A DNA stretch of 64,000 bases, from contig JAFZRU010000030.1 of NCBI GenBank assembly GCA_017619755.1, positions 1 to 64,000 on the forward strand, written 5' to 3'. The notes beneath the pieces are model-generated. The model was given only the letters and a program-made list of their open reading frames with translations, was not told the origin of the DNA and did not search any database. The position numbers and the translations under genes are program-made. This document shows positions 1-64,000 of this stretch, one piece after another. The stretch comes from Prevotella sp. (GTDB lineage: Bacteria; Bacteroidota; Bacteroidia; Bacteroidales; Bacteroidaceae). Every line of letters starts with the position of its first letter. The first letter of the stretch is position 1.

Positions 1-450
1 TGCATTTTTTCAACGTGTGTTCCGAATAGACATTCGGAACTAGCTTAATTATGTCAAAAAATAAAAGGTCTGTTAGAAAACCTCGTTTCTCCACCGTAAA
101 GACAAGCATGGTCTTTTCCTTTTTTAGAGGAAATATAATAAAATGATTATACTAATCAAATAATTGTATATTGTTTATTCCTTAACCCTCCCTCGCTGCC
201 ATAAACACGGCAAAAGCTGCCACCCAGGAAACAGGAGCGAGGAGAATAAACGACACTTATGCATTACACTTTGCCAAATAGTATGTGTGTCTGGAATCAA
301 GCTTAGCCCCAATAATCTCTCTTTGCATCATAAATGAAACGAAATTGCTCAGCTCGGCAAAATGAGCATACCCTTTTGCCCTCGTTTATTCGCACCTTTG
401 CACAAAAATAGCATCACATCAAAAAAGGGGTGGGGAAAGTTGAGAAAAAC
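1..450. other. Non-coding region left of the tRNA-Pro terminator
   Basis: No convincing gene is visible. A 9-bp stem with a 4-base loop lies at 19-40 but has no T-run on either strand. A larger foldable element lies at 173-251: an outer 8-bp pairing (173-180 with 244-251) encloses a 7-bp pairing (191-197 with 236-242). A 31-codon basic reading frame starts at 51 but has no support beyond being open. The left edge may be the downstream region of a gene outside the window. Confidence 0.5.
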
Positions 451-483
451 AATAGAAGTGGTTGTCAAACAACCACTTCTATT
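451..483 (-). terminator. Intrinsic terminator of tRNA-Pro
   Basis: A long stem (451-464 with 470-483) is followed on the minus strand by GTTTTTCTC. It lies about 20 bases after the tRNA 3' end, in the right orientation to end the tRNA transcript. Confidence 0.85.
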
Positions 484-504
484 GATAAATGACTCTTTGC
501 GTAG

Positions 505-577
505 TCGGGATGAGGCGACTCGAACGCCCGACCCCTACGTCCCGAACGTAGTGCGCTACCAACTGCGCTACATCCCG
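505..577 (-). tRNA. tRNA-Pro (anticodon CGG)
   Basis: The minus strand folds as a full cloverleaf: acceptor CGGGATG (571-577) pairs with CATCCCG (506-512), with discriminator A at 505. The D arm is GCGC...GCGC, the anticodon stem CTACG/CGTAG holds loop TTCGGGA, and the T arm has loop TTCGAGT. The anticodon CGG reads the proline codon CCG. The 3' CCA is not encoded, so it must be added after transcription. The gene is 73 bases and sits alone between its own promoter and terminator. Confidence 0.97.
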
Positions 578-588
578 ATTTTGCGGTG

Positions 589-620
589 CAAAGGTATATC
601 AATTTTATGATACGGGCAAA
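589..620 (-). promoter_or_regulatory. Promoter of tRNA-Pro
   Basis: On the minus strand TTTG (617-620) is followed after 20 bases by TACCTTTG (589-596), matching the Bacteroidetes -33/-7 consensus. The implied transcription start is only a few bases before the mature tRNA 5' end. Confidence 0.8.
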
Positions 621-798
621 TTTTTCGGGGATTTTATTTTATTTTATGCCTTGACTGCCTATTGACAGCCTTGTTTGGCCTTAGTTCTTCACCTTCCCGG
701 AGGGTTGGCGTGTGCTAACAGACCAGTTGGGGTGGGGGGCAACAATCCGGTTGGGCGTTGGAAGGCTTGTCAATAATGGGGTGGGGAAGAGAGGTATC

Positions 799-2100
799 TC
801 ACAGCAGGGGCGGAAGCTCGAAGAGGCGGTTGCTGTTGCTGCCCTTGATGAGGATGCAGCATCCCTCCGGGCGCTCCTTCTCGATGGCGGCCTTCACCTC
901 TTCCACGTCGTGGAAGACGGGGTAGGGTGGGTTAACCTGCCTGAACTCCTCTCCCACGAGCCAAGCCTTTTGGATGCCGTTCTCCTTGAGGAATTCCACC
1001 ACCTTACGATGCTCCTCCTCCTCGCTCTCGCCAATTTCGCGCATGGCTCCGAGGATGACCATCTTGTTTTCCGCCACCATGTCACGGAAGTTGTTCAGTG
1101 CAGCCGCCATGCTGGTGGGGTTTGCGTTGTAAGTGTCCACGATGAGGCGGTTGTGCGGAGTGATGGTGAGTTGCGATCGGTTGTTGCTTGGCTTGTAGTT
1201 GCTCAGGGCGTGGTCAATCTGCTCCTCCGTCACTCCGAAGTGGAGGCCCACGCAGGCGGCGGCGAGCATGTTGAAGATGTTGTATGAACCGATAAGTTGG
1301 GTGTTCACCTCATGCCAGGGACCGTCGGCGTGACGCCACCTGAAGCGCAGCATCGGGTCGCAGACCAGTACCTCCCCGTTAGCGCAGAGGCCCGGCGTTC
1401 CCGTCGTGCCGTAACGTACCAATGACAAGCCTTCCGAGATGCTCTTGAGCAGTTCGTTGCCGTCGTCGATGAACACCACGCTGTTTTCCTTGGAGCGGAG
1501 GAAGTCGTACAGCTCGCCTTTCGTGTGTAGCACACCTTCAAGGCTTCCGAAGCCTAAGAGGTGCGCCTTGCCCACGTTGGTGATGAGGCCGCAGTCAGGT
1601 TCGGCGATGTTCACGAGTGTGCGTATTTCGCCCGGGTGGTTCGCCCCCATTTCCACCACGGCGATGTCGTGCTCCGGCTTCAGCGTGAGCAGGGTTTTGG
1701 GTACGCCGATGTGGTTGTTGAGGTTGCCTTTGGTGTAGTGAACGTTGTATTTCTCGCTCAGGACGGCGGCGACGAGTTCCTTCGTGGTGGTCTTTCCGTT
1801 GGTGCCGGTCACGCCGACGATGGGTGTTCCGAGTGTTCGGCGGTGTTGTCGTGCCAGTTGCTGCAATGTCTCCAAGCCGTTGTCCACCAAGATGATGCGT
1901 GGGTCGGAGGGGTCGGCATACTCCGCCTCGTCAATGATGGCGTAGGAGCAGCCCTTCTCTATGGCTTGCGTGGCGAACTTGTTGCCGTCGAACGTTTCTC
2001 CTTTCAATGCAATGAAGATGGAGCCGGGAGGGCAGTCGCGGGTGTCGGTGGTGACGACGGGGTGCTTTTGGAAAAGCTTGTAGATTTCTTCTATGTTCAT
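799..2100 (-). CDS. murF: MurF, UDP-MurNAc-tripeptide--D-Ala-D-Ala ligase
   Basis: Cytoplasmic Mur ligase that adds D-Ala-D-Ala to the UDP-MurNAc-tripeptide in peptidoglycan precursor synthesis. The 433-residue product has the N-terminal substrate domain (TDTRDCPPGSIFIALKGE, about 18-35), the ATP-binding P-loop GTNGKTTTK (about 99-107), the central-domain block VVEMGANHPGEI and the C-terminal domain with VDTYNANPTSM. Length is normal for the family. The start was set at the ATG at 2100 because the -7 element at 2118-2125 puts transcription start just upstream; an in-frame start at 2148 would lie at the promoter -33 box. No other mur gene is adjacent, so it appears to be transcribed alone. Confidence 0.96.
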   Translation of the reverse strand: MNIEEIYKLFQKHPVVTTDTRDCPPGSIFIALKGETFDGNKFATQAIEKGCSYAIIDEAEYADPSDPRIILVDNGLETLQQLARQHRRTLGTPIVGVTGTNGKTTTKELVAAVLSEKYNVHYTKGNLNNHIGVPKTLLTLKPEHDIAVVEMGANHPGEIRTLVNIAEPDCGLITNVGKAHLLGFGSLEGVLHTKGELYDFLRSKENSVVFIDDGNELLKSISEGLSLVRYGTTGTPGLCANGEVLVCDPMLRFRWRHADGPWHEVNTQLIGSYNIFNMLAAACVGLHFGVTEEQIDHALSNYKPSNNRSQLTITPHNRLIVDTYNANPTSMAAALNNFRDMVAENKMVILGAMREIGESEEEEHRKVVEFLKENGIQKAWLVGEEFRQVNPPYPVFHDVEEVKAAIEKERPEGCCILIKGSNSNRLFELPPLL

Positions 2101-2117
2101 ATCACTTGTTTTGGCGG

Positions 2118-2149
2118 CAAAGTTACGAATAAGCGAGTGAAAAGCCAAA
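2118..2149 (-). promoter_or_regulatory. Promoter of murF
   Basis: Minus-strand TTTG (2146-2149), 20 bases, TAACTTTG (2118-2125). The start codon follows about 17 bases after the -7 box. The surrounding sequence is duplicated at 2193-2242, so a second, probably non-functional copy of this promoter region exists. Confidence 0.75.
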
Positions 2150-2151
2150 TG

Positions 2152-2510
2152 TTTTTGAGCTTTTCCGAGCGGGAGTAACTTGGATGCGAAGCATCAAAGT
2201 TACGAATAACCGAGAGAAAAGCCAAATGTTTTTGAGCTGTGCGGTTGAAAACGGCCTGAAAGGCCAAAAGCAATCAGCCCAGGGCAACGCCCTGGGGAAG
2301 AGAGTGAGCCAATTATCGCCCTGAAAGGGCAAAAGCCTTATAGATATCATAATGCTTTTGCCCTTTCAGGGCGCAATCTACTCCGTTTATTTACCCAGGG
2401 CGTTGCCCTGGGCTGGTATCTCGTTGGCCTTTCAGGCCGTCTTTGCACAAAATCCAACCGCACAACACGAAACTTTTTGAGCTTTTCCGAGCGGGAGTAA
2501 CTTTGCAATA
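2152..2510. repeat. Composite palindromic repeat between murF and dam
   Basis: A long imperfect inverted repeat spans 2238-2466 and is centred near 2345. Paired arms, each itself a small palindrome, are 2252-2265 with 2426-2439, 2278-2297 with 2394-2412, and 2318-2336 with 2354-2372. It is flanked by direct copies of a 30-base segment at 2152-2181 and 2474-2503. The nested palindromes recall REP/BIME-type interspersed elements. No transposase is present, so this is a non-autonomous repeat. Confidence 0.8.
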
Positions 2511-2545
2511 TGGTGTGCCCTAACGGGCAGAACCAACGGTCGACG

Positions 2546-2672
2546 TAGTCAAATCTTACAAATCTATTCAAATCAAACAAATTATGCGAACTTGTTAACA
2601 AGCAACGTAATCCATTTTTTTTATCAAACAAAATGGATTTGAAAGATTTGGATAGATTTGAAAGATTTCTCG
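2546..2672. repeat. Imperfect inverted repeat upstream of dam
   Basis: CAAATC/GATTTG-rich arms at about 2548-2578 and 2636-2670 are imperfect reverse complements around a loop of about 55 bases. It lies upstream of the dam promoter. No function is evident. Confidence 0.5.
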
Positions 2673-2711
2673 CCGAAGGCGACTACTTTTGTGTTTCGTT
2701 GAATACGCAAC

Positions 2712-2743
2712 TTTGCATGCGTCAAAAAAAAAGCTTAACTTTG
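2712..2743 (+). promoter_or_regulatory. Promoter of the Dam-type methylase gene
   Basis: TTTG (2712-2715), exactly 20 bases, TAACTTTG (2736-2743). A second -7-like box TAACTTTG lies at 2498-2505 at the end of the palindromic repeat. The proximal promoter implies transcription from about 2750 and supports the ATG at 2765. Confidence 0.75.
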
Positions 2744-2764
2744 CAGCGTCACAAGAAGAATGGC

Positions 2765-3907
2765 ATGTTGGAAGAGCAACGAAACATAGAGACGGGCCTC
2801 TCACCCATCATCAAATGGCCGGGTGGCAAGGAGAAGGAAATGAAATACATCCTTCCCAATGTTCCCCGTTTTGAGCGATTCATAGAGCCGTTTGTGGGTG
2901 GTGGCGCTGTTTTCATGGGGATGGCTGGCGATGCCTATTACATCAATGACTATTCATCCGAATTGATGGATCTGTACCAATCTATTGCTACCTCGGATGC
3001 CGATTTCTTCAGGTATGCGGAAATGATGGATGTGTCATGGCAAAACTCGGAGGATTTTTACAAGTCAAGCAGCCAACTTGTTGACACATACGTTGATTAT
3101 AGAAACGAGTTGGTCGGTAAGGACGGCTTGAAGGAGCAAGTTCATGCCTTCTGTATGGGCAACCAACAGGCAATTTTGGACATTATTGGCGAGGAATTTG
3201 CGTCCCTTCCATGTGTCCTTGTCAAGGAAATGGAAACAAATTTGTTCCGAAAAATGTTGCGAATGAGGGAATTGGAAAAGGAAAAGCACGTTCTCCCTGT
3301 TGAAGATGTGAACGACAATATGGAAACCGCCATCAAAAGTGCTGTTTACATGAATTATCGCCATCTTTACAATAGCAGGGAAATAGCTGAAAACAACCCC
3401 CAATTGCATGGTGCATTATTCCTCTTCATACGCAATTATGCTTTCAGTGGCATGTTCAGGTATAATGCAAAGGGGGCTTTCAATGTTCCATACGGTGGAA
3501 TGGCCTATAATAGAAAAATGCTGAACAAGAAACTCTGCTATTACAAATCTTCGGAAGTGTTAAATCATTTCAAGAAGACCAAGACATACAATCTTGATTT
3601 TGAGCATTTTTTGAGGTTGGTCAACCCTCAAGAAAATGATTTTGTCTTCCTTGACCCGCCATACGACAGTGAGTTTAGCACATACGCACAGAATGCGTTT
3701 ACGCGAGAAGACCAAAGGCGCTTGGCTGATTATCTGATTGGCGAGTGTCGGGCAAAGTGGATGTTGGTCATTAAAAACACGGATTTCATTTATGGGTTGT
3801 ATGACAGGCACGGCATCCATATACGCACTTTCGACAAGGAGTATGTGGTGAGCTTCATGAACAGGAATGACAAAAAGGTGACACATTTGCTGATTACGAA
3901 CTATTAA
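2765..3907 (+). CDS. dam: Dam-type (D12 class) DNA adenine N6-methyltransferase
   Basis: Transfers methyl from S-adenosylmethionine to adenine N6 in DNA. The 380-residue product has the AdoMet-binding block KWPGGK (17-22), FIEPFVGGGAVF near residue 40 and the catalytic DPPY at 297-300, in the order of the D12/alpha class. It is about 100 residues longer than E. coli Dam; the extra length is in the middle, in the presumed target-recognition region. Upstream in-frame starts precede the promoter and were rejected. There is no restriction endonuclease next to it, so it is an orphan methylase. Codon use is more AT-rich than in nuo or murF, consistent with transfer. The recognition site cannot be read from the sequence. 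Confidence 0.9.
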   Translation: MLEEQRNIETGLSPIIKWPGGKEKEMKYILPNVPRFERFIEPFVGGGAVFMGMAGDAYYINDYSSELMDLYQSIATSDADFFRYAEMMDVSWQNSEDFYKSSSQLVDTYVDYRNELVGKDGLKEQVHAFCMGNQQAILDIIGEEFASLPCVLVKEMETNLFRKMLRMRELEKEKHVLPVEDVNDNMETAIKSAVYMNYRHLYNSREIAENNPQLHGALFLFIRNYAFSGMFRYNAKGAFNVPYGGMAYNRKMLNKKLCYYKSSEVLNHFKKTKTYNLDFEHFLRLVNPQENDFVFLDPPYDSEFSTYAQNAFTREDQRRLADYLIGECRAKWMLVIKNTDFIYGLYDRHGIHIRTFDKEYVVSFMNRNDKKVTHLLITNY

Positions 3908-4050
3908 TCATTTGGGATGATTTTCAACATATAATTACCATTAATCATCCATATAATAGCCATAAATGGTTGTAAATAATTAATGGGTAATTCGTGGCCA
4001 TTCGTGTTAACTAACGCCAATGGTTATTTTATGATTACTAAGGCTATTAT

Positions 4051-4081
4051 TTTGCTTGTTGCCATAAAATGCTTACTTTTG
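4051..4081 (+). promoter_or_regulatory. Promoter of the BadF-type kinase gene
   Basis: TTTG (4051-4054), 19 bases, TACTTTTG (4074-4081), about 30 bases before the ATG at 4111. Confidence 0.7.
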
Positions 4082-4110
4082 CATCTCGAACAAAAATATG
4101 ATAGACTGCT

Positions 4111-4953
4111 ATGATATTGATAGCCGACAGCGGAAGTACGAAGACCGACTGGTGCCTGATGCACCACGGCGAAGTGGTGACCCACGTGACCACCCAGGGC
4201 CTCAACCCCTTTTACCAGGACGACGCCACCATCTCCGGCGTGATTGAGACGGAGTTGATGGCTCGCTGGCCGTCCGGCCTTCCCCGTCCGCATAAGGTGT
4301 TCTTCTATGGTGCCGGTGTCCGTCCGGAGATGTCCTCCCGCATGTTTGCTCTCCTCCGTGCCGCCACCGGGGCGGAATATGTGGAGGCCCACGGTGACCT
4401 CCTCGGTGCCGCCCGCGCCTTGTTTGGCCGTGAGGCCGGCATCGCCTGCATCCTTGGCACCGGTTCCAACTCCGGCCTCTACGACGGGAGCGTCATCGTG
4501 CAAAACACCCCGCCTTTGGGCTTCATCCTCGGCGACGAGGGCAGCGGGGCCGTCCTCGGCAAGCGCTTCGTGGCCGACCTCTGCAAGGGTCTGCTCCCCG
4601 AAGCACTCCGCGAGGAGTATTTCGCCACCACCGGCCAGGACGTGGCCTCCATCATCCGTGCCGTCTATCGCGAGCCTCTGCCCAACCGCCACCTCGCCCA
4701 AGCCACCCGCTTCATCCACAGCCACCTCCATTTGGAGTCAGTGGAGGCGCTTGTCGTCAACTCCTTCCGTGATTTCTTCCGACGCAACCTCGTGCAGTAC
4801 GGTCGCTCCGACCTCCCCGTGCGAGCCGTGGGCAGTGTGGCCCATTATTTCGGCGAACAGCTATGTCGCGCAGCCGCAGAAGAGGGCTTCGCGGTCTCCG
4901 GCGTGATGCAAAGCCCCATCGAAGGGCTCGTCATCTATCATCAGGGCGAATAA
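4111..4953 (+). CDS. BadF/BadG/BcrA/BcrD-type ATPase, probable N-acetylglucosamine kinase
   Basis: The 280-residue product belongs to the ASKHA (actin-like) ATPase fold. ADSGSTKTDW (5-14) is the phosphate-1 loop, ILGTGSNSGLYDG the phosphate-2 region, and FILGDEGSGAVLGKR the segment shared with eukaryotic-type N-acetylglucosamine kinases. The fold and length fit a soluble amino-sugar kinase. The substrate is inferred from family resemblance, not from context; neighbours are dam and the nuo operon, and no amino-sugar genes are near. It has its own promoter. Confidence 0.8.
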   Translation: MILIADSGSTKTDWCLMHHGEVVTHVTTQGLNPFYQDDATISGVIETELMARWPSGLPRPHKVFFYGAGVRPEMSSRMFALLRAATGAEYVEAHGDLLGAARALFGREAGIACILGTGSNSGLYDGSVIVQNTPPLGFILGDEGSGAVLGKRFVADLCKGLLPEALREEYFATTGQDVASIIRAVYREPLPNRHLAQATRFIHSHLHLESVEALVVNSFRDFFRRNLVQYGRSDLPVRAVGSVAHYFGEQLCRAAAEEGFAVSGVMQSPIEGLVIYHQGE

Positions 4954-4990
4954 TTTTCACCTTTTTTAGTAGTGTTTCGTTTTTTTTTGT

Positions 4991-4998
4991 TAACTTTG
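4991..4998 (+). promoter_or_regulatory. -7 element of the nuo operon promoter
   Basis: TAACTTTG matches the Bacteroidetes -7 consensus and lies about 50 bases before nuoA. The expected -33 position (around 4966-4969) reads TTAG, a weak match. It is the only good -7 box in the gap before nuoA. Confidence 0.6.
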
Positions 4999-5050
4999 CA
5001 CCGCTATTGCAAATCTTTAAATGTGTTAAATCATCATAAAACACATATAT

Positions 5051-5401
5051 ATGTATTCTACTTTGTTTATCACCGTCATTTTGACGGCAGTTGTCTTGGT
5101 GGTGGGCGCCTACGTCATCGCCAAGCTGATTGGGCCTCGGTCGTACAACAAAGTGAAGGGTGAGCCTTTCGAGTGTGGCATCCCCACGCACGGGTCGTCA
5201 TGGATTCCCGTGTCCATAGGATACTACCTCTTCGCCATCCTCTTCCTCATGTTCGACATCGAGACCGTCTTTCTTTACCCATGGGCCGTCGTGGTGCAGA
5301 AATACGGTGTGATGGCTATTGCCAGCATCGGTTTCTTCCTGCTCGTCCTTGTATTTGGCTTGGCGTATGCCTGGCGGAAAGGAGCGTTGGAATGGAAGTA
5401 A
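5051..5401 (+). CDS. nuoA: NADH-quinone oxidoreductase subunit A
   Basis: Small membrane subunit of complex I, 116 residues with three predicted transmembrane segments. The conserved cytoplasmic loop KGEPFECGIPTHGSSWIPV and the acidic segment LMFDIETVFLYPW identify NuoA, which helps form the quinone-reduction junction. It is the first gene of the nuo operon. Its stop overlaps the nuoB start by 10 bases. Confidence 0.96.
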   Translation: MYSTLFITVILTAVVLVVGAYVIAKLIGPRSYNKVKGEPFECGIPTHGSSWIPVSIGYYLFAILFLMFDIETVFLYPWAVVVQKYGVMAIASIGFFLLVLVFGLAYAWRKGALEWK

Positions 5402-6090
5402 GGAAACCACGTATCAAGAGCATCCCCTACGACGAGTTCAAGGACAACGAATCCTTGGAGCGCTTAGTGGAAGAACTGCATGAGGGCGGCGTCAACGTCG
5501 TCACTGGAAGCCTCGACCAGCTCGTCAACTGGGGCCGGTCCAACTCTCTTTGGTCGCTCACCTTCGGCACCTCGTGCTGTGGCATCGAGTTCATGGCCGT
5601 GGGTTGTGCACGTTATGACTTCGCACGTTTCGGTTTCGAGGTGACTCGCAACTCGCCCCGGCAGGCCGACCTCATCATGACCGCCGGCACCATCACCCAC
5701 AAGATGGCCCCGGTGTTCAAGCGTCTTTACGACGAGATGGCCGAGCCAAAGTATGTCGTGGCCGTGGGAGGATGCACCATTTCCGGCGGGCCTTTCAAGT
5801 CCAGCTACCATGTGGTCAAGGGCATTGAGGAGATTGTCCCGGTGGACGTTTACATCCCCGGTTGCCCGCCAAGGCCGGAGGCCATCCTCTATGGCATGAT
5901 GCAGTTGCAGCGCAAGGTGAAGGTGGAGAAATTCTTCGGCGGCGCCAACCACAAGCAGAACGCCGAGGAGCGTGAGCTCGACCTCTCCAACGAGGCCCTC
6001 ACCTACGGATGGAAGAAGCCCATCGTTGTCTCCGACGTGCCACAGGATTTCATTGACCAACTCAACGAAGACAAGGAGGGAGCCAAATGA
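5392..6090 (+). CDS. nuoB: NADH-quinone oxidoreductase subunit B
   Basis: Peripheral-arm subunit carrying the terminal [4Fe-4S] cluster N2, which hands electrons to quinone. Its four ligands are visible: the Cys pair at 62-63 (TSCCGIEF), Cys128 in VAVGGCTISGG and Cys158 in IPGCPPRPEA. The 232-residue product has a C-terminal extension past the core. The ATG at 5392 sits inside the end of nuoA; the frame is open further upstream but that part is only nuoA read out of frame. The stop overlaps the nuoCD start as ATGA. Confidence 0.96.
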   Translation: MEVRKPRIKSIPYDEFKDNESLERLVEELHEGGVNVVTGSLDQLVNWGRSNSLWSLTFGTSCCGIEFMAVGCARYDFARFGFEVTRNSPRQADLIMTAGTITHKMAPVFKRLYDEMAEPKYVVAVGGCTISGGPFKSSYHVVKGIEEIVPVDVYIPGCPPRPEAILYGMMQLQRKVKVEKFFGGANHKQNAEERELDLSNEALTYGWKKPIVVSDVPQDFIDQLNEDKEGAK

Positions 6091-7649
6091 AACTGCAGTT
6101 CAACAACATACCATTCGACAAATTCCTCTCCGGCATGCAAGCCCTCAAGGAGAAGGAAGGCTACGACTACCTCGTCACCATCATCGGCGAGGACTTCGGC
6201 GAGGAGGGTCTGGGATGCGTCTATATCCTCGAGAACACCGCCACCCATGAGCGCACCAGCGTGAAGACCATCGCCCGCCAAGTGGATGGCAGCCATGTCA
6301 TCTACTCCGTCATCGACCTGTGGAAGGCCGCCGACCTGCTTGAGCGCGAAGTCTTTGACTTCTACGGCATCAAGTTCCTCGGGCATCCCATCATGGAGCG
6401 CCTCTTCCTGCGCACCGACTTCAAGGGACATCCCTTCCGCAAGGACTGGCAATTCGACGACAGCTATTCCCTGGAGGACGACGTGGAGAGCGAGTATGCC
6501 AACACCTATTCGCTCGACGCCGACGGACGCCTCGTCTGCACCCGCCACCGCCTTTTCGACGAGAACGACTACGTGGTCAACATCGGTCCGCAGCACCCCT
6601 CCACCCACGGTGTGCTGAGGTTGCAGACCGTGCTCGACGGAGAGACCGTGAAGCGCATCTACCCCCATTTGGGATACATACACCGCGGCATTGAGAAGAT
6701 GTGGGAGGGATACACCTACCCGCAGACACTCGCCCTCACCGACCGCCTCAACTACCTCTCGGCCATGATGCACCGCCACGCTCTCGTGGGCGTCATCGAG
6801 GAGGGGCTCGGCGTGGAGCTTTCCGACCGCATCAAGTACATACGCACCATCATGGACGAGTTGCAGCGCATTGACTCACACCTCCTTTACTGTGGGTGCT
6901 GCGCTCAGGACTTAGGTGCCCTCACCGCTTTCCTCTACTGCATGCGCGACCGCGAGCACGTGCTCAACGTCATGGAGGAGACCACCGGCGGGCGCCTCAT
7001 CCAGAACTACTACCGCATCGGTGGCCTCCAGGACGACATCGACCCCAATTTCGTGGAGAACACCAAGGCGCTGTGCAAGTACCTGCGTCCCATGATCCAG
7101 GAGTACATGGACGTCTTCGGCGACAACGTCATCACCCACAACCGTTTCGAGAAGGTGGGTCCGATGGGCAAGGAAGACTGCATCAACTACGCCGTCACCG
7201 GACCTGCAGGCCGTGCCGCCGGCTGGGCCAACGACGTGCGCAAGAACCACCCCTACGACATGTACGACAAGGTGGAGTGGAAGCAGATCCTGCTCCAGAG
7301 CGCCGATTCGATGGACCGCTACCTCGTGCACATCGAGGAGCTCTATCAGAGCCTCGACATCATCGAGCAGCTCATCGACAACATCCCCCCGGGCGACTTC
7401 TACATCAAGCAGAAGCCCATCATCAAGGTGCCGGAGGGGCAGTGGTATTTCTCCGTGGAGGGAGCGAGCGGCGAGTTTGGAGTGTATCTCGACTCACGCG
7501 GCGACAAGAGCCCCTATCGCATGAAGATGAGGCCCATGGGTCTCACCCTCGTCGGGGCGCTCGACCCTATGCTGCGCGGGCAGAAGATCGCCGACCTCGT
7601 CACCACCGGCGCGGCCATCGACTTCGTCATACCCGACATTGACCGGTAA
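6087..7649 (+). CDS. nuoCD: NADH-quinone oxidoreductase fused subunits C and D
   Basis: A single 520-residue protein joins NuoC (about 1-150; EREVFDFYGIKFLGHP is the 30-kDa-subunit signature) to NuoD (about 160-520; starts around VNIGPQHPSTHGVLRL and contains the 49-kDa block GVIEEGLGVELSDR). NuoD lines the quinone cavity next to cluster N2. The fusion is known from several bacteria, including Bacteroidetes and enterobacteria. Start overlaps the nuoB stop (ATGA), implying translational coupling. Confidence 0.96.
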   Translation: MKLQFNNIPFDKFLSGMQALKEKEGYDYLVTIIGEDFGEEGLGCVYILENTATHERTSVKTIARQVDGSHVIYSVIDLWKAADLLEREVFDFYGIKFLGHPIMERLFLRTDFKGHPFRKDWQFDDSYSLEDDVESEYANTYSLDADGRLVCTRHRLFDENDYVVNIGPQHPSTHGVLRLQTVLDGETVKRIYPHLGYIHRGIEKMWEGYTYPQTLALTDRLNYLSAMMHRHALVGVIEEGLGVELSDRIKYIRTIMDELQRIDSHLLYCGCCAQDLGALTAFLYCMRDREHVLNVMEETTGGRLIQNYYRIGGLQDDIDPNFVENTKALCKYLRPMIQEYMDVFGDNVITHNRFEKVGPMGKEDCINYAVTGPAGRAAGWANDVRKNHPYDMYDKVEWKQILLQSADSMDRYLVHIEELYQSLDIIEQLIDNIPPGDFYIKQKPIIKVPEGQWYFSVEGASGEFGVYLDSRGDKSPYRMKMRPMGLTLVGALDPMLRGQKIADLVTTGAAIDFVIPDIDR

Positions 7650-7678
7650 TCACCCATCAACATCTAAGAATTTTCACT

Positions 7679-8764
7679 ATGTTCGATTTTTCAATAGTTA
7701 CACAATGGTTCGACGCGCTCCTGCGCGACACCCTCGGGATGGGCGACTTCTGGGCGATCCTCATCGAGTGTGTCATCGTCGGACTCTTCATCCTCGTGGC
7801 ATACGCACTTATCGCCATCGTGCTCATCTTCATGGAGCGCAAGGTGTGTGCCTATTTCCAATGCCGCTTGGGCCCCATGCGCGTGGGCCCGTGGGGCGTG
7901 CTGCAAGTCTTCGCCGACGTGCTGAAGATGCTCATCAAGGAGATTTTCTTCGTGGACAGGGCCGACAAGCTGCTCTATGCCGTGGCGCCTTTCCTCGTCA
8001 TCATCGGCTCCGTGGGAGCCTTCGGCTTCCTCCCCTGGAACAAGGGGGCGGGCGTGATTGACTTCAACGTGGGCATCTTCCTCCTCACCGCCATCTCCTC
8101 CATCGGAGTGGTGGGCGTCTTCCTCGCCGGATGGGGTTCCAACAACAAGTACTCCGTCATCTCCGCCATGCGTGGCGCCGTGCAGATGATTTCCTACGAA
8201 CTGTCGCTCTGCCTCTGCCTCATCACCGCTGTCATCCTCACCGGCACACTGCAGGTGAGCGGCATCGTCGAGGCGCAGACCGGCCCATGGAACTGGCTCA
8301 TCTTCAAGGGTCACATCCCTGCCATCATCGCTTTCTTCGTCTTCCTCATCGCCGGAAATGCAGAGGCCAACCGCGGCCCCTTCGACATGGCAGAAGCCGA
8401 GAGTGAGTTGACCGCCGGACACCACACCGAGTATTCCGGCATGGGCTTCGGCTTCTTCTACTTGGCAGAGTACCTCAACCTCTTCATCATTGCCGGCGTG
8501 GCCACCACCGTCTTCCTCGGAGGGTGGGCGCCTGTCAACATCGGCGTGGCTGGCTTCGACAAGGTGATGGACTACATCCCCGGCATCGTGTGGTTCTTGG
8601 GCAAGACCTTCTTCATCGTATGGCTTCTCATGTGGGTGAAATGGACCTTCCCGCGCCTCCGCATCGACCAGATACTCAAGTTGGAGTGGAAATACCTCAT
8701 GCCGCTGTCGCTCATCAACCTCGTGCTGATGACCATCGTCGTGGCTTTCGGCCTCCACTGGTAA
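7679..8764 (+). CDS. nuoH: NADH-quinone oxidoreductase subunit H
   Basis: Membrane subunit linking the peripheral arm to the pump and forming much of the quinone tunnel. The 361-residue product has about eight transmembrane segments and the signature FMERKVCAYFQCRLGPMRVGPWG, followed by the loop NRGPFDMAEAESELTAGHHTEYSG, typical of NuoH/ND1. It lies 29 bases after nuoCD. Confidence 0.96.
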   Translation: MFDFSIVTQWFDALLRDTLGMGDFWAILIECVIVGLFILVAYALIAIVLIFMERKVCAYFQCRLGPMRVGPWGVLQVFADVLKMLIKEIFFVDRADKLLYAVAPFLVIIGSVGAFGFLPWNKGAGVIDFNVGIFLLTAISSIGVVGVFLAGWGSNNKYSVISAMRGAVQMISYELSLCLCLITAVILTGTLQVSGIVEAQTGPWNWLIFKGHIPAIIAFFVFLIAGNAEANRGPFDMAEAESELTAGHHTEYSGMGFGFFYLAEYLNLFIIAGVATTVFLGGWAPVNIGVAGFDKVMDYIPGIVWFLGKTFFIVWLLMWVKWTFPRLRIDQILKLEWKYLMPLSLINLVLMTIVVAFGLHW

Positions 8765-8770
8765 GTCCCC

Positions 8771-8821
8771 AAAGTCCTTAAAGACCTTAAAGACCTTAAA
8801 GTCCTTAAAGACCCTAAAGTT
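8771..8821 (+). repeat. Tandem 9-base repeat between nuoH and nuoI
   Basis: Five successive copies of AAAG(T/A)CCTT fill the gap (8771-8779, 8780-8788, 8789-8797, 8798-8806, 8807-8815, the last ending CCT), then a partial AAAGTT. This is the longest spacer inside the otherwise tightly packed operon. No promoter box or terminator is seen in it. Confidence 0.85.
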
Positions 8822-8837
8822 AAAAATAACAGTAAAA

Positions 8838-9368
8838 ATGGAAAACAAATCATATTTCGGCGGCATCCGGGACGGTGTGAAGACGCTCGCGGTGGGTATG
8901 AAAGTCACTCTCAAGGAGTATTTCACGCCCAAATCGACAGAGCAGTACCCGGAGAACCGCAAGACCACGCTCCACATCGCCAAGAGGCATCGCGGGCGCT
9001 TGGTCTTCAAGCGCACGGAGGACGGCGCCTACAAGTGCACCGCCTGCACGCTGTGCGAGAAGGCATGCCCCAACGGCACCATCAAGATTGTCTCCGAGAT
9101 GCGTGTCGATGAGGCCACGGGGAAGAAGAAGCGCTTCCTCCTCGACTACCAATACGACCTTGGCGACTGCATGTTCTGCCAGTTGTGCACCAACGCCTGC
9201 AACTTCGACGCCATCGAGTTCACCAACGACTTTGAGAACAGCACCTTCGACCGCGAGGCGCTCGTGTTGCACCTCGACAAGGAGGTGTACAAGGGAGGCT
9301 CCCTCCCCGGCCTCATCGACGGAGGGGCGCCGCTCGTCATCGGAAAGTTCAACACCAAAACCAAGTAA
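8838..9368 (+). CDS. nuoI: NADH-quinone oxidoreductase subunit I
   Basis: Ferredoxin-like subunit of 176 residues holding two [4Fe-4S] clusters (N6a and N6b) that carry electrons towards NuoB. Both CxxCxxCxxxC motifs are present: KCTACTLCEKACPNGTIKI and CMFCQLCTNACNFDAIEF. With nuoE, nuoF and nuoG missing, this is the most upstream electron carrier encoded in the operon and so the likely docking point for an alternative donor such as ferredoxin (inference). Confidence 0.95.
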   Translation: MENKSYFGGIRDGVKTLAVGMKVTLKEYFTPKSTEQYPENRKTTLHIAKRHRGRLVFKRTEDGAYKCTACTLCEKACPNGTIKIVSEMRVDEATGKKKRFLLDYQYDLGDCMFCQLCTNACNFDAIEFTNDFENSTFDREALVLHLDKEVYKGGSLPGLIDGGAPLVIGKFNTKTK

Positions 9369-9373
9369 GGACC

Positions 9374-9883
9374 ATGGCAAATATCGTAATGTTTTGCATA
9401 TTGGCAGCCGTTATTCTTGTCTCGGCTGTGATTTGCGTCGCCACGAAAAGCTTCATGAGGGCGGCCACGTTCCTCCTCTTCGTGCTTTTCGGTGTCGCCG
9501 GCATTTATTTCCTCATCGACTACACCTTCCTTGGTGCGGCGCAGATCAGCGTCTATGCCGGAGGTGTCACCATGCTCTACATCTTCGCCATCCAGCTCGT
9601 CTCCAAACGCACGCTGCAGGGCCTCACCGAGCGCCTCAAGGGCGGCAAGATGGTGGCCGGCGCACTCGCCGCGCTTGTGGGATTTGCCATGGTGATGGTC
9701 ATTCTCCTCAAGCAGAAGTTTCTCACCCTGGCCATCCCCAATGAGGAGGTGCCCATGGAGCAGGTCGGCAACACCCTCATGGGGGCTGGAAAATACCAGT
9801 ACGTGCTGCCCTTCGAGTTCATCTCCGTCTTCCTTTTGGCATGCATCATCGGTGGAATAGTCATTTCAAGAAAGGATAAGTAA
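9374..9883 (+). CDS. nuoJ: NADH-quinone oxidoreductase subunit J
   Basis: Membrane subunit of 169 residues with about five transmembrane helices. The block YAGGVTMLYIFAIQLVSKRT around the family's pi-bulge helix fits NuoJ/ND6. It starts 5 bases after nuoI and ends 1 base before nuoK, so the three are probably translated together. Confidence 0.93.
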   Translation: MANIVMFCILAAVILVSAVICVATKSFMRAATFLLFVLFGVAGIYFLIDYTFLGAAQISVYAGGVTMLYIFAIQLVSKRTLQGLTERLKGGKMVAGALAALVGFAMVMVILLKQKFLTLAIPNEEVPMEQVGNTLMGAGKYQYVLPFEFISVFLLACIIGGIVISRKDK

Positions 9884-9884
9884 C

Positions 9885-10193
9885 ATGATACCAGTAGAAT
9901 ATTTCCTCGTATTAAGCACGCTGCTGTTTTTCATCGGCGTCTTCGGATTTGTCACCAGGAGAAACCTTATCACCATGCTTATCTCCACCGAGCTGATCCT
10001 CAACGCCGTGGATTTGAATTTCGCCGTATTCAACCGGCTGCTCTTCCCGGGACAACTTGAAGGCTTCTTCTTCACCCTCTTCTCCATTGGCGTGGCTGCA
10101 GCGGAGACCGCTGTCGCCGTCGCCATCATCATCAATGTGTATCGCAGGTTCCATAGCGACCAGGTCACCAGCATTGAGAACATGAAACTATAA
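9885..10193 (+). CDS. nuoK: NADH-quinone oxidoreductase subunit K
   Basis: Small membrane subunit of 102 residues with three transmembrane helices. GVFGFVTRRNLITMLISTELILNAVDLNF carries the conserved buried glutamates that form part of the proton path (MrpC/ND4L homology). Position and spacing after nuoJ are canonical. Confidence 0.95.
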   Translation: MIPVEYFLVLSTLLFFIGVFGFVTRRNLITMLISTELILNAVDLNFAVFNRLLFPGQLEGFFFTLFSIGVAAAETAVAVAIIINVYRRFHSDQVTSIENMKL

Positions 10194-10216
10194 CCCCGTT
10201 CAACCTATTAAGAAAT

Positions 10217-12199
10217 ATGGATTACAGTTATGCTTTTCTGATACTTCTCCTGCCGGCGCTCTCCTTCCTCGTGCTGGGGCTTTGCGGCATGAAGATGTCT
10301 CACAAGGTGGCGGGACTTGTTGGCACCACGTCGCTGGCCATCGTCACCGTCCTGTCTTATTACACGGCATTCAAATACTTTGGAGCACCGAGGCTTGACG
10401 ACGGGGCATATCCCGCCATCGTGCCTTTCAACTTCACCTGGCTGCCTCTCGGGAGGCTCAGCTTCGACATGGGCATGCTGCTCGACCCGTTGTCGGTGGT
10501 CATGCTCATTGTCATCTCCACGGTGAGTCTCATGGTGCATATCTATTCCTTCGGCTACATGCACGGCGAGAAGGGCTTCCAGCGTTACTACGCCTTCCTC
10601 TCGCTCTTCACCATGTCGATGCTCGGCTTGGTGGTGGCCACCAACATCTTCCAGATGTACCTCTTCTGGGAGTTGGTGGGTGTGAGCTCCTACTTGCTCA
10701 TCGGCTTCTACTATCAGTTGCACACCGCCGTGGCCGCTTCCAAGAAGGCGTTCATCGTCACTAGGTTTGCCGATATGTTCTTCCTCATCGGTATCCTCAT
10801 CTTCGGCTACTACACCGGCTCCTTCAGTTTCACCTTCGTCAACAACATCGACGCTGCCGGTATGGCCGTCTGTGAGCCGACGAGGGCGATGGCTGCCGGT
10901 GGGTTCATACTCCCCACGGCCTTGGTGCTGATGTTCATCGGTGGTGCTGGCAAGAGTGCCATGTTCCCCCTGCACATCTGGCTGCCTGACGCCATGGAGG
11001 GTCCGACACCTGTCTCGGCGCTCATCCACGCCGCCACGATGGTGGTGGCCGGCGTCTTCCAGGTGGCGCGCATGTTCCCGCTGTGGATTGAATATGCCCC
11101 GCAGGCCCTGCCCATCGTGGTGTGGGTGGGCGTGTTCACCGCGTTCTACGCCGCCGCCGTGGCATGTGCGCAGACCGACATCAAGCGTGTGCTGGCCTTC
11201 TCCACCATCTCGCAGATTGCCTTCATGATGGTGGCTTTGGGCGTGTGCTTGCCCGGTCATCACGGTGCCGTGCTTGACAACCACGCACAGTTGGGTTACA
11301 TGGCTTCCATGTTCCACCTCTTCACCCACGCCATGTTCAAGGCCTGCCTCTTCCTCTGCGCCGGTTGCGTCATCCATGCCGTGCACTCCAACGAGATGGC
11401 CTACATGGGCGGGCTGCGCAAATACATGCCCATCACCCATGCCACCTTCCTCATCAGCTGTCTGGCCATCGCCGGCATCCCCTTGTTCTCGGGATTCAGT
11501 TCAAAGGACGAGATTGTCACCGCTTGCTTCGAGTACAGCCCCTGGGTGGGATGGATCATGACAGGTGTTGCCGCCATGACGGCGTTCTACATGTTCCGCC
11601 TCTATTACGGCATCTTCTGGGGCACGGAGAACAAGGAGGCGCACGAGCATCACACTCCGCACGAGGCCCCGGCTTCCATGACGGTGCCGCTCATCATCCT
11701 CTCGGTCATCACCGTGGGTGTGGGTATTTACACCACCTTGGCAGGATTCCTCGGATGGGGCGGCAGCTTCGGCTCCTTTGTCTCCGCCACGGGTGAGGAC
11801 TACACCATCCATTTCAACTCCACGGTGGCCATCACCTCCACGGTCATCGCCATCTTGAGCATCTGCCTCGCCACCTATATTTATAAGGGAGAGCGGCAGC
11901 CCATCGCCGACAAGCTCTACGCCGCCATGCCCAAGCTCCACCGTGCCGCCTACAAGCGGTTCTATATGGACGAGGTGTGGCTCTTCGTCACGCACAAGAT
12001 CATCTTCAACCTTGTCTCCAAGCCCATTGCCTGGTTCGACCGCCACGTCATCGACGGGACGTTCAACTTCATGGCCTGGGGCACCAGCGAGGCGGGCGAG
12101 AGCATTCGCGGATGGCAGAGCGGCGATGTTCGCCAGTATGCCATCTGGTTCCTCACCGGCAGCGTGGCCATCACATTGTTATTGTTATGTGCATTGTAA
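10217..12199 (+). CDS. nuoL: NADH-quinone oxidoreductase subunit L
   Basis: Distal antiporter-like pump subunit of 660 residues, usual length, with many transmembrane helices and the C-terminal lateral helix region. Diagnostic segments are FWELVGVSSYLLIGFYY (catalytic Glu in TM5), AGKSAMFPLHIWLPDAMEGPTPVSALIHAATMVVAGVF and the lysine-containing block further on. It pumps ions coupled to quinone reduction. Confidence 0.96.
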   Translation: MDYSYAFLILLLPALSFLVLGLCGMKMSHKVAGLVGTTSLAIVTVLSYYTAFKYFGAPRLDDGAYPAIVPFNFTWLPLGRLSFDMGMLLDPLSVVMLIVISTVSLMVHIYSFGYMHGEKGFQRYYAFLSLFTMSMLGLVVATNIFQMYLFWELVGVSSYLLIGFYYQLHTAVAASKKAFIVTRFADMFFLIGILIFGYYTGSFSFTFVNNIDAAGMAVCEPTRAMAAGGFILPTALVLMFIGGAGKSAMFPLHIWLPDAMEGPTPVSALIHAATMVVAGVFQVARMFPLWIEYAPQALPIVVWVGVFTAFYAAAVACAQTDIKRVLAFSTISQIAFMMVALGVCLPGHHGAVLDNHAQLGYMASMFHLFTHAMFKACLFLCAGCVIHAVHSNEMAYMGGLRKYMPITHATFLISCLAIAGIPLFSGFSSKDEIVTACFEYSPWVGWIMTGVAAMTAFYMFRLYYGIFWGTENKEAHEHHTPHEAPASMTVPLIILSVITVGVGIYTTLAGFLGWGGSFGSFVSATGEDYTIHFNSTVAITSTVIAILSICLATYIYKGERQPIADKLYAAMPKLHRAAYKRFYMDEVWLFVTHKIIFNLVSKPIAWFDRHVIDGTFNFMAWGTSEAGESIRGWQSGDVRQYAIWFLTGSVAITLLLLCAL

Positions 12200-12211
12200 A
12201 AAAGTGAAGAA

Positions 12212-13717
12212 ATGAATATACTATCTTTATTTGTTCTCATTCCCGTGCTGATGCTGCTTGGCCTTTGGGTGGCCCGCACGCTCAATCAAGTACGCACGGT
12301 GATGGTGGTGGGGGCGTCCCTGCTCTTGGTATTGTCCATCTACCTGACCATCGATTTCATTCACCTGAGGTCATCGCATCCGGCCGACCTCGAACCGATG
12401 CTTTATGTTGCCAGCGTGGAGTGGTTCAAGCCGTTGCACATCTGCTATTCCGTGGGTGTTGACGGCATCTCCGTCGTCATGCTGCTGCTGTCGAGCATCA
12501 TCGTCTTCACCGGCACCTTTGCCTCCTGGCAGTTGAAGCCACTCACCAAGGAGTATTTCCTCTGGTTCACGCTTCTCAGTTCCGGTGTCTTCGGCTTCTT
12601 CATCAGCACCGACATGTTCACCATGTTCATGTTCTACGAGGTGGCCCTCATCCCCATGTACCTGCTCATCGGCGTGTGGGGCAGCGGCGCCAAGGAGTAT
12701 TCAGCCATGAAGCTCACCCTCATGCTCATGGGTGGTTCGGCCCTCCTCATCCTCGGCATCCTCGGCATCTACTTCTTCAGCGGGGCCTCCACGATGAACG
12801 TCATCGAGATAGCCCAGCACAACGCGCTGCCGGGCATGGAGATCAACCACCATGTGCAGAACATCCTCTTCCCCTTCGTCTTCATCGGTTTCGGTGTGCT
12901 CGGGGCCCTCTTCCCGTTCCACACTTGGAGTCCCGACGGTCATGCTTCGGCGCCCACCGCCGTCTCCATGCTCCACGCCGGTGTGTTGATGAAGCTCGGA
13001 GGCTATGGCTGTTTCCGCATCGCCATGTTCCTGCTCCCCCATGCGGCACAGGAACTGTCGTGGATCTTCATCATCCTCACCACCATCTCTGTGGTATATG
13101 GAGCGCTCTCAGCTTGTGTGCAGACGGACTTGAAGTACATCAACGCCTACTCCTCCGTCTCCCACTGCGGCCTGGTGCTTTTCGCCATCCTCATGATGAC
13201 GCGCACCTCTTGCACCGGCGCCATCATCCAGATGCTCTCCCACGGCCTCATGACAGCCCTCTTCTTCGCCCTCATCGGTATGATTTACGGGCGCACGCAC
13301 ACGCGTGACGTGAGGAAGTTGGGTGGACTGATGAAAATCATGCCTTTCCTCGCCGTGGGCTATGTCCTGGCAGGTCTGGCCAACCTCGGCTTGCCGGGCT
13401 TCTCCGGCTTCGTGGCCGAGATGACCATCTTCGTGGGCTCCTTCGAGAACAACGACGTCTTCCACCGCACGGCCACCATCATCGCTTGCGGCTCCATCGT
13501 CGTCACCGCCGTCTATATCCTGCGTGTGGTGGGAAAGATTCTCTATCAGAAGGTGGCCGACCCGCACTATGAGCATCTCACCGATGCCACATGGGACGAG
13601 CGGGTGGCCGTTTGCTGCCTCATCTTCTGCGTTGCCGGCCTCGGCTTGTTCCCCCTCTGGGCAAGCAATGTCATCTCCGACGCCGTGGCTCCCATCCTCA
13701 CCGTCATTCATCCTTAA
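12212..13717 (+). CDS. nuoM: NADH-quinone oxidoreductase subunit M
   Basis: Second antiporter-like pump subunit, 501 residues. FMFYEVALIPMYLLIGVWG holds the conserved glutamate, and FPFHTWSPDGHASAPTAVSMLHAGVLMKLGGYG is the classic NuoM signature. It follows nuoL by 12 bases. Confidence 0.96.
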   Translation: MNILSLFVLIPVLMLLGLWVARTLNQVRTVMVVGASLLLVLSIYLTIDFIHLRSSHPADLEPMLYVASVEWFKPLHICYSVGVDGISVVMLLLSSIIVFTGTFASWQLKPLTKEYFLWFTLLSSGVFGFFISTDMFTMFMFYEVALIPMYLLIGVWGSGAKEYSAMKLTLMLMGGSALLILGILGIYFFSGASTMNVIEIAQHNALPGMEINHHVQNILFPFVFIGFGVLGALFPFHTWSPDGHASAPTAVSMLHAGVLMKLGGYGCFRIAMFLLPHAAQELSWIFIILTTISVVYGALSACVQTDLKYINAYSSVSHCGLVLFAILMMTRTSCTGAIIQMLSHGLMTALFFALIGMIYGRTHTRDVRKLGGLMKIMPFLAVGYVLAGLANLGLPGFSGFVAEMTIFVGSFENNDVFHRTATIIACGSIVVTAVYILRVVGKILYQKVADPHYEHLTDATWDERVAVCCLIFCVAGLGLFPLWASNVISDAVAPILTVIHP

Positions 13718-13730
13718 ACACTGAAGAGAA

Positions 13731-15185
13731 ATGAATTACAGTCAATTCCTACATATGATACCAGAGGCCGTGTTGATGGCCGTCTTAGTAGTGCTGTTCA
13801 TCGCCGACTTCGCGTCCGACAAGGACGAGCGCCGGCCATGGTTCAACCTCTTCGCCACAGTGCTTTTCGGTTTCCTCACGCTGGTCTGCGCCCTTCCCTT
13901 GGCGCCGCGGACGGCGTTCGGAGGGATGTATGTCTCCAACGACTCCGTGCAGGTGATGAAGGCCATCCTCGCCCTCGCCACGCTCATCGTTGTCATCATG
14001 AGCCGGCAGTGGATTTCCCGCGAGGAGGGTCGTCATCGTGAGGGCGAGTTCTACATGCTCGTCGCTTCCACGCTGCTCGGCATGTTCATGATGATGTCGG
14101 CAGGGCATTTCCTTATGTTCTACCTCGGCTTGGAGATGGCTTCCATCCCCATGGCGTGCCTCGTGGCACTTGACAAGCACCGCAACAACTCCGCCGAGGG
14201 TGCGGCCAAGTACATCCTCACGGCGGCATTCTCCAGCGGCGTGATGCTCTTCGGTCTCTCGTTCATCTACGGGGCTTGTGGAACGCTCTATTTCGGCGAC
14301 GTGTCGGCCAACCTTCACGCCAACACGCTCACCATCATGGGCATGGTGTTCTTCTTCAGCGGTCTGGGCTTCAAGATTTCCTTGGTGCCATTCCACTTCT
14401 GGACAGCCGATGCCTACGAGGGTGCGCCCACCGTCGTCACCGGATACCTTAGCGTCGTCTCAAAGGGTGCTGCGGCCTTCACCTTCGCAGCCATCCTCTT
14501 CAAGGTCTTCCCGGCGCTCTACACACAGTGGCACTATTTCCTCTACATCGTCATCGTGCTCAGTATCACCGTGGCCAACCTCTTCGCCATCCGTCAGAAG
14601 GACCTCAAGCGCTTCATGGCCTACAGCTCCATCTCGCAGGCCGGCTACATCATGCTGGCCATCACTGGCGAGCAGACAATGGGCATCACCGCGCTCTCGT
14701 TCTACGTCCTGGTGTATGTGGTGGCCAACCTGGCCGTCTTCTCCGTCATCAGCGTAGTGGAGCAGAACAATGGAGGCGTGACTAACATGGATGCTTACGA
14801 CGGCTTCTACACCACCAACCCGAAGCTCTCGTTGCTCATGACCATCGCGCTCTTCTCCCTCGCCGGCATACCGCCTTTCGCCGGTATGTTCAGCAAGTTC
14901 TTTGTCTTCATGGCGGGCGTGAGCGGACATACCTTCGACACGAGGATAGGTACGTTGGCGTATCTCGTCGTCTTCATCGCATTGGTCAACACCGTGGTAA
15001 GCCTTTACTACTATTTGCTCATCGTCAAGGCCATGTACATCAAGAAGACGGAAACACCACTGCCCACCTTCCGCAGTGACAAGAACACCAAGCTGGCCCT
15101 CGCGCTATGCACTGCGGGCATCGCCGCATTCGGCATCCTCAGTTGCATCTACGAGTGGATTTATTACTCAGCCGACAAGTTCTAA
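13731..15185 (+). CDS. nuoN: NADH-quinone oxidoreductase subunit N
   Basis: Third antiporter-like subunit, 484 residues, last gene of the operon. [20 protein letters not shown] and [34 protein letters not shown] identify NuoN. It starts 13 bases after nuoM and is followed within 20 bases by a strong hairpin, so the operon ends here without any nuoE, nuoF or nuoG. Confidence 0.96.
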
Positions 15186-15200
15186 TCCAAGTTCTAATCC

Positions 15201-15240
15201 AAAACGGCAGTCCCGACACAGGGGCTGCCGTTTTGATTCT
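15201..15240 (+). terminator. Terminator of the nuo operon
   Basis: Stem 15201-15215 with 15222-15236 (one mismatch) around a short loop ends in GTTTTGATTC. It lies just after nuoN. Confidence 0.8.
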
Positions 15241-15708
15241 CCATGCCCAGGACGTCCCTTGTTGCCCCTGCCTGCATATTTCCATAAAACATAATGATTA
15301 TCCACGTCTTTCCGCAAGTGATTCCCAAAAACGCCAAGAGGGCGGGGCTGCTGTAGGGGTGGACTTTATGTCCATCCGCTCGTCCGGTAGAGCGAATATT
15401 CGCGACTTCCAACAAAATATCAAAAGTACGTCCCATTTCACCCTTTACGAAAAAATGCGGATAATCATTGTTTGGGTGTAGACATATGGAGCTGTTATTT
15501 AATTCACTAGTGCATCATACACATTTCCCCCTCGACTTTTTGTGCAAGGATGAACATTATTCATCTTATATTTTCTTTCTTCTTCGCTGTTGAAATAAGA
15601 GTAAAGTCAATGATAACCACTTGCCAATCAGTTGTCAATCTTTCGCCACGATTGTCATTCTCACTTGTTGACAACTGATGTCGTTGATTTACTTGAATGT
15701 TGTATTAT
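15241..15708. repeat. Intergenic region with repeat elements
   Basis: No gene is seen. An 11-base inverted repeat (15293-15303 and 15459-15469) bounds a segment that holds one copy of a palindromic repeat family (15351-15381), which recurs at 21211-21245 and 23734-23850. The layout resembles a small non-autonomous element, but no target duplication was identified. A second inverted repeat, CAGTTGTCAA (15629-15638) with its complement at 15668-15677, lies nearer to the pseudogene. Confidence 0.6.
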
Positions 15709-16797
15709 TCATACCTCTTTTAGTAGGAAAGCCATGTACAAGGGTATGGTGAGCAGTTGGGCGTTTCTTCCGATATTGTAGTCACCAAGTTTTATGGCGT
15801 TTGTGATATGATATTTGTCGGGATGCCCCAGTACCGTGCGCATAGACTTGGCGTTGCCTGTGGTAGCCTTGCATTCAACGGGTGTGCATAGACCCTTGTA
15901 GCGAATGAGGAAATCAAGTTCCACACCACCATCTTTATGGAAGTAATATAGTTTGCGCCCCATCTTGCTAAAAATGTCGGCCACAAGGTTCTCGGCAATG
16001 GCACCTTTATAACTGTATAGGTTGCCTTGCAAAATGCTTGACTGTGAGCCTTCTTCCAACATTAAGACAAGCAGACCGATGTCAGACATATACACTTTGA
16101 ATTCACTTTGTATCCGGTTTCCGTCGAGGGGTAGTTCTGTCATATCCGTATTGTAGCATCTATGAATGATGCTGGCATCTTCAATCCATTGAAGGCTTCC
16201 AGCATAGTTTCGTCCTCTGCCTCCTGGACGTACTACGGAGTAGGAGAATTTCTTGTACTTACGAGTCAGTTGTGCCGGTATCGATTCAAAACATTCACGG
16301 ATTCGTGACTTGTCGGCAGGCATCGCATACTTCACCATGTCCGACTTGTATTCATCCACGATGCGTCTCTGCACGGCAAGCACCTTCCCGATTTGTTTTG
16401 TCTCGATGAAGGTGGTCACGACCTCCGGCATACCACCCACCACGACATACTGATGAAGCAGCTCCCGAAATCTGTCATGCAAGGCCTCTTCAATAGGTAT
16501 TTCACTATTCAGGCATTTCTGCAGGTATTCCAAGTGTATGTCTTTCATACCATTGGCCCACAGCCACTCTTCAAAGTCCATCGGGTGCATAGAGACAATA
16601 TCCTCAAAGCCTACAGGGATGGAGGCTTCTTCCTCCTCTTTACTTTCTTCCTTGGTCTTGTAACCATTCACACCAAGAAGAGAACCCGTACACATCACTT
16701 CATATCTTCCATCAAGATAGAAATATTTTTCGGGAACTCCTTGCTTTGGGGCAGTCCTGTATCTCGTCGAAGACACTTCTTCTTCAAACCCCCACAT
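15709..16797 (-). pseudogene. Decayed AAA-family ATPase with DUF4143 domain
   Basis: Residues from about RYEVMCTGSLLGVNGY onward match the second half of Bacteroidetes AAA_14/DUF4143 ATPases, including the C-terminal nuclease-like core (AENLVADIFSKMG..LYYFHKDGGVELDFLI...PVECKA). The Walker A half is missing. The Walker B part can still be read just upstream, but in another frame: VFDEIQDCPKARSS, about 16752-16786. That frame stops at once on its 5' side, and a frameshift near the A-run at about 16733-16738 separates it from the rest. The gene is therefore 5'-truncated and frameshifted. The AT-rich composition differs from the nuo genes. Confidence 0.8.
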
Positions 16798-16844
16798 CTT
16801 ACTAAAAAATCTGCATAAAGAGTCATGGTTTGATAAAAAAGTCG

Positions 16845-16852
16845 TATCTTTG
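16845..16852 (+). promoter_or_regulatory. -7 element before the GH128-like gene
   Basis: TATCTTTG lies 28 bases before the ATG at 16881. No TTTG is found at the expected -33 spacing. The box lies after the in-frame TTG at 16830, which argues against that upstream start. Confidence 0.55.
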
Positions 16853-16880
16853 CAAACAATCCTACTTTCTAATAACCTTT

Positions 16881-19800
16881 ATGATGAAATCAATGTTGAC
16901 ACTCTCAAAACACCGCCTTGCCTTGTTGCTCGCCACCGTGCTTGCATGGGGCATGCACACCGTGCCTTCCATGGCCATCACCCGCTCACTCACTTACAAC
17001 GGCTCTACGCTCAACACCACCACCAACAGCAAGACCACCGTGACGGAGGTGACGTCCGACATCACCCTGAGCAACGCCATCGACTATGTCATCACCACCC
17101 AGGAGGGAAAGACCGCCATGACAGCCACCATCGACATCACAGACGGACGGTCAACGGTGATTTTCGCCAACATCAGACCTTCAAACGTGCAGGCAAACTG
17201 GCTGCGCTTCATCAAGGTGAACGGCGTGGCGGCAGCCGATGGCACCAACTGCCGCGTGGATACGTGGCGACACGGCACCATCGTGTTGCCCTATCCAGTG
17301 AACTGCCACCCCCTCACCGTATATGTCGGCACCGGGGCTACCGGAACGTCTGCCAACCACTATGAGGTGAACACCGCCTACAACCAATTGGGTGACTTCG
17401 ACAATGCCATTCAAAGTTTTACCCTCAAACGAGGATACATGGTGACCATGGCCAACCATGCTGACGGCACTGGTTACAGCCATTGCTTCATAGCCAACGA
17501 CGGGGACATCACCGTCACCCTGCCCAAGGACATGAGGAAAAGTGTCAGCTTTTTAAGGATATTCCGTTGGCGGTGGCCCGCCAAGAAAGGCTATGCCGGA
17601 CGTACAATGACCCCCATGGGCCTTATGCGCGTCTCATGGTACTATCAGTGGAACGCGGAGGTGTATCAGGATGCCGACTACGACTATGTGCCGCAACGGC
17701 ACCACGAGAACGGCACCACATACAACGGGAAAGCCACATACGCCTGGCCATCCTGGGGAGCCATCGACCCGCTGCCCTCCGCGCACGTGTTAGGTGTGAA
17801 TGAGCCGGACAACACCAGCGGCAGCGAGATGTATATGACAGTGCCAGACCTCATCAAACTGCACAGCGAATACTTGCGTACAGGCAAGCGCATTGGCACC
17901 TTCGCCACATGCAACCCCAATACCCAATGGGTGAAGGAATACGTGGACTCCTGCGAGGCCCGCAACTACCGCGTGGATTTCGTCGCCACACACTACTACA
18001 TCGGTGGACAGACACCCGAGGCATGCATCAACTCACTCAAGTCGCTCTACGACGCCACAGGGCTTCCCGTGTGGTGTACGGAATGGAACAACGGGGCTAA
18101 CTGGACCACGGAGACCAGGTTTTACACCGACTCCCTGAAAGCGTGGTACACCTGGGGGAGCGGCGACGACCAGAAGATGAACGGCATCTGGCTGCGCGAC
18201 GTGCTGAAAAGGGCCGACTATGCCGCAAACACCGGGTGGTTGGAGAGGCTGGCCGTGTATAACAATGTGGAGCAGAAAAGATTTGTGCACTGGGAGAGCG
18301 ACGACTTCTGGACCACCGCCGGAGGTCAGCTTTACGGCAGTTACAACAGCGACTTCGCATACAACAAGACCACCGACGTGTGGATGGACTGGCACGACCA
18401 GGGCAACCCGCACCACCTCGCAGGAGGTTACACCACCGACGGTGGCTCCATCCGACTGATGTGGGCCGACCCCAACACCGACTGGACGAAGGCGGTGTAT
18501 GTGCAGCAGCGCACCTCCGGCTCCCTGTGGACCACCCGCGCCACCCTCGGCACCTGCGACGACCTGTGGAGGGAGGTCGTGCTTGATGCGGAGTCCTGCA
18601 CGGGAAACAAGGTGTTCCGCATCTGGGCCATCGATGCCAACGGACAGTCGCACTACAGCAACACCGTCGATTTGACGGAGGCTGAAGCATCGGCGGGATA
18701 TATCAAAATCACCGCCATACCGGCCAATTGCGACGACTATTATTATGTCGTCTGTAGCAAAAGCACACCCGCGCTGTGCTGGACACTGGCCGACGCCAGA
18801 CCCACCGACGACTACACCGCGCTGGTGGGAACGGCAAAGACCGACTGGCAGGGTGCCAGCGGCACGACGACGGGCAATGGCATCGCGCTCGTGGAACTAT
18901 ACAACTCTTCCTCCGCCGGAACGAAGATGTCGCAGACCATCAACTACCTGCCCAACGGCCTCTACCGCGCTGTGCTGTACGCCACATCGCACAACGCACG
19001 AGGGGAGGACGGTGCCACCCTCAACGGCACGCGCAGCGACGTGGCATACGTCTTCGCAACAGCCGGAGGACAGACACAGAAGAGTTATTTCACGGCATCG
19101 GGCATCACGCCGGGCTTTCTTGCCAATGAGCCTCTCGAATGTACCATCAGCAACATTAGGGTGACCAACGGCATGCTTACACTCGGATTAGGCCTTGACC
19201 AGTCTAAGGTGACAGGGTGGCATTGCATACAAATCAAGTCGCTCACCCGCACAGGAGATATCGAAGGTGTGGATGTTGGGCAGTCGGCCTTCAAGGCGGT
19301 GCATTACAACACCATGGCGGAGGCCGGCACCCATCAAGGACAAGTGTGGCAGTTGGAGCCCAACGCGGCTGGGGGCTATTCGCTGCGGAGTCCGGCATGG
19401 CACGACGAGGTGCTGTGCAGTCCCACGGCGAATGTCTTCCAAACCGACGGGAAGACACATCTCGGTACGGAATATAGTGCTTGCCTGCCGGAATACGACG
19501 CCACAAACGACTGCTGGAGGATGAAGAACGTACACCATGCCTCCTACTGTGGAGTGGGCGGTTCGCCGACGGAGGATGCAGAGGTAAGGGGTGATATGAC
19601 CCAAAACTCAGCCGACCAACTGACTATCTATGCCATCAGGAAACTGGATTTCAACCAAAAATACATCGTCGAGAAAGCCAACCACCAAGCCGACTACACG
19701 GTGAACAATCCCGGATTAGGGTGGGGGAGTGTGACCGGCACTCCCTCGGGGAGCGGAAATGTCTCCTACCCGGCATGCTGGACCTTCCAGAAGACTTTCG

Positions 19801-21011
19801 ACGGATGGAACGATGCCTTCACAGGAACGGCGGCATTGAGCGACGGACACGTCGGGACGTTTTTCAATGCCTGGGCGGGGGTGTTCAACTACGCCGAACT
19901 TTCGCAGGAGGTGACGTCGCTCCCCAATGGCGTGTATCGGTTGACTGCCGACTTCGCCACCACGCAAGGGTATGGGCGCACCACCACCAAGACGGCTCTC
20001 TATGGTAACGCAGGAGAGGGGAATGTCGCTCGTTCTTACAACATCATCGGTACTGGCGACAACGCTTTCAACCGCTATGAGTGCTATGTCTTGGTGACGG
20101 ACAACAAGATGACCATCGGCGCCAGGAGCGACGGGACGTGGTTCAAGGTGGCTGACTTCCACTTGGAGTATGTCTGCCAGGAAGGGGAGGCCTCGGAGGA
20201 GGTGAAGGGATGGCTTGACAACGGGCGGGCGCTCCAATACCTGTGTTGGAGAATGGACAGCGGATGGCTCGACCTCTCCGCCTTCTCGGAATGTCGAAAC
20301 TTGCAGGTGGACCAGACACCGGCCAATGCCTTGGTGAAAATGGCGGCGGGGGCGACGGTGGACGTGACATACAACCCGTCGAACGTCATCATAGGTGAGA
20401 AGTGTGACAACATGGTCATCATTGACGAGGAGCCGCTCACCGTGGAGGAGGCTTTCTCTGCGGACAAGGTGACATATACACGGCACGACACCTCCAACCA
20501 GTGGCACGAACTGTTCCTGCCTTTCCCCGTTGCCGTTTCCGACAACGTGAAGGTGGTCAAGATGGCAAAAAAGGCCAACAATACGCTTTATTGCAGGATG
20601 GCAAGTGGCAGTCAGGCCAACACGCCCGCCCTGATGATGTTTACAGACCCTGCCCTCACGCTCTATGACGTCGCCGTGGCGCCCACTGAGGAATACGAGA
20701 ATGTGGAGTGGGGCGTCAAAGGCTCTTACCGCGCTGGAGGTGACGTGACGCCTCTTAGATGGAAGATGGATGGTGTGACGAGTCTCGACGATATGGACAT
20801 TGTCATCCTCGGGGATGTCAACCGCGACGGCTTCATCACCGTTTCCGACATCACCGCACTGGTGGACATCATCCTGGGAGTGGATTCCACCATGCCTTAT
20901 CGTTACGACCACGAGGCGGGTGACATGAACACCGACGGCGTCCTTAGCGTCTCTGACGTCACCATGATTGTCAATATCATCCTCTCCAACAACATCGAGG
21001 ACGACTATTGA
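16881..21011 (+). CDS. Large secreted GH128-like glycoside hydrolase with dockerin-like tail
   Basis: The 1376-residue product begins with a signal peptide (MMKSMLTLSKHRLALLLATV, cleavage after PSMA). Residues of about 230-470 look like the Asl1/GH128 family of beta-1,3-glucanases: RVSWYYQWN, LGVNEPDN with Glu308 as likely acid/base, VDFVATHYY, and VWCTEWN with Glu401 as likely nucleophile. The long middle carries repeated beta-rich modules resembling carbohydrate-binding regions. At about 1312-1372 there are two calcium-loop repeats (GDVNRDGFITVSDITALVDI and GDMNTDGVLSVSDVTMIV) of the type I dockerin pattern. No cohesin gene is in the window. The role is probably extracellular or surface glucan breakdown; substrate assignment is inferred from the family. 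No SusC/SusD genes are adjacent. Confidence 0.8.
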   Translation: MMKSMLTLSKHRLALLLATVLAWGMHTVPSMAITRSLTYNGSTLNTTTNSKTTVTEVTSDITLSNAIDYVITTQEGKTAMTATIDITDGRSTVIFANIRPSNVQANWLRFIKVNGVAAADGTNCRVDTWRHGTIVLPYPVNCHPLTVYVGTGATGTSANHYEVNTAYNQLGDFDNAIQSFTLKRGYMVTMANHADGTGYSHCFIANDGDITVTLPKDMRKSVSFLRIFRWRWPAKKGYAGRTMTPMGLMRVSWYYQWNAEVYQDADYDYVPQRHHENGTTYNGKATYAWPSWGAIDPLPSAHVLGVNEPDNTSGSEMYMTVPDLIKLHSEYLRTGKRIGTFATCNPNTQWVKEYVDSCEARNYRVDFVATHYYIGGQTPEACINSLKSLYDATGLPVWCTEWNNGANWTTETRFYTDSLKAWYTWGSGDDQKMNGIWLRDVLKRADYAANTGWLERLAVYNNVEQKRFVHWESDDFWTTAGGQLYGSYNSDFAYNKTTDVWMDWHDQGNPHHLAGGYTTDGGSIRLMWADPNTDWTKAVYVQQRTSGSLWTTRATLGTCDDLWREVVLDAESCTGNKVFRIWAIDANGQSHYSNTVDLTEAEASAGYIKITAIPANCDDYYYVVCSKSTPALCWTLADARPTDDYTALVGTAKTDWQGASGTTTGNGIALVELYNSSSAGTKMSQTINYLPNGLYRAVLYATSHNARGEDGATLNGTRSDVAYVFATAGGQTQKSYFTASGITPGFLANEPLECTISNIRVTNGMLTLGLGLDQSKVTGWHCIQIKSLTRTGDIEGVDVGQSAFKAVHYNTMAEAGTHQGQVWQLEPNAAGGYSLRSPAWHDEVLCSPTANVFQTDGKTHLGTEYSACLPEYDATNDCWRMKNVHHASYCGVGGSPTEDAEVRGDMTQNSADQLTIYAIRKLDFNQKYIVEKANHQADYTVNNPGLGWGSVTGTPSGSGNVSYPACWTFQKTFDGWNDAFTGTAALSDGHVGTFFNAWAGVFNYAELSQEVTSLPNGVYRLTADFATTQGYGRTTTKTALYGNAGEGNVARSYNIIGTGDNAFNRYECYVLVTDNKMTIGARSDGTWFKVADFHLEYVCQEGEASEEVKGWLDNGRALQYLCWRMDSGWLDLSAFSECRNLQVDQTPANALVKMAAGATVDVTYNPSNVIIGEKCDNMVIIDEEPLTVEEAFSADKVTYTRHDTSNQWHELFLPFPVAVSDNVKVVKMAKKANNTLYCRMASGSQANTPALMMFTDPALTLYDVAVAPTEEYENVEWGVKGSYRAGGDVTPLRWKMDGVTSLDDMDIVILGDVNRDGFITVSDITALVDIILGVDSTMPYRYDHEAGDMNTDGVLSVSDVTMIVNIILSNNIEDDY

Positions 21012-21039
21012 GCAAGGGCGACCGCCTGAGGCACCATGG

Positions 21040-21073
21040 CATGAGGGTTGATGGGTTGAAATCAACCCTCATG
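21040..21073 (+). terminator. Hairpin after the GH128-like gene
   Basis: A 13-bp perfect stem (21040-21052 with 21061-21073) and an 8-base loop lie 29 bases after the stop codon. No clear T-run follows, so termination is inferred only from position. Confidence 0.45.
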
Positions 21074-21210
21074 TCGCGAATTGTTGAAATATATGTAGGG
21101 TGTTCAATATCATGTAATCAGTTATCAAGAATTAGCGAATGATAGAATTCAATAGCTTGAACGACAATTCTTAAATTCTACAATTCTTGATAAACAAAAT
21201 ATAGGAGCGG

Positions 21211-21250
21211 CTGTAGGGGTGGACTTTATGTCCACCCCTACAGTTGCACT
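21211..21250. repeat. Palindromic interspersed repeat, compact copy
   Basis: CTGTAGGGGTGGAC (21211-21224) is followed by a short TTTAT spacer and its reverse complement, giving a near-perfect palindrome. The same arm occurs at 15351-15381 and 23810-23838. The rest of the interval 21012-21369 holds no gene. Confidence 0.75.
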
Positions 21251-21369
21251 GTGTTCTTGGAGCTGCTTTTTTTGTTTCTTTATCCCTCTACAGAAAGAAC
21301 GTCAGATAAGTGGGGAGATACAATTTCCTCAAAATTTTCGTGAAAACGGCCTAAAAGGTCGTAATCTCT

Positions 21370-22005
21370 TTACACTTCTTGTTTGTATTTCAACTTATTG
21401 ATTTCATCCTGCAAACACTGAAGAAACCTGGCAGCGTGTCCGCCATCCATCTGAACATGATGGAATTGGAACGATACAGGCAGAATGGTCTTGAACAATC
21501 CTTGACGGTACTTGCCCCACATCACCATCGGATTACAGAACTGATCGGTGTATTGGTTGACGATGCAATCAAGCTCCGTCTGTATCATAGCAGATGTACC
21601 GATAACCAGATGGTCTTCAAGGAAAGAACTCTTACATTCATTCGCTGCTTGGGCTGTCAGCGTCATGTAATCGCGAGAAAATTGCTGTAAATCATCAGAG
21701 AAAGGAATGTCGCAGGAGTTGATGCCTCCCTTGCTGTTCTCTACAATGACGTTAATAGCAATTTTGGCGTAACGATACAACTTTCCATCTACGGGCAATG
21801 TATAGAACTCCTCTATCTGACTTGCAGCCTTGCCTATGCACCAACACATGATCGACGTGTATTTTATTCCACTCTTTTTGCTGACCTTTACCATGCGGCT
21901 AACATCAAGAGTCTTCACCAATGTCACCATCGGCATGGGCGATGACATCCACATATTGAATGCTTCAGCACGGTTGCTCTCTTGAGGATTTATTTCTCTC
22001 TTCAT
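21370..22005 (-). CDS. Chloramphenicol acetyltransferase-family protein
   Basis: The 211-residue product has the size and C-terminal catalytic motif of trimeric CAT-type acyltransferases: FQFHHVQMDGGHAARFL, with His183 as the likely general base (HHxxxDG). The family transfers acetyl from acetyl-CoA to a hydroxyl group. Whether this one acts on chloramphenicol cannot be told, because many genomic CAT-like proteins do not confer resistance. It follows the alpha/beta hydrolase gene by 52 bases on the same strand and is probably co-transcribed. Low GC relative to the core genes suggests acquisition. Confidence 0.82.
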   Translation of the reverse strand: MKREINPQESNRAEAFNMWMSSPMPMVTLVKTLDVSRMVKVSKKSGIKYTSIMCWCIGKAASQIEEFYTLPVDGKLYRYAKIAINVIVENSKGGINSCDIPFSDDLQQFSRDYMTLTAQAANECKSSFLEDHLVIGTSAMIQTELDCIVNQYTDQFCNPMVMWGKYRQGLFKTILPVSFQFHHVQMDGGHAARFLQCLQDEINKLKYKQEV

Positions 22006-22057
22006 TTTTTCTTTTTATCATTCTCCGAAGACACCACTTGATAATTGGGAATCGAGA

Positions 22058-22666
22058 TTATACTGTTGCAAGTTCTAATTTCTTTATCCAATTATCCAAG
22101 AACGCCATCTGTTCTTCTGTGTGAAACCAGTGCTCGCCACCCTCCATCACGGTTAGAGAGGCTTGATGATTATTAGCAAAGTCGTTGATGGTCGTCAATG
22201 ATGTCAGATGGTCTTTTCTGCCGTACAGAATCTGCGTTGGCACATTCCACTTGATCGGCTGACTTCTGACGTAGCACAGATATTCCCAAGATATGTCTTC
22301 ACCAAAGTCAGTATGAATCACTCCTTTTGATTCCAATTCTTGCTCTGTGATATTCGCCCATTTCATCATATCGGTAATCAGCTTTTCCATATTCACGATA
22401 GGAGAAATAAAGTAGGCTTTCTGAATCATATCATCGATACCGGCATTCATACTGAAGAATTCCCCGATGCTGTTGGCAATCAGAATGATGTTTTCATATC
22501 TACCATTGAGCTCTTTCACGGCATGGTAAATCTCCTTGCCCGTATCCCAAGGAGTGAATGTTTGGTAGTCCAAGCCTATCACTTCGTAGTCAGGAAATAG
22601 CGGCTTGTAGTGCTCGCTTTCCGTTGCACTTCCTCCTTTTCCGTGGATATATAATACTGCGTTCAT
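22058..22666 (-). CDS. Small alpha/beta hydrolase
   Basis: The 202-residue product starts straight into an alpha/beta-hydrolase fold: AVLYIHGKGGSA (oxyanion region), then the nucleophile elbow IANSIGEFF, where Ser is in place but the first Gly of GxSxG is Ala, then an acid in YGRKDHLTS and the His in GGEHWFH. It is probably a cytoplasmic esterase or serine hydrolase of unknown substrate. The ATG at 22666 was chosen because the fold starts there; an ATG at 22681 is also possible. Confidence 0.75.
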   Translation of the reverse strand: MNAVLYIHGKGGSATESEHYKPLFPDYEVIGLDYQTFTPWDTGKEIYHAVKELNGRYENIILIANSIGEFFSMNAGIDDMIQKAYFISPIVNMEKLITDMMKWANITEQELESKGVIHTDFGEDISWEYLCYVRSQPIKWNVPTQILYGRKDHLTSLTTINDFANNHQASLTVMEGGEHWFHTEEQMAFLDNWIKKLELATV

Positions 22667-22721
22667 TTTACTGCCCATCATTTGTAAAATAAAAATACAT
22701 CGCTTGTTTGTTTTGTCGCTG

Positions 22722-22753
22722 CGAAATTACTAATAGTTCCAGAATGTGCCAAA
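22722..22753 (-). promoter_or_regulatory. Promoter of the hydrolase/acetyltransferase pair
   Basis: Minus strand TTTG (22750-22753), 20 bases, TAATTTCG (22722-22729), a one-base variant of the -7 consensus. A 7-bp hairpin (22739-22745 with 22754-22760) overlaps the -33 region. The gap 22682-23011 otherwise holds the divergent higBA control region and no gene. Confidence 0.6.
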
Positions 22754-22954
22754 ATTCTGGGATATTCTGTGCTCGTTTGTGATGAATGGTTTCTAGCGCA
22801 TTTCAACCGCATATAACGACTACGCCTGTTGTTACTCACCATTCACATCAATGATAATGTGCTCTGCGTACAGAACTGACCTCATTGAACAAGGACTAAG
22901 TTGCATATTTTGCAGTTTTTGCTTAAAATGTCAAGAAAGACCTTGAAAATTTCA

Positions 22955-22994
22955 TTCCAAAATGTCGTTATTTGGAAACTATTGATTATCTTTG
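22955..22994 (+). promoter_or_regulatory. higBA promoter and candidate operator
   Basis: The -7 box TATCTTTG is at 22987-22994. Just upstream an inverted repeat TTCCAAA (22955-22961) with TTTGGAA (22971-22977), 9 bases apart, covers the region expected for RNA polymerase contact. That position and symmetry fit an operator for the HigA repressor encoded downstream (inference). Confidence 0.5.
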
Positions 22995-23011
22995 CAGTCT
23001 AAATATTTGTT

Positions 23012-23353
23012 ATGTCAGAACAAGGCTTCGAGTTTGTCATGTTGGAAGAGGCGAAGAATTTCATTCTTGGCCTGCAAGAGTCGGCAAGAAAGAAAGTGCT
23101 CTACAATGTGCAGAGAATTGCAAAGGGTGAACGAAATGCGGAATTGTTCAAGAAGTTGGAAAATACCGACATTTGGGAGTTCCGTACACTTTTCAATGGC
23201 ATGCATTACAGGCTGTTTGCGTTTTGGGACACTGAGGACGGCACACTTGTCATCGCCACTCATGGTATCATCAAAAAGACACAGAAAACGCCAAAGAAAG
23301 ATATTTCAAAGGCGATTGAGATAAGAAAACTATATTTTGAAAGAAAGCATTGA
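23012..23353 (+). CDS. higB: HigB/RelE-superfamily toxin
   Basis: The 113-residue product has the Gp49/HigB layout: EAKNFILGLQESARKKVLYNVQRIAKG, then ENTDIWEFRTLFNGMHYRLFAFWD and IATHGIIKKTQKTPKKDISKA. Members are ribosome-dependent mRNA interferases held inactive by the partner antitoxin. Toxin-first order and a TGATG junction with the next gene are typical for higBA. Start at the ATG at 23012. Confidence 0.88.
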   Translation: MSEQGFEFVMLEEAKNFILGLQESARKKVLYNVQRIAKGERNAELFKKLENTDIWEFRTLFNGMHYRLFAFWDTEDGTLVIATHGIIKKTQKTPKKDISKAIEIRKLYFERKH

Positions 23354-23697
23354 TGAATATGAAACAAGTAGGAGATATGAAACTATACTCGATGAATGAA
23401 GTGCTCGATGAGGCCATAGGTGCGGTAGGCACTGCCGAACGAGATGAGTTCGACCGTAGTGTCGATGAGGCTGTTCATGCCTATAATGTGGGCGAAGCCA
23501 TTAGGAAGGCTCGACTACAACAGAATATGACACAAGAGGAATTGGGCAGACTTGTAGGGGTGAAAAAGTCGCAAATCTCTAAAATTGAGCGTGGTGCAAA
23601 TATGACTCTCCGGTCTTACAGCCGCATTTTCAAGGCTTTGGGAATTACCACTGCTATGCTCGACCTCGGGAGCATCGGCAAAGTGGCTTTATGGTGA
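23353..23697 (+). CDS. higA: HigA antitoxin with XRE-type HTH
   Basis: The 114-residue protein has an N-terminal arm and a C-terminal Cro/C1-type helix-turn-helix: GEAIRKARLQQNMTQEELGRLVGVKKSQISKIERG. It likely binds HigB and represses the operon through the palindrome upstream. The ATG shares one base with the toxin stop, so the two are translationally coupled. Confidence 0.88.
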   Translation: MNMKQVGDMKLYSMNEVLDEAIGAVGTAERDEFDRSVDEAVHAYNVGEAIRKARLQQNMTQEELGRLVGVKKSQISKIERGANMTLRSYSRIFKALGITTAMLDLGSIGKVALW

Positions 23698-24274
23698 AAA
23701 CCAACGAAAATTTGAACCAAACGGCCCAGTGTTGCTGTAGGGACAGACTTTATGTCGTCCTAACGCCGGAGCCGTCATCCGCTATTGTGGAAATTCGCCC
23801 TTCCAGGCGAGCGGATGGACATAAAGTCCACCCCTACAGTTGCACCAGGTTCTTGAAACCATTTGATGATGCCAGATGAGCAGAGCTTGCTCTATCTATG
23901 CTATGGCGGCAACCGAATAAGCAGCGAGAGCAGAGCCAAGCTTGCTTGAGCTATGCCGAGTCGCGAATGAGGTCGAATATAATTCAAAATGGTAGGATGA
24001 AATCCAACAATTTGATGAATATCTTACCCCCAAATGCAATTTCCTCATAATTTATTTCGCCGAAAAATACAAGTTCCTCATAATTTATTTCGCCGAATCA
24101 GAAACAATAAAGGATATGTGCCATTTTGTGGGCATAGAGTATGTAACTGGTAAGTAACCCACATGTAACTGAGTGGGCAAAATTCTATTGATGGGGAGTA
24201 ATCGGCTAATCAATCATCGGGGGAAATCCCCTTGAAGAATAGGGAAAGCCATTGTCGTGTTTAGGAGTCTTCCC
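23698..24274. repeat. Repeat-rich intergenic region after higBA
   Basis: No gene is seen. At 23734-23850 two diverged copies of the palindromic repeat arm face each other about 50 bases apart; the right one (23810-23838) equals the reverse complement of 15351-15379. At 23880-23970 GAGCAGAGC/GCTTGCT motifs repeat. At 24041-24064 and 24074-24097 a 24-base segment (beginning TTCCTCATAATTTATTTC) is repeated exactly with a 33-base period. These look like accumulated short repeats rather than a mobile element with genes. Confidence 0.65.
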
Positions 24275-24305
24275 TTTGTCGGCTTGTGGAAAGGATGTAC
24301 TTTTG
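24275..24305 (+). promoter_or_regulatory. Promoter of the HMA-like secreted protein gene
   Basis: TTTG (24275-24278), 19 bases, TACTTTTG (24298-24305). The start codon follows about 60 bases later. Confidence 0.7.
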
Positions 24306-24367
24306 CAGCAGAAACAGAAAGAAATCTGATTCGGAAACGAAAGTTGAACCATTAAAAAATGACAATT

Positions 24368-24724
24368 ATGAAAAAGATGAATAAAGTGATAGTCGCCATG
24401 ATGATCATGGCCATCACAGCAGTCCCGGCAATGGCCGGAGGTAACGTGGACAAGAACACCCGCCCAGACAAGAAGGAGATGCGGATGACGGACCACAAGA
24501 ACGACAAGAAAGTCTCCAATCACAAAGACCGCCATGCGTCAACCATCGAGGTGTTTTCCTTCAAGGTAAGCCAGAGGGCCGCTCGTCACAAGAATGTCGT
24601 GGCTGCCGCCAAAGCCGTCCATGGCGTGAAGGAGGTCAAACTCAACCGTCACAATGGGATGATGACCGTGACATACGACGCCAAGAAGACCACGCCCCAG
24701 CGTATCAAGGCAGCCGTCAACTGA
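24368..24724 (+). CDS. Small secreted protein with HMA-like domain
   Basis: The 118-residue product has a signal peptide (MKKMNKVIVAMMIMAITAVP, cleavage after AMA), then a charged His/Lys/Asp-rich linker, then about 55 residues with the beta-alpha-beta pattern of heavy-metal-associated domains: VSQRAARHKNVVAAAKAVHGVKEVKL..GMMTVTYDAKKTTPQRIKAAV. The CxxC metal site of true HMA domains is replaced by residues without cysteine, so metal binding through thiols is unlikely. It may be a periplasmic protein with a degenerate fold. The gene has its own promoter and terminator. Confidence 0.7.
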   Translation: MKKMNKVIVAMMIMAITAVPAMAGGNVDKNTRPDKKEMRMTDHKNDKKVSNHKDRHASTIEVFSFKVSQRAARHKNVVAAAKAVHGVKEVKLNRHNGMMTVTYDAKKTTPQRIKAAVN

Positions 24725-24752
24725 GCGATAATTGCATAATTCACACCACAAA

Positions 24753-24787
24753 GTGCTGTTTTCCCCGGAAAACAGCACCTTTTTTCC
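24753..24787 (+). terminator. Terminator of the HMA-like gene
   Basis: A 12-bp perfect stem GTGCTGTTTTCC (24753-24764) with 24767-24778 and a 2-base loop, followed by a T-run at 24780-24785. Confidence 0.9.
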
Positions 24788-24797
24788 GAAAAAATGC

Positions 24798-24805
24798 TAC
24801 CTTTG
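24798..24805 (+). promoter_or_regulatory. -7 element of the helicase gene
   Basis: TACCTTTG lies 36 bases before the ATG at 24842 and directly after the preceding terminator. A TTTG at the -33 spacing is not present. The box lies after the more upstream in-frame ATG at 24794, which supports the later start. Confidence 0.6.
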
Positions 24806-24841
24806 TCTTCTCATTTTGTAACACACCAACAACTCGATACC

Positions 24842-27382
24842 ATGCAAGAAAAAAGCAGCAGGACCAATCAACAAGCAAAGAACAGGAAACGTAGGTCGAG
24901 CGGCCTTAAACTCTCCGCCGTCGTGAAACCCCCACGTATGTCGCTCACAGAGTGGCAGGTGAACTTGAGGAAGCAGATGGCCTTTGGTGAAACATACGCC
25001 ATCCATCCGGTGGACGAGGAAAACCTGCCGGGGGAGTATGCCGTTTCTAACGCCTTGACCCGCCAGCAATACAAGGTGGTCTATAGGGGAGAGCGTAGCG
25101 AGTGGAACTATTGCTCTTGCATGGATTTCAAGACCTCGAGATTGGGCACTTGCAAGCACATTGAGGGTGTCAAGTTGTGGATAAAGGACAAAAGAGGGCA
25201 GAGGGTGCATGAAGAACTGCCGCCTTACAGTTCGGTATATCTCTCCTATACCGACGGGCGCAAGGTGAAGATGCGCATTGGAGCAGACCACAGGGCGGAA
25301 TTCGAACGGCTCGCCACTCGCTTCCTTGACGACGACATGGTGCTGCCCGAGAAAAACTACCCGAGGTTTGGAGAGTTGCTCATGGAGGCACGGAAGATTG
25401 ACGATACCTTCCGCTTCTATCCTGACGCCGTGGACCATATCCTTGAGACACGGGGACGCGCCATACGGCGACAGGTGGCAGGGAACTATTCAGATGCAGA
25501 CATCGACTCCCTCCTCAGCGTCTCGCTATACCCCTACCAGAGGGAAGGCGTGCGCTTCGCTTTTGAGAAGGGCAAGGCTGTCATCGCCGACGAGATGGGA
25601 CTGGGCAAGACCATCCAGGCCATTGCTGCAGCGGAGATGTTCATGAAAGAACGCCTTGTGGAGTCGGTGCTCATCCTTTGCCCCACGTCGCTCAAATACC
25701 AATGGAAACGGGAGATAGAGCGGTTCACCCATACCGAGGCCCATGTGATAGAGGGGCATCATTTGCTCAGGGTGAAACAGTACAAAAGCGACAAGCCTTA
25801 CAAGATTATTTCCTACAACAGCGCATGCAACGACATCAAGGCGCTGGGCTTCTTGGAGACCGACATGCTCATTATGGATGAGGTGCAACGTCTGAAGAAC
25901 TGGAACACCCAGATTTCCAAGGCCGCCAGGCGCATCAAGGCCAATTACGCTGTCATCCTCTCTGGCACTCCCTTGGAAAACCGCCTCGAGGAACTCTACT
26001 CCGTTATGGAATTCGTGGACCAGTACTGTCTCAGCCCCTTTTACCAATTCAAGGCTGATTACATTATGACCAATGAGACGGGAAAGGTGGTGGGATACCA
26101 GAACCTCAACGAAATAGGCCGACGTATCTCGGGCAGATTGATACGGCGCACCAAGAAACAGGTGGCGTTACAGATGCCCGGAAGGCAAGACAAGAACCTG
26201 TTCGTGCCTATGACCAAGGAACAAAAGGCCATACATGAGGAGTTCGAATTCAAAGTCCACATCATCGTGGACAAATGGAACCGCCTTCATTTCATCACCG
26301 AGGCGGAACGGATGAGGCTTCTCACCCTCCTTTCACAGATGCGTATGGTGTGCGACAGCACATACATCCTCGACCAACAGACGCGCTATGACACCAAGGT
26401 GGACGAGGTGATGAACATCCTCGCCGACATCTTCGACAACAGCAATGATGAGAAGGTGGTCATCTTCAGCCAGTGGGAGAGGATGACACGCCTCATCGCA
26501 TGGGAACTGGAACTTAGGGGCATCGGTTTTGAGAACCTCAACGGGAGCGTGCCGTCGAGAAAGCGGAAGGAAATCATCGACAATTTTACCGACGACCCCG
26601 ACTGCCGCGTCTTCCTCTCCACCGACGCCGGAAGTACCGGCCTCAACCTCCAGGTGGCCTCCACCTTGATCAACATCGACCTGCCGTGGAACCCCGCCGT
26701 GCTGGAGCAGCGCATCGCCCGCATCTACCGCATTGGCCAACTGCGAAACATCCAAGTCATCAACCTCGTCTCACACCACTCCTTTGAGGAGAAGATGCTC
26801 GACAAACTCAAATTCAAGACGGCCATGTTCGAGGGCGTGCTTGACAATGGAGAGGATGCCATCTTCATCGGAGACCAGTCGAAGTTGAAAGCTATGATGG
26901 ACGACCTTAGTGCGATGATGGAGGAAAGGGATGACGAAGAGGACGTGGTGGACGACGCCACGGAAGAGGAGAGCACGATGGCCGACAAGGAGAACCAACC
27001 TCTTCCGAACGACGAGGCGGACAGTTCACCCGACTTGCCTTCGGATGAGAATACGGAGGAAACACCCACACTCCTTGCAGAGATGGAAACACCGGGTGGT
27101 GATTCCACGAACAAGCCCACAAGGGAGGAAGGCCCAGCCACGCCCGAGAAAAGGGAGAAGGATGGTGGTGGCGTGCCGCAGTCGCCCAAGGCATTGGTGG
27201 AGCAGGGGATGTCGTTCCTCTCTGGTCTGGCTCGCACCTTGCAATCACAGGAGGAGACGGAGAAGTTGGTGGATGCCATTGTGCATACGGATGAGAAGGG
27301 GGAGACCGTCTTGCGCATCCCGGTGCCAGACAAACAGGCCGTCAAGTCGGTCCTTGGAATGCTTGGCAAGTTGTTTGGGTGA
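24842..27382 (+). CDS. SNF2-family helicase/translocase with SWIM zinc finger
   Basis: An 846-residue ATP-dependent DNA translocase. A SWIM-type CxCx(n)CxH finger comes first (YCSCMDFKTSRLGTCKHIEG), then the SNF2 ATPase: IADEMGLGKTIQAIAA (Walker A), LIMDEVQRLKN (motif II) and SGTPLENRLEELYS (motif III). The helicase C lobe has VFLSTDAGSTGLNLQ and WNPAVLEQRIARIYRIGQ (motif VI). The last 150 or so residues are acidic and low-complexity, then a short conserved tail. Such proteins remodel protein-DNA or RNA polymerase-DNA complexes. The precise target is not evident here. Confidence 0.88.
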   Translation: MQEKSSRTNQQAKNRKRRSSGLKLSAVVKPPRMSLTEWQVNLRKQMAFGETYAIHPVDEENLPGEYAVSNALTRQQYKVVYRGERSEWNYCSCMDFKTSRLGTCKHIEGVKLWIKDKRGQRVHEELPPYSSVYLSYTDGRKVKMRIGADHRAEFERLATRFLDDDMVLPEKNYPRFGELLMEARKIDDTFRFYPDAVDHILETRGRAIRRQVAGNYSDADIDSLLSVSLYPYQREGVRFAFEKGKAVIADEMGLGKTIQAIAAAEMFMKERLVESVLILCPTSLKYQWKREIERFTHTEAHVIEGHHLLRVKQYKSDKPYKIISYNSACNDIKALGFLETDMLIMDEVQRLKNWNTQISKAARRIKANYAVILSGTPLENRLEELYSVMEFVDQYCLSPFYQFKADYIMTNETGKVVGYQNLNEIGRRISGRLIRRTKKQVALQMPGRQDKNLFVPMTKEQKAIHEEFEFKVHIIVDKWNRLHFITEAERMRLLTLLSQMRMVCDSTYILDQQTRYDTKVDEVMNILADIFDNSNDEKVVIFSQWERMTRLIAWELELRGIGFENLNGSVPSRKRKEIIDNFTDDPDCRVFLSTDAGSTGLNLQVASTLINIDLPWNPAVLEQRIARIYRIGQLRNIQVINLVSHHSFEEKMLDKLKFKTAMFEGVLDNGEDAIFIGDQSKLKAMMDDLSAMMEERDDEEDVVDDATEEESTMADKENQPLPNDEADSSPDLPSDENTEETPTLLAEMETPGGDSTNKPTREEGPATPEKREKDGGGVPQSPKALVEQGMSFLSGLARTLQSQEETEKLVDAIVHTDEKGETVLRIPVPDKQAVKSVLGMLGKLFG

Positions 27383-27412
27383 TAGCAGGGAGGCAATTCT
27401 GTCGTCAATGAG

Positions 27413-28939
27413 ATGAGAACCAACGGCCCCCTCCAACTCTTCCCCCTGCTGCGCGTGGCGGCTTTCATGGCCCTTGGGGTCTTCGCCGGCCACGAGACGG
27501 GCGGGGGTGTGCCTTCGGAGGGGTGGTTGGGTCTGCTCGTGCTTTCACTTGCTGCTGCCTTGGTGGTACGAAAGCAGGCCTTGACGCAGGGGATGCTCAT
27601 TTGCCTGACCGTCTTCTGTCTCGGTGGTTTTTTGGTGAGGAGGGAGGAGGCCAAACTGCTACGGCCTTTGCCCCGTGGTGATGTCACCTACCGTGCCGTG
27701 GTGGCCTCGCAGCCGGTGGAGCGAGGCAAGGTGGTGAGGATGGACCTGTGGACCCTTGAGGGCGAGGGCATGCCCCGCAAGGTGAAGGCCGCGATACTCA
27801 AGGACACACTTACCAACAGACATGCCAGCTTGAACGTGGGCGACGGCATCATCGCCATTTCGCGGATGCAGCCGCCGGAAAATTACTACCATTCCAATTT
27901 CTCCTATCCCCTCTATCTGCGCTGCCATGGTTTCACCGCCACCACCCTCGTCATGCCCGACGATTGGCGAAAGGCGGCCCTCAGTTTGCAGCGGCTGTCC
28001 TATCTCGACCGCACCATCCTCGCCGCCATGCGTTTCCGGCAGGCCACGCTGCGCCACTATCTCACCCTGGGTCTCGACGACGAGGAGATGGCTGTGGCAG
28101 TGGCCATGGCCTTGGGCGACAAGTCCAGGCTCACCAATGACTTGCGTGATGTCTATTCTGTTTCCGGGGCCTCGCACGTCCTGGCGCTTTCCGGCCTCCA
28201 TCTTGGCATCATCTACGTACTGCTTTCCTTGTTGGTAGGCTTGGGGCGACGCGGAGTCCTGCACGAGATGGTGGTCATCCTCGGCATTTGGTGCTACGCC
28301 GTCTTCACCGGCCTCTCACCGTCGGTGGTGAGGGCGGCGGTGATGCTCACCATCTATGCCGCCACAGGACTGCTCCGGCGTGACCGCATGTCGCTCAACG
28401 CATTGGCTCTTACGGCCATTGTCATGATGGCGGTCAATCCCCTCTGCCTCTACGACGTGGGCTTCCAGATGTCGTTCATGGCCGTTCTCGCCATCCTGGT
28501 ATATTACAAGCCAACATACCACCTGGTGCCGGTGGAGTTCCTGCAGCGGCATCGGGTGGTGAAATGGGCATGGGCTTTGGTGGTGGTGTCATGTTGTGCG
28601 CAATTGGGCACGGTGCCGCTCACGGCATACTATTTCGGACGCTTCTCCGTGTATTTCCTTCTCACCAATTTCTTCGTGGTGCCGTTGGCCACGTTAGTGC
28701 TATACCTCACGGCGGCCATGCTTGTCTCGGCGCTCGTGCCGGCCTTGCTACCATGGACAGCGAAAGCATTGTCTGCAGTCGTGGGGCTGCAGACGACGCT
28801 GGTGAAATGGGTGTCAGGACTTCCGGGAGCAAGCGTGGAGGGATTGGCGACAAGCCGCTTGCAACTGTTTCTCGTCTATGTGGCCATTGCCGCCCTCTCT
28901 TTTGTGGCTTGGCGTTTTGTGCGCAGTCGCTCCCGATAA
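27413..28939 (+). CDS. comEC: ComEC/Rec2-family DNA-uptake channel protein
   Basis: Inner-membrane protein of 508 residues. It has an N-terminal DUF4131-type soluble domain (about 60-190) between membrane segments, then the Competence domain signature VSGASHVLALSGLHLGIIYV and FTGLSPSVVRAAVM, then multiple helices to the C terminus. It lacks the C-terminal metallo-beta-lactamase domain found in longer ComEC proteins, a common form in Bacteroidetes. It probably moves single-stranded DNA across the inner membrane during uptake. It starts 30 bases after the helicase gene and may share its transcript. Confidence 0.88.
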   Translation: MRTNGPLQLFPLLRVAAFMALGVFAGHETGGGVPSEGWLGLLVLSLAAALVVRKQALTQGMLICLTVFCLGGFLVRREEAKLLRPLPRGDVTYRAVVASQPVERGKVVRMDLWTLEGEGMPRKVKAAILKDTLTNRHASLNVGDGIIAISRMQPPENYYHSNFSYPLYLRCHGFTATTLVMPDDWRKAALSLQRLSYLDRTILAAMRFRQATLRHYLTLGLDDEEMAVAVAMALGDKSRLTNDLRDVYSVSGASHVLALSGLHLGIIYVLLSLLVGLGRRGVLHEMVVILGIWCYAVFTGLSPSVVRAAVMLTIYAATGLLRRDRMSLNALALTAIVMMAVNPLCLYDVGFQMSFMAVLAILVYYKPTYHLVPVEFLQRHRVVKWAWALVVVSCCAQLGTVPLTAYYFGRFSVYFLLTNFFVVPLATLVLYLTAAMLVSALVPALLPWTAKALSAVVGLQTTLVKWVSGLPGASVEGLATSRLQLFLVYVAIAALSFVAWRFVRSRSR

Positions 28940-28950
28940 CTGGTAGAGGC

Positions 28951-29394
28951 TTATTGTCCCGGCTCGTATTTAATGACGAAGCCGTAGGTGTAGTGGGGGT
29001 CGTTTCTCACCGGTGAAGTGTAAAGCACGAGTGGTCCTTTGCGGAATTTGCGGTCTGGTCCTTGTCCGCCGAGGAAGCGGTAGCCACACTGCCGTGCGGA
29101 ACCTTCCACCTCGCGTGGTGAGGGCGTGGTGGGGAAGAGGAATTTCATATAGTCCACGTTGTTGCCGGCAACGATGAGCATGGCATCCACTTTTTGTTTC
29201 TTGGACGAGTAATAGATGAAGTCGCCTCTGCGGGTGATTTTCTTGAAGCCTTCTTGCTTCATCACTTTCTGAGCCGTCTTGATGTCCACGCGCATGGCGT
29301 AGTCGGCGATGTGGAGGGCGGTGTTCATCGCTTGGGCGTTAGCATACAGGCAAAACACCATGGTGCACAAGAAGAAAAGCAACGTTTTTTTCAT
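28951..29394 (-). CDS. Small secreted protein of unknown function
   Basis: The 147-residue product has a signal peptide ending in the Bacteroidetes-typical NAQA region (MKKTLLFFLCTMVFCLYANA). The mature part is basic, with no motif I recognise; a block around DIKTAQKVMKQEGFKKITRR and GDFIYYSSKKQKVDAMLIV suggests a compact alpha/beta domain. It faces comEC tail to tail with 11 bases between. Confidence 0.65.
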   Translation of the reverse strand: MKKTLLFFLCTMVFCLYANAQAMNTALHIADYAMRVDIKTAQKVMKQEGFKKITRRGDFIYYSSKKQKVDAMLIVAGNNVDYMKFLFPTTPSPREVEGSARQCGYRFLGGQGPDRKFRKGPLVLYTSPVRNDPHYTYGFVIKYEPGQ

Positions 29395-29422
29395 TGGTTG
29401 AAAGATATTGGTTAGTAAAATG

Positions 29423-29430
29423 CAAAAATA
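29423..29430 (-). promoter_or_regulatory. -7 element of the small secreted protein gene
   Basis: Minus strand TATTTTTG, about 30 bases before the ATG at 29394. No TTTG at the -33 position. Confidence 0.5.
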
Positions 29431-29522
29431 ATGGTTTTTTTTGAAAAGAGAGAAGAAAAAGCATCAATTATGTAAAGAATGGAGAAAAATCGTGAAAAAG
29501 ATGCTTTTTCCCATCACATTTT

Positions 29523-29553
29523 TTTGCAAATCCATAAAAAAGTGTTATTTTTG
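29523..29553 (+). promoter_or_regulatory. Orphan promoter with no gene downstream
   Basis: TTTG (29523-29526), 19 bases, TATTTTTG (29546-29553): an exact match in both boxes and spacing to the promoters of known genes here. On the plus strand the next coding region begins many kilobases away (29800-35943 is all minus), so it drives a non-coding transcript. Confidence 0.7.
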
Positions 29554-29559
29554 CCCCAT

Positions 29560-29790
29560 AATTGATTGAGAAATTAAAACACATCTTTGACGATACATAA
29601 AAAAAGCGGTGGGGCGTAGTACGTCCGACTCGCAATATCATTTCATATATTTACTCGACAGGATATTTGAGTGTTAGTTTCAGGGTATATTCATTTTAAA
29701 AGACAATTTTCAATGCTGATCTTTTAATTCTGTGACACCCGACAATTCCCCCACCGTGAGGTGCGGGAATTGAAGGGGGTCATTTTTTTT
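29560..29790 (+). ncRNA. Candidate small RNA, about 230 bases
   Basis: The segment is framed by an exact promoter (29523-29553) and a strong intrinsic terminator (29733-29790) and contains no reading frame longer than about 18 codons. Inside, GGGCG/CGTCC (29612-29626 region) can form a small hairpin. CGGTGGGG at 29607-29614 is perfectly complementary to CCCCACCG at 29749-29756, part of the terminator stem, so the RNA could switch between two folds. I cannot match it to a known family; 6S-type RNA or a trans-acting sRNA are possibilities. Confidence 0.6.
29733..29790 (+). terminator. Terminator of the candidate small RNA
   Basis: Outer stem TGACACCC (29733-29740) with GGGGGTCA (29775-29782), inner stem CAATTCCC (29743-29750) with GGGAATTG (29765-29772) and CACC/GGTG, loop GTGA. 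Eight T residues follow directly at 29783-29790. The T-run exists only on the plus strand, so it does not serve the convergent minus-strand gene. Confidence 0.85.
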
Positions 29791-29799
29791 GTGGCTTCC

Positions 29800-30969
29800 T
29801 TAATCCCACACATATATCCAGTAGTCGGTCAGGATGGTCATCCACACCGAACTCATCTCGCGCAGGATGTAGTATTGCACGCTCTCCCCGCCGAAGAGGC
29901 GTATGTAAAGTTCCAAACCCTCGTCGGTGGCCACGATGCAGTGGATTTCAGGGGCGTGCTCCATGAAGTTGCCCTCGTCATCGACAAACCATATCGACTG
30001 GTCTTCGTCGCCGGCTGTTCCATGGAATTCCCAAGTGGAGACCACTTCACCCTCAGCTATGCAGACGAGAGCCGCCAATGCGTCTTTGCCTTGGTGCTCG
30101 AACTGCACGGCATAGAACGAGCGTTCCGCCGTCTCTACGGAGGCGAGCCATCGGCTTTCCTTGATGCGGCGGCCGCCGTAGTAGTCGCTGATGAGGCGGC
30201 ATGCGTATTCTCCGGCTTTTTTTATTGGCTCGCCATCCTTCCATCTGCTGTATTGCAGCAGTATGTGGTGGTCGAAGAAACTGTTTTTCACCACCCAGGG
30301 GCATATTTCCACGTCGTTGTAGCCGCGAAACATCTTGGCCACGATGGAGGGGGTGTTGAGTTTGAAAGTGTAGTTCATGTTGTCCTTCAGCACCGTTCCA
30401 TTCTCATCGACTTTCTTGTCTGGGTTCTGTGAAGTTAACCGCACGCTATTCTTGTGGGGCTTGAAAATCATTTGGTTGTATGCCTTGATGTCGGCGATGC
30501 GCTCGGGGCCTTCCACCACCGTCTTGAAGATGTTGGCGTTCTTGGAGGCTTCGCGCACGGGGAGAGGTCGCTCGCGCAGGGTGATGTCGTTGGCGGGTGT
30601 CTTTGAACGGCCGAGGTCGTTGAGGTCGCGCCAGTAGATTTCTTCGGACAGCACGTTCTTGCCCACCACTTGTGCCTTCAGGTTGTTGCCGGAGGGGGTG
30701 AGCATCACCATGGACTTTTCATCCATTGTGGAGAGAAGGAGTGCATAGCCTAAGGGTGAGGCTTGCTGTTGTGGCAGGAGGCAGTATTTCTGTGGATGGA
30801 TGGTGGTGCCGGCAAAGCTGTTCTCAAAGTGCATGATGGCTGCCTCGCACTTGTCGGCATACCATTGATTGGCCTTCGTTTCTCTTTCGTAATCGTCCTG
30901 GGCCTGCAGGGCGGTTGTGATGGACAGCAAGGCTGTCAGCGTGATGATGATTTGCTTGAGGTGTCTCAT
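29800..30969 (-). CDS. Secreted protein of unknown function, end of the PqqD cassette
   Basis: The 389-residue product carries a clear signal peptide (MRHLKQIIITLTALLSITTA, cleavage after LQAQ) and no recognised domain. The mature part is mixed alpha/beta with several Trp- and Tyr-rich strands near the C terminus. It lies last in a same-strand run with the PqqD-like, Sec11-like and HPrK-like genes, but a strong 17-bp hairpin separates it from pqqD, so its expression may differ. The ATG at 30969 was chosen because the signal peptide starts there; the open frame extends 11 codons further upstream. Confidence 0.7.
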   Translation of the reverse strand: MRHLKQIIITLTALLSITTALQAQDDYERETKANQWYADKCEAAIMHFENSFAGTTIHPQKYCLLPQQQASPLGYALLLSTMDEKSMVMLTPSGNNLKAQVVGKNVLSEEIYWRDLNDLGRSKTPANDITLRERPLPVREASKNANIFKTVVEGPERIADIKAYNQMIFKPHKNSVRLTSQNPDKKVDENGTVLKDNMNYTFKLNTPSIVAKMFRGYNDVEICPWVVKNSFFDHHILLQYSRWKDGEPIKKAGEYACRLISDYYGGRRIKESRWLASVETAERSFYAVQFEHQGKDALAALVCIAEGEVVSTWEFHGTAGDEDQSIWFVDDEGNFMEHAPEIHCIVATDEGLELYIRLFGGESVQYYILREMSSVWMTILTDYWIYVWD

Positions 30970-30987
30970 GATGTCTTTGGTGTAAAG

Positions 30988-31022
30988 CAAGCGGTGCGTC
31001 ACCCCGGGTGATGCACCGCTTG
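30988..31022 (-). promoter_or_regulatory. 17-bp hairpin between the PqqD-like gene and the secreted protein gene
   Basis: CAAGCGGTGC (30988-30997) pairs with GCACCGCTTG (31013-31022), continued inward by seven more pairs (one wobble) to a 3-base loop. On the minus strand no T-run follows, so it is more likely an mRNA-stability or processing element than a plain terminator. Confidence 0.6.
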
Positions 31023-31042
31023 TGTGAATGATGCTTTTGTTG

Positions 31043-31330
31043 TTACGGCTCTACGATTTCGGCCTCCAACCATTTCTGTACGAGGGCCTCCACGTCTGCT
31101 CTCACCGCGTTGGGGTCGAGCGGACTTTCGTCCTCATTCTGATAGTTTTCCACCAAAAGCTTCACCAGGTCGTCGATGGTGAATTCCTTTCCGCTGACTT
31201 TTTCCCAAAGGAAGGCGGAGGTCTCGTTCATGCTGATGACGTTGGTGTAGTCGATGTTCTCTTTTCCCTCTGCTACCATGATCTGCTCACCGCAAATCTC
31301 GCGCAGGGCGAATCCTGTCTTTGCTTTCAT
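31043..31330 (-). CDS. PqqD-like peptide chaperone
   Basis: The 95-residue product matches the PqqD/lasso-B1 fold: GFALREICGEQIMVAEGK, a strand block TNVISMNETSAFLWEKVSGKEFTIDDLVKLL, then a helical tail VRADVEALVQKWLEAEIVEP. PqqD-type proteins bind the leader of a ribosomally made peptide and present it to modifying enzymes. No PQQ genes are near, so the classic PQQ role is not supported. The start overlaps the Sec11-like gene stop by 4 bases (ATGA), implying coupled translation. Confidence 0.87.
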   Translation of the reverse strand: MKAKTGFALREICGEQIMVAEGKENIDYTNVISMNETSAFLWEKVSGKEFTIDDLVKLLVENYQNEDESPLDPNAVRADVEALVQKWLEAEIVEP

Positions 31331-31971
31331 TGTTGTCTATTATTTATGGTTGTTTGTTTTTTTTTGCCGTATTTTGCCACCAACTCGTCGATGGCTTCTT
31401 GTTTCAGGGGTGGGTATGCCTTGAGCTTGAAGATGTTGAGCCATCCATAGCGGTAGGCAAGGAGGAGCCAGCGGCGCATGAAGGTGAATTTCACCCAGAA
31501 CCAGGAGTAGGCCTTCCATTTCAAACCGTCGGTTCTGTCCACTTTCAGTCGGCCCTTGCGGATGAAGCCGATGACCCCGCAGCGGAAGTCGGAGGTCTTG
31601 CAGTATTCGCAGCCGAAATTGCCATCGCCCATGAGGGTGACGTCGTCGTCTTCGATTTTCATGATGCGATGCAGCACATAATGCCCTTTCTCTATCTCTG
31701 CAAGCACGGGGTCGCCCACTTTCACTCCTTCCGGCGTGGTGAAGATGGCCAGGTCGCGTTCGTTTTCCAAGAAGGGCCGCATGCTGTTGCCTCTCAGGCG
31801 CAGGGTGCAGGTCTTGCCTTTCTGCACATCTTCGATGAGCAACGGGAATAGAATGGCGTTGGGGATGGGGACGTTGTTCTCCAACCCTCTGTCCACGGAG
31901 CGGTTACCACCGTCGTGGCGTCTCACCCTGGCCACGATGCGGTCACTGAAGGTTTTGGGTTCTTTTGGCAT
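31327..31971 (-). CDS. S24/S26 peptidase, Sec11/SipW-like signal peptidase
   Basis: The 214-residue product has the serine-peptidase core LRLRGNSMRPFL (Ser63 nucleophile), then VLHRIMKIEDD with His101 where the eukaryotic/archaeal Sec11 and SipW enzymes use His instead of the bacterial Lys, then LMGDGN, equal to the TKGDNN box of that group. Three cysteines (121, 124, 131) follow at once, an odd addition that might bind metal. No N-terminal membrane anchor is visible; a Trp/Phe-rich amphipathic stretch near 150-180 may contact the membrane. Its job in this cassette is probably to cleave a precursor (inference). Confidence 0.8.
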   Translation of the reverse strand: MPKEPKTFSDRIVARVRRHDGGNRSVDRGLENNVPIPNAILFPLLIEDVQKGKTCTLRLRGNSMRPFLENERDLAIFTTPEGVKVGDPVLAEIEKGHYVLHRIMKIEDDDVTLMGDGNFGCEYCKTSDFRCGVIGFIRKGRLKVDRTDGLKWKAYSWFWVKFTFMRRWLLLAYRYGWLNIFKLKAYPPLKQEAIDELVAKYGKKKQTTINNRQQ

Positions 31972-31981
31972 GGCTGGCAGG

Positions 31982-32881
31982 TTATTTCACTGCGATGGCG
32001 GCGTTGCACACCTCTGCCGCTTCCCTGTTGGGTAGGCAGTGGAGGATGCTCACCTTGGTTTTCTGAACGATTTTCGACACGGTGTCACCCACGCGGTGGT
32101 AAGTGGGTACATCCCATTTGAGGGAGGAGCACGATGGCAGCACGGAGGTGAATGCCTCGATGGGTGAGAGCGGCTCCACCCAGTTGTGGTCATCGCGGTC
32201 GATGCGTGTGAGAGCTCCCAAGGGAGCCTTGATGTTTCGGTAGCAAGGTGTCTTTCCACTCCATGGGCTTCCATAAATGTATGGCTTTCCGTCAATGACG
32301 CGTATGACGGGGTTGTCGTCGTTCATCAGGTCGCAACCGGGGAGGAAACGCAGCCACATGCTCACTTGTGTGGACTTTCCCGTTCCACTGATAGCGTGGA
32401 AGGCGTATCCGTAACCGTTCTGTCTCACCAACGATGCGTGTATGAGGACGGTGTCCTTGAAACTCCCTGCCACGGCATAGCTGAGCATCATGGCATTGTG
32501 TATGCCGAAGCTTCGCATATCGTAGTTGCCGGTGAGTGCGCATTTCACTTGCTTTCCATCTGGTGTGATTTGAAACATGCTGCATTCGATGCCTTGCATG
32601 TCCTTGAAGATGAACTGGTGTCCTCCCACTTCCAGTTCGTCCACGATGATGCTTCCGTTGCCGGTTTCAAACTCCCTGATGCGCTCCCTTTGTGCTTTGG
32701 GAATGGGTTTGAGGTCGTCGTCGATGGTGATTTCGAAAAGCAGTTCATGACCTTCTGCACTATCCACCAGGAAGGGGTAGTATGAGCGCATCAGGTTCAT
32801 GTTGTTGTGCTTGGTGTCAAGGAAATTGACTTTCACATAGTGTTCGCCTATGCAGAAAAACCTTGTTTCTTGATTGTTCAT
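31982..32881 (-). CDS. HPr-kinase-like P-loop protein
   Basis: The 299-residue product has an HPrK-type P-loop HAISGTGKST (162-171), the paired acidic residues after it (LMNDDNPVIRV, about 185-195) and a core fitting the C-terminal kinase half of HPr kinases. The N-terminal 140 residues are a different beta-rich domain. Relatives of this type occur beside PqqD homologues in lasso-peptide and other peptide-modification loci. There is no HPr gene near. ATG at 32881 chosen; a TTG at 32908 overlapping the previous stop would add 9 residues. Confidence 0.8.
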   Translation of the reverse strand: MNNQETRFFCIGEHYVKVNFLDTKHNNMNLMRSYYPFLVDSAEGHELLFEITIDDDLKPIPKAQRERIREFETGNGSIIVDELEVGGHQFIFKDMQGIECSMFQITPDGKQVKCALTGNYDMRSFGIHNAMMLSYAVAGSFKDTVLIHASLVRQNGYGYAFHAISGTGKSTQVSMWLRFLPGCDLMNDDNPVIRVIDGKPYIYGSPWSGKTPCYRNIKAPLGALTRIDRDDHNWVEPLSPIEAFTSVLPSCSSLKWDVPTYHRVGDTVSKIVQKTKVSILHCLPNREAAEVCNAAIAVK

Positions 32882-32904
32882 GAGTTGGATGGGTTGGTTG
32901 CTTG

Positions 32905-33459
32905 TCAATGGCGGGGTGGGATGGTCGGGGGCAGCTCGTCGCCGTTAGCGGCGCGCTTCGAGGACTCCAATGTCCCGCTCTTTTTCTTCTTTTTCGATTT
33001 CTCCGCCCGCTTGGCGGCTTTGGTGTCGATGGTTGTCTCTTCGGCCCCCTCGTGATGCTCGGCTGTGAAGCGGAACTCCTCCTCGTCAAGGATGCGAATG
33101 TCGTAGTTGCTGGGACGCTTCTTGGTGCCGTTGAATTTTTTGCGCATCTTCTCGTATTTCTTCAGGATGTCTTTCTCCTTGGTGGCGAAGCTGACGAGGC
33201 AAGTGCGTGCGTCGAAGCCTCTGCCGGAGAAATGACTTTTCAGTTGGTTGGAGTAGTTGGAGCGACCTTCCAAGAAGCCGGTCTTTTCGTCCACCCATGC
33301 GCTGTCGAGAATTTGTATCTCAGTGATATAGACCACGGAGTCGTTGAACGATGCCGAGGTGCCGAAGATGTAGATGGGTGTGCAGCGCACCTTCCCCACA
33401 GCCGCGATGCTCGTCAGCATTATGGCTCCCAAGACGATGGCTAAAAATGTTTGTCTCAT
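32905..33459 (-). CDS. Secreted basic-tailed protein of unknown function
   Basis: The 184-residue product starts with a signal peptide (MRQTFLAIVLGAIMLTSIAA). It has an early cysteine (VRCTPIYIFGTSASFNDS) and a second in ARTCLVSFATKEKD, and a central alpha/beta region, then a very basic tail with KAAKRAEKSKKKKK. No family is recognised. It is the first gene of the HPrK/Sec11/PqqD run, 23 bases before the HPrK-like gene, and follows rpoD by 41 bases. It could be a substrate of the cassette, but nothing direct shows this. Confidence 0.65.
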   Translation of the reverse strand: MRQTFLAIVLGAIMLTSIAAVGKVRCTPIYIFGTSASFNDSVVYITEIQILDSAWVDEKTGFLEGRSNYSNQLKSHFSGRGFDARTCLVSFATKEKDILKKYEKMRKKFNGTKKRPSNYDIRILDEEEFRFTAEHHEGAEETTIDTKAAKRAEKSKKKKKSGTLESSKRAANGDELPPTIPPRH

Positions 33460-33500
33460 CAATGGTTTTGTCTTTATACCTTAAAAAAATGCCCCATGGC

Positions 33501-34367
33501 TCATTGGCCCAGGTAGGTTTTGAGGAGCTTGTTTTTGGTGTTGTGGCGCAGCCTCCTGATGGCTTTCTCCTTGATTTGCCTGACGCGCTCTCGTGTGAGG
33601 CCGTATTTCTCACCTATCTCCTCGAGGGTCATCTCTGGTTGGTTGATGCCGAAGAATGCCTCGATGATGCGCCGCTCTCGCTCGCTGAGCGTCAGCAGGG
33701 CGCGGTTGATTTCGTTGCGCAGCGACTCCATCACGAGTTCGGTGTCCGCCATGGGGGAGTCGGTGTTGGGTAGGATGTCGAGAAGGCTGTGTCCCTCCCC
33801 GTCGTCCACAAAGGGTGCATCCACGGAGATGTGCTTGGTGTTCACTTTCAGGGCATCCTCTATCTTGTCCTGGGGGAGGTCCACGCTTTCAGCTATCTCG
33901 TCAATGCTTGGGCGTCGCTCGTTCTCCTGCTCAAACTGGTTGAGGATCTTGTTGATTTTGTTCACCGAGCCCACTTGGTTGAGTGGCAATCTCACGATGC
34001 GGCTTTGCTCTGCAATGGCTTGCAGGATGCTTTGTCGTATCCACCAGACGGCGTAGGAGATGAACTTGAAGCCCCTGGTTTCATCGAACTTTTCCGCTGC
34101 CTTGATTAATCCCACGTTTCCCTCGTTGATGAGGTCGGGGAGGCTCAGGCCGTGGTTTTGATATTGTTTGGCCACAGAGACAACGAAACGCAAGTTGGCA
34201 CGGGTGAGTTTCTCCAATGCCTGTCGGTCGCCTTTCTTGATGCGTTGGGCGAGCTCCACCTCCTCCTCAACGGAAATCATCTCTTCACGGCCTATTTCTT
34301 GCAAATACTTGTCAAGAGAAGCACTCTCTCGATTCGTAATTGATTGTGTGATTTTCAGTTGTCTCAT
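33501..34367 (-). CDS. rpoD: Primary sigma factor RpoD (sigma-ABfr type)
   Basis: The 288-residue protein is a group 1/2 sigma-70 without region 1.1. It shows region 1.2 ([16 protein letters not shown]), region 2 ([57 protein letters not shown]), region 3, and region 4 with the helix-turn-helix [28 protein letters not shown]. This short form is the housekeeping sigma of Bacteroidetes and would recognise the TTTG/TAnnTTTG promoters seen across the window. It lies downstream of htrA and has its own promoter. Confidence 0.95.
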
Positions 34368-34389
34368 ATGGTATTAATCAAAGTGAGTG

Positions 34390-34421
34390 CAAAAATACGC
34401 ATATTACGGGAAAAAAACAAA
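34390..34421 (-). promoter_or_regulatory. Promoter of rpoD
   Basis: Minus strand TTTG (34418-34421), exactly 20 bases, TATTTTTG (34390-34397), 22 bases before the start codon. The -33 box lies inside the T-run of the htrA terminator. Confidence 0.8.
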
Positions 34422-34447
34422 CAAATGCGCAAATATTTGCGCATTTG
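34411..34447 (-). terminator. Terminator of htrA, perfect 26-base palindrome
   Basis: CAAATGCGCAAAT (34422-34434) is followed by its exact reverse complement to 34447 with no spacer. On the minus strand TTTGTTTTTTT follows. It stands 60 bases after the htrA stop. Confidence 0.8.
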
Positions 34448-34506
34448 CTCGTTTTTAGGGTGCTTTTACGCCTTTTGAAGGTGGTTTGTGTGTCCTTGTC
34501 TGCGGG

Positions 34507-35943
34507 TCATTCTCCAAGAGGCACGGCAAAGTACTTTTTCTTCCCGGTGGGGTAGATGCCTTGGATGATGAGCACTGGGTCTTTTCCAGTGGAGGCGTCT
34601 TTCACCACTTTCTGGATGTCATCGACGGTCTTCATAGGCTCGTCGTTCACCTTCTGAATGATGAAGCCCTTGGCCACGCCCTCTTCCTGAAGCTTGCCTT
34701 TGCCTATCTTGATGACTTCAAGGCCGTAGGTGATGCCCAACTGCTTTTTCTGGTCTTCGGTGATTTCACGGAAGTTGGCTCCGAGGATGTCAAGGTCGGC
34801 GGTCTTCACCACGTCGGTGGTGCCTTGCATATTCTTCAGTGTCACCGTCTTCTCCTTCTTGGCTTTCTTGTGCAGGTATGTCACTTTCACCTTGTCGCCC
34901 GGACGCTTGTTGGCCAGGATTTCCTGCAACTCTGCCATCTTCGTCACTTTCTTACCGTCGATGGCGGTCACCACGTCGCCCTCTTGCAGTCCGGCCTCGG
35001 CACCAGCTCCGTTCTCTTCCACTTTCTGCACATAGACGCCTTCGTTGATACCGAGGTCAACCTCCTCGCCGTTGGCTTTCTGATTGTCGATGTATCGATG
35101 TGCGTCCATGCCGGAGATGGCGAGGACGGCACGCTGCACGGTGCCATATTGCTTGAGGTCGCTCACCACCTTGTTCATAATGGTGGTGGGGATGGCGAAG
35201 CCGTATCCGCTGTAGCTTCCGGTCTGCGAATAAAGCATGGCGTTGATGCCCACCAGTTCACCCTGTGTGTTGACCAAGGCTCCACCGGAGTTGCCTTGGT
35301 TGATGGCGGCGTCAGTTTGGATGAAGGATTCCACGCCGTTGGCGTAGAGTGAGCGTGCCTTGGCGCTGACGATGCCGGCGGTCACTGTAGAGTTGAGGTT
35401 GAATGGGTTGCCCACGGCGATGACCCATTCACCGATTTTCAGTTTCTCAGAGTCTCCCACCACGAGGAAGGGGAGGTTTTTTCCATCGACTTTGATGAGA
35501 GCCAGGTCGGAGGTTTTGTCGGTACCGATGATTCTGGCGGAGAATTCGCGGTTGTCGTTGAGTGTTACAGTGAGTTCGTCTGCTCCCTCCACCACGTGGT
35601 TGTTGGTGACGATGAAGCCGTCGGCGGAGATGATGACGCCGGAGCCGCTGGCTTCCCTTTTGGGTGTTTGCACCTTCCGTTGCTGCTTTTGCCCGTTTCC
35701 GGGATTGCCGAAGAAACCGAACGGGTCGGAGAAGAAGCCTCCGAAGGGGTCTTCCACCTCGACGGTGGTGATTTTGGAGTTTTGCACATACTTGATATGC
35801 ACCACGGCCGGAACGGCCTTTTCAGCGGCATAGGTCAAATCGACGGGGCCGGCGACAACTGGTGATGCTTGGCAGCCGAAGGCCGTCACGGCGAAGAGGA
35901 GGGTCATGGCCCAGTACCTCATACTCTGATTGTCTTTTTTCAT
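34507..35943 (-). CDS. htrA: Do/HtrA-family periplasmic serine protease
   Basis: The 478-residue protein has an N-terminal export signal, a trypsin-like domain with His in GFIVTNNHVVEGAD, Asp in TSDLALIKVDG and Ser in DAAINQGNSGGALVN, then two PDZ domains. A Gly/Phe/Gln-rich loop (DPFGGFFSDPFGFFGNPGNG) replaces the long Q-linker of E. coli DegP. It degrades or refolds misfolded envelope proteins. A weak FGC at the end of the hydrophobic segment might be a lipoprotein site but does not fit a good lipobox. Confidence 0.94.
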   Translation of the reverse strand: MKKDNQSMRYWAMTLLFAVTAFGCQASPVVAGPVDLTYAAEKAVPAVVHIKYVQNSKITTVEVEDPFGGFFSDPFGFFGNPGNGQKQQRKVQTPKREASGSGVIISADGFIVTNNHVVEGADELTVTLNDNREFSARIIGTDKTSDLALIKVDGKNLPFLVVGDSEKLKIGEWVIAVGNPFNLNSTVTAGIVSAKARSLYANGVESFIQTDAAINQGNSGGALVNTQGELVGINAMLYSQTGSYSGYGFAIPTTIMNKVVSDLKQYGTVQRAVLAISGMDAHRYIDNQKANGEEVDLGINEGVYVQKVEENGAGAEAGLQEGDVVTAIDGKKVTKMAELQEILANKRPGDKVKVTYLHKKAKKEKTVTLKNMQGTTDVVKTADLDILGANFREITEDQKKQLGITYGLEVIKIGKGKLQEEGVAKGFIIQKVNDEPMKTVDDIQKVVKDASTGKDPVLIIQGIYPTGKKKYFAVPLGE

Positions 35944-36442
35944 TGTTTTTGGTTTTTATTTATTTTATGTTGATACTTGTTTGCTTTGTTGTTGTCGTTG
36001 CTTCCTTGAGGCTTGTCAACGACGGGGTATAACCCGCTTTGTCATGTGCAAATTTAGACCCAATTTTTGTTAATCTGCCATTTCACCCCAAATATTTGTC
36101 CTCTTTTAACAATCATTCTATTCCTATTAACTATCATTTGGTTGTTTTAAATACTATTTTACGTTTCTTCACGTCATGCAAGCCTTTGTTGGCATGTCAT
36201 TTTGTCACTCCTTTTCTGTCTTTTCAACTATGGTGGCTTGGCATGGACTGTTGATGTGTCGCAAATGGTACAAGGAAGGTGTTGAAATGGTTCTTCGCTC
36301 CTTGGAAAGGGGTGGAGGTGTTATAAAAATAGGTAAAAGTCAAGTCGAAATGTTTTTTTCCCGATTTTCAGCCCATTGTTTCGAAATTTTTTCATATTTT
36401 TGTCGGTCAATATTACTATTCCTAATGGAAAATGTTTCCGAC
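35944..36442. other. Divergent control region between htrA and the C10 protease
   Basis: No gene is supported. On the minus strand TAAATTTG (36049-36056) is a -7 candidate for htrA, giving a leader of about 100 bases; no good -33 box was found. On the plus strand TATTTTTG (36395-36402) is a -7 candidate for the C10 protease gene. The AT-rich middle (36060-36180) shows no other structure. Confidence 0.5.
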
Positions 36443-39400
36443 ATGAGAAAAAAGGTAACGACATCCCTTCTTCTGCTATGGGTCGCCACGACACTCGTGG
36501 CGGGTCCTGTCACCCGGAGCCAGGCTTTGGGCAAGGCGAAGGAGTGGGTCGCCCGTTTTGCCAAGAACGGTGCGTCGGAACGACTCTCATGCAAGGCAGA
36601 ACGGGTGGACAACCTGCCATGTTATGCTTTCGACATCGGACAAGGCGAGGGGTTTGTCATCATGGCCGGTGACGACCGTCTTACTTCCGTTTTGGGATAT
36701 GCCGAAACCGGCAGTTTCGACTTACAGGCCATGCCCCCGGCTCTGAAGGCGTGGCTAAGGGCTTGTGGGGAGGAGTTGGAAGGTCTCGACAATGGTTCTG
36801 ACGGTGCGGCCTCCCGCCCCGTCAGGGTGGTGGAGCATACGCGTGGTGCCATTGCTCCGATGGTGTCCTGCACGTGGAACCAACAGGAGCCTTACTCCAA
36901 CAACTGCCCTGATTTCAAGAATGAGGGGAAGTGTGCCACCGGTTGCGTGGCTACTGCCATGGCTCAGTTGTTGTATTATTACCGAGACCAAAACGTGAAA
37001 ACCATCCAGGAGGCCATCGCCTCTTACACATGTGCCACCAACTGGTCGGGATATGGCAAGATATCCGTTCCGGGGGTGGCCAAAGGCACGGCTATTGACT
37101 GGGACCACCTCCTTGCTGTGTATAACGGAACGGAGACAGCGGAGGAAACGGAGGCAGTGGCCAATCTGATGTTTTATTGTGCCGCATCCGTCAAGACGGA
37201 GTTCATGGGTGCTTCCAGCGGAAATTCCTCCGCCAGCAATAACAACATCCCCATTGCCTTGAAAAAACAGTTTGGCTTCTCCAAAGAGTGCTGCCTCAAG
37301 GATCGCTCCACATTCGCCATCTCTCAATGGGAGGAGATGGTTTACGATGAGTTGAAGGCCGGTCGCCCCGTCATTTACACAGGAAGGTCGGAGAGCGTCG
37401 CTCATTGTTTTATCGTGGATGGATACGACGGCGACGGTCTCTTCCATATCAATTGGGGATGGGGAGGGCTATACAACGGCTATTACAGCCTCTCCACCCT
37501 TTCGTGCGTGGAAGGCAGCACCACCAAGGGCTATACCATGTCGCAGTACGCCATTTTCGGTGCGCGACCGGCGGGGGCTGCTGACGAGTATGCTACGTTG
37601 TCTGCCTCCGGCTTGTCTCTTTCCGGCTCCACGCTTTCCTTCACCATGACCAACTATTCTGGCGTGGCCGACAATTTCAAGTTCGGAGTGGCCGCCGTGC
37701 TTGACGACGGCTCACTCGCATTGCTCAAGCAGTCCTCTTCCTACATTTATATGGCTGACAGGACCAAGCGGTCTGTCTCCTTCACATTGGCGAAGACCAA
37801 CTTGTCTTCGCTTCAAAAGGGAGAATACCGGGTGGCCCCCGTCTTCTGCCGCAAGGGTGACGATGAGTGGAAGTTGGCTGACTGTTCTCTTGAATATTCT
37901 TTTTGGCTCTTGTGGGACGGCTCTACATTCACCCTGTCATACAACTCACCCAACAGCGGGAGGGTGTTTTCTGCTTCCGGTTTCCAATTCCCCGCCAATC
38001 CCGTGAAGGGGATGAAGGTGCCGGTGAGCATGACGCTCTCGTGTTCCAGCGGTGAGTACAGTAGCGAGGTGTATCTCTTTGCCAGCACCACAACTACAGC
38101 CACCACTTATGATAGCAAGACCGGCGTGTATCTGAAGGATGGCGAGCAATGCGACGTCTCCCTCTATTTCTCGCCGACGAAAACAGGCACCTACAACGTA
38201 TGGGTGGCCACTGACGCTAATGGCCAGAATTCCATCGGGTCGTGTAAGATAAAGGTGACAGAGGCCGGCACGGGGGGCGAATTGTCTGTTGCGAGTTTTA
38301 CGGTGGACAACGCTGTGACTTCCGGAGAGTGGAACACCGTTTACGGCAAGGTGCTACAAGGCACCATCACGCTCAAGAACATAGGATCCTCGCTGTATTC
38401 CGAAATCATCACCATCTGGCTCATGAAGGGCGCCACCAAGAGTTATTATTTGGGAAGCACCAGCGACAAGCAACTCATCACGTTGGCCCCGGGTGAGAGC
38501 ACGACCATCCACTACGCCTACGATGAAGGTGAGACTGGCAACTATTACCAATTGTGGCTGATGAAGGGAAGTGCCATCATCACCAACGGAAAGGTGAGGT
38601 TTTTCGAACTGGTGCCTTGCGTCACCATTTATGACAGCGAGGGACGTTACACGATGGTGAAGCCGACGAAAACCTTCACCGTGCCACAGGATGCGACAGC
38701 CATTGACCTTGATGGTGCCGGTGTGAGTACCGTGAAGCCCAACAGCAACCCCAACACCTTGTATTTCATAGGGGGGACCGACGCCACGCCTTCTGGTTTG
38801 AAGGGATGTAACTTGGTGAAGGCCGGCGTGGCGGAGCGAGTGACGCTTTCCGATGGATACGATTTCTTCACCCCCATGGGTTTCCATGCTGCTGACATCT
38901 CCTACACTCGCACGCCTCAGCTGCAGACATCGGGCAAAGGCGGTTGGGAGACGATAGTGCTGCCCTTCCCCGTGGAGGAGGTGACCAACGTCACCGACGG
39001 GAGGGTCATTGACTGGTATCACAGCTCTGATGATATCGGCAAGGATTTCTGGCTCAAGGAGTATGCTTTACAGGATACGGAGAGTGGAAAGGTGTTTTTC
39101 AACCATGTGGAACAGTTCCGCCCGCATGTGCCTTACATCATCGCCGTGCCTTCCGACAGATGGGGCGAGGATCACGACCTCACCGGAAAGAAACTGCGCT
39201 TCCATGCCACGGACGTGGAGGTGGGGGCCGATGCCAAACTCATGGTGACGTCGAGTGTCTATCGCTTCGAAGGCACTTACGCGGAGACAGCGATGGACAA
39301 CATCTACATTCTCAACAGCCAAGGCTCTTCGTTCATATACACAGCACAGTCCGTTCTGACACCATTCAGGGCATGTTTCCGACCGACGGGGGGAAGCGTG

Positions 39401-39592
39401 GCTCATTCCTCCTTGGCCATCGGCGACTTCTCCTTGGCAGACGGTGTCGAGGAGGTGGAGTGCATGGCTCCATCGGTGGACATTTACAGCATCAGTGGTA
39501 TGAAAGTGGCCACGATGGACGGCACCAACGGATTGGCCGGTCTGCCCAAGGGGGTGTATGTGGTGAATGGACGGAAGCGGGTGGTGAGATGA
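36443..39592 (+). CDS. Secreted C10-family (streptopain-like) cysteine protease
   Basis: The 1049-residue protein has a signal peptide (MRKKVTTSLLLLWVATTLVA), a Spi/inhibitory propeptide-like segment (about 18-110) and the C10 catalytic domain. The nucleophile Cys lies in CATGCVATAMAQLLYYY, the His in SVAHCFIVDGYDG, and the conserved Trp in HINWGWGG. The rest is beta-sandwich-like repeats, ending in a tail VDIYSISGMKVATM..LPKGVYVVNGRKRVV of the kind used as C-terminal sorting or anchoring signals in Bacteroidetes. It is probably an exported protease acting on host or dietary protein. ATG at 36443 chosen for the signal peptide; an in-frame ATG at 36425 is possible. Confidence 0.88.
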   Translation: MRKKVTTSLLLLWVATTLVAGPVTRSQALGKAKEWVARFAKNGASERLSCKAERVDNLPCYAFDIGQGEGFVIMAGDDRLTSVLGYAETGSFDLQAMPPALKAWLRACGEELEGLDNGSDGAASRPVRVVEHTRGAIAPMVSCTWNQQEPYSNNCPDFKNEGKCATGCVATAMAQLLYYYRDQNVKTIQEAIASYTCATNWSGYGKISVPGVAKGTAIDWDHLLAVYNGTETAEETEAVANLMFYCAASVKTEFMGASSGNSSASNNNIPIALKKQFGFSKECCLKDRSTFAISQWEEMVYDELKAGRPVIYTGRSESVAHCFIVDGYDGDGLFHINWGWGGLYNGYYSLSTLSCVEGSTTKGYTMSQYAIFGARPAGAADEYATLSASGLSLSGSTLSFTMTNYSGVADNFKFGVAAVLDDGSLALLKQSSSYIYMADRTKRSVSFTLAKTNLSSLQKGEYRVAPVFCRKGDDEWKLADCSLEYSFWLLWDGSTFTLSYNSPNSGRVFSASGFQFPANPVKGMKVPVSMTLSCSSGEYSSEVYLFASTTTTATTYDSKTGVYLKDGEQCDVSLYFSPTKTGTYNVWVATDANGQNSIGSCKIKVTEAGTGGELSVASFTVDNAVTSGEWNTVYGKVLQGTITLKNIGSSLYSEIITIWLMKGATKSYYLGSTSDKQLITLAPGESTTIHYAYDEGETGNYYQLWLMKGSAIITNGKVRFFELVPCVTIYDSEGRYTMVKPTKTFTVPQDATAIDLDGAGVSTVKPNSNPNTLYFIGGTDATPSGLKGCNLVKAGVAERVTLSDGYDFFTPMGFHAADISYTRTPQLQTSGKGGWETIVLPFPVEEVTNVTDGRVIDWYHSSDDIGKDFWLKEYALQDTESGKVFFNHVEQFRPHVPYIIAVPSDRWGEDHDLTGKKLRFHATDVEVGADAKLMVTSSVYRFEGTYAETAMDNIYILNSQGSSFIYTAQSVLTPFRACFRPTGGSVAHSSLAIGDFSLADGVEEVECMAPSVDIYSISGMKVATMDGTNGLAGLPKGVYVVNGRKRVVR

Positions 39593-39640
39593 CTTCGGCT
39601 TGCACGATGTGGCATGTCGGGGATATGATAAGGAAATTAT

Positions 39641-39676
39641 ATTAATAAGGAAATATGAATTAATAAGGAAATATGA
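39641..39676 (+). repeat. 18-base tandem duplication over a start region
   Basis: ATTAATAAGGAAATATGA occurs at 39641-39658 and again at 39659-39676. Each copy holds an AAGGAAAT ribosome-binding-like sequence and an ATG; only the second ATG (39673) opens the real gene, the first meeting a stop after two codons. Confidence 0.85.
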
Positions 39677-41583
39677 AAATTGGAATATTCAAGATGGTGG
39701 CTGTTGTCGCCATGGGGTGGTGCTCCATGCATGCCGGAGCACAGCAATTGTCAATGAGCGGAAACAAGGAGTCGTTTGCACCGGGCGATGACATAGCCAT
39801 CAACTACGAGGGTGCCGCCAAGGGCGACAAGATACTGCTCTATCACAACTTGGCCATGCTTCCCTTGAAGGAGAAGGGTGTGACGGCAGCCGACAAAGGG
39901 GTGTATCAAGTGGCTGCCCCGCTTCAGTTTGGCGACTACCGGGCTGTCCTGGTGAACAAGGACGATATGGAGATGTCGCAGGTGTCTTTTGTCGTGGAGG
40001 AAGAACCGCTTCCCACCGAGGGTCATCGGGTCTGCCTTCTTTCCGACATACACGTGTTGAATCCCGAATTGGTGGAAAATCTTGACAACTATTATTTCGT
40101 GAGGGAAATGGGCAACAACAGGAAATTGCAGGTGCAAAGTTATGAGATTTTTTGCGCTTACATCGACACCATCAAGGCGCTCAAGCCGGAACTGCTGCTC
40201 ATCCCGGGTGACTTGACGAAGGATGGGGAGGTGCTCAGCCATCAGTGCGTGGCACAGAAATTGCAGGAACTGTTCGACATGGGCATTCCCACCCTCGTCA
40301 TCCCCGGCAACCATGACATGGAGAACGAACAGGGTTTTCACTACACGATGGACGGGCGTGAGAATGCAGAGACAGCCACACCGGAGACCTTCGAGCAGAT
40401 ATACTGGAATTTCGGATACAAAGACCCCCTCGCACGCGACCCCAACTCCTTGTCATACGTCTGCGAACCCATCGATGGGTTGCGCTTCATCGGCATCGAC
40501 GACTGCCGCATCCCCAGCCGTGGCGATACGAAAAAGGGCATTGCCGAATATGGACGCATTCTTCCAGAGACTTTGGAGTGGGTGTTGGAGCAGGCCGACA
40601 AGGCCTCTGATGAGGGGAAGGTGGTGATAGCCGCCGTGCATCACCAGATGCTGCAGCACTACGTGGACCAGGAGAAGCTCATGGAGACCTCCGCCACGGA
40701 GAAAGGCGACAGCATTGCCCGTCTCTTCGCCGACCACGGCATCAGGGTGGTGCTCACAGGGCACATGCACATGCCCGATGTCTCCAAAATCAAGGGCTTC
40801 ACCACAGACAACACCATCACCGAAATCAGTTCCTCATCCCCCATATCCTATCCCAGCCAGTTCCGCGTGCTGACCATCAGCAACGACTTGGCCACCATGA
40901 GGGTGGATACGCGCTCGTTGAAAGCCACGGAGAGCCTCCCCAACCTGCAACAGGCGGCAAAGGATAAAATCGATGAGACGCTCGATACTTCCATCAGCCA
41001 ACTCACCTACCGTTACATGTCCACTTTCAACGCCATGCTCAAGGACTTGGCTTCCATTCCCGACTTTGCCCACATCATTGACGACGTGCCTACGGATGTC
41101 AACGAATTGTCCGCCATTGCTTTGGAGGCGTTTGGAGAGACCTTGCGCAAGGTGATTTACACCCACGCGGAGGCCAACGAGCATCTCAAGGATGCCGCCA
41201 AGGTCGTCCTCGAACAGTTGGAGGATGACTGCGACACGGCTTGCAATCTCATTTTCGACCAGCAGAACGAGAGCACACGCGCTTTCCTTTCATACGCCAT
41301 GTATGGATACATGCTTGAAATGGGAGAGCCGGCCATCAAGAGCATGCTTAGCGACACCTCCTATCTTGGCACGTCGATGGCCGACCAGACCGACGATCTC
41401 TACCTCACCGTCGCCTTGAAGGACGTGGATGAAGGGGTGGCGTCGGTGCTGGCGCATGGGGAGGGCATCAAGGGCGTGTACAGCATTACTGGTCAAGCAG
41501 CTGGAAATTCGGTGGCTGGCTTGCCCAAAGGTGTTTACATCGTATGGAAGGACGGGAAGGCTCGTAAAGTGACGGTGAAGTGA
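39673..41583 (+). CDS. Secreted calcineurin-like metallophosphoesterase
   Basis: The 636-residue product has a signal peptide (ends HAGAQ), then an N-terminal beta domain, then the phosphoesterase core with all metal motifs: LLSDIHVL (DxH), IPGDLTKDGE (GDxx), IPGNHDME (GNHD), VVIAAVHHQM and VLTGHMHMP (GHxH). The C-terminal part is helical and ends in IKGVYSITG..LPKGVYIVWKDGKARKV, a short sorting-tail-like module. It is probably a periplasmic or surface phosphatase of unknown substrate. It lies 80 bases after the C10 protease and may be co-transcribed. Confidence 0.87.
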   Translation: MKIGIFKMVAVVAMGWCSMHAGAQQLSMSGNKESFAPGDDIAINYEGAAKGDKILLYHNLAMLPLKEKGVTAADKGVYQVAAPLQFGDYRAVLVNKDDMEMSQVSFVVEEEPLPTEGHRVCLLSDIHVLNPELVENLDNYYFVREMGNNRKLQVQSYEIFCAYIDTIKALKPELLLIPGDLTKDGEVLSHQCVAQKLQELFDMGIPTLVIPGNHDMENEQGFHYTMDGRENAETATPETFEQIYWNFGYKDPLARDPNSLSYVCEPIDGLRFIGIDDCRIPSRGDTKKGIAEYGRILPETLEWVLEQADKASDEGKVVIAAVHHQMLQHYVDQEKLMETSATEKGDSIARLFADHGIRVVLTGHMHMPDVSKIKGFTTDNTITEISSSSPISYPSQFRVLTISNDLATMRVDTRSLKATESLPNLQQAAKDKIDETLDTSISQLTYRYMSTFNAMLKDLASIPDFAHIIDDVPTDVNELSAIALEAFGETLRKVIYTHAEANEHLKDAAKVVLEQLEDDCDTACNLIFDQQNESTRAFLSYAMYGYMLEMGEPAIKSMLSDTSYLGTSMADQTDDLYLTVALKDVDEGVASVLAHGEGIKGVYSITGQAAGNSVAGLPKGVYIVWKDGKARKVTVK

Positions 41584-41631
41584 CAGGGCTGTCAGAGAAC
41601 ATTCGTATAATGACGCTTTCCAAGTACATCA

Positions 41632-42702
41632 TCACTCCCACCCGGTGATGCCTCGCAGGAAAGCGGTGAGCTCCTCGGCCATGAGTGCATGGCGCCGCAT
41701 GGAAGGATGCCCCACCGCCCCGCTGCCCAAGGAGCCGTCATCGGGGGTGAAGTCCATGCGATACACCTCGTAGTCACCTCGGGAGGCTGCGTCGGCAATG
41801 GCTGCATCGTGGGCCTCTTGGATGTCAAGGAGGCGCTTGGAGGTGCGGATGGCTCCAATGATGTAAACAATCTTGGCGTGGGGGTAATGCTCGCGCAGGG
41901 TGATGGTGAAGTCCTTGAATGCCTGTGTGAGCCGTTCCTTGTCGTATTTTCCCACGGAGGTGTCGTTGCAGCCCAGGTTGACGCACACCACGTCGGCCTG
42001 GAAGCGGGAGAAGTCCCACAACTCGCCGGAGGTGGTGTAGAATGTATGGGGATAGATGTTGGGCATGATTTCGTCGGGGATTTTCCCGGCATAATTGCGG
42101 TAGATGCCGATGCCGCTGCGGGCGCACACTTGGCATTGCGCTCCCAAGGCACGGGCGGTGCGGGCGGCATAGGTTTGGTAGAAATTCTGTTGACTGAAGA
42201 GGAATTTCTTCTCCGTGCCATTGCCCTCAATGCCGTAGCCGCAGGTGATGGAGTTGCCGATGAACTCTATCCTCCGCTCTGGGAGGATGGGTCGTTCTAC
42301 AAGGTGGCAGCCGTCGTCGAGGAAAAGACCATGAAACGTAGGCTTCTTGTAAAGGCCCTCTATTAAATAGGTGAGGGTGAGGCGGTGGTTGCCGTTGCCA
42401 AGTCCTCGTGCGAGGATAGTATTGGTTTGTCCTTTCTCCACTTTCACCTTGCGAGGTTCGAGGTTGTCCACTTCCACCATGAAATAGCCGCAGTCGGCAT
42501 TGGTTTTCATTGCCGCCGACGTGCCGGTGAAAATGGCGTGTACTTGCACGCCGGGGTAGGTCCATGTGGCGGCACCGGGGTTGGCCTCCCAACTGATGCG
42601 CCCCACGTAGGCGAAGGCGGAGTCGGTGGCGGGGATGAAGGTGGTGGCACCGGCGGTGAGGCATGCCAAGGCAAGGAGGATGGTGAAGAATGTTTTCCTC
42701 AT
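41632..42702 (-). CDS. SGNH-hydrolase, CE2-like acetyl esterase
   Basis: The 356-residue protein has a signal peptide (MRKTFFTILLALACLTAGA), an N-terminal jelly-roll-like domain (about 25-140) and an SGNH hydrolase domain: EFIGNSITCGYG (block I Ser), VNLGCND (block III) and GHPSMRRHALMAEEL (block V His). This two-domain order fits carbohydrate esterase family 2, which removes O-acetyl groups from polysaccharides such as xylan. It follows the MBOAT gene by 4 bases. Confidence 0.87.
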   Translation of the reverse strand: MRKTFFTILLALACLTAGATTFIPATDSAFAYVGRISWEANPGAATWTYPGVQVHAIFTGTSAAMKTNADCGYFMVEVDNLEPRKVKVEKGQTNTILARGLGNGNHRLTLTYLIEGLYKKPTFHGLFLDDGCHLVERPILPERRIEFIGNSITCGYGIEGNGTEKKFLFSQQNFYQTYAARTARALGAQCQVCARSGIGIYRNYAGKIPDEIMPNIYPHTFYTTSGELWDFSRFQADVVCVNLGCNDTSVGKYDKERLTQAFKDFTITLREHYPHAKIVYIIGAIRTSKRLLDIQEAHDAAIADAASRGDYEVYRMDFTPDDGSLGSGAVGHPSMRRHALMAEELTAFLRGITGWE

Positions 42703-42706
42703 GTGA

Positions 42707-44170
42707 TTAGAATTGAGCGTAAATGAAGGGCTGGATGTCGCTGAGACGGAAGTTGACCACCAGTTGCATGACGATGAAGAGCAGGATGACTTTCATGGTA
42801 ATGGGTGAATCAATAAACCATTGCTTGAGGCATTCTGCGTGCTGTTGGCGAATGGCGTGCAGTCCCAAGCCCAAGGCGACGAACACCACCCATGTGGTGC
42901 GTGTCTGTACGAAGGGTGCGAGGTATGTCCAGCTGAAATCAGTGAAAATCTTGGAGATGATGGTGATGGCCGTGTGCATGTCGGGTGAGCGGAAGAATAT
43001 CCAACAGAGCAATACCCATGAGAATGTGAGTGCCCATGAGAGAAATCTCACATACCATGTGTTATCTACCTTGTTGAGCCATCGTTTGCAAAACTTATGC
43101 ACCACCTGGCCCAAACCGTGCAGTGCACCCCAGGTGACAAACATCCAAGAGGCGCCATGCCACAGGCCGGCCACCAGCATTGAGATGAAGTTGTTGAAAT
43201 AGGTGCGTATTTCGCCCTTTCGGTTACCTCCAAGCGGAATGTAGAGGTAGTCGCGAAACCAAGTGGAGAGGGAGATGTGCCACCGGCGCCAAAATTCCTG
43301 GAGGTTGAGCGACTGGTAGGGGAATCTGAAATTCTCAAGGAGGGTGAAGCCTAAGAGTGATGCGATGCCGATGCTGATGTCGCTGTAACCTGAGAAGTCG
43401 CAATATATCTGCAGGGAGTAGCCCAGCACACCCATGAGGTTCTCGAAACCGGAGTATGCCGCCGGGTCGTCGAATATCCAGTTGTTGTATTGCGCGATGT
43501 AGTCGGCAATGAGGGCTTTCTTCACCAAGCCGGTCATGATGAGCCATATCCCGGTATATACGTGCTTGTCAGTGACGTGATACCGATGCTTGATTTGCGG
43601 GATGAGTGTTTCGGCACGTGTGATGGGGCCGGCCATCAACAGTGGGAAGAAGGTGAGGTAGAAGGCATACTCCAAGAGGCTCACCTCCATCGTGAAGCGA
43701 CCCCTATAGACATCCACTGTGTAGCTGATGGCTTGGAAGGTGTAGAAGGAGATGCCCACGGGGAGGATGATGGACAGTGGGGAGAAATTGCTTGACAAGA
43801 TGTCGCTGAGGATGCTGACAAAGAAATTGGTGTATTTGAAATACAACAGGGGAAGGAGGTCGAGCACCACGGTGGCCCACATCCACCTTCGCCGCGCAGT
43901 GTCATCCTCCGCCTCCGTTATCCGTCGCGTCATGTAATAGGAGGCCAGCATGGTGGCCGGCAGGAGAAGCATCAGCACGCCGTTGGCCTTGTAGGCGAAG
44001 AAGAGGCTGAACGCAAGCACGTAGCCGAGCATCAGCGTCTTCGACTGTTGGCGCACAAGGATGTAAATGCCAAAGAAAACGATGAATGTGACGGCAAATG
44101 GCAATGAGACGAGCGACCATGTGCTGTCGGGGGCGGAGAGATAGTGCGTGATGTAATCGCTCAGGGGCAT
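42707..44170 (-). CDS. MBOAT-family O-acyltransferase (AlgI/PatA-like)
   Basis: Polytopic membrane protein of 487 residues with about 11 helices. FWRRWHISLSTWFRDYLYIPLGGNRKG and MLVAGLWHGASWMFVTWGALHG, with the conserved His, are the MBOAT hallmarks of AlgI/DltB/PatA proteins. These pass acyl (usually acetyl) groups across the membrane to an extracytoplasmic polymer. The upstream SGNH protein is the likely acceptor-side partner. Confidence 0.92.
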   Translation of the reverse strand: MPLSDYITHYLSAPDSTWSLVSLPFAVTFIVFFGIYILVRQQSKTLMLGYVLAFSLFFAYKANGVLMLLLPATMLASYYMTRRITEAEDDTARRRWMWATVVLDLLPLLYFKYTNFFVSILSDILSSNFSPLSIILPVGISFYTFQAISYTVDVYRGRFTMEVSLLEYAFYLTFFPLLMAGPITRAETLIPQIKHRYHVTDKHVYTGIWLIMTGLVKKALIADYIAQYNNWIFDDPAAYSGFENLMGVLGYSLQIYCDFSGYSDISIGIASLLGFTLLENFRFPYQSLNLQEFWRRWHISLSTWFRDYLYIPLGGNRKGEIRTYFNNFISMLVAGLWHGASWMFVTWGALHGLGQVVHKFCKRWLNKVDNTWYVRFLSWALTFSWVLLCWIFFRSPDMHTAITIISKIFTDFSWTYLAPFVQTRTTWVVFVALGLGLHAIRQQHAECLKQWFIDSPITMKVILLFIVMQLVVNFRLSDIQPFIYAQF

Positions 44171-44200
44171 GGCAAATCGGTGTTGGAGGGCGACTTGCCG

Positions 44201-44995
44201 TTATGACTGCTCAGTGGCCGGGCGAGGGCTAAGCGTGGGAGCCTTGTCCTTCACTTGAAGCACTTCGATGTGGTGGATGGGCCATGACTGTTTGCCCTCG
44301 GGCTTGTTGAACACGACGGGATGGATGCACTCTTCGCTGGTCATCCACTCGGCCACCTCGTCCATCCAAACGCGGGCGCCGCTGTTGGTGGGATGGAGAT
44401 GGTCGCTGCGACGCTCCATCTCTATCGATTGGGAATTAAAATAGCGTTTCTTGCCAAACACCTTGGCTATCTCGTCGTTAAAACCATTGTCGGGCTTCGT
44501 GTTGGGGGGGCCGATGAAGATGCATGGCAGGTCGCCGGCTTTGGAAAGCATCCGGGAGAGGCTCTCGTTGATGGTCTTGATGTTCTTGGAGTACAACTCG
44601 TTGCTGCCCATGCAGAAGATGAGGTAGGTGGGGCGCACCTCCTTGATGTAGTAGTCAAGTGTCGTGCTGCTCCATGCCGTGGTGGTGCTACCATACCATG
44701 TCACAGCATACATCGTGTCGCCGCTCTCCTTGCAGTAGTCGTAGAAACGGTAGGCCAGAGGCTCCACCATCGAGTCGCCGATGAAGAGGAAACGCTGGGC
44801 GGTGGAGTCGGGGACGACGGGTTCTTCCACTTCCACGAGCATCGTGCTGTCGGTGCGCTCGGGCAACATGCTGTCGATGTCAATTTTCTTCAGCATCTGC
44901 TTGGCAAAGGTCAACCCCCACGGGGAGATGGCGTAGATGAATAATGCGGAAAAAGTAACCAGTAATATGGTAAATGCCTTGAATTGGGAATTCAT
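44201..44995 (-). CDS. Membrane-anchored SGNH protein, MBOAT partner
   Basis: The 264-residue product has one N-terminal membrane anchor (MNSQFKAFTILLVTFSALFI) and a periplasmic SGNH-type domain: FLFIGDSMVEPLAYR (Ser), YLIFCMGSNELY (Asn) and RSDHLHPTNSGARVWMDEV (Asp/His). In AlgI/AlgX- or PatA/PatB-like systems such a protein transfers the acetyl group to the sugar. The ATG at 44995 was chosen because the membrane segment starts there and a promoter lies just upstream. It is first in the SGNH-MBOAT-CE2 group. Confidence 0.85.
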   Translation of the reverse strand: MNSQFKAFTILLVTFSALFIYAISPWGLTFAKQMLKKIDIDSMLPERTDSTMLVEVEEPVVPDSTAQRFLFIGDSMVEPLAYRFYDYCKESGDTMYAVTWYGSTTTAWSSTTLDYYIKEVRPTYLIFCMGSNELYSKNIKTINESLSRMLSKAGDLPCIFIGPPNTKPDNGFNDEIAKVFGKKRYFNSQSIEMERRSDHLHPTNSGARVWMDEVAEWMTSEECIHPVVFNKPEGKQSWPIHHIEVLQVKDKAPTLSPRPATEQS

Positions 44996-45042
44996 GTCGT
45001 GTTTTATGCTAATGTGAAACTGCTTCCTTTTTAATTCCGCTG

Positions 45043-45074
45043 CAAAATTACACTTTTCTTGCCGAATAGGCAAA
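45043..45074 (-). promoter_or_regulatory. Promoter of the SGNH/MBOAT/CE2 group
   Basis: Minus strand TTTG (45071-45074), exactly 20 bases, TAATTTTG (45043-45050), about 48 bases before the start codon. Confidence 0.8.
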
Positions 45075-45225
45075 TATTCATGCCCTTTTTCTGGCTGTCG
45101 TAAGAATAATAAACATTTTTTTTGATTGTTGTCAACCAAAGGTAGATGAAAGCAACCTTGGGCAACATGTATGTGTGGGCGACCCCCTCCATAAACAATG
45201 TCAAGTAGAAAAACACTCTCAAAAT

Positions 45226-45256
45226 TTTGCGGTGTGGAGAAAAACCACTAAATTTG
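45226..45256 (+). promoter_or_regulatory. Promoter of pepD, with a long leader
   Basis: TTTG (45226-45229), 19 bases, TAAATTTG (45249-45256). The start codon is about 113 bases further, so the mRNA has a sizeable 5' leader (45263-45375); no recognised riboswitch or leader peptide is seen in it. Confidence 0.7.
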
Positions 45257-45375
45257 CTGAAAAATTGGAAGCCATGGTATAAAAGCGTCAATTTTGCTTT
45301 TCGACAAGGCCATCAAATGTGTATGGCGGTGGGGCATGCGCAGTGGCTCACCTTAGTTAATATATACAATATAGA

Positions 45376-46836
45376 ATGGAAAAACAACACATTTTGGATT
45401 GTCCGCCGGTGGATGCCGTCATGGACATTTTCAAACAGCTCAACCACATCCCGAGACCATCGCACCATGAGGAGCGGGTGGCCGATTTCATCTGTCAGTT
45501 TGCACAACGACTCGGACTGGAATACGACCGAGACGCCCAGAACTGCGTCGTGGTGAGAAAACCGGCATCACCCGGATGCGAGGATGCAGAGACCATCGTC
45601 ATACTCAACCACATGGATATGGTGTGCGTGGGGATGGAAGACCCGCTGCACGACCCCGTGGAAGCCATCGTGGAGGATGGATGGATGAAGGCAAGGGGCA
45701 CCTCCCTCGGTGCCGACAACGGCATAGGGCTGTCGATGGCTTTGGCCGTCCTGGCCGACGACACCCTGCGACACGGCCCCTTGGAGGTGATCACCACCAC
45801 CAATGAGGAGGATGGCATGACAGGGGCGGCAGCCCTCGACACCGACTTCATCAAAGGGCGCAAGGTCGTCAATCTCGATTCCGAGGACTACGACACCATC
45901 ACTACCGGAGCAGCCGGAGCACTGCTCCAAAGACATCGCTTGCCGGCACCCCTTGTTGATGCCCCGGATGGAAAGCGAAGGTGGTACAAGATCACCATCG
46001 ATGGTGGGAAAGGCGGACATTCCGGCGTGGACATCGCCAAGGGAAGGGCAAGTGCCGTCACCATGGCCTGGGCCGTCCTGGCAGCCATCTACAACGAGTA
46101 TGACTTGGAACTGGCCACCATCGACATCGGCGAGGCCAACGCCTCCATCGCCTCCAAGGCCGAGGTGGTGATCACTGTTCCCTCAGGTGAGGCTGCGGAG
46201 TTTGTCAAGGCACAAGAGGATATTTTCAACGAGTGGGTGCGTGAGGAATACGGCGACACCGACCCCGACGTGAGGTGCCACGTGGAAAAGGTGAAACCCA
46301 TGGAAAAGGTCATCCACCATGATGCCTTCCACCAACTCATGGTATGCTTGGAGCAAGTGACGCAAGGCGTGGTGGACATGAGCGACACCATGCCCGGGAC
46401 ACCGGAGACTTCCAACAATGTGGGACGGGTGTTTTACGACGACGGAGCCATCATCGTCACCACGCACACCCGCAGCTTCATCGATGCAAAGATGAAAGAA
46501 TTGGCGGCCGACATCGCCAAGGTGATGGCAGAGGGCGGAGCCGTTTCGGAAACCCTCATGTCGGCGCCGGCTTGGAAGGAAGACCCTGCCTCTGCGTTCC
46601 TGCAAACCACCTCCGACACCTTCAACGACGTCTTGGGGTGGCGGCCGCGAATGGTGGCCATGCATTTCGTCTTGGAGGCTGGATATTTCGTGCAGAAATA
46701 CCCCGGACTGCAAATGGCAAGCATCGGCCCCCGCATCGTGGAGCCACATTCCACGTCGGAAAGGGTGAAACTCTCCACCATAGAAGACATCTGGAAGGTT
46801 TTCATCAACCTCCTCGCAAGACTGGCTTCATCATAA
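45376..46836 (+). CDS. pepD: Aminoacyl-histidine dipeptidase (M20C)
   Basis: Cytoplasmic di-zinc peptidase of 486 residues that splits dipeptides such as Xaa-His. M20 motifs are present: ILNHMDMVCVG (His and Asp), GTSLGADNGIG (bridging Asp), TTNEEDGMTGA (catalytic Glu-Glu), LDSEDYD and the C-terminal HSTSERV with His. The dimerisation/lid insert lies in the middle. Length is normal for PepD. Confidence 0.94.
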   Translation: MEKQHILDCPPVDAVMDIFKQLNHIPRPSHHEERVADFICQFAQRLGLEYDRDAQNCVVVRKPASPGCEDAETIVILNHMDMVCVGMEDPLHDPVEAIVEDGWMKARGTSLGADNGIGLSMALAVLADDTLRHGPLEVITTTNEEDGMTGAAALDTDFIKGRKVVNLDSEDYDTITTGAAGALLQRHRLPAPLVDAPDGKRRWYKITIDGGKGGHSGVDIAKGRASAVTMAWAVLAAIYNEYDLELATIDIGEANASIASKAEVVITVPSGEAAEFVKAQEDIFNEWVREEYGDTDPDVRCHVEKVKPMEKVIHHDAFHQLMVCLEQVTQGVVDMSDTMPGTPETSNNVGRVFYDDGAIIVTTHTRSFIDAKMKELAADIAKVMAEGGAVSETLMSAPAWKEDPASAFLQTTSDTFNDVLGWRPRMVAMHFVLEAGYFVQKYPGLQMASIGPRIVEPHSTSERVKLSTIEDIWKVFINLLARLASS

Positions 46837-46881
46837 TCACCATCATCACTTCAGCCCAAAACAAACCCCTATAACCTCAAA

Positions 46882-47985
46882 ATGAACAACGACATCAAGA
46901 AAATCGTCCTCACTGGAGGGCCATGCGCAGGCAAGACCACCGCTCTTGTCAAGGTGATAGAGCATTTCTCAAGCCTTGGATACAAGGTGTTCACCATCCC
47001 CGAAGTACCCACCCTTTTCAGTCAGGCGGGCATGAACTATCTCACCGACAACAAGGGCTTGTTCTACCAAGGGGAGAAAGCCACCTTGGAAGTGCAGATG
47101 GCATTGGAAGACAAGTTCATGAGAATGGCGCAAGAATGTGAGGAACCCACCCTCTTGGTGTGCGACCGTGGCGTGATGGACATCTCCGCCTACATGACAC
47201 CCGAGATGTGGGAGCAGATTACCGGTGAACTGGGTGTGTCCACCTCCGACTTGCGGGACAAGCGTTACGATGCCGTGCTACACCTTGTCTCCGCTGCCGA
47301 CGGGGCGGAGGAGTTCTATACCACCACCACCAACGCCCAACGGTATGAGAAGATGGACGAGGAGGGACTTCGTCAGGCTCGCCTTCTCGACAAGAAGGTC
47401 ATCGGCGCCTGGACAGGCCACACCCACCTCCGGGTCATTAACAACCATGAGGATTTTGAGAAAAAACTCAACAGGGTGCTCAAGGAAATCTCCTTCGTCC
47501 TCGGGTTGCCCCAACCCATCGAGGAAGAGCGAAAATACATCGTTGAGGTGGTGGGAGACTTGCCTGAGTGCATCGTGAGTGAAATCACGCAAACCTATCT
47601 CGTGGCTGAGCCTGGATGCGAGGTGAGGCTGCGCCGACGGGGATGGGCGGGAAAGTATGTCAACGTACACACCACCAAGTCCCCCATCTCTGATACGGAA
47701 TACGTGCAGACGGAACGGCAAATCAGCAACAACCTCTACACGTCGCTGCTGCAACAGGCCGACCCCTACCGTCATACCATTCACAAGACGAGGAAGAGCT
47801 TCATTTGGAAAGGGCAGTATTTTGAACTCGACCTTTTCTCACAGCCAATCGATGGGTTGATGATTCTCGAAACGAAGGGGGTGGCTTCCGACGAGTCGGT
47901 GAAATTCCCACCTTTCATACGGGTGGTGGAGGACATCACAGGCAACAAGAAATACTACAATTACAACATCGCCCTTCACAAGTAG
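46882..47985 (+). CDS. P-loop ATPase fused to a CYTH domain (Ttd14-like)
   Basis: The 367-residue product joins an N-terminal AAA_28/NadR-kinase-like P-loop domain (IVLTGGPCAGKTTALVKV, residues 8-25; later LLVCDRGVMDISAYM) to a C-terminal CYTH fold (about 178-360), which opens with EEERKYIVEVVG and continues with CEVRLRRRG, the ExExK/R pattern of triphosphate-binding tunnels, and LMILETKG. The same two-domain order is known from animal Ttd14 (TRPL translocation defect 14). Enzymatic activity is unknown; nucleotide and polyphosphate or phospholipid binding are plausible. Confidence 0.82.
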   Translation: MNNDIKKIVLTGGPCAGKTTALVKVIEHFSSLGYKVFTIPEVPTLFSQAGMNYLTDNKGLFYQGEKATLEVQMALEDKFMRMAQECEEPTLLVCDRGVMDISAYMTPEMWEQITGELGVSTSDLRDKRYDAVLHLVSAADGAEEFYTTTTNAQRYEKMDEEGLRQARLLDKKVIGAWTGHTHLRVINNHEDFEKKLNRVLKEISFVLGLPQPIEEERKYIVEVVGDLPECIVSEITQTYLVAEPGCEVRLRRRGWAGKYVNVHTTKSPISDTEYVQTERQISNNLYTSLLQQADPYRHTIHKTRKSFIWKGQYFELDLFSQPIDGLMILETKGVASDESVKFPPFIRVVEDITGNKKYYNYNIALHK

Positions 47986-48125
47986 GGCGACATGGAGGCA
48001 CTAAAACGTTCTTTCTTTTTGTCGCTTTCTACAATTTGTTTATCCGAAAAGGAAAATAAGAGTAGAATTGTTGTCAAATGAAGAAAAAAAATGCTTAAAA
48101 CTTTTTTTGTTTCGCATAATTATCG

Positions 48126-48133
48126 TATATTTG
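48126..48133 (+). promoter_or_regulatory. -7 element before a gene-less transcript
   Basis: TATATTTG fits the -7 consensus; a T-rich stretch with TTTG (48106-48109) is upstream but at a short spacing of 16 bases. Transcription would run into the terminator at 48231-48269. Confidence 0.45.
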
Positions 48134-48139
48134 CAAAGC

Positions 48140-48270
48140 ATAAACAAACAGCAGATGATATTAATGTTCTCCAATTGTTTTAGGTATTAGGCTTTATAAT
48201 CAATAGAGTGTAATTTTTCTTGGAAAAAACGTCGCCGTCTGTGAGAGATAGCGGCGTTTCATTTTTTTTA
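48140..48270 (+). ncRNA. Candidate small RNA or leader, about 130 bases
   Basis: Between the -7 box and a T8 terminator there is no gene apart from an 11-codon frame starting with ATG at 48155. truA has its own -7 element after the terminator, so this need not be its leader. It may be a small RNA, a short leader peptide transcript, or the 3' end of the preceding gene. The interval 47986-48139 shows nothing else. Confidence 0.4.
48231..48269 (+). terminator. Intrinsic terminator between the CYTH-protein gene and truA
   Basis: CGCCG (48233-48237) plus TCT pairs with AGA and CGGCG (48252-48256), with a two- to three-base bulge, followed by a run of T at 48262-48269. Confidence 0.7.
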
Positions 48271-48329
48271 CCCACCAAGAGATGGAGACGGATTTTCCCA
48301 ACAATTGTTCTTTTTTCAGCAAAAATTCG

Positions 48330-48337
48330 TAATTTTG
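48330..48337 (+). promoter_or_regulatory. -7 element of truA
   Basis: TAATTTTG lies 14 bases before the truA ATG, giving an almost leaderless mRNA. An ATTG at 48304-48307 is the best -33 candidate, with a spacing of 22. Confidence 0.55.
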
Positions 48338-48351
48338 CACCCGAATTCAGC

Positions 48352-49104
48352 ATGGCCAGGTATTTTATCACTTTCAGTTACGATGGCTCGCGCTACCATG
48401 GATGGCAGGTGCAGCCCAATGGCAACTCTGTGCAGGCGGAGATGCAGAGGGCGCTCGCCACGCTGTTGAGGCAGGAGGTGGAGGTGGTGGGAGCCGGGAG
48501 AACCGACGCCGGCGTGCATACGACGAAGATGGTGGCTCATTTCGACTGCCAACAGTTGGTGGACCTTGACCAACTGGCATACAAACTCAACCGCTTGCTG
48601 CCACGCGACATCGCTGTGAGTCATGTGAGGGAGGTGGCCCAAGACATGCACGCCAGATTCTCTGCCACATCCAGAACTTATCATTATTTCATACATACCC
48701 GAAAGGACCCCTTCGTCAATCAATTTTCTTGTCAACTGGGCTACCGTCTTGATTTCGCCTTGATGAACGAGGCCGGGCGCATCCTCACCGGTTATTCTGA
48801 TTTCGGGGCCTTTTGCAAGAGCCATACTGATGTGAAAACCACCATCTGCCAGGTGACGGAGGCACGGTGGGAGGAGGTGGCTCCATATCGGTACCGCTTC
48901 ACCATCACGGCCAACCGCTTCCTTCGCAACATGGTGAGGGCAGTGGTGGGCACCATGGTGGATGTGGGAAGGGGGAGGCTGTCGCTTGATGAATTCAGGA
49001 GCATCATAGAGAGCAAGAGCCGCACAAAGGCTGGTGAGAGCATGCCCGCCAAGGCCCTTTTTTTGGTGGACGTGACCTATCCCGACCAGCCCAACCCATT
49101 CTAA
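48352..49104 (+). CDS. truA: tRNA pseudouridine synthase A
   Basis: Makes pseudouridine at tRNA positions 38-40. The 250-residue protein shows YFITFSYDGSRYHGWQVQPN, the catalytic Asp in GAGRTDAGVHTTKMVAHFD and the C-terminal block FRYRFTITANRFLRNMVRAVVGTMVDVG (seen as YRYRFTITANRFLRNMVRA). The start was moved to 48352 because the conserved protein begins there and the -7 box lies directly upstream. Followed after 12 bases by the EamA gene. Confidence 0.95.
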   Translation: MARYFITFSYDGSRYHGWQVQPNGNSVQAEMQRALATLLRQEVEVVGAGRTDAGVHTTKMVAHFDCQQLVDLDQLAYKLNRLLPRDIAVSHVREVAQDMHARFSATSRTYHYFIHTRKDPFVNQFSCQLGYRLDFALMNEAGRILTGYSDFGAFCKSHTDVKTTICQVTEARWEEVAPYRYRFTITANRFLRNMVRAVVGTMVDVGRGRLSLDEFRSIIESKSRTKAGESMPAKALFLVDVTYPDQPNPF

Positions 49105-49116
49105 ATCATTTCGCAC

Positions 49117-50031
49117 ATGTGGCTCATCTTCGCCTTCATCTCCGCTGCCCTGCTCGGCTGTTACGACTCTTTCAAGAAGGAGGCGCTGGCCGGCAACGCC
49201 GTCATCCCTGTGCTTTTCCTCAACACTGTCTTCTGTTCCCTCATCTTCCTTCCGTTCATCATCCTCAGCAGCACCACGACGCTGCTCGACACCTCACAGT
49301 TTCATGTGCCGGAAGCAGGATGGGAGGCCCACAAGTTCATCCTGCTCAAGAGCGTCATCGTCTTGCTGTCGTGGCTCTTCGGCTATTTCGGAATGAAGCA
49401 TCTGCCGCTCACCATCGTGGGGCCCATCAACGCCACGAGGCCGGTGATGGTGCTTTGCGGCGCACTTCTGGTGTTTGGTGAGAAACTCAATGGATGGCAG
49501 TGGCTTGGTGTCGCTCTCTCCATCGTCTCCTTCTATATGCTCAGCAGGAGTGGGCGAAAGGAGGGCATCGATTTCAAGCACGACAAGTGGATTTATTTCA
49601 TCGTCTTGGCGGCGTTGCTCGGTGCTGTCAGCGGCCTCTACGACAAATATCTCATGGCTCCCCCGGAGAATGGTGGCGTGGGGCTTGACCGCATGCTCGT
49701 ACAGAGTTGGTACAACATCTACCAAGCGGCCATGATGCTTGCCGTGCTGATGCTTGCCTGGTGGCCGCAGCGGAAGCACACCACACCCATGCACTGGCAT
49801 TGGAGCATCATCTGCGTCAGCATTTTCCTCTCTGCCGCCGATTTCATCTACTTCTACGCACTGAGCCTGCCGGGGGCCATGATTTCCATCGTCTCCATGG
49901 TGAGGCGTGGGAGTGTCGTGGTTTCCTTCCTCTTCGGTGCCCTCTTCTTCCACGAGAAAAATCTCAAGAGCAAGGTCATCGACCTCATCCTCGTGCTATT
50001 GGGTATGCTCTGCCTGTACATCGGCTCGTGA
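49117..50031 (+). CDS. EamA/DMT-family transporter
   Basis: Inner-membrane protein of 304 residues with ten helices in two EamA repeats: the first ends around INATRPVMVLCGALLVFGEKLNGWQWLGVALSIVSF, the second around SIVSMVRRGSVVVSFLFGALFFHEKNLKSKVIDLILVLLGM. The family exports or imports small metabolites; the substrate is unknown. It is 12 bases after truA and likely co-transcribed. Confidence 0.88.
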   Translation: MWLIFAFISAALLGCYDSFKKEALAGNAVIPVLFLNTVFCSLIFLPFIILSSTTTLLDTSQFHVPEAGWEAHKFILLKSVIVLLSWLFGYFGMKHLPLTIVGPINATRPVMVLCGALLVFGEKLNGWQWLGVALSIVSFYMLSRSGRKEGIDFKHDKWIYFIVLAALLGAVSGLYDKYLMAPPENGGVGLDRMLVQSWYNIYQAAMMLAVLMLAWWPQRKHTTPMHWHWSIICVSIFLSAADFIYFYALSLPGAMISIVSMVRRGSVVVSFLFGALFFHEKNLKSKVIDLILVLLGMLCLYIGS

Positions 50032-50163
50032 GACAATCGGTCAAATGTGTTTATCCAACAGCCAATTAGGTTTTCAGACAAGCAAATTTCATCTATCAAC
50101 AAAAATTTCCTCAGACACGTTAAACTTTTTCCCCTTGTCTGCGTCCAACAAAAAAAGACAGCA

Positions 50164-50532
50164 ATGATTAAAGAAACATACGATTCCCTGCCCAAGCGTG
50201 AAAACCATTTCACTGTGCCTGAAGGTTATTTCGACACGCTTGCGGAAAGGGTGATGGAGCATATCCCCGAAAACGAAGTGAGGATGATGCCTATGCCGGT
50301 GCACAAGCCGCTGAATGTCAAGAGATGGCGGACAGTGGCCGCTGCTGCCGTCGTGCTTGCAGCCGTCTTCGGAGCAGGGCTTTACGTGCATCAGGACTTC
50401 AACGGCGCAGCGGTGGAGGCGATGGCTACGCAGCGGTCTTCATACACCGCTGCCGATGGAAGCATCGATGCCGTGGCTGACTATATCATGTGTGACGATG
50501 ACGACTTATATGCTTATCTGGCAGATGAATAA
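50164..50532 (+). CDS. Small single-span membrane protein, anti-sigma-like
   Basis: The 122-residue product has a cytoplasmic N-terminal part with PEGYFDTLAERVMEHIP, one membrane segment (about 58-78; TVAAAAVVLAAVFGAGLYV) and an acidic periplasmic tail ending CDDDDLYAYLADE. The PxGYFe motif is shared by small proteins encoded after ECF sigma genes in Bacteroidetes, but no sigma gene lies upstream here. It overlaps the next gene by 8 bases. Confidence 0.7.
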   Translation: MIKETYDSLPKRENHFTVPEGYFDTLAERVMEHIPENEVRMMPMPVHKPLNVKRWRTVAAAAVVLAAVFGAGLYVHQDFNGAAVEAMATQRSSYTAADGSIDAVADYIMCDDDDLYAYLADE

Positions 50533-50974
50533 CCAACTACTCTCAACATTAAGACTGACTTTTCTGCTTCTTGCCATGGTGGCTTTGCCCCTCTCGGCAC
50601 AGGAGCACAGGAAATTCGACCCTGCAAAATTCAAGGCCGACCTTCAGAAGTTCATCACCCTTGAGGCATGTCTCACACCCCACGAGGCGGCCGCATTCTT
50701 CCCGCTCTACGATGAGATGAACAATAAGCAGCGCGTGCTTTATGACAAGATACGCGACCTCAAACTTGTGAAGCCTCTCGATGAGGAGCGGTGCAAGAAG
50801 GCCATCGTGGAAATCGACCAGTTGGAGATAGAAATCAAGCAGTTGCAATCCAACTATCACGCCCGCTTCCTTGGTATCATGCCGGCTTCCAAACTTTATG
50901 AAGTCATCAAAGCGGAGAGCAAGTTCCACCGCCAGGCCATGCGCAACGCCGCCAGACCTTGGCCCAGGCGTTAG
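50525..50974 (+). CDS. Periplasmic Spy/CpxP-like helical protein
   Basis: The 149-residue product has a signal peptide (MNNQLLSTLRLTFLLLAMVA, cleavage after LSAQ) and a mature all-helical body: DPAKFKADLQKFITLEACLTPHEAAAFFPLYDEMNNKQR, then KKAIVEIDQLEIEIKQLQSNYHARFLGIMPASKLYEVIKAE. Its size and helical pattern recall Spy/CpxP-type periplasmic chaperones or stress sensors. The overlap ATGAATAA with the upstream membrane protein implies coupling and a shared function. Confidence 0.7.
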   Translation: MNNQLLSTLRLTFLLLAMVALPLSAQEHRKFDPAKFKADLQKFITLEACLTPHEAAAFFPLYDEMNNKQRVLYDKIRDLKLVKPLDEERCKKAIVEIDQLEIEIKQLQSNYHARFLGIMPASKLYEVIKAESKFHRQAMRNAARPWPRR

Positions 50975-51317
50975 CGTTTGTTGAGCAACACCCCCTTTTC
51001 ATACAACCTTCCAGCTCTTTGTTGATCGTCTTACGCCACCCCCTTTTCCCACGAAAAGAATGCGAAAGATTGTCAATGAATAGATGGTTGTGTGGTCATA
51101 TATAATATGTAACAGTTTTGATTCGCTGAGTTACAGGCAGACCTTCCAACATTAATAATCATTAATTTTAGAAAAAAAATCCCCTTTTGCTTTCCTATGT
51201 CATAAATAAGTAGTAATTTTACACCTTGAAATGGGCCTCAAATCGCTTAAAACGCATTTAAATGCCCTCTACGGCGATTTCACGCCTGAAAGTTACTTAT
51301 AAATATGACAACCAATA
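50975..51317. other. Intergenic region and gyrA leader
   Basis: No gene is seen. CACCCCCTTTTC occurs twice (50989-51000 and 51037-51048). A possible gyrA -7 box, TAATTTTA at 51214-51221, has a poor last base, and the nearest TTTG (51186-51189) is 24 bases upstream; the promoter is therefore uncertain. The leader after it would be about 90 bases. Confidence 0.45.
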
Positions 51318-54041
51318 ATGGACGAAAATCAGACATTTGACCAAGACAAAATCATCAGAATCAACATAGAGGAGGAGATGAAGAAGTCGTATATCGACTA
51401 CTCTATGTCGGTCATCGTGGCACGAGCACTCCCCGATGTGAGGGATGGCTTCAAGCCGGTGCACCGTAGAATCCTCTTCGGCATGCTGGGCATAGGAAAC
51501 ACCAGCGACAAACCTTATAAGAAATGTGCGCGCGTGGTGGGCGAGGTGCTCGGCAAGTACCACCCCCATGGCGACAGCTCCGTCTATGGCGCCCTCGTGA
51601 GAATGGCCCAGGAGTGGAGCATGAGATACACCTTGGTCGATGGCCAGGGTAACTTCGGAAGCGTCGATGGTGACTCCCCCGCCGCCATGCGTTACACCGA
51701 GTGCCGGCTCTCCAAGATGGGCGAGCATATCATGGACGACTTGGAGAAGGACACCGTCGACATGGTCAACCACTTCGACGACTCACTCACCGAGCCTTCC
51801 GTCATGCCCACCAAGATTCCCAACCTTTTGGTGAATGGCGGCAACGGCATTGCCGTAGGCATGGCCACCAACATCCCCACCCATAACTTGTGCGAGGTCA
51901 TTGACGGATGCTGCGCATACATCGACAATCCCGACATCGACACCGAGGGGCTCATGGCCTACATCAAGGCCCCCGACTTCCCCACCGGCGCCTACATCTA
52001 TGGCATCCAGGGCGTCAAGGACGCCTACGAGACCGGAAGGGGCCGCATCGTCATGAGGGCCAAGGCGGAGATTGAAGGCGGAGAAGCGCACGACAAGATT
52101 GTTGTTACCGAGATACCCTACGGTGTCAACAAGGCACAACTCATCGAGAACATCGCCGACTTGGTGAAGGAGGGAAAGATTGAAGGCATCTCCAACGTCA
52201 ACGACGAAACAGGCCGTCAGGGAATGCGCATCGTCGTGGATGTGAAGAAGGACGCCAACGCCAATGTCATCCTCAACAAACTCTTCAAGATGACACAGTT
52301 GCAAAGCTCCTTCTCCGTCAACTGCATCGCCTTGGTGAAAGGCAGACCCAAGTTGCTCACCCTCAAGGACTGCGTGAAATATTTCATCGAGCATAGGCAC
52401 GACGTCACCATCAGGCGCACCAAGTTTGACTTGAAGAAGGCCCAGGATCGGGCGCACATCCTCGAAGGACTCATCATCGCGTGCGACAACATCGACGAGG
52501 TGGTGCACATCATCAGGGCTTCGAAGACACCCTCCGACGCACAGCGCAACCTCGAAAAACGCTTCGACATCGACGAACTGCAGTCGAAGGCCATCGTGGA
52601 TATGCGCCTCTCCCAACTCACCGGCTTGCGTATCGACCAACTGCATGCCGAGTATGAGGAGTTGGAGAAGCTCATCAGTTACCTGCAGTCCATCCTCGAC
52701 GACCCCGAACTGTGCAAAAAGGTGATGAAGGACGAGCTCCTCGAAGTGAAGGAAAAGTACGGAGACGAGAGAAGGACGGAAATCAAGTACTCCTCCGAGG
52801 AGTTCAACCCTGAGGATTTCTATCCCAACGACCCCGTCATCATCACCCTCAGCCACTTGGGATACATCAAGAGGACGCCCCTCAGCGAATTCAAAGGACA
52901 AGGAAGAGGGGGAGTGGGCTCCAAGGGAGCCAGGACAAGGGAACAGGACTTCACGGAGTTCATCTATCCCGCTACCATGCACAACACCATGCTCTTCTTC
53001 ACCAAGAAGGGAAGGTGCTACTGGCTCAAGTGTTACGAGATACCCGAGGGAGGAAAGGACTCCAAGGGAAGGGCTATTCAAAACATGCTCAACATCGACC
53101 CTGACGACTCCGTCAATGCATTCCTCAGGATCAGGGGGCTCGACGACGAGACGTTCCTCAACACACACTACGTGGTATTCGCCACCAAGAGGGGACTCGT
53201 CAAGAAAACGTGTCTCAAGGCGTACAGCCACCCAAGGACCTTGGGAGTCAACGCCATCAATATTCAAGAAGGCGACGAGGTGGTGGACGTGCGCCTCACC
53301 AACGGACGCAACGAACTCGTTATGGCCAACCGCAACGGAAGGGCGGTGAGATTCTCCGAGACACTCGTCCGCAACATGGGACGTATCGCCACTGGCGTGA
53401 GAGGAATGAGGCTCAGTGAGAAAGACGACGAGGTGGTGGGAATGATTGTCATCAACAACGCCGAGAAGGAAACCATCATGGTCGTCAGCGAAAACGGATA
53501 TGGAAAGCGCTCCATGGTCGAGGACTACAGAAAAACCGGCAGAGGAATGCAGGGCGTGAAAACACTGCAAATCACAGAGAAAACCGGAAAGGTGGTGGCC
53601 ATCAAGAACGTCTCCGACGAACACGACCTCATGATCATCAACAAGAGCGGCATCGCCATCCGGCTCTCCGTGGCCGAGTGCCGTGTCATGGGAAGGGCCA
53701 CGCAGGGCGTCCGCCTCATCAACCTCACCAAGAAAAACGATGTCATCGCCAGCGTGTGCAAGGTGATGGGAGCGGAGCTTGAGGCTTCCATGGAACAAAT
53801 CAGCCGTGCGGAGTGGTCGCAGAAGAGCGAGAGCATCAAGAACGACAACAAACCCGACGTTACCGTCAGCAAAACCCCATCGGAGGATGACGAGGATGTA
53901 GAGGAGTTTGAGGAAATCATCCCAGAAGAGGAGAGCACCAAAAAAACCTCCTTGGGAGGGCTCTTCAGTGATGAAGACTTCCTTCCAGAGGATGTCAACA
54001 ACGACGAAAACAGCTCCGAGGAAAGTCCCGAAGAGCCATAA
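51318..54041 (+). CDS. gyrA: DNA gyrase subunit A
   Basis: Breaks and rejoins DNA in the A2B2 gyrase that introduces negative supercoils. The 907-residue protein has the N-terminal breakage-reunion domain with catalytic Tyr126 ([13 protein letters not shown]) and the quinolone region [18 protein letters not shown] (Ser87 and Gly91 align with E. coli Ser83 and Asp87). The C-terminal beta-pinwheel has the GyrA box GQGRGGVG and repeated blades. The last 90 or so residues are strongly acidic. It stands alone; gyrB is not in the window. Confidence 0.97.
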
Positions 54042-54091
54042 CCTAATATTATATAATAGCAAAACCATTTCAAAAAACCATTTATTTAGCA

Positions 54092-55363
54092 ATGAAGATG
54101 AGAAAATTGATGATTGTGGCGTTGATGTCAGTAGCTGCATCAATAGCCTTCGCTGGCGACTCGCCCGCGCTCAAGACAATCCTGAAAGCAAAGACCTATG
54201 CCGAGGCAAAGTCGCTGCTCGACTCCACCCTGGGCCAACTCGCATCCCCGGCTGAAAAGGCGAAAGCCTACAACAAACTCTACACCTTGGCCATGGAAAC
54301 GGTCACCAAGGAGCAGGCCAAAATGGCCGAGAACCAGGTGAGCGAGCAGATGGGCAAGGGCAACAAGGTCGAGGTGGACTCAATGGCTTTCTACCAGGGT
54401 ATCTATAACGCCATGGAAGCAGCCGTCGAATGTGAAAAATACGACCAGATGCCCAACGAGAAGGGAAAGGTGGCTCCCAAATTCCACGAGACGGTGGCTG
54501 CACAGCTGTATCCCCACAGGGGTAACCTCTGGAATGGAGGAATCTACTACCTCAACAGGGGTGACGATGCCAACACCTACAAGTATTTCGCCAAGTGCGT
54601 CGATTCATACGCCGAACCGCTCTTCGTAGAACAAGTGGCCAAGACGCCGGACGAGAACATCGGACAGATGGCTTACTATGCAGCTCTCTATGCCGCTCAG
54701 AACAAGGACAACAAGGGTTGTATGAAGTTTGCCGACGTCGCTGCCAAGGATCCGCAATTCGCCAAGGAGGCCAACAACCTCAAGCTCGCCATTGAGCAAG
54801 AGGGCCTTAAGACAAGGCAGGACTCGCTCAACTATGTCAAGGAGTTAGAGGGGCAGTTTGCCAACGACCCCGACAACGAGCAACTCTTCGGTTCACTGGT
54901 CAACATGTACTCTGGTCTCAAGATGGACAAGGAGATGGAAGCTCTCTTCAACAAGAAACTTCAATCAGATCCCAACAACTTCGTCGTATGGGCTGTGAGA
55001 GGTCAAAACGCCATGATGGAGCAGAAACTGGAGGATGCCGTGGGCTATTTCAAGAAAGCACTTGCTGCACAACCCGACAACGCACAAATCCTCACCTATC
55101 TCGGTGCATGCCAACTTGACCATGCTTCCAACTTGGAGAACCGCGCTGCTGGAACGACCGGTAGAGTGCCCAAGGAGGCCATGGACCAAATCAGACCCCT
55201 TTATGAGGAGGCCATGGGATACCTCGTCAAGGCCAAGCAGCTCGACCCCAACCGTGAGAAGGCCAACTGGACTTATCCGCTCTATCGCTGCAACTACCAA
55301 CTCTACGGTGGCGATGACCAGCGCACGAAGGATGCTGCCAAAGAAGCAGGCATCAACGATTAA
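54092..55363 (+). CDS. Secreted TPR protein, first of a paralogous pair
   Basis: The 423-residue product has a signal peptide (MRKLMIVALMSVAASIAFA) and an all-helical body with tetratricopeptide-like repeats, clearest at 300-350 (NFVVWAVRGQNAMMEQKLEDAVGYFKKALAAQPDNAQILTYLG). It shares the block GGIYYLNRGDDANTYKYFAKCVDSYAEPLF with the next gene. It may be a periplasmic scaffold. It is followed by a hairpin terminator. A start at the ATG at 54098 is equally possible. Confidence 0.8.
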   Translation: MKMRKLMIVALMSVAASIAFAGDSPALKTILKAKTYAEAKSLLDSTLGQLASPAEKAKAYNKLYTLAMETVTKEQAKMAENQVSEQMGKGNKVEVDSMAFYQGIYNAMEAAVECEKYDQMPNEKGKVAPKFHETVAAQLYPHRGNLWNGGIYYLNRGDDANTYKYFAKCVDSYAEPLFVEQVAKTPDENIGQMAYYAALYAAQNKDNKGCMKFADVAAKDPQFAKEANNLKLAIEQEGLKTRQDSLNYVKELEGQFANDPDNEQLFGSLVNMYSGLKMDKEMEALFNKKLQSDPNNFVVWAVRGQNAMMEQKLEDAVGYFKKALAAQPDNAQILTYLGACQLDHASNLENRAAGTTGRVPKEAMDQIRPLYEEAMGYLVKAKQLDPNREKANWTYPLYRCNYQLYGGDDQRTKDAAKEAGIND

Positions 55364-55386
55364 TAATTTTATGAAATGACTTTTTC

Positions 55387-55416
55387 GAGGGTGTGTCAAA
55401 GCCTTGACACACCCTC
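55387..55416 (+). terminator. Hairpin terminator after the first TPR gene
   Basis: A 13-bp perfect stem GAGGGTGTGTCAA (55387-55399) with 55404-55416 and the 4-base loop AGCC, followed by ATTTAAAAT. The T-run is short. Confidence 0.65.
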
Positions 55417-55510
55417 ATTTAAAATAATTGGCAGGGCTATTGGTCTCACTAATCATACCAACCTCCATAGACCCGCCTCGTTGCACTCTAAAGCTATAGA
55501 TACCACAAGG

Positions 55511-56734
55511 ATGAAAAGATTGTTTTTGGCCACTTTCCTGGTATGCCTCGTCCTGACTTGCACGGCCCAGCGGAAGGCGGCCCAGCGGAAAGCCATCGAC
55601 CAGGCAGAGACCTTCATCAAGTCGGGGAAGAATCTCGACAAGGCAGAGAAACTCATGACAGACCTGCTGCGAGACTCCACCAACCGTCTCAACCACAAGG
55701 TGTGGCTCACACTCATCGACGCCATCAAACTCCAGTACGACCAGGGCAACCAGAAACTATACTTGAAGCAGCAGTATGACACGGCGGCTCTCTTTAAGAA
55801 TGCCAAAAAACTCCTCCTCTGCTGCGAGCAATTCGACTCCTTGGAAACCACGCCTGACAAAAAGGGGAAGGTGCGCGTCAAGTACCGCGCACGACACGCC
55901 GCCATGCTCAACGCCATGCGCCCCAACATCTACAACGGAGGAGCTTTTTATCTGAGAAAACTTGATTTCAACAACTCATGGGCATTCTATGACGCCTATC
56001 TCGACTGCGCACAACAGCCACTTTTCACTGACTATTCATACGACCGGACAGACACACTGCAGGTGAAGGCCGCTTACCGGGCTCTCTATTGCGGATACCG
56101 CCTCAACGACTTGGAAAAAACGATGAAATATTTTGACATCGCTTGTCGGGACACCGCGCATGGGGAAAACATTATGCAGTATGTAGCGGAGAGACAATTA
56201 CAACATGGAGATACCGCCGCTTACGTGGAGTCTCTTAAAAGAGGGTTCCAAATAGCACCGCGAAACACCTTCTTTTTTCCCAGGCTGGTCGATTATTACA
56301 ATATGAGGCAACAGACCGATTCCGCCAGCATTTTCATCGACAACGCACTGCGTGACGACAGCACCAACTATTTGGCCGTCTTCGCAAAAAGCACGGCCCT
56401 TCTCAACGCCCAGCAATATGACAGTTGCCTCGTCATCACTCGCAAGTTGTTGCAAATCAACGACTCCATGCCAGAGGCATACTGCAATATGGGGCTTGCT
56501 TACTACAACCAGGCTCTGCAACTTGAAGCCAGCCAGCAGCATCTCAAGCGACGCACCAAGAAGCAAAGACAAGCGGTCAACGAGCTTTTTGAGAAGAGCA
56601 GGCCATATATGGAAATCTTCAGACAGAAAGCGCCTGAGCAGCAGGACAAATGGCTGCCAGCGCTATACACCATCTATCTCAATCTCAACATGGGCAAGGA
56701 GTTTGAGGAAATTGACAAAACGATAGGGAAGTAG
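55511..56734 (+). CDS. Secreted TPR protein, second of a paralogous pair
   Basis: The 407-residue protein has a signal peptide or lipoprotein-like leader (MKRLFLATFLVCLVLTCTAQ). The helical repeats include GGAFYLRKLDFNNSWAFYDAYLDCAQQPLF, aligned with the preceding gene's product, and SMPEAYCNMGLAYYNQALQLEAS near the end. The Cys in LTCTAQ is not in a good lipobox. The ATG at 55511 was chosen for the signal peptide. No promoter box is obvious; low-level read-through from upstream is possible. Confidence 0.78.
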   Translation: MKRLFLATFLVCLVLTCTAQRKAAQRKAIDQAETFIKSGKNLDKAEKLMTDLLRDSTNRLNHKVWLTLIDAIKLQYDQGNQKLYLKQQYDTAALFKNAKKLLLCCEQFDSLETTPDKKGKVRVKYRARHAAMLNAMRPNIYNGGAFYLRKLDFNNSWAFYDAYLDCAQQPLFTDYSYDRTDTLQVKAAYRALYCGYRLNDLEKTMKYFDIACRDTAHGENIMQYVAERQLQHGDTAAYVESLKRGFQIAPRNTFFFPRLVDYYNMRQQTDSASIFIDNALRDDSTNYLAVFAKSTALLNAQQYDSCLVITRKLLQINDSMPEAYCNMGLAYYNQALQLEASQQHLKRRTKKQRQAVNELFEKSRPYMEIFRQKAPEQQDKWLPALYTIYLNLNMGKEFEEIDKTIGK

Positions 56735-56752
56735 CAAAAAACACACCGAATA

Positions 56753-56784
56753 TTTGCTCTTTTCAATAAAATGGCGTAACTTCG
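56753..56784 (+). promoter_or_regulatory. Promoter of the serC-serA cluster
   Basis: TTTG (56753-56756), exactly 20 bases, TAACTTCG (56777-56784), a one-base variant of the -7 consensus, about 55 bases before serC. Confidence 0.7.
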
Positions 56785-56839
56785 CACTCGATTTGTGATG
56801 CAACATCATCAATAGGTAAAATTTTTAAACATTATTCAG

Positions 56840-57910
56840 ATGAAGAAGTACAATTTCAACGCAGGACCATCCATCCTCCCCAGAGAGGTCATCGAGAAGA
56901 CGGCCCAGCAAATTCTCAATTTCAACGGCAGTGGCCTTTCCTTAGCAGAAATCAGCCACAGGGCCAAGGATTTCCAACCCGTTGTGGACGAGGCCGTGGC
57001 ACTCATCAAAGAATTGCTGCAGATTCCTGAGGGTTATTCTGTCATTTTCCTCGGCGGAGGAGCTTCACTCGAATTCTGCATGGTTCCCTACAATTTCCTC
57101 ATCAAGAAAGCTGCTTACCTCAACACTGGAACATGGGCCAAGAAAGCCATGAAAGAGGCAAAGCTCTTCGGAGAGGTCGTGGAGGTCGCTTCATCTGCCG
57201 ACGCCAATTACACCTTCATCCCCAAGGGGTGGACATGCCCCGATGATGTGGACTACCTGCACATCACCACCAACAACACCATCTACGGTACGGAAATCCG
57301 CAAGGACCTCGATGTCAATGTCAGGCTCATCGCCGACATGTCGTCCGACATCTTCAGCAGACCCATCGACGTGGCCAAGTATGACTGTATCTATGCCGGA
57401 GCACAGAAAAACCTCGCCATGGCCGGTGTGACCCTCGTCATCGTCAAGGAAGATGCCTTAGGAAAGGCTCCGAGACCCATTCCCACCATGCTTGACTACC
57501 GCACACACGTGGAGAAAGGCTCCATGTTCAACACACCTCCCGTGGTGCCCATTTACAGCGCCTTGGAAACCCTCAGATGGGTGAAGGCCAACGGAGGCGT
57601 GGAGGCCATGGACCGTCTCGCCAAGGAAAGGGCTGAAATCGTGTATGGCGAAATCGACCGCAACAAACTCTTCCGTGGAACCGTGGTGGAAGAAGGCGAC
57701 CGCTCGCTGATGAACATCTGCTTCGTTATGAGCGACGAGTACAAGGAGCTGGAGAAGCCCTTCCTCGAGTTTGCCACTGCCAAGGGAATGGTGGGCGTGA
57801 AAGGCCACCGCTCCGTGGGAGGATTCAGGGCAAGCTGCTACAACGCACAGACCATCGAAGGCGTCAACGCACTTGTGGCGTGCATGAAGGAGTTTGAGGC
57901 TAAAAATTAA
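56840..57910 (+). CDS. serC: Phosphoserine aminotransferase
   Basis: PLP enzyme that turns 3-phosphohydroxypyruvate plus glutamate into phosphoserine. The 356-residue protein has the N-terminal [11 protein letters not shown], the phosphate-binding [24 protein letters not shown] and the PLP-lysine in [14 protein letters not shown]. It ends with [19 protein letters not shown]. Normal length. It comes directly before serA, the preceding pathway step. Confidence 0.97.
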
Positions 57911-57923
57911 TCACATCCAACAA

Positions 57924-57950
57924 GCAGCGCCTCCCTCGTGGAGGCGTTGC
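57924..57950 (+). terminator. Hairpin between serC and serA
   Basis: An 11-bp stem (57924-57934 with 57940-57950, one wobble), loop CTCGT, then ATTTCACACC. The T-run is weak, so it may only reduce transcription into serA or stabilise the serC end. Confidence 0.5.
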
Positions 57951-57970
57951 ATTTCACACCTATAATTATA

Positions 57971-58888
57971 ATGAAAATCTTAGTAGCTACAGAGAAACCT
58001 TTCGCACCCGTCGCCATCGAGGGCATCAGAAAGGAAGTGGAGGCTGCCGGACACCAACTGGCACTCTTGGAGAAATACACCGAAAAGGCACAGCTTCTTG
58101 AGGCTGTCGCCGACGCCGACGCACTCATCGTGCGCTCCGACAAAGTGACACCTGAGGTGCTCGACGCCGCCAAAAACCTCAAAGTCGTCGTCAGGGCCGG
58201 AGCAGGTTACGACTCCATCGACACCGCATACGCCAAGGAGAAAGGCATCGTCGTGGAGAATACTCCCGGACAAAACGCCAATGCTGTGGCAGAGCTTGTC
58301 TTCGGACTGCTTGTCTATGCCGTGCGCAACTTCTACAACGGTAAGGCCGGAACAGAGCTGATGGGAAAGAAACTCGGATTGCTCGCTTTTGGAAATGTGG
58401 GAAGAAACGTGGCACGCATCGCCAAGGGCTTCGGCATGGACATCTACGCCTACGACGCCTATTGTCCCGCCACCGTCATCGAGCAGGCCGGCGTGCACGC
58501 CGTGGCTACCCAGGACGAGCTCTTCCAGACTTGCGACGTGGTGAGCCTTCACATCCCCGCCACACCGGAGACCAAGCAGAGCATCAACAAGGCCGTTGTT
58601 GGACAGATGGTCAAGGGTGGCATTCTTGTCAACACTGCTCGCAAGGAAGTCATCAACGAAGAGGAACTTATCCAACTCTTGGCAGAAAGGACTGATCTCA
58701 AGTTCGTCACCGACATCAAGCCCGATGCCCACGAGCAGTTCGAACAGTTCGAGGGACGCTATTTCAGCACACCCAAGAAGATGGGCGCACAGACGGCAGA
58801 GGCCAACATCAATGCCGGAATTGCAGCCGCCAAGCAAATCAACGCCTTCTTCGCCACAGGAGACACCAAGTTCCAAGTCAACAAGTAA
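57971..58888 (+). CDS. serA: D-3-phosphoglycerate dehydrogenase, short Lys-type form
   Basis: NAD-dependent first enzyme of serine synthesis. The 305-residue protein is the short type without regulatory ACT domain. The substrate/NAD domains show VVRAGAGYDSIDT, the nucleotide fold LLAFGNVGRNVARI (first Gly of GxGxxG is Ala139), Arg224 in NTARKE, and Glu in the 255 region. Where most enzymes have the catalytic His, it reads STPKKMGAQTAEA, that is Lys269-Lys270. This His-to-Lys form is known from Bacteroidetes and Entamoeba PGDH. ATG at 57971 chosen; the frame opens 11 codons earlier. Confidence 0.94.
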   Translation: MKILVATEKPFAPVAIEGIRKEVEAAGHQLALLEKYTEKAQLLEAVADADALIVRSDKVTPEVLDAAKNLKVVVRAGAGYDSIDTAYAKEKGIVVENTPGQNANAVAELVFGLLVYAVRNFYNGKAGTELMGKKLGLLAFGNVGRNVARIAKGFGMDIYAYDAYCPATVIEQAGVHAVATQDELFQTCDVVSLHIPATPETKQSINKAVVGQMVKGGILVNTARKEVINEEELIQLLAERTDLKFVTDIKPDAHEQFEQFEGRYFSTPKKMGAQTAEANINAGIAAAKQINAFFATGDTKFQVNK

Positions 58889-58902
58889 GTAACAGCAATA
58901 TC

Positions 58903-58938
58903 CTCCCGGGCCGACAACCGCCGACCCGGGTGTTTTTT
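58903..58938 (+). terminator. Terminator between serA and the DUF1015 gene
   Basis: CCCGGG (58905-58910) pairs with CCCGGG (58925-58930), with weaker pairing inside, followed by TGTTTTTT (58931-58938). It may give partial termination, since the next gene is 31 bases on. Confidence 0.7.
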
Positions 58939-58969
58939 CACAACATTTTTCACCTTGTAGTCAGAAACC

Positions 58970-60217
58970 ATGGCTATCGTAAAACCTTTCAAAGGCTTGC
59001 GCCCACCTAAAAATCTCGTGGAAAAGGTGGAGTCACGGCCATACGACGTGCTCAACTCCGAGGAGGCACGCCAGGAGGCCGGTGACAACGAAATGAGCCT
59101 CTATCACATCATCAAACCCGAAATCGACTTCGAGCCGGGAACCAGCGAGTACGACCCGAAGGTCTATCAGCGTGCAGCAGAGAATTTCCAAAAATTCCAA
59201 GACAACGGATGGCTCGTGCAGGACGAGGAGGAGCACTACTACATCTACGCCCAGACCATGAACGGCAAGACGCAGTATGGACTGGTGGTGGCCGCCCACA
59301 CCGACGACTACATGCACGGACGCATCAAGAAGCACGAACTCACCAGGCGCGACAAGGAGGAGGACCGCATGAAGCATGTGAGGGTCAACAACGCCAACAT
59401 CGAGCCTGTCTTCTTCGCATATCCCGACAACGACATCCTCGACCGCGTCATTTCGAGATATATCGACACGACCCCGGAATACGACTTCATCGCCCCCGGA
59501 GACGGCTTCAGGCACCAGTTCTGGGTCATCTCCAATTCCGACGACATCGAGGTCATTACCAGGGCCTTTTCCAACATCCCATATTTGTACATCGCCGACG
59601 GACATCACCGCTCGGCAGCCGCCGCCCTCGTGTGTGCTGAGAAACAAAAGCAGAACCCCAACCACCGTGGCGACGAGGAATACAACTATTTCATGGCTGT
59701 CTGTTTCCAGGCCTCACAGCTCACCATCCTCGACTATAACCGCGTGGTGACCGACCTCAACGGCCTCTCGTCGGCAGAGTTCATCGACAAACTCAAGACG
59801 CATTTCTCCGTGGAGGACATGGGAACCGACATCTACAAGCCCGCACGGTTGCATGAGTTCTCCCTCTACCTCGACGGAAGGTGGTATCGCCTGAGAGCGA
59901 TGCGAGGTTCCTACGACCCCCACAATCCCATCGGCGTGCTTGACGTGGACATCTCCTCCCGCCTCATCCTCGACGAAATCTTGGGCATACAGGACTTGAG
60001 GAGTTCCAAGCGCATCGATTTCGTGGGTGGCCTGCGAGGTCTTGGCGAACTCAAACGGCGCGTTGACAGCGGGGAGATGCGGGCTGCCTTGGCTTTGTAC
60101 CCCGTCTCCATGAAGCAAATCATGGACATCGCCGACAGCGGAAACATCATGCCACCCAAGGCAACTTGGTTTGAACCCAAACTGCGCTCAGGACTCGTCA
60201 TTCACAAACTCTCATGA
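58970..60217 (+). CDS. DUF1015 family protein
   Basis: The 415-residue soluble protein matches DUF1015 along its length: GLRPPKNLVEKVESRPYDVLNSEEARQEA at the start, KKHELTRRDKEEDRMKHVR and YIADGHHRSAAAALV in the middle. The function is not established; the family often sits beside serA and serC, as here, so a role linked to serine metabolism is likely. It overlaps yigZ by 4 bases (ATGA). Confidence 0.92.
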   Translation: MAIVKPFKGLRPPKNLVEKVESRPYDVLNSEEARQEAGDNEMSLYHIIKPEIDFEPGTSEYDPKVYQRAAENFQKFQDNGWLVQDEEEHYYIYAQTMNGKTQYGLVVAAHTDDYMHGRIKKHELTRRDKEEDRMKHVRVNNANIEPVFFAYPDNDILDRVISRYIDTTPEYDFIAPGDGFRHQFWVISNSDDIEVITRAFSNIPYLYIADGHHRSAAAALVCAEKQKQNPNHRGDEEYNYFMAVCFQASQLTILDYNRVVTDLNGLSSAEFIDKLKTHFSVEDMGTDIYKPARLHEFSLYLDGRWYRLRAMRGSYDPHNPIGVLDVDISSRLILDEILGIQDLRSSKRIDFVGGLRGLGELKRRVDSGEMRAALALYPVSMKQIMDIADSGNIMPPKATWFEPKLRSGLVIHKLS

Positions 60218-60801
60218 GCCAAGACGAGTTCACCACCATCACCGACAAGGTGGGTGAAGGCTTTTACTCCGAGAAAAGGAGCAAGTTCCTGGCCTTCGCC
60301 CACCATGTCGTGACTGCAGAGGAGGTGAAAACCATCATCGACAACTACCGTAAAAAATACTATGACGCACGGCACGTCTGCTACGCCTATATGCTCGGAC
60401 CTGAAAGGAGCGTCTTCAGGGCCAACGATGACGGAGAGCCGGGTAGCACTGCAGGAAAACCCATCTTGGGGCAAATCAACAGTAATGGTCTGACCGACAT
60501 CCTCATCGTCGTGGTGAGATACTATGGCGGTGTCAACTTAGGCACAGGAGGGCTCATCGTGGCCTACCGGTCGGCTGCGGCTGATTCCATCTCACACTGC
60601 GACACTGTCGTCAGGCAGGTGGAGGAGACCATCACCTACCACTACGCCTACCCTTTGATGAACGATGTGATGCGCATCGTGAAGGAAATGTCGCCACGCA
60701 TCGTCTCGCAGTCCTTCGACAACACTTGCTCCATCACCCTTGCCATCAGGAAATCGATGGCGCCGCAACTCAAGGACAGGTTGCAAAAACTCTCCTTTTG
60801 A
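60214..60801 (+). CDS. yigZ: YigZ/IMPACT-family protein
   Basis: The 195-residue protein has the UPF0029/IMPACT N-terminal domain (SEKRSKFLAFAHHV..ARHVCYAYMLG, then DDGEPGSTAGKPILGQI and VRYYGGVNLGTGGLIVAYR) and a C-terminal domain with a ferredoxin-like fold. The biochemical role is unclear; relatives affect translation or stress responses. It is translationally coupled to the DUF1015 gene. Confidence 0.93.
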   Translation: MSQDEFTTITDKVGEGFYSEKRSKFLAFAHHVVTAEEVKTIIDNYRKKYYDARHVCYAYMLGPERSVFRANDDGEPGSTAGKPILGQINSNGLTDILIVVVRYYGGVNLGTGGLIVAYRSAAADSISHCDTVVRQVEETITYHYAYPLMNDVMRIVKEMSPRIVSQSFDNTCSITLAIRKSMAPQLKDRLQKLSF

Positions 60802-61111
60802 GATTTTTTTGCACGGTGTAACAGCCGTGTGCAACTTTCTTGCGTAATGCTCTAATACCCAAACAATACACGCGAAAAACACGCGAAAAACAAAACAAAG
60901 AGCAAACAAGCAAATCTTAAAATTCCTTAATTCACCCCATTTTCGCCCTTCAAAATGGATGGGGAAACGGAGAATTGTAGTATCTTTGTAACCGATTTCA
61001 AAAACCATTTTTTGCAATTTACTTAAAACGCTTTTTTCAAAAGTTGTCCAAAATGGGAAACTTTTTGAAAATGATGAGAGGAAATGTTTTCCAAAACAAA
61101 CAACTAACATA
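60802..61111. promoter_or_regulatory. nrdD control region
   Basis: The -7 box TATCTTTG is at 60981-60988; no TTTG at the -33 spacing. Upstream, ACACGCGAAAA is repeated in tandem (60868-60878 and 60879-60889), a possible regulator site. In the leader, TTTTCAAAAGTT (61034-61045) pairs with AACTTTTTGAAAA (61059-61071, one bulged T) 40 bases before the start codon. A further hairpin CACGG/CCGTG at 60811-60830 follows yigZ and may act as its terminator. The leader is about 117 bases. Confidence 0.5.
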
Positions 61112-63211
61112 ATGAGGGATTATACTATTTTGAAGCGCGACGGCAAGCGCGACCGCTTCTCGCTTGACAAAATCATGAACGCCATCATCAAGGCTTTCCA
61201 CTCTGTGGGAGAGTCTGCTGACTTGGGGGCTATCTCAAAGATTATCAGCCATTTGAATATCACCGACAATATCACCGTCGAGGGTATTCAAAACGAGGTG
61301 GAGGAGGCTCTCATGAAGGAAGGTCACTACAAGGTGGCCAAGTCGTTCATGCTCTACCGTCAGAAGCACACCGAGGACAGGGAAACGATGGAGCGGTTGA
61401 AATTTTTGGCAGACTACTGCGACGCAGCGAATGCCGCCACTGGCTCAAAATATGACGCCAACGCCAATGTGGAGCATAAAAATATCGCCACCCTCATAGG
61501 CGAACTTCCCAAATCAAGTTTCATACGGCTCAACCGCAGGCTGCTCACCGACCGTATTAAGAAAATGTATGGCAAGGAGCTTGCAGACGAGTATCTCGAC
61601 AGGTTGACCCACCATTTCATTTACAAGAACGACGAGACCTCCCTCGCCAACTACTGCGCCTCCATCACTATGTATCCCTGGCTCATCGGTGGTACGATGT
61701 CCATCGGGGGAAACTCCACGGCGCCCACCAACCTCAAGTCGTTCTGCGGAGGCTTCGTCAACATGGTCTTCATGGTGTCGAGCATGCTCAGCGGGGCTTG
61801 CGCCACGCCCGAATTCCTCATGTACCTCAACTATTTTATCGGATTGGAATACGGTGTGGACTATTGGAAAACACCCGACAAGGTGGTGGACCTCTCCACC
61901 AAGCAGCGCTCCATCGACAAGATGATTACCGACTGCTTCGAGCAAATCGTCTATTCCATCAACCAACCCACCGGGGCGCGCAACTACCAAGCCGTGTTCT
62001 GGAACGTCGCCTACTACGATAAATATTATTTCGAGAGCCTTTTCGAGAATTTCTATTTCCCCGACGGCTCACGTCCCGACTGGGAGGGGCTCTCCTGGCT
62101 TCAGAAGAGGTTCATGAAATGGTTCAACAAGGAGCGCACCAAGGCGGTGCTGACATTCCCCGTGGAGACCATGGCCCTGCTCACCCAGGACGGCGACGTC
62201 ATCGACAAGGAATGGGGCGACTTCACCGCAGAGATGTATGCCGAGGGACACTCGTTCTTCACCTATATGAGCGACAATGCCGACTCCCTCAGTTCGTGCT
62301 GTCGTCTCCGCAACGAGATACAAGACAACGGCTTCAGCTACACCCTCGGAGCAGGAGGCGTTTCCACCGGATCCAAGAGCGTGCTCACCATCAACCTCAA
62401 TCGGTGCATCCAATATGCCGTCAATAATGGCCAAGACTACAAGGAGTTCCTCTCCGAAATCATTGACTTGTGCCACAAGGTGCAGCTGGCTTACAACGAG
62501 AACCTCAAAGAACTCAAGGAGCACGGCATGCTGCCACTCTTCGACGCGGGATACATCAACATCGGCAGGCAGTATCTCACCATCGGTGTCAACGGCCTCG
62601 TCGAGGCGGCGGAGTTCATGGGACTGAAGATAGACAACAACCCCCAATACCTCGCCTTCGTCCAGGAGATACTCGGCTTGGTGGAGACCTACAACAAGAA
62701 ATACCGCACCAAGGACATCCTCTTCAACTGCGAAATGATTCCTGCTGAGAATGTGGGAGTGAAGCACGCCAAATGGGACCGCGAGGATGGTTATTTCGTG
62801 CCAAGAGACTGCTACAACAGCTATTTCTACATCGTGGAGGACGACACCCTCAACATTATCGACAAGTTCAAACTGCATGGGGCGCCTTTCATCGAGCACC
62901 TTACTGGCGGCTCCGCGCTCCACATGAACCTTGAGGAACACCTCTCGCAGCAGCAATACCGACAACTGCTCAAGGTGGCGGCCAAGGAGGGATGCAACTA
63001 TTTCACTTTCAACATTCCCAACACCATCTGCAACAACTGCGGGCATATCGACAAGCGATACCTCAAGGAGTGTCCACACTGCCACTCGAAGGACATCGAT
63101 TACATGACGCGCATCATAGGCTACCTCAAGCGGGTGAGCAACTTCTCCGAGCCACGCCAGGAGGAGGCACACCGCAGGTTCTACGCCGGCCAGGAGCAAT
63201 ACACCGTCTAA
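61112..63211 (+). CDS. nrdD: Anaerobic ribonucleoside-triphosphate reductase
   Basis: Oxygen-sensitive class III enzyme that makes dNTPs with a glycyl radical. The 699-residue protein has an N-terminal ATP-cone (YTILKRDGKRDRFSLDKIMNAI), the catalytic barrel with LSSCCRLRNE, four zinc cysteines at 640, 643, 654 and 657, and the C-terminal radical loop RIIGYL with Gly670. It needs NrdG, encoded 42 bases downstream, for activation. Full length, in line with an anaerobic host. Confidence 0.97.
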   Translation: MRDYTILKRDGKRDRFSLDKIMNAIIKAFHSVGESADLGAISKIISHLNITDNITVEGIQNEVEEALMKEGHYKVAKSFMLYRQKHTEDRETMERLKFLADYCDAANAATGSKYDANANVEHKNIATLIGELPKSSFIRLNRRLLTDRIKKMYGKELADEYLDRLTHHFIYKNDETSLANYCASITMYPWLIGGTMSIGGNSTAPTNLKSFCGGFVNMVFMVSSMLSGACATPEFLMYLNYFIGLEYGVDYWKTPDKVVDLSTKQRSIDKMITDCFEQIVYSINQPTGARNYQAVFWNVAYYDKYYFESLFENFYFPDGSRPDWEGLSWLQKRFMKWFNKERTKAVLTFPVETMALLTQDGDVIDKEWGDFTAEMYAEGHSFFTYMSDNADSLSSCCRLRNEIQDNGFSYTLGAGGVSTGSKSVLTINLNRCIQYAVNNGQDYKEFLSEIIDLCHKVQLAYNENLKELKEHGMLPLFDAGYINIGRQYLTIGVNGLVEAAEFMGLKIDNNPQYLAFVQEILGLVETYNKKYRTKDILFNCEMIPAENVGVKHAKWDREDGYFVPRDCYNSYFYIVEDDTLNIIDKFKLHGAPFIEHLTGGSALHMNLEEHLSQQQYRQLLKVAAKEGCNYFTFNIPNTICNNCGHIDKRYLKECPHCHSKDIDYMTRIIGYLKRVSNFSEPRQEEAHRRFYAGQEQYTV

Positions 63212-63253
63212 GCCATCACCACCCCAAACACATAACCCCAAACCCCAAAGAAA

Positions 63254-63718
63254 ATGCTGAAGTACGTCAATACAGGAATCGTCTTTCAGGAAATACCCGA
63301 CGAGGTGACGCTCGCCATCAACATCTCCAACTGCCCCTGCCATTGTCCGGGGTGCCACAGCAAATACTTGTGGGAGGATATCGGCTCGCCGCTCACACCC
63401 ATGGTCATCGAGCAAATGGTGAGGCAATATGGAGGCGACATCACATGCATCGCCTTCATGGGGGGCGATGCCGACCCGGCGTACGTCAACATCTTGGCCA
63501 AGTATGTCAGGAGGGAGTTCCCGCAACTCAAGGTGGCGTGGTACAGCGGAAGGCAGCGTGTGCCAAGGACGGTGAGGAAGGCGGATTTCGACTACATCAA
63601 GGTGGGACCGTATATCGCACACTTGGGATGCCTGAAGGATTGCACCACCAACCAAAGGCTTTACAAAAAGGCTTCTGGTGACGACTTCACCGATGTAACA
63701 CCCAGGTTTTGGAAATGA
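63254..63718 (+). CDS. nrdG: Anaerobic ribonucleotide reductase activating protein
   Basis: Radical-SAM activase that generates the glycyl radical on NrdD. The 154-residue protein has the CxxxCxxC cluster motif (Cys27, Cys31, Cys34 in NCPCHCPGCH) and FMGGDAD as the AdoMet glycine-rich motif. It is normal in size for NrdG. The stop overlaps the next start as ATGA. Confidence 0.95.
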   Translation: MLKYVNTGIVFQEIPDEVTLAINISNCPCHCPGCHSKYLWEDIGSPLTPMVIEQMVRQYGGDITCIAFMGGDADPAYVNILAKYVRREFPQLKVAWYSGRQRVPRTVRKADFDYIKVGPYIAHLGCLKDCTTNQRLYKKASGDDFTDVTPRFWK

Positions 63719-64000
63719 TAAGCCAATGCCCACAATTGGCCATCGTATGCCCCAACTCCCTTACCGTCATTGGGTTGAGGCAACTGCTCACTACCGTCAT
63801 ACCGTCAGGGACCATCGTGGCTTTTGCCAATGCCGCTGAGTTGAAGGCCGACAACCCCGAACGTTTTTTCCATTTTTTCGTCGATATTGGTGAACTGCTC
63901 GCCGACCGGCAGTTCTTTCAGGAATGGAGGCATCGCACCATTGTCCTTGTCACCAACAGCGAGCAGCAGGCCTCGCTGGCGGATTTCCATTGTCTATGCG
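63715..64000 (+). CDS. Partial gene after nrdG, possible regulator, cut by window end
   Basis: An open frame begins with ATG at 63715, overlapping the nrdG stop as ATGA, and runs 95 codons off the edge. The visible part (MISQCPQLAIVCPNSLTVIG.., then LRQLLTTVIPSGTIVAFANA) has the look of the degenerate receiver-like N terminus of LuxR-type regulators of Bacteroidetes, but no HTH is in view. Codon use and coupling make it a real gene; the function is only a suggestion. Confidence 0.6.
   Translation, partial: MISQCPQLAIVCPNSLTVIGLRQLLTTVIPSGTIVAFANAAELKADNPERFFHFFVDIGELLADRQFFQEWRHRTIVLVTNSEQQASLADFHCLC

Follow-up and report, generated by a model that had tools for sequence, protein, structure and literature searches.

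Probable LPP-like RiPP core enzymes encoded by a kinase, peptidase and PqqD gene trio of a Prevotella-like gut bacterium

Background

Linear polyphosphorylated peptides (LPPs) are RiPPs of Bacillota that are encoded by lppA-K-B-S-D-N loci and have been shown experimentally (Popov et al. 2026, PMC13381572). In that article, which covers 199 SpI proteins, LPPs are called restricted to Bacillota in the discussion and the SpI network cluster is described as 'predominantly' Bacillota; the precursor leader is given as YxxPxVLxHQxIxFETxxS, with phospho-Ser at Tyr+18. Also comparable are the paeninodin/pseudomycoidin lasso clusters (A, C, K, B1, B2, N, D; PMC8498205) and the SynChlorMet cassette (NCBIfam TIGR04248/TIGR04249). 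In the literature, as far as its accessible text goes, no Bacteroidetes locus with PqqD, a signal-peptidase-like protein and HPrK was found.

The locus described here was analyzed within a 64,000-nucleotide stretch of DNA (the window) from a Prevotella-like gut bacterium, and consists of three neighboring minus-strand genes for an HPr-kinase-like protein (KIN), a Sec11/SipW-like peptidase (PEP) and a PqqD protein (PQD). An HprK-like kinase, a discrete PqqD-type RRE and a SipW/SpI-like Ser-His leader peptidase are present both here and in LPP loci (PMC13381572), a match to the LPP enzyme core that the earlier note on this DNA had missed. The host here belongs to Bacteroidales whereas that of LPPs belongs to Bacillota, and the window locus differs in lacking an MsbA-like exporter, an NTP transferase and a precursor. 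Our reading is that the trio probably supplies the core enzymes for an LPP-like route to RiPPs, and would act in trans on scattered precursors; the absence of precursor, exporter and NTase from the window locus counts against this reading.

Layout of the locus

When the ORF positions were rechecked, five ORFs were found on the minus strand where they had been placed by the earlier note, and the overlap that it had reported between the peptidase and PqqD genes was borne out (4 bases, ATGA). The KIN-PEP gap is 10 bases and the SEC2-KIN gap is 23 bases. Features are listed in Table 1.

Table 1. Features of the trio and its flanks, with positions in the window
Feature	Position	Strand	Basis
Secreted protein SEC1, behind hairpin, outside unit	29800..30969	-	Not seen in 20 genus loci; hairpin
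Hairpin following the PqqD gene, without T-run; probable end of the transcript	30988..31022	-	Folding energy
PQD, PqqD family discrete RRE (LppB/B1-like), 95 aa; ATGA overlap with peptidase gene	31043..31330	-	PF05402, TfuB1
PEP stop codon	31327-31329	-	
PEP, Sec11/SipW-like Ser-His leader peptidase (LppS-like), 214 aa	31330..31971	-	Pfam, profile, conserved residues
KIN, HPr-kinase-like P-loop protein (LppK-like), 299 aa	31985..32881	-	Profile, invariant motifs, AF2 model
SEC2, secreted basic protein, context, outside unit	32905..33459	-	Genus distribution
rpoD-type sigma-70 factor, syntenic neighbor	33501..34367	-	Pfam Sigma70 r1.2, r2, r3, r4

Protein assignments

The PqqD and Sec11-like identities proposed for two of the proteins were upheld by Pfam. 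PQD matched PF05402 above the cut-off (E 1.7e-13), and in the PDB its profile was closest to the lasso B1 protein TfuB1 (E 7.8e-4), with 9X90 (PbaB1) at E 0.036; no chain of the LppB structure 9X8Z was among its four PDB matches up to E 10. PEP scored 26.1 bits with PF00717 against a cut-off of 23.3 (E 7.4e-6), and its profile matched SEC11A (7p2p, E 6e-5). In an alignment of 57 peptidases (the window protein plus 56 others, out of 72 that the named loci yielded), Ser63, His101 and D116 were invariant in 57/57 and D128 was present in 45/57. PEP has C-terminal helices and no N-terminal signal anchor, its best 19-residue hydropathy being 0.78. Judged by its sequence, PEP is a predicted SipW/SpI-like Ser-His(-Asp) leader peptidase as that class is defined for LPPs, and either D116 or D128 may be the counterpart of LppS D93.

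The HPrK-like identity of KIN stood at the level of the family profile, which matched HPr kinase 1ko7 in the PDB (E 6.1e-5, ranked below ABC-transporter P-loops), but Pfam returned no HPrK-type match, one sub-threshold DUF alone, and the NCBIfam model HprK_rel_A was matched at 20.9 bits (E 1.6e-4), far below its cut-off of 200. His148, SGTGKST (165-171) and NDDNP (187-191) were invariant in all 42 aligned sequences, a selection from the 80 kinases found. The AF2 model of KIN had a pLDDT of 96. In Foldseek searches PEPCK was ranked above HPrK structures for KIN, and LexA/lambda-type S24 domains ranked over signal peptidases for PEP; these model-based matches speak to the fold alone.

The closeness of PQD to a lasso B1 protein, together with weak ScmC and ScmD matches in NCBIfam (17.3 bits against a cut-off of 125 and 17.6 against 100, not reached), could suggest a degenerate lasso or PQQ/SynChlorMet-type cluster. 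Related loci share a kinase, a PqqD-type B1, a nucleotidyltransferase, an ABC exporter and a Y/WxxP-type leader with the paeninodin/pseudomycoidin clusters (PMC8498205), and the SynChlorMet cassette likewise has an HPrK-like and PqqD-like pair. However, cyclase C and the transglutaminase-like B2 of the lasso clusters are absent at this locus and a Sec11-like peptidase is in place; the window locus differs from SynChlorMet in having no radical SAM gene and in scores under the curated cut-offs. The B2 family PF13471 had no match in the window's own genome and exceeded its cut-off in 5/100 relatives and 1/60 genomes of the genus. No Asn-synthetase-like cyclase C was found among seven Pfam-searched neighbors or in the ORF list from 24 to 40 kb, and the neighbors from 24 to 41.6 kb (helicase, competence protein, sigma factor, HtrA-type protease, C10 peptidase and phosphoesterase) include neither radical SAM nor Asn-synthetase. 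Filing the locus under lasso, PQQ or SynChlorMet was rejected on the missed cut-offs, the lack of B2 and the unfitting neighbors, and such an origin is hardly credible; that this is no standard lasso or PQQ locus agrees with the first reading of the sequence.

Extent of the unit and its genomic place

The 35-nt hairpin between PqqD and SEC1 has a folding energy of -26.4 kcal/mol (z -5.7), with none of 200 shuffles as stable; a terminator scan, which requires a T-run, did not call it. The most likely start of SEC1 is ATG 30969; among the 20 genus loci inspected, none showed this protein. SEC2 occurs in 53/60 genus genomes, including some without KIN, PEP and PqqD, and at all ten trio-free sites that were fetched the rpoD-SEC2 pair was closed up. 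The two secreted proteins, counted as part of the cassette by the earlier note, are placed outside the unit because SEC2 stays behind rpoD without the trio and SEC1 lies behind the strong hairpin. That the trio processes one of these flanking proteins is very improbable: SEC2 does adjoin the kinase in 34/60 genus genomes, but it persists where the trio is missing, SEC1 has the distribution and position given above, and both proteins begin, by eye, like ordinary signal peptides.

The trio lies next to rpoD in 21/21 genus loci (the window and 20 fetched out of 33 others with the rpoD/SEC2 place), a fixed position that differs from the patchy, capsule-linked LPP loci (PMC13381572). In a kinase tree built by a quick method, the rpoD/SEC2-place label needed one change, and the 27 kinases with this genomic place are compatible with a single origin, on a branch with a support of 2; the 21 genus rows grouped with one further kinase (L134) with a support of 100. 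The constant place, the fit to one origin on that nearly unsupported branch and the lack of an exporter would suit a regulatory or housekeeping unit of an rpoD operon, with HPr-type Ser kinase control, signal-peptidase-like proteolysis and no peptide products. Such a role is improbable: the kinase is absent from 10/60 genus genomes, rpoD and SEC2 close up without the trio, and homologues elsewhere accompany exporters, NTases and precursors.

Related loci

A survey of gene neighborhoods, as had been proposed for this locus, found KIN, PEP and PQD together in 21/21 genus loci and 66/80 named loci. In related loci the operon also holds genes for an ABC exporter and for a nucleotidyltransferase (PF14907), components shared with LPP loci (PMC13381572). 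Two such related loci, L106 and L113, are found in the records of the rumen laboratory strains Segatella baroniae B14 and Prevotella ruminicola KHT3, respectively. Among the 74 named loci without SEC2, an ABC exporter was present in 54 (with the trio in 47) and an NTase in 16; neither was found within 4 kb in any of the 21 rpoD/SEC2-type genus loci. Gene order was shuffled with unchanged content in four loci (L170, L185, L192, L193). Fusions were found of PEP to PqqD in the window's own genome, of PEP to ABC in 3 genomes (L075, L181, L182) and of radical SAM to kinase in L164 and L165 (Pfam).

Candidate precursor peptides

When small conserved ORFs were first sought around the kinase, the top families contained reads that seem to lie in the wrong frame of conserved genes. 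Precursor candidates were found after distant loci had been read and a leader HMM had been built; short conserved ORFs near homologous loci, which the earlier note had wished to see sought, came to light as YxxP-leader peptides. The iterated HMM, run on 26,836 small ORFs in 155 loci, returned 32 small ORFs at E<1e-6, then the peptides of L194, L195 and L198, then noise; these E-values are flattering because members feed the profile. In each of L194, L195 and L198 one peptide gene (three in all) is set between PqqD and the kinase.

The family, mostly 40-70 residues long and usually with an LL-A-G-S site, is present in 49/60 genus genomes with up to 21 members per genome. Its leader consensus is MKKxYxxPx(hydrophobic), and most members have YxxPx and a Ser at Tyr+19/20. 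As in LPPs, a YxxP leader is followed by a variable core; the conserved Ser lies at Tyr+19-20 here and at +18 in LPPs, and the leader ends in LL(A/T)GS here and in FETxxS there, HQ and FET being absent here by eye (PMC13381572). Unlike the precursors of LPPs, the candidate precursors here are dispersed, often behind genes for secreted proteins. The LL(A/T)GS site is missing from 20/86 peptides, and this, with a leader that past YxxP is unlike the LPP consensus, counts against the LPP-like reading. Eight peptides compared with Pfam and NCBIfam all stayed under the cut-offs; one of them gave a weak match, at E 0.0047 and likewise below the cut-off, to NF033528, a curated model of lasso precursors. 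A W near the peptide end was weakly linked to the window-type locus (28/41 against 16/37, p 0.039).

The absence of a precursor from the gaps, already remarked on, extends to the whole window, in which the leader HMM found none; the likely precursors, which the earlier note missed, are encoded elsewhere in the genome. Two strong peptides (C43 locus) lie upstream of the PEP-PqqD fusion, a copy distinct from the window trio, and nine further, dispersed candidates are weak (E 0.009 to 1.3), 8/9 without an LL(A/T)GS-type site. Seven secreted proteins preceding own-genome peptides had no sorting-domain match in NCBIfam (0/7) or Pfam, and one had a sub-threshold starch-binding module (Pfam). Their tails may resemble type IX sorting tails.

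Co-occurrence of peptides and trio

Across the order, leader peptides were found in 14/33 PEP-positive and 4/311 PEP-negative genomes (p 7e-13, a statistic that ignores kinship), and in 10/29 against 4/311 after removal of the four genomes that had contributed peptides to the leader profile (p 3e-9, kinship again ignored). Within the genus the association was weak (42/49 PEP-positive against 7/11 PEP-negative genomes, p 0.10); with the comparison limited to the 33 genomes of 90% completeness or more it was 27/29 against 1/4 (p 0.007). Two leader peptides, the better at E 3e-11, but no trio were found in G032, a genome that is 97% complete. A single PqqD was found in 30/34 genomes with a window-type locus, at the locus in 29 and on another contig in G048. 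YxxP-leader peptides were counted by hand in 24 of these 30 and were not detected in 6, two of which are 99% complete (G016, G024). The weak genus co-occurrence, G032, these six genomes, the weak own-genome candidates and the position of the two strong ones by another peptidase-PqqD copy count against the reading of an LPP-like core acting in trans.

That PqqD, the Sec11-like peptidase and the HPrK-like kinase process a ribosomal peptide, one of two roles named by the earlier note, is well supported; the other, processing of a secreted protein, is very improbable for the flanking proteins. The substrate could be some other, undetected precursor outside the scattered YxxP family, which would account for the lack of an adjacent precursor at the window, the leader peptides in some trio-negative genomes (strong in G032) and the weak dispersed candidates. 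We consider this unlikely, in view of the order-wide co-occurrence, the presence of one PqqD alone in 30/34 genomes, and leader peptides beside PEP, PqqD or KIN genes in the own-genome C43 locus and in 17/80 named loci.

Proposed pathway

The LPP-like reading is favored on account of the linkage, order shuffling and fusions of the three genes, the precedent in Bacillota, the precursor family, its order-wide co-occurrence with PEP and the single PqqD. The analysis establishes what the genes are, how they are linked and where the peptide ORFs occur; the link to the substrate and the chemistry are inferred. Small peptides with the MKKxYxxPx(hydrophobic) leader would be made from scattered genes, and PqqD would bind YxxP, as lasso and LPP structures suggest. 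The HPrK-like kinase would then phosphorylate a Ser immediately after the leader; the probable target is the LL(A/T)GS Ser at Tyr+19-20. The complex of PqqD and peptide may next reach the Sec11/SipW-like Ser-His peptidase in the cytosol; this enzyme would cut within or next to LLAGS and free the acidic, variable core. For the cut, LAGS fits the AxA-type rule of signal peptidases loosely, and an LPP alignment with Ser at core +3 fits equally well. Export and further tailoring would be carried out by proteins from outside the window locus.

Conclusions

Should this reading be true, a type of RiPP biosynthesis that has been described as limited to Bacillota would extend to dominant gut and rumen Bacteroidales, and many small ORFs that form a large, unnamed family would be explained. 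A broader view, whose chances we put at somewhat under even, is that one fixed core in Bacteroidales matures up to dozens of scattered peptides, many directly behind genes of large secreted proteins that share a KG(L/I/V)YIxNGKKVxxK tail; every such surface protein might then be produced together with an acidic peptide of its own that has been phosphorylated and trimmed. The core would work on dispersed precursors rather than in a compact cluster, and mining that assumes a precursor next to its enzymes would overlook such a system.

The trio locus in the window and in the genus

The window genes for an HPr-kinase-like protein (KIN), a Sec11/SipW-like Ser-His peptidase (PEP) and a PqqD family protein (PQD), together termed the trio, lie between those for two secreted proteins, SEC2 and SEC1. 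Upstream of SEC2, the same minus-strand region holds an HtrA-type protease and the sigma-70 factor rpoD (Pfam), and a hairpin (z -5.7) directly follows PQD. KIN was matched by no kinase model in Pfam and only below threshold in NCBIfam, and its family profile reaches HPr kinase in the PDB, but ABC-transporter P-loops rank first. Among PDB entries, SEC11A is matched by the PEP family profile and TfuB1, a lasso B1 protein, by that of PQD; all 57 aligned PEP sequences have Ser63 and His101. The window PEP lacks a signal anchor (hydropathy of at most 0.78 over 19 residues) and helices form its C-terminal end, so the active site is expected on the cytosolic side.

Judged from kinase and SEC2 positions, the trio stands behind rpoD and SEC2 (a window-type locus) in 34 of the 60 genus genomes. 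The inspected loci were the window and 20 fetched from the 33 other genomes with such a place; all 21 carried the trio genes together, in every case following rpoD and SEC2, and 19 kept both the KIN-PEP-PQD order and the strand. The linkage posited in the earlier note was thus borne out for the trio and not for the two secreted proteins that it had included in the set. SEC1 was seen in none of the 20 fetched genus loci. SEC2, present in 53/60 genus genomes, also occurs in G020, G032, G042, G043, G053 and G056, all lacking KIN, PEP and PqqD; in these six and in G007, G018, G031 and G055, where the trio lies elsewhere, rpoD and SEC2 adjoin with no trio at the SEC2 place. Since the pair stands trio-free in 10/10 genomes checked, SEC2 goes with rpoD and not with the trio; these sites are natural empty sites, and the unit is KIN-PEP-PQD. 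The kinases of 27 loci at the rpoD/SEC2 place (the window, 20 genus loci and six of the named loci described below) fit a single origin on the kinase tree, on an almost unsupported branch.

Features of the window and of related loci (L, fetched locus; C, contig)
Feature	Position	Strand	Remark
SEC2	32905-33459	-	ORF behind rpoD
KIN, HPr-kinase-like	31985-32881	-	profile matches in PDB
PEP, peptidase	31330-31971	-	Pfam: S24-like peptidase
PQD, PqqD protein	31043-31330	-	PF05402, clear member
SEC1, secreted protein	29800-30969	-	ORF after PQD
PEP-PqqD fusion	L057 6255-7010	-	own genome, C43; 251 aa
C43 leader peptides	L057 7120-7242 and 7527-7652	-	leader HMM, two of 32
PEP-ABC fusion	L075 (1-4610)		Sec11-like peptidase domain at exporter N-terminus
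PEP-ABC fusion	L181 5095-7398	-	as L075
PEP-ABC fusion	L182 6892-9168	+	as L075
Radical SAM-kinase fusion	L164 5008-7011		radical SAM by Pfam
Radical SAM-kinase fusion	L165 6630-8609		radical SAM by Pfam
Own-genome peptides	L239, L241, L242, L244-L247		behind large secreted proteins with KG(L/V/I)YIxNGKKVxxK tail

Related loci and gene fusions

A contig scan gave the named loci, the best 80 of at least 533 relatives, many titled as herbivore-gut Bacteroidales assemblies. Among these best 80, PEP lay near KIN in 77, PQD in 69 and both in 66, and SEC2 was present in 6. The 74 without SEC2, several of which end at contig edges, had an ABC exporter within 4 kb in 54 and a nucleotidyltransferase in 16 (ABC_membrane plus ABC_tran and PF14907 by Pfam, one representative each), and PEP, PQD and exporter were all present in 47. 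In distant genomes gene order is reshuffled and gene content mostly kept.

Peptidase, PqqD, exporter and kinase are tied into one process by fusions. The PEP-ABC fusions resemble bacteriocin exporters that carry a C39 peptidase, with a different peptidase type in its place. The radical SAM-kinase fusions (about 660-680 aa) have PqqD, nucleotidyltransferase, ABC or peptidase genes nearby, and protein length suggests that L166 and L167 likely carry the same fusion.

Divergent kinase copies occur with a nucleotidyltransferase in L058 7278-14692 (G049:C134) and in L056 6326-8371 (contig C56 of the own genome, i.e. that holding the window). L058 also has a radical SAM protein, PqqD and, by eye, Wza/Wzc-like capsule-export genes, a context resembling that of Bacillota loci for lasso peptides and for linear polyphosphorylated peptides (LPP). 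PqqD lies upstream of the kinase or in two copies in L066, L093, L114 and L122, suggesting duplication or paralogous leader readers. Records titled Fibrobacter (L091, L096, L097, L100) hold genes of the trio type, and on the tree their kinases fall within Bacteroidales, reflecting either gene transfer or misbinned contigs.

Candidate precursor peptides and their co-occurrence with the trio

Between PqqD and kinase, L194, L195 and L198 contain ORFs of 53-62 residues sharing YIxPxxxxIxID; widened, the motif is a leader MKKxYxxPxxxVVE..., then LL(A/T)GS, after which the tail is variable and acidic. The search for short conserved ORFs near homologous loci, suggested in the earlier note, yielded candidates: when 155 loci, the window among them, were screened with an iterated leader HMM, 32 of their 26,836 small ORFs scored E<1e-6 (members feed the profile), followed by the L194/L195/L198 ORFs and then noise. 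At least one such leader peptide (a small ORF with a YxxP leader) was counted by hand in 17 of the best 80, the named loci. At E up to 0.01, the profile found peptides in 51 of 100 relatives (49/60 genus, 2/40 others), up to 21 per genome. Distinct peptides whose genome type is known number 86; 66 of them have a hydrophobic pair-x-small-S/T site, which in 61 begins 15-16 residues past the Tyr, where the pattern demanded only 12 or more. None of eight tested peptides exceeded cut-offs in curated family libraries; one weakly matched a lasso precursor model (E 0.0047, below cut-off). Separately, L200 8651-9851 (-) holds five arrayed short ORFs that are rich in Cys, Gly and Ser and have leaders of the form YQxPELxDLNN, likely radical-SAM RiPP precursors, near two radical-SAM-like genes, kinase, peptidase, nucleotidyltransferase and ABC exporter.

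In one draw of 344 genomes of the order, scanned with both the peptidase (E up to 1e-12) and leader profiles, 33 had the former, 18 the latter and 14 both (Fisher p 7e-13, kinship uncorrected). Leaving out four genomes that contributed their own peptides to the leader profile, peptides occurred in 10/29 PEP-positive versus 4/311 PEP-negative genomes (p 3e-9, kinship uncorrected; some drawn genomes may share a species with named loci used for the profile). The link is weaker within the genus, with peptides in 42/49 PEP-positive versus 7/11 PEP-negative genomes (p 0.10), or 27/29 versus 1/4 at 90% completeness or more (p 0.007). By PqqD the counts are 43/50 positive and 6/10 negative genomes; five of these six are at most 79% complete, and G032 is 97% complete. 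Exactly one PqqD occurs in 30 of the 34 genomes with a window-type locus, at the locus in 29 and on a different contig in G048, and 24 of the 30 have leader peptides. In such genomes no candidate reader of the YxxP leader other than that PqqD is known.

Peptides of the own genome

The C43 pair comprises near-identical 40-41-residue peptides with YxxP, encoded immediately upstream of the PEP-PqqD fusion and on its strand, with ICEPS at the site position. The fusion has an N-terminal hydrophobic segment plus a Cys, and its PqqD domain may, unusually, lie outside the cytosol. PqqD and peptidase matches also share one 271-aa frame in G049:C252.

With the cut-off relaxed to E 10, ten places in the own genome matched the leader profile: C43:85565 and nine dispersed ORFs (E 0.009 to 1.3 each) of 54-69 residues, with a YxxP leader at the start and a Trp near the end. 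The LL-x-G-S-type site is missing in eight and lies further along in the ninth, so the own peptidase may prefer another sequence, or some of these ORFs may be chance; the N- and C-termini common to them speak against chance. All nine follow a same-strand ORF of more than 400 residues, with a gap of -1 to 42 bases in eight and 153 in one, and seven of the preceding ORFs end, by eye, in KG(L/V/I)YI..GKK or a near variant. Of 94 distinct peptides overall, 59 lie no more than 150 bases behind the end of a same-strand ORF that is at least 120 residues long, and 49 of those ORFs (a raw count, uncorrected for background) bear a KG(L/V/I)YIxNGKKVxxK-type tail, which no family model names. Similar tails end two window proteins, a C10 peptidase (36176-39592, +) and a phosphoesterase (39673-41583, +), neither followed by a peptide.

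Comparison with LPP and proposed pathway

The gene set of LPP RiPPs comprises LppA, LppK (HprK-like), LppB (RRE), LppS (SipW-like leader peptidase), LppD (MsbA-like) and LppN (NTP transferase); LppK phosphorylates core Ser3 multiply, leader cleavage depends on LppS and LppB, leader binding is YxxP-dependent, and the study identified neither the final product nor its role (PMC13381572). In the paper's discussion LPPs are described as "restricted to Bacillota", the results place the peptidase cluster "predominantly" there, and a term search of its main text returned neither Bacteroid nor Prevotella (PMC13381572). Related Bacteroidales loci share the LPP core, whereas the window locus has counterparts of K, S and B alone. 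Because no exporter, nucleotidyltransferase or linked precursor was found there, it is not assigned as an LPP cluster, though it may work like one. A Ser at Tyr+19/20 in most leader peptides, the C43 pair included, parallels LPP Ser3 at Tyr+18.

On the best reading, the trio and scattered peptides would form a four-step maturation pathway, with candidate precursors encoded elsewhere in the genome and not at the window locus. By analogy with homologues, PqqD would bind the leader, the kinase would phosphorylate a Ser behind it, the Sec11-like peptidase would trim the leader, and proteins other than the trio would export the product.
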